Below are positions 1-7,471 of a stretch of DNA of 7,471 bases, in pieces (position 1 is the first letter of the stretch; each line of letters starts with the position of its first letter). A program made the position numbers and the translations under genes. The notes beneath the pieces are model-generated. The model searched no databases and had not been told where the DNA came from. It was given only the letters and a program-made list of their open reading frames with translations. The stretch comes from Rubrivivax sp. (GTDB taxonomy: Bacteria; Pseudomonadota; Gammaproteobacteria; Burkholderiales; Burkholderiaceae). The stretch lies in the NCBI GenBank assembly GCA_004211235.1, contig SEEY01000178.1, positions 1 through 7,471 on the forward strand, given 5' to 3'.

Positions 1-217
1 CCTGTGCCCCCGCGACGTCATCACCTGATCGAGACCGCCGGTGCCGACCCCTTCAGACCCCGACCTCAGCGCCCTGTCGCCGCTGGCCAACGAGCTGGCG
101 ACGACGATCGCGCGTGTCGCCAGCTCGTTGGCCAGCGGCGACAGGGCGCTGAGGTCGGGGTCTGAAGGGGTCGGCACCGGCGGTCTCGATCAGGTGATGA
201 CGTCGCGGGGGCACAGG
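1..217. repeat. Perfect 102-bp inverted repeat, 13-nt spacer
   Basis: Bases 1-102 are the exact reverse complement of bases 116-217, with no mismatch in a base-by-base comparison. The spacer is 103-115. The left arm begins at the first base of the window, so the repeat may extend beyond it. The fold lies just beyond the pufC 3' end. Natural perfect palindromes this long with so short a loop are unstable in bacteria (SbcCD cleavage, replication slippage). A fold-back chimera from self-primed amplification, or an assembly artefact at a contig end, is therefore the leading explanation. A recent natural inverted duplication is the alternative. No transposase, IS-like end or direct repeat was seen beside it. 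Confidence 0.97.
115..177 (-). pseudogene. Possible 5' fragment of a PpsR-like regulator gene
   Basis: Reading the minus strand from a GTG at 177 gives 21 codons beginning VPTPSDPDLSALSPL and ending ELAT, after which the sequence enters the fold of the inverted repeat. An in-frame TGA lies five codons upstream of the GTG, so translation could start here. The same codons occur on the plus strand from base 41, where the frame crosses the fold as ELATTIARVAS. The PDLSALSPL style recalls the N-terminus of PpsR/CrtJ, the PAS-HTH repressor of photosynthesis genes often encoded in these clusters. That is a resemblance from memory over about 20 residues. No PAS or HTH domain is present, and the fragment may be fortuitous. 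Confidence 0.2.
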
Positions 218-262
218 CGGCCGCGGCGAAGGCGTCATGGATTATCAAACACGCTGAACGTA

Positions 263-279
263 GGCGCCGTTCGGGCGCC
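263..279 (-). terminator. Hairpin downstream of pufC, weak terminator candidate
   Basis: GGCGCC (263-268) and GGCGCC (274-279) can pair around a 5-nt loop, starting 27 bases past the pufC stop codon. No T-run follows on the transcript strand, so it is not a typical intrinsic terminator. It may instead protect the 3' end of the puf mRNA or act with Rho. Bases 218-306 otherwise show no recognisable gene. Confidence 0.35.
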
Positions 280-306
280 GCCCTTCCTAAATGACGTGCA
301 CGGGGC

Positions 307-1416
307 TCATCCCGGCGCGGCCGGCTTGGTCTCGGCAGGCCGCAGGGTCTCCAGCGCCTTCATGTCGTCGGGCGTCAGCGTCGCCACGCCGGAAGCGGGG
401 GTCGCGGCTGCCGGCGTCGTCATGAGCAGCTCGGGGTGAAATTTGGCCATCTCCGCGCCGTAGAGCGGCTTGTGCGCGCCCTGGTGGCAGGTCGCGCAGT
501 TGACCTTGGCGACATCGCCGCCCGGCCCCAGCCGGTTGGCCGGGAAGGTGGTGGTGAGCGGCACCATGAACGCCAGGTTCAGCTCGCGCGCCATGCGGAT
601 GCCATGCCACGCCGTCACGCGCGCCGGGGAGCTGTTGTCCCAGGACCCGAGCGAGCGGGTGTTGTGGCACTGGGTGCAGTTCACACCCAGCGACTTGGAC
701 ATGTGCATCATGAGCCCGTAGGTCCACTCCGCCTGCTTGATGGACTGGCGGTTGCCGGCCGGCAGCGCCGCGGTTCCGGCCACGCGGATGTTTTCCGCAT
801 TGAGCAGGAAAGGCGTGAACGGGTCGTTGGGCAAGGCGGCCAGGCCGACGCTCGCGGCAGGCGCGTTCTGCCCGGCCTTGTTGCCGGCGAAGTCGTTGGC
901 GCCCTTCGGCAGCAGTGGCTGGAACCAGACTTCCTTGGGCAACGGCTCGCCGCGGTGGCAGGTGTAGCAGGTCACGACGGTCTTGCCGACGTGGCTCTGC
1001 CACTGGCTGTTGACGGTCTGCGTCATCACCAGCATGCGGCGCGCCACGATCTTGGTGTAGAGCGAGTCGTCGGCGAAGTTGGCGGCGTTGTGGCAATGCA
1101 CGCAGCCTTGCTTGGGCGCCACCCAGCTGGTCATGGCGACCATGGTGCGGTTGAACTCGCCGACGCTGAGGTTGCCCAGCACCTTGACGTTCTGGTAGAT
1201 CTGCCCGGCCTTGGGGCCGTCCGGCGACGCCGCTTCGAGCGGCGCGGGCGCCTCGTTGCTGGCGGCCTGCTCGGCGAGCGTGCGCGGGTTGTAGACCTGC
1301 TCCATGCCCGTGCCGCGATAGCCGCGCTGCACGGTCTCGATCGGCGGGCGCTCGCATCCGGCCAGCAGGCCGCACACCATCGTGAGGCCCAGGAGTGTGA
1401 CGTGGAACCTGTTCAT
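307..1416 (-). CDS. pufC: Photosynthetic reaction centre tetraheme cytochrome c subunit
   Basis: This 369-aa protein is the periplasmic cytochrome subunit that re-reduces the photo-oxidised special pair using soluble donors such as cytochrome c2 or HiPIP. It has a short hydrophobic signal peptide ending in a lipobox (L18-A19-G20-C21), so Cys21 is the likely lipid-anchored residue. Four heme c motifs are present: CVHCH at 105, CYTCH at 150, CTQCH at 247 and CATCH at 307. Their 2+2 spacing matches the family's duplicated-pair layout. Met-rich helices precede the motifs (M92/M95, M128/M131, M236-M239) and could supply axial ligands. The length is slightly above the usual 330-360 aa because of a Pro/Ala-rich tail after about residue 333. 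The ATG at 1416 overlaps the preceding ORF's stop (ATGA) and has a GGGAGAG ribosome site 5 nt upstream. It is the last puf gene seen here. Confidence 0.97.
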   Translation of the reverse strand: MNRFHVTLLGLTMVCGLLAGCERPPIETVQRGYRGTGMEQVYNPRTLAEQAASNEAPAPLEAASPDGPKAGQIYQNVKVLGNLSVGEFNRTMVAMTSWVAPKQGCVHCHNAANFADDSLYTKIVARRMLVMTQTVNSQWQSHVGKTVVTCYTCHRGEPLPKEVWFQPLLPKGANDFAGNKAGQNAPAASVGLAALPNDPFTPFLLNAENIRVAGTAALPAGNRQSIKQAEWTYGLMMHMSKSLGVNCTQCHNTRSLGSWDNSSPARVTAWHGIRMARELNLAFMVPLTTTFPANRLGPGGDVAKVNCATCHQGAHKPLYGAEMAKFHPELLMTTPAAATPASGVATLTPDDMKALETLRPAETKPAAPG

Positions 1417-1607
1417 GCATGCTCTCCCGACAAAGGCCTGGCCCGCCCGGCGAGCCCTGCGCCCGCGGCCTGCGATGCGGCCTGATGGCCCGCCACCTGC
1501 ACCGGCAGATGCGCCTGGATGGCCAGGTGCAACGCCGGCCCGCCGAGGCCCTCGCGAAGCCCGGCCGACATGGCGCTCGCCCAGCGCCTGAGCTGCTTGC
1601 GGCTCAT
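1413..1607 (-). CDS. Unrecognised 64-aa ORF between pufM and pufC
   Basis: I do not recognise this product. It starts at an ATG overlapping the pufM stop (ATGA, 1604-1607) and ends at a TGA overlapping the pufC start (ATGA, 1413-1416), filling the 187-bp gap exactly. The protein begins MSRKQLRRW, is basic at the N-terminus and Ala/Gly/His-rich after that, with no clear membrane span, signal peptide or Cys motif. A hand count gives GC of about 78%, 61% and 86% at codon positions 1, 2 and 3. That order is typical of coding DNA in GC-rich genomes, and no other gene overlaps the middle of the ORF to impose it. Against it, the ribosome site is weak, the composition is bland, and the same frame is also open as a shadow through much of pufM. 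It could instead be a structured spacer. Confidence 0.45.
1422..1428 (-). promoter_or_regulatory. pufC ribosome binding site
   Basis: GGGAGAG on the minus strand lies 5 nt before the ATG at 1416 and supports that start over the ATG at 1420, which opens a different frame without the heme motifs. It lies inside the last codons of the 64-aa ORF, so a ribosome ending there could feed pufC. Confidence 0.7.
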
Positions 1608-2584
1608 GGTTGCACCGCCGGCAGTTGCAGGGACGGGTCCAGCGCCGGCGGGAACACCGCCGGGTACGTCGGCGCCAGGCCGTGCTTGACGCCCCAGAGG
1701 TACCAGTTGTCCACGACCGTGCCGGTCAGCAGGATGCCGATGCCGCCGGTCAGTGGGCACAGCACCGCGAACCACCAGGCCCACTTGTGGATGGACTCCA
1801 TCGTCGCGTTGAAGCCCATCGTCCAGCGCCAGAACAGCGCGGCGCGCTCGCTGGCCGTGCCGCGGTCGGTGATCTGCTCGATCTCGCGCTCGCCACCGAA
1901 GCGGCTGACCGCCAGGATGGTGGCGCCGTGCATCGCGAACAGCAGCGTGCTGCCGTACAGGAAGGCGATGCTGAGCATGTGGAAGGGGTTGTAGAACAGG
2001 TTGCCGTAGCGCAGCGAGAAGGCCGCCGTCCAGTCCAGGTGCGGGAAGATGCCGAACGGCACCGCCTCGCCCCAACTGCCCATCAGCAGCGGGCGGATGA
2101 AGCCCAGCACGAGGTACAGCCAGATGGCCGCCGCGAAGGCCCAGGCCACGTGCGTGCCCATGCCAAGCTTGACGGCCCGGCGGTACATGCGCACCCACCA
2201 CAGCAGGATGGATGACGTCAGGAAGAAGCCCGCCATCAGCCACCAGCCGCCCTCGTTGAGCGGCGGCAGGTGCAGGCCATACGCCGGCGGCGGCGGCTCC
2301 AGCGCGAGCCAGAACAGCTGGCGCGCGAACTGGATCGGGTCCCAGCCGACCGAGGCCCACATGTTCAACCCGATGATCTCGATGGCGATGAAGCCGCAGA
2401 TCAGCGAGCACACGCCCAGCCAGCCCAGGTAGATGGGGCCGAGCTGCGCATCGCCGATGCGGCCGAGCAGGTGCGAGTGCAGGCCCTTGCCCTCGCGCTG
2501 GTACTCGTCGCTGCCCAGCGGCACGCCCGGATAGGACGGCGCGGTGACCTGCACGCTGGTGAAGAGGTTCTGATATTCAGCCAT
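1604..2584 (-). CDS. pufM: Photosynthetic reaction centre M subunit
   Basis: This 326-aa integral membrane protein has five transmembrane helices. With L it binds the bacteriochlorophyll special pair, the accessory pigments, the quinones and the non-heme iron. His202 is the special-pair ligand (FYNPFHM). His219 (AMHG), Glu234 (GGEREIEQ) and His266 (ESIHKW) are the iron ligands, and Tyr210 sits in AFLYG. The numbering coincides with the Rhodobacter M numbering in this region. The C-terminus runs about 20 residues beyond the Rhodobacter end, as in species whose reaction centre carries a bound tetraheme cytochrome, which fits the downstream pufC. Asp45 replaces the Asn found at M44 in Rhodobacter sphaeroides and pairs with an Asn in PufL. 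The start lies 12 nt after the pufL stop, with GAGGAG 8 nt upstream. Confidence 0.98.
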
Positions 2585-2592
2585 GGTGGGTT

Positions 2593-2598
2593 CTCCTC
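2593..2598 (-). promoter_or_regulatory. pufM ribosome binding site overlapping the pufL stop
   Basis: GAGGAG begins on the second base of the pufL TGA (TGAGGAG) and stands 8 nt before the pufM ATG. This arrangement couples M translation to completion of L, consistent with their 1:1 stoichiometry. Confidence 0.75.
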
Positions 2599-3421
2599 AT
2601 TTCCAGACCGGCAGGTTGAGCCACCAGCTCCACCACTCGGGCCAGCCGCGCGTCCAGAACGGCCCGCTGATGACGATGCAGACGGCGCTCCAGAAACCGG
2701 CCGACAGGGCCAGGAAGAGCCCCAGGCGGTGGATGCCCAGCGTGCCGATCGAATAGCCGATGGCATCGCGGAAGAAGGTGTTCTCGTGCTCGGCCGTCTT
2801 CACCACCTGGCCCTTGCCGGGGTTGGTCGCCGACAGGATCAGCGCGCCGTGCAGGCTCAGCGCGAAGGTGGTGGCGAAGAAGAAGCTCACCGCCAGCATG
2901 TGCGCCGGGTTGTAGTGGAAGTGCAGGTACTGGTAGCCCGTGTTGGACACCCAGTCGAGGTGACTCATGATTCCGTACGGGAAGCCGTGGCCCCAGGCGC
3001 CCATCAGCAGCGGCCGGATGATGACCAGCGTGACGTAGGCCAGGATGGCGACCGCGAAGGCGAACGGCACGTGATAGCCGATGCCGAGCTTGCGGCAGAT
3101 CTCCACCTCGCGCAGCGCCCAGGAGATGAAGGAGCCGGTGGCGCAGACGGTGACGAGCTGCCACAGCCCGCCCTCCATCAGCGGCGCCATGCCGAGGCCG
3201 TATTTCAGGTCGGGCGGCGCGATGCTGATCTGCCAGAGGTTCCAGGTGCCGCCCTGCGAGGCGCCCCAGACGATCAGCAGGATGCCGACCAGCGAGAAGA
3301 ACGCCGTCGTCAGGCCGAAGAAGCCCACGTAGAAGGGTCCGACCCAGAAGTCGAGCAAGTCGCCTCCCAACAGGGTCCCGCCGCGGACGCGGTACTTTCT
3401 TTCGAAGTTCAGCATGGCCAT
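2597..3421 (-). CDS. pufL: Photosynthetic reaction centre L subunit
   Basis: This 274-aa protein is the five-helix partner of M in the reaction centre core. It carries the active electron-transfer branch cofactors and the QB pocket. His154 and His174 (FHYNPAHM) match the accessory and special-pair bacteriochlorophyll ligands. His191 (LHGA) and His231 (GIHRLG) match the iron ligands, and Glu213 (HENTFF) matches the QB proton-path L-Glu212. The next residue is Asn214 rather than the Asp213 of Rhodobacter sphaeroides. I chose the ATG at 3421 ([15 protein letters not shown]), which reproduces the family N-terminus, over an in-frame GTG three codons upstream. A GAGGTGG ribosome site lies just before it, inside a small hairpin. 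It is separated from pufA by a hairpin-rich spacer and followed 12 nt later by pufM. Confidence 0.98.
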
Positions 3422-3426
3422 GCTTG

Positions 3427-3439
3427 CCACCTCAGGTGG
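3427..3439 (-). promoter_or_regulatory. pufL ribosome binding site within a hairpin
   Basis: On the transcript strand CCACC-TGA-GGTGG can form a 5-bp stem with a 3-nt loop. Its right side contains the Shine-Dalgarno sequence GAGGTGG, 5 nt before the pufL ATG. Pairing would partly hide the ribosome site and could lower L translation relative to the antenna genes. The stem is short, so the effect is uncertain. Confidence 0.5.
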
Positions 3440-3445
3440 AGGAGG

Positions 3446-3462
3446 CTCCGCGGCAAGCGGAG
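3446..3462 (-). promoter_or_regulatory. Second pufA-pufL intercistronic hairpin
   Basis: CTCCGC (3446-3451) pairs with GCGGAG (3457-3462) around a 5-nt loop. It lies between the larger pufA-proximal hairpin and the pufL ribosome site. A further weak pairing of CCCC (3464-3467) with GGGG (3477-3480) sits between the two. Confidence 0.5.
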
Positions 3463-3480
3463 ACCCCTGTGCATTCGGGG

Positions 3481-3508
3481 CACGACGCGGGGCAGAGCCC
3501 GCGCCGTG
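3481..3508 (-). promoter_or_regulatory. Strong pufA-pufL intercistronic stem-loop
   Basis: An 11-bp stem (3481-3491 with 3498-3508) closes a 6-nt loop, 19 bases past the pufA stop. Its single non-Watson-Crick position is G-U on the transcript strand but would be A-C on the other strand, which fits selection for RNA structure on the puf message. In Rhodobacter, stem-loops at this place stabilise the pufBA segment by blocking 3'-to-5' decay, giving excess antenna over reaction centre. The same role is inferred here. No T-run follows, so read-through into pufL is expected. Confidence 0.75.
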
Positions 3509-3527
3509 TTTCTCTTCAGCGCGACGA

Positions 3528-3713
3528 CTACTTCGGCGCCGGCGCAGGCATCGATGAGTTCTGGCTCACCGCCTGCGTCCGGGGCCCGTCGAGCCAGTTG
3601 AACTTGTTGGTACTCAGCAGCACGAAGTGAATCACCAGTGCCAGTACGAACAGGAACGCAAACAACGCGACCAGCGCTCGGCGCGGGTCGAACAGCAACC
3701 AAATCTTCCACAT
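3528..3713 (-). CDS. pufA: LH1 core antenna alpha subunit
   Basis: This 61-aa single-span antenna peptide forms the inner ring of LH1 and binds bacteriochlorophyll a and carotenoid. It opens with [15 protein letters not shown], the hallmark alpha N-terminus. A hydrophobic helix from about residue 13 to 35 includes His29 ([10 protein letters not shown]), the bacteriochlorophyll Mg ligand. NKFNWLDGP follows at the periplasmic face, then a polar Pro/Ala tail that is commonly trimmed in the mature peptide. It starts 11 nt after the PufB-like gene's stop. The ribosome site AGGAGAG overlaps that stop codon, so PufA translation is probably coupled to the PufB-like gene rather than directly to pufB. 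Confidence 0.97.
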
Positions 3714-3719
3714 GCTTTT

Positions 3720-3726
3720 CTCTCCT
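3720..3726 (-). promoter_or_regulatory. pufA ribosome binding site overlapping the upstream stop
   Basis: AGGAGAG stands 6 nt before the pufA ATG. Its first two bases are the last two of the TAG that ends the PufB-like gene (TAGGAGAG). This makes terminating ribosomes well placed to restart on pufA and argues that the upstream ORF is translated. Confidence 0.75.
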
Positions 3727-3949
3727 AGTTCAGGTGGGACAGGAAGGTGTAGACACCCGACCGCACACCCTTGATCAGTGATTTCTCACCCTCTGCGCCA
3801 GGCAACCACGTGCGCCACTTCAGGAACAGCACCTGGGCGGCGAGCGCGATCAGGAACACGAATACAAAGCTCATGAAGAACAGCGCTTCAAAAGCCTTGG
3901 AGTCCTGCAACGCAGGGTTGCTCACAGGAACGGTCGTGATCTCAGCCAT
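3725..3949 (-). CDS. PufB-like membrane protein lacking the BChl-ligand His
   Basis: This 74-aa single-span protein sits between pufB and pufA, where no gene is expected. Its first 49 residues align without gaps to the adjacent PufB, with 18 identities: MAE at the start, F20, F24, S27-F28, I34-A35, A38, V40-L41, W45-R46 and W48-L49. The two conserved beta-chain histidines are replaced: His21 by Glu and the bacteriochlorophyll-ligating His39 by Gln. The likely membrane span is about 22-43. After WL it carries a 25-residue extension absent from PufB, with Lys, Arg and Tyr and ending YTFLSHLN. By analogy with LH1 beta this would face the periplasm. It has a ribosome site (GAAAGG) and its stop overlaps the pufA ribosome site. 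It looks like a diverged beta paralogue, perhaps a structural or ring-gap component of RC-LH1. The function is inferred and I know of no established name. Confidence 0.88.
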
Positions 3950-3972
3950 GGCGACAACCTTTCAAACGGGTT

Positions 3973-4122
3973 TCAGAGCCAGGGACGCCACATCCACACC
4001 AGCACATGGGCCACCGCGGCAATCGCCGTGAAGCCGATGAAGCTGGTCATGAAGATGCCGTGGAATTCCCGGGCTTCGTTTTCAGTCAGCCCGGACAACG
4101 AGCCTGTTCTGCTTTCAGCCAT
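3973..4122 (-). CDS. pufB: LH1 core antenna beta subunit
   Basis: This 49-aa peptide forms the outer ring of LH1 and pairs with PufA to bind bacteriochlorophyll a. It begins [17 protein letters not shown], the typical beta N-terminus. His21 (EFHGIF) and His39 (AVAHVLVW) are the two conserved histidines, His39 being the Mg ligand. It ends WMWRPWL, the aromatic periplasmic cap of beta chains. The length is normal for the family. The ATG follows GAGGAG by 8 nt. It is the first puf gene after bchZ, 117 bp downstream of it, with no pufQ between. A 23-nt gap with a GAAAGG ribosome site separates it from the PufB-like gene. Confidence 0.96.
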
Positions 4123-4130
4123 ATCGATCG

Positions 4131-4136
4131 CTCCTC
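4131..4136 (-). promoter_or_regulatory. pufB ribosome binding site
   Basis: GAGGAG, preceded by a TTTT run on the transcript strand, lies 8 nt before the pufB ATG. It is one of the strongest ribosome sites in the window and fits high antenna expression. Confidence 0.75.
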
Positions 4137-4142
4137 AAAAAT

Positions 4143-4218
4143 GGCCTGGGGAGGACTCCTCCGGCCAACACCGCGCAGCTCCCGCGCGGCAGGGACTTCC
4201 GTGGCAGCAGGCCCACGG
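4143..4218 (-). promoter_or_regulatory. pufB leader with three tandem hairpins
   Basis: The spacer between bchZ and pufB can form three stems: CCGTGG/CCACGG (4199-4204 with 4213-4218, 8-nt loop), CCGCGC/GCGCGG (4171-4176 with 4184-4189, 7-nt loop) and GGAGG/CCTCC (4150-4154 with 4158-4162, 3-nt loop). The last is flanked by GGCC repeats that can extend it. They probably mark a processing or stabilising 5' end of the puf message. I saw no convincing sigma-70 promoter and no TGT-N12-ACA PpsR site in the spacer. The puf promoter may lie inside bchZ or further upstream, as in Rhodobacter. Confidence 0.5.
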
Positions 4219-4239
4219 CAAGTCGTTCAGGCAGGGCTT

Positions 4240-5724
4240 TCAAGCCAGCGCCCCGATGGCCGCCGCGGCCAGCTTCCGCGTATGACCTTCAATGTCTTCA
4301 ACCGCCACGGCGGCAGCGCCACGCGCACGCGCCGCAGCCTCCGCCCGGTCCCGCAGCCGCTTGGCGGCCGAGATGCGCACCAGCACCGGCTGCGCCTCCA
4401 GCAATTCGTCCAGCAGTTCCTTGGCGTCGTCGCTCCAGTCCATCTCCGGCAGGGCGCGCGCCGGCGTGGGCGGAGCGCGGTCGAGGTCGGTGGCCAGCGG
4501 CAGGATGTGGAAGAGCGCGTCGAACAGCGCGTTGCAGAACTCCTGCACGAGATAGGTCGCGCCGGCATAGCCCATGAAGGGCGTGCCGGTAGCCCGGCGG
4601 ATCAGCGCACCGGGGAAGGAGGCGGGAATGAAGGCCGGCTTCATCGGCCCCGTGCTGGCCGCCTCGGCCAGATACATGCGCTCGTTGAAGCTGCCGTACA
4701 TCACCAGCGGCGGCTTCTCATGCACCAGCGCGCGGATGGCGGCGTTGTCGGTCTTCTCGCCGGGCTTGCGGGCCACCGCGAAGTTGCAGGGCAGGCCGAG
4801 TTCGTCTTCGAAGAAATGACGCAGGCCGCGCGAATAGGTTTCGCTGGCCACGACGGCGAAGCTGGCCGTGCCGAAGAAGTCCTGCGTGACCGAACGCCAC
4901 AGGTCCCAGATCGGCTTGATGGTGGTGTGCTTCTCGCGCTCGATGAAGGGCTCGGGATCGAGGTGCAGCAGTTCGCCCAGCTGGCGCAGGAAGGCGGTGG
5001 TGCTGTGCAGGCCGATGGGCGCCTGCAGATAGGGCCGGTCCAGCGCCTCGCAGAGCAGGCGGCCGAACTCGCGGTACATGCAGACATTGGCGTCCGCGTC
5101 GGCCAGCTTCGCGACGTCGGCCACATGGCTGCCCAGCGGGAAGGCCATGTTGACCTCGGCGCCGATGCCTTCGATGAGGCGGCGGATCTCGTGCAGATCG
5201 CTGGCGCTGTTGAACTGGCCGTAGCAGGGGCCGATGATGTTGACGCGCGGCTTCTCGCCGGCGGGCCGCTCGGCAAAGGGCTTGCGCGCCGGCACCTTCT
5301 TGACGCCGTATTCCGTCCACAGCCAGAACATCGCGCGGTTGGCGCATTGCCACTGGTCTTCGTCGATGGTGCGCGGCAGGAAGCGGGCGATGTTGGTGCC
5401 CTCGGGCGTCACGCCGCCGCCGATCATCTCGGCGATGGAGCCGGTGACGACGACGCTGGGCAGATCGGGGTCGAGCGCCGCATGGGCGCGCTTCATGGCG
5501 CCCTCGGTGCCCTCGCGGCCCAACTGCTCCTCGGCCAGGCCGGTCACGACGATGGGCAGCTCATGCGGCGGCAGCGCGTCGGTGTAGTGCAGCACCGAGG
5601 TCACCGGCAGGTTCTCGCAGCCCACGGGGCCGTCGATGACGACCTGCAGGCCCTTGATGGCGGTGAACACGTAGACGGCGCCCCAGTAGCCGCCGGCCCG
5701 GTCGTGGTCGAGGACTAGGCTCAT
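4240..5724 (-). CDS. bchZ: Chlorophyllide a reductase subunit BchZ
   Basis: This 494-aa protein is the NifK/BchB-like subunit of the nitrogenase-type chlorophyllide a oxidoreductase, which reduces the C7=C8 bond of chlorophyllide a on the way to bacteriochlorophyll a. With BchY it forms the catalytic heterotetramer. Cys36 ([10 protein letters not shown]) is positioned to give the fourth ligand of the interface [4Fe-4S] cluster. Family signatures follow: [30 protein letters not shown] and the Trp-rich region near [10 protein letters not shown]-terminal segment from about residue 428 ([11 protein letters not shown]) resembles the small helical domain shared with protochlorophyllide reductase B. 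The start ATG overlaps the bchY TGA (ATGA) and a GGAG ribosome site lies 8 nt upstream. An upstream extension in this frame to 6120 is only a shadow inside bchY. Confidence 0.97.
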
Positions 5725-7211
5725 ACCATCTGCTCCGCTTGCCGGCGCTTCTGGATCTTGATGACCTGCCGCCGCGTGTCGGCGCGGAACTCGGGGTGCA
5801 GCACGGGCGTCTCGGTCCAGACGCCGGCGCGGTCGCCCTGCCCCGTCTCGCCGAAGAACTCGCGCATCTGGTCGAAGCGGTGCTTGTTGGCCATGGCCGC
5901 GTTGACGACCGTGGCCAGCGAGCCGGCACCGGCCGGGCCCATCAGCGGGCGCGCCGAGATGAGGTTGGTGAAGTAGAGCGACGGCAACGCCATCTGCTTG
6001 GCCTTCTGCACGACGGGCGTGGTGCCGATGGCCAGGTCCGGCTTGAACTCGGCCACGGCCGCCAGGTCCTGCTCGAGCGAGGCGCGGTACTGCACGTGCA
6101 CGCCACGGGCCTGCAGCCATTCGCGGTCGGGGTCGCTCCAGCGGGTGCGCGGGCAGGCGGTGCCGACGTAGGGCACCTCGGCGCCGCTCTCGATCAACAG
6201 GCGCGCCACCAGCAGCTCCGACCCCTCGTAGCCGCTGACCGTCACGCGACCCTTGATCGGCGCGCGAGCCAACGCTGCCTTGATCGCCGGGAGGAAGCGC
6301 TGCTTGGCTGCATCGATGTTCGCCTGCGGCACATTGGCCGCCATGCCGATGGCCTGCAGCCAGGCCTCGGTGCCGTCATGCCCCACCGGCGCGGAGCCGA
6401 TGACCGGCCGGCCTGCCGCCTCGAACTCGCGCACGCAGGCCGTGTAGAAGGGGTGGATGGCCGCGACGACCGAGCAGTCCAGCGCGGCGTAGAGCTCGCG
6501 CCATTCGCGCGTCGGCACCACCGGGCCGGCGGCCAGGCCCATGGGCTCCAGCAGCATGCCCAGCACGACCGGGTCCGCCGGGAACATCTCGCCGAGCAGG
6601 CTCACGGTCGGGCGGCCAGCCTGGCGCTTCTCCTGCCAGCCGGTGGGCGCGCTGACCGGGCCGCTCTCGGCCTCGCCGCGGGCGTACTTCAGCATCGCGC
6701 CCGCCAGCACATCCTTGGCCTCGGCATGCGTGGGCACGCCGAAGCCGGGCACGTCGATGCCGATGATGCGCACGCCGTTGATCTGCTTGGGCAGCAGTTG
6801 CAGCGGCACGCCGCTGGCGGTGGGCACGCACAGGTTGATGACGACCAGCGCATCGAGCTTGGCCGGATCGGCCTGGGCATGCACGGCCTCGCGGATGTCC
6901 TCGAACAGCTTGCCCGTCACGAGGCTCTCGCTGTTGAAGGGCACGTAGCCGACGCTGCGCTTGGCGCCGTAGAAGTGCGACGTGAAGGTCAGCCCGTAGA
7001 CACAGCAGGCCGAGCCGCTGAGGATGGTGGCCGTGCGCCGCATGCGCAGGCCGACGCGCAGTGCGCCGAAGGCCGGGCACATGCTCTGCGGCTGGTCATG
7101 CGGGCCCTTGGGGTAGTCGGCGGCGTAGCGCTCCAGCGTGACGCGCGTCGCTTCGCTCTGGGTCTGGCTTTGCGCCAGGGCCATCTCCGGAGTTGCGTGG
7201 CAGTTCGACAT
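5721..7211 (-). CDS. bchY: Chlorophyllide a reductase subunit BchY
   Basis: This 496-aa protein is the NifD/BchN-like subunit of chlorophyllide a oxidoreductase. Cys45 (SMCPAFGA), Cys70 (GSACCVYGL) and Cys128 (NLCVP) have the 25- and 58-residue spacing of the three BchY cysteines known to ligate the interface iron-sulfur cluster. The start [10 protein letters not shown] at 7211 lies two bases after the bchX stop. The frame is open further upstream to 7424, but that part lies in bchX and does not resemble BchY. No strong ribosome site is visible, so translation is probably coupled to bchX. The end overlaps the bchZ start by four bases. The length and composition are normal for the family. Confidence 0.97.
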
Positions 7212-7213
7212 GG

Positions 7214-7471
7214 TCAGGCCGCGTCGTAGACCACTTCGAGCGTCGGCTTGACGAGTTCCGTCTTGCCCACCATGTCGAACAGCGTCGCCGGCTCCATCTG
7301 GAAGTCGCGGCCGGTCACCTCGGCCGAGAACAGGCCGAGCAGTTGGTCCTGCGTCTGCGGCTTGGGGCGCACGGGTGGCGCCTCGCCGACGTTGGTGGCC
7401 AGCGTCTCGAAGAGGGACGCCCACTGCGTGCCGGGCCGGCCGATGATTTCGTAGCTGGCGCTCTTGCGGCG
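7214..7471 (-). CDS. bchX: Chlorophyllide a reductase Fe protein BchX, 3' end
   Basis: The last 85 codons of a gene entering from the right edge end in TGA at 7214. The peptide begins RRKSASYEIIG, contains GTQWASLFETLA and PKPQTQDQLLGLF, and ends with LVKPTLEVVYDAA, matching the C-terminus of BchX. BchX is the NifH-like, [4Fe-4S] ATPase that delivers electrons to BchYZ. The P-loop and cluster cysteines lie outside the window, since only about a quarter of the gene is present. The identification also rests on its position, two bases upstream of bchY, the standard bchXYZ order. Confidence 0.93.
   Translation of the reverse strand, partial: RRKSASYEIIGRPGTQWASLFETLATNVGEAPPVRPKPQTQDQLLGLFSAEVTGRDFQMEPATLFDMVGKTELVKPTLEVVYDAA

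Follow-up and report, generated by a model that had tools for sequence, protein, structure and literature searches.

The gene that lies between pufB and pufA in a photosynthesis gene cluster of Rubrivivax sp. encodes a 74-residue protein, referred to here as X, which by profile comparison is a paralogue of the beta chains of light-harvesting complex 1 (LH1). X has lost the histidine that ligates bacteriochlorophyll in beta chains, and it carries a C-terminal tail that is missing from the neighboring PufB; among relatives, a PufB with such a tail and X exclude one another. Because the gene is conserved, its histidine is lost, and its tail is absent from the working beta chain, we think it probable that X is an overlooked structural subunit of the core: judged from sequence comparisons, it would be an ancient paralogue of a long-tailed beta chain that now serves as a pigment-free component of the LH1–reaction-center complex. 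The features of the analyzed stretch (the window, 7,471 nucleotides of contig SEEY01000178.1) on which the argument draws are as follows:

307..1416, minus strand: pufC, the reaction-center tetraheme cytochrome (profile match)
1604..2584, minus strand: pufM (profile match)
2597..3430, minus strand: pufL (profile match)
3528..3713, minus strand: pufA, LH1 alpha chain
3720..3726, minus strand: Shine-Dalgarno sequence AGGAGAG of pufA, overlapping the TAG stop of X (3725-3727)
3725..3949, minus strand: X, 74-residue His-less beta paralogue of the ORF74/ORF2 type (ORF, neighbors, homologues, and profile comparison)
3728..3817, minus strand: conserved cap and tail of X, residues 45-74, under the strongest purifying selection (codon comparison)
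3833..3835, minus strand: Gln39 codon of X, at the column of the beta bacteriochlorophyll-ligand His (alignment)
3958..3962, minus strand: Shine-Dalgarno-like AAAGG of X
3973..4122, minus strand: pufB, a short LH1 beta chain of 49 residues with both histidines and without a tail
4240..5727, minus strand: bchZ (start set from a profile match; the listed ORF extends further upstream)

The genes follow one another in the order bchY-bchZ-pufB-X-pufA-pufL-pufM-pufC, and the window PufL is 99% identical to PufL of Pelomonas sp. Root405. A sequence-only reading of this DNA had described X as a His-less PufB paralogue standing between pufB and pufA, and we could confirm the gene, its likeness to beta chains, and the absence of both histidines, His39 of PufB being replaced by Gln39 and His21 by Glu21. 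Separately from X, a 64-residue ORF at 1413-1607 (minus strand) fills the gap between pufM and pufC with ATGA-type overlaps at both ends. DNA matching it (E <1e-5) occupies the corresponding gap in at least 8 Roseateles-like loci, its position resembles that of ORF77 of R. depolymerans (PMC10037100), and it is a second small puf-operon gene of unknown function.

X itself is already in print. By position and size, on which the identification rests, it is the same gene as ORF74 of Roseateles depolymerans (RD2015_RS05155) and ORF2 of Rubrivivax gelatinosus, and we find X between pufB and pufA in both species (L009 for R. depolymerans; L049/L051 for Rvi. gelatinosus). In the portions of the two sources that are accessible, ORF74 (PMC10037100) and ORF2 (PMC12817894, from Nagashima 1994) are listed with function unknown; the latter source aligned ORF2 with alpha chains only (PufA2, 10-14.5%) and judged it not to be their source. 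A search of open-licence PMC text turned up no account of beta kinship, ligand loss, or a tail rule for either ORF. The sequence-only reading had allowed for an earlier description; there is one, under two names, and in the accessible texts it goes no further than an ORF of unknown function. New here are the identification of X as a beta paralogue and the either-or relation described below, whereas the gene was known already, and the automatic name that JGI gives to many X proteins, 'light-harvesting complex 1 beta chain', says beta.

The kinship of X to LH1 beta chains is supported at several levels. An ungapped alignment of X with the neighboring PufB over residues 1–49 yields exactly the 18 identities that had been counted by hand, including the initial MAE and the W-R-x-W-L cap, and since none of 20,000 block-wise shuffles reached that number (mean 6.0, maximum 15), chance is excluded as the source of the likeness. 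As a single sequence, X falls below the cut-offs of both the Pfam LHC family (PF00556; 12.4 versus 23 bits) and the NCBIfam pufB family (NF040862; 13 versus 61 bits). The X profile matches that of short PufB at 97.4% probability (E 1.5e-11, 45 columns) and that of long-tailed PufB at 99.6% (E 2.4e-24), without gaps over 71 of 74 columns, which is the best of the comparisons with PufB and PufA (two rows were removed from the PufB profile). Origin from an alpha chain is ruled out, the profile match to PufA reaching 1.6% (E 0.032). By profile comparison, X is thus homologous to LH1 beta across the helix and the W-R-x-W cap.

The nearest relatives of X in the PDB are solved beta chains with tails (8z81_B, E 2.9e-17; 9m8m_B; 7xxf_B), and searches of the PDB at E up to 10 returned no solved structure containing a member of the X family. 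Nor did X prove to be a known accessory subunit under another name, as no PufX, protein-U, protein-W, or gamma chain was among the PDB matches, in a search that short gamma chains could escape. Another entry, 8k5o, holds 16 copies of an 86-residue beta chain and beside them chain 4, a single-copy 105-residue LHC-domain chain that matches the X profile at E 1.8e-4 and is a possible precedent for an odd beta chain in a ring. The predicted model of X (mean pLDDT 68.8) has a long helix at residues 12–48 and a short helix, of low confidence, at 57–71; the latter has a mildly amphipathic character, with a moment of 0.48 that 2.8% of shuffles attain (the median across the family is 6%, n = 126). A fold search with this model, run to E 10, was without a match, which is usual for a single helix.

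Homologues of X are widespread among relatives. A single-sequence search of a large protein set returned 50 proteins, all at least 53% identical, with Roseateles and Pelomonas as the nearest named relatives; a search with the X profile (E up to 1e-3) retrieved 1530 proteins; the best 120 were inspected, and the remainder may include ordinary beta chains. A pattern scan of named genomes with strict motifs gave 80 listed loci out of 88 confirmed. X stands directly before pufA in all 80, and pufB directly before X in 79, the exception (L073) being a contig that starts at X. The titles of X-bearing records span Roseateles, Pelomonas, Paucibacter, Sphaerotilus, Leptothrix, Pseudacidovorax, Pseudorhodoferax, Ideonella, Aquincola, Piscinibacter, Rubrivivax gelatinosus, R. 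benzoatilyticus, and many other Burkholderiales, together with one metagenome bin labelled Methylotenera. In two metagenome proteins of 131–132 residues (P0051 and P0052), PufB runs straight into X; such a fusion would give X the wrong topology, and a frameshift or sequencing error is therefore likely. The codon set was drawn from 185 sequences, of which 26 lack a pufB-X-pufA triple (genomes with a long PufB, genomes with an ORF upstream of pufB, partial contigs, and L014, L044, L062, and L073, where X is present but the pattern failed or pufB is absent); the remaining 159 became 130 distinct loci after removal of identical ones.

So as not to look only where X occurs, we also sampled genomes by pufL. 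The cut-off was passed by 63 of 399 genomes of the Rvi. gelatinosus family and 42 of 349 of its order, with 4 in common; one partial pufL brought the sample to 102 genomes, some of them the same assemblies as the named loci, and removal of three that were unreadable around pufBA (G378, G453, and G695) left 99. In 83 of these, a short PufB, ending 1–3 residues past the W-R/K-x-W motif, is followed by X, which is found at the same operon position here as in the 80 listed loci. In 12 others, PufB is long, with 27–28 further residues past that motif, and X is absent. In the last 4 (G120, G587, G470, and G617), PufB is short, pufA is not preceded by X, and an ORF of 75–90 residues lies just upstream of pufB. 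Long PufB and X occur together in none of the 99 readable genomes (Fisher p 2e-12, a value uncorrected for the kinship of these related genomes). A tailless beta chain without any X is usual outside this order, as in Thermochromatium and Rhodobacter; the tail is therefore not universally needed, which counts against the structural reading proposed below.

Each of the four upstream ORFs also encodes a beta-like protein without the His, with profile matches of 95.8% to X, 94.5% to long PufB, and 23% to short PufB; they are perhaps an X that has moved, or else a second, independent loss of the ligand. The loci concerned are L153, L154, L158, and L089/L144, and a reading of these ORFs as PufQ found no support in Pfam or NCBIfam. 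We note also that in genome G378 (locus L198) the pufL match starts only at residue 50 and no pufB or pufA lies upstream, in a sequence without N; its puf operon is possibly rearranged or broken.

The long-tailed LH1 beta chain, as found in the 12 genomes and in 8z81_B, 9m8m_B, and 7xxf_B, shares with X the helix, the W-R-x-W cap, a PGxxG...S...V tail, and the spacing to pufA; unlike X, it has the ligand His and is the main beta chain of the ring, whereas X is paired with a tailless PufB. X lies 10–12 nt before pufA in 98 of the 130 distinct loci (range 10–22) and long PufB 11–12 nt before it in 12 of 12, while the short PufB of the four upstream-ORF genomes is 47–73 nt away; wherever the setting was read, long PufB sits in the same bchYZ-puf context as X. 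Because the spacing matches and the tail is homologous, X probably occupies the slot of an ancestral long-tailed pufB, the short pufB being an added or reduced copy. The earlier description of X as inserted between pufB and pufA is accordingly right as to position, and the direction of the change was probably the reverse.

On gene trees the two arrangements interleave. The main tree, built from BchY, BchZ, PufL, and PufM (77 of 94 with all four genes; 50 rows after thinning at 93% identity; L189 excluded, as its bchYZ is not beside its puf genes), rejects a single clade of long-PufB rows (p-AU 4e-7) and calls for at least 4 changes between arrangements, 3 of them forced by well-supported branches. 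A PufL-only tree needs 7 changes for the long-PufB rows, of which well-supported (starred) branches force only 1, and another tree, with only 2 long-PufB rows, groups both together. A further tree also rejects one clade (p-AU 3e-14), but in it missing data pulls short loci together; all of these are quick trees with SH-aLRT support only. As the long-PufB rows do not form one clade, there was more than one swap between the states or more than one exchange of pufBA segments. Against a structural reading, segment exchange could itself spread the either-or rule between genomes.

From these patterns we infer membership of X in the complex, its topology, and its structural role as follows. A long-tailed beta chain would have been duplicated and, in the majority of the phototrophic Burkholderiales sampled, its roles divided between two neighboring genes, PufB keeping the bacteriochlorophyll-binding helix without the C-terminal tail and X keeping the tail without the ligand. 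Translated from the pufBA message, X would insert as a single membrane helix with its beta-type W-R-x-W cap at the periplasmic face, would bind no bacteriochlorophyll through the usual site, and would pack into or against the LH1 ring; there, its periplasmic tail may act in trans as the tail of long PufB does in cis, perhaps holding LH1 to its neighbors, the reaction center, or PufC. A more specific version, which we hold tentatively, makes X a third, pigment-free, beta-derived LH1 subunit that takes up several or all positions and supplies the periplasmic tail in most phototrophic Burkholderiales, the split and the fused state having repeatedly replaced one another at one position of the operon. 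The LH1 gamma chains of Blastochloris (16 copies) and the gamma-like peptide of Rhodopila globiformis (11 copies), as given in the accessible text of PMC9788563 and PMC9640540, resemble the proposed X in being pigment-free small membrane helices that pack against beta chains. They show no sequence match to X in the PDB searches, and the Rpi. globiformis peptide has 22 residues and the opposite orientation.

How many copies of X a core might hold bears on a second, narrower form of the structural-subunit explanation, in which one or a few X per core replace a beta chain and block ring closure or mark a quinone channel, as PufX or protein-W do; this is the idea put forward in the sequence-only reading. 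The ribosome site that X had been said to possess, and the overlap of its stop with the ribosome site of pufA, are both there, although the X site is weak in the window (-4.3 kcal/mol, versus -8.5 for pufB and -7.3 for pufA), which would suit such a role and counts against the broader structural reading. Across 159 loci, duplicates included, the median energies are -8.4 for pufB, -7.8 for X, and -7.3 kcal/mol for pufA, and the X site is weaker than that of pufB in 89 and than that of pufA in 61, in a comparison that favors X by choosing its start from the best ribosome site. With energies this similar across loci, the idea that X is heavily under-translated, and hence present in few copies, finds no support. 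The X of R. depolymerans shares 72% identity with that of the window; there, according to PMC10037100, the major puf transcript, of 1 kb, carries ORF74, pufA, and pufB together, and no transcripts are more reduced in a sigma-factor mutant than these three, with 2.34% of ORF74 left.

Some observations favor a gap-forming X: a beta-shaped helix without a ligand is what the end of a ring would hold, other species have gaps at the equivalent ring positions that are made by unrelated proteins (PMC7806223), and the single-copy chain of 8k5o matches the X profile. The similar site energies and the place of X within an abundant pufBA transcript tell against it, as does its exchange with a tail present on every long PufB, which suggests a role at many ring positions, and we regard a ring breaker as a rather doubtful candidate. 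In accessible descriptions, PufX, protein-U, and protein-W are accessory subunits that shape the ring; they show no sequence match to X in the PDB searches, protein-W has three helices and protein-U two against the one predicted for X, and X is not beside pufM in the loci read. Several copies of X are favored by the either-or rule and by the ribosome sites, a single one by the analogy with PufX and protein-W and by the 8k5o chain; full-strength sites in most relatives and an abundant transcript in Roseateles are no less compatible with a subunit present many times than with one that forms a gap as a single copy.

Selection acts unevenly along X. Omega over 27 independent close pairs comes to 0.08 for PufB, 0.14 for PufA, and 0.20 for X, within which the tail stands at 0.11 and the N-terminal and helix half at 0.26; with 36 pairs the values are 0.12, 0.16, and 0.24 (tail 0.11, helix half 0.33), respectively. 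The nearly invariant residues of cap and tail are W45, R46, W48, P50, G51, A52, E53, V62, V66, Y67, and S71. The loose constraint on the helix half (omega 0.26–0.33) counts against the structural reading, and its combination with a tight tail is what a protein that binds a partner by the tail alone would show. X might accordingly aid LH1 insertion or closure and be absent from the finished core; a purely assembly-time role would predict the identical pattern, and the literature searched mentions no further small LH1 polypeptide, beyond two, in these species, which is weak evidence in the same direction. A factor needed only in catalytic amounts would, however, be expensive to make from the pufB-pufA slot with full-strength ribosome sites in most relatives, and the mutual exclusion of X and the PufB tail points to structural exchange, leaving an assembly factor unlikely.

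The ligand column of X holds Gln in 104 of the 130 distinct loci, Thr in 8, Lys in 5, Ala in 4, Leu in 3, Ser in 2, and Glu, Gly, Cys, and His in a single locus apiece, whereas PufB has the ligand His in 130 of 130. At the second beta His column, 18 residues upstream, X has His in 3 of 130 and PufB in all 130. The named loci outside this set (L014, L044, L062, and L073) likewise lack the ligand His, and the ligand column of L106 is Gln. The sole His (VGHLL) belongs to L142/L199 (genome G097) and is either a reversion or a primitive state. The 26 loci without the usual Gln, this member among them, count against the structural reading.

Gln is able to ligate chlorophylls in other proteins, and X could be another beta chain with a pigment of its own, its Gln39 ligating bacteriochlorophyll so as to tune the spectrum. 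The sequence-only reading had kept this option in view; Gln is indeed the commonest residue, and one member has His, but Gln is not conserved. Ala, Leu, or Gly, whose side chains are unable to ligate, occupy the column in 8 loci, Thr, Lys, Ser, Glu, or Cys in 17 more, and the second His is almost always gone. Ligation by Gln as a conserved function of X finds no support in these loci, and we consider a pigment-binding X very improbable. Lastly, a decaying duplicate or mechanical ORF without function, as the scores of X alone below the Pfam and NCBIfam cut-offs and the two apparent PufB-X fusions might suggest, is refuted by dN/dS and distribution: the omega of X is far from the value of 1 that had been named beforehand as a mark of decay and indicates purifying selection, above all on the tail; X is kept in 83 of 99 readable genomes, where a lack of homologues in relatives had been the other mark named, and is strongly transcribed in R. 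depolymerans (PMC10037100, accessible text); and both fusions are single sequences, with the wrong topology for X, that look like frameshifts.

Rubrivivax gelatinosus is a laboratory phototroph of long standing, and even so one gene of its puf operon has had no known function; the comparison identifies it as a ligand-less beta chain. If X is in the core, a widespread group of bacteria from fresh water and soil has an LH1 that is more than a plain alpha-beta ring, and the core models published for them are short of one subunit. If X indeed supplies a detached tail around the ring, LH1 in these organisms would be a three-chain ring in which one beta gene has been split into a pigment-holding half and a tail-holding copy. 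The either-or rule gives a handle on the function of the beta tail, and on how pigment-free members may set ring closure and quinone traffic.
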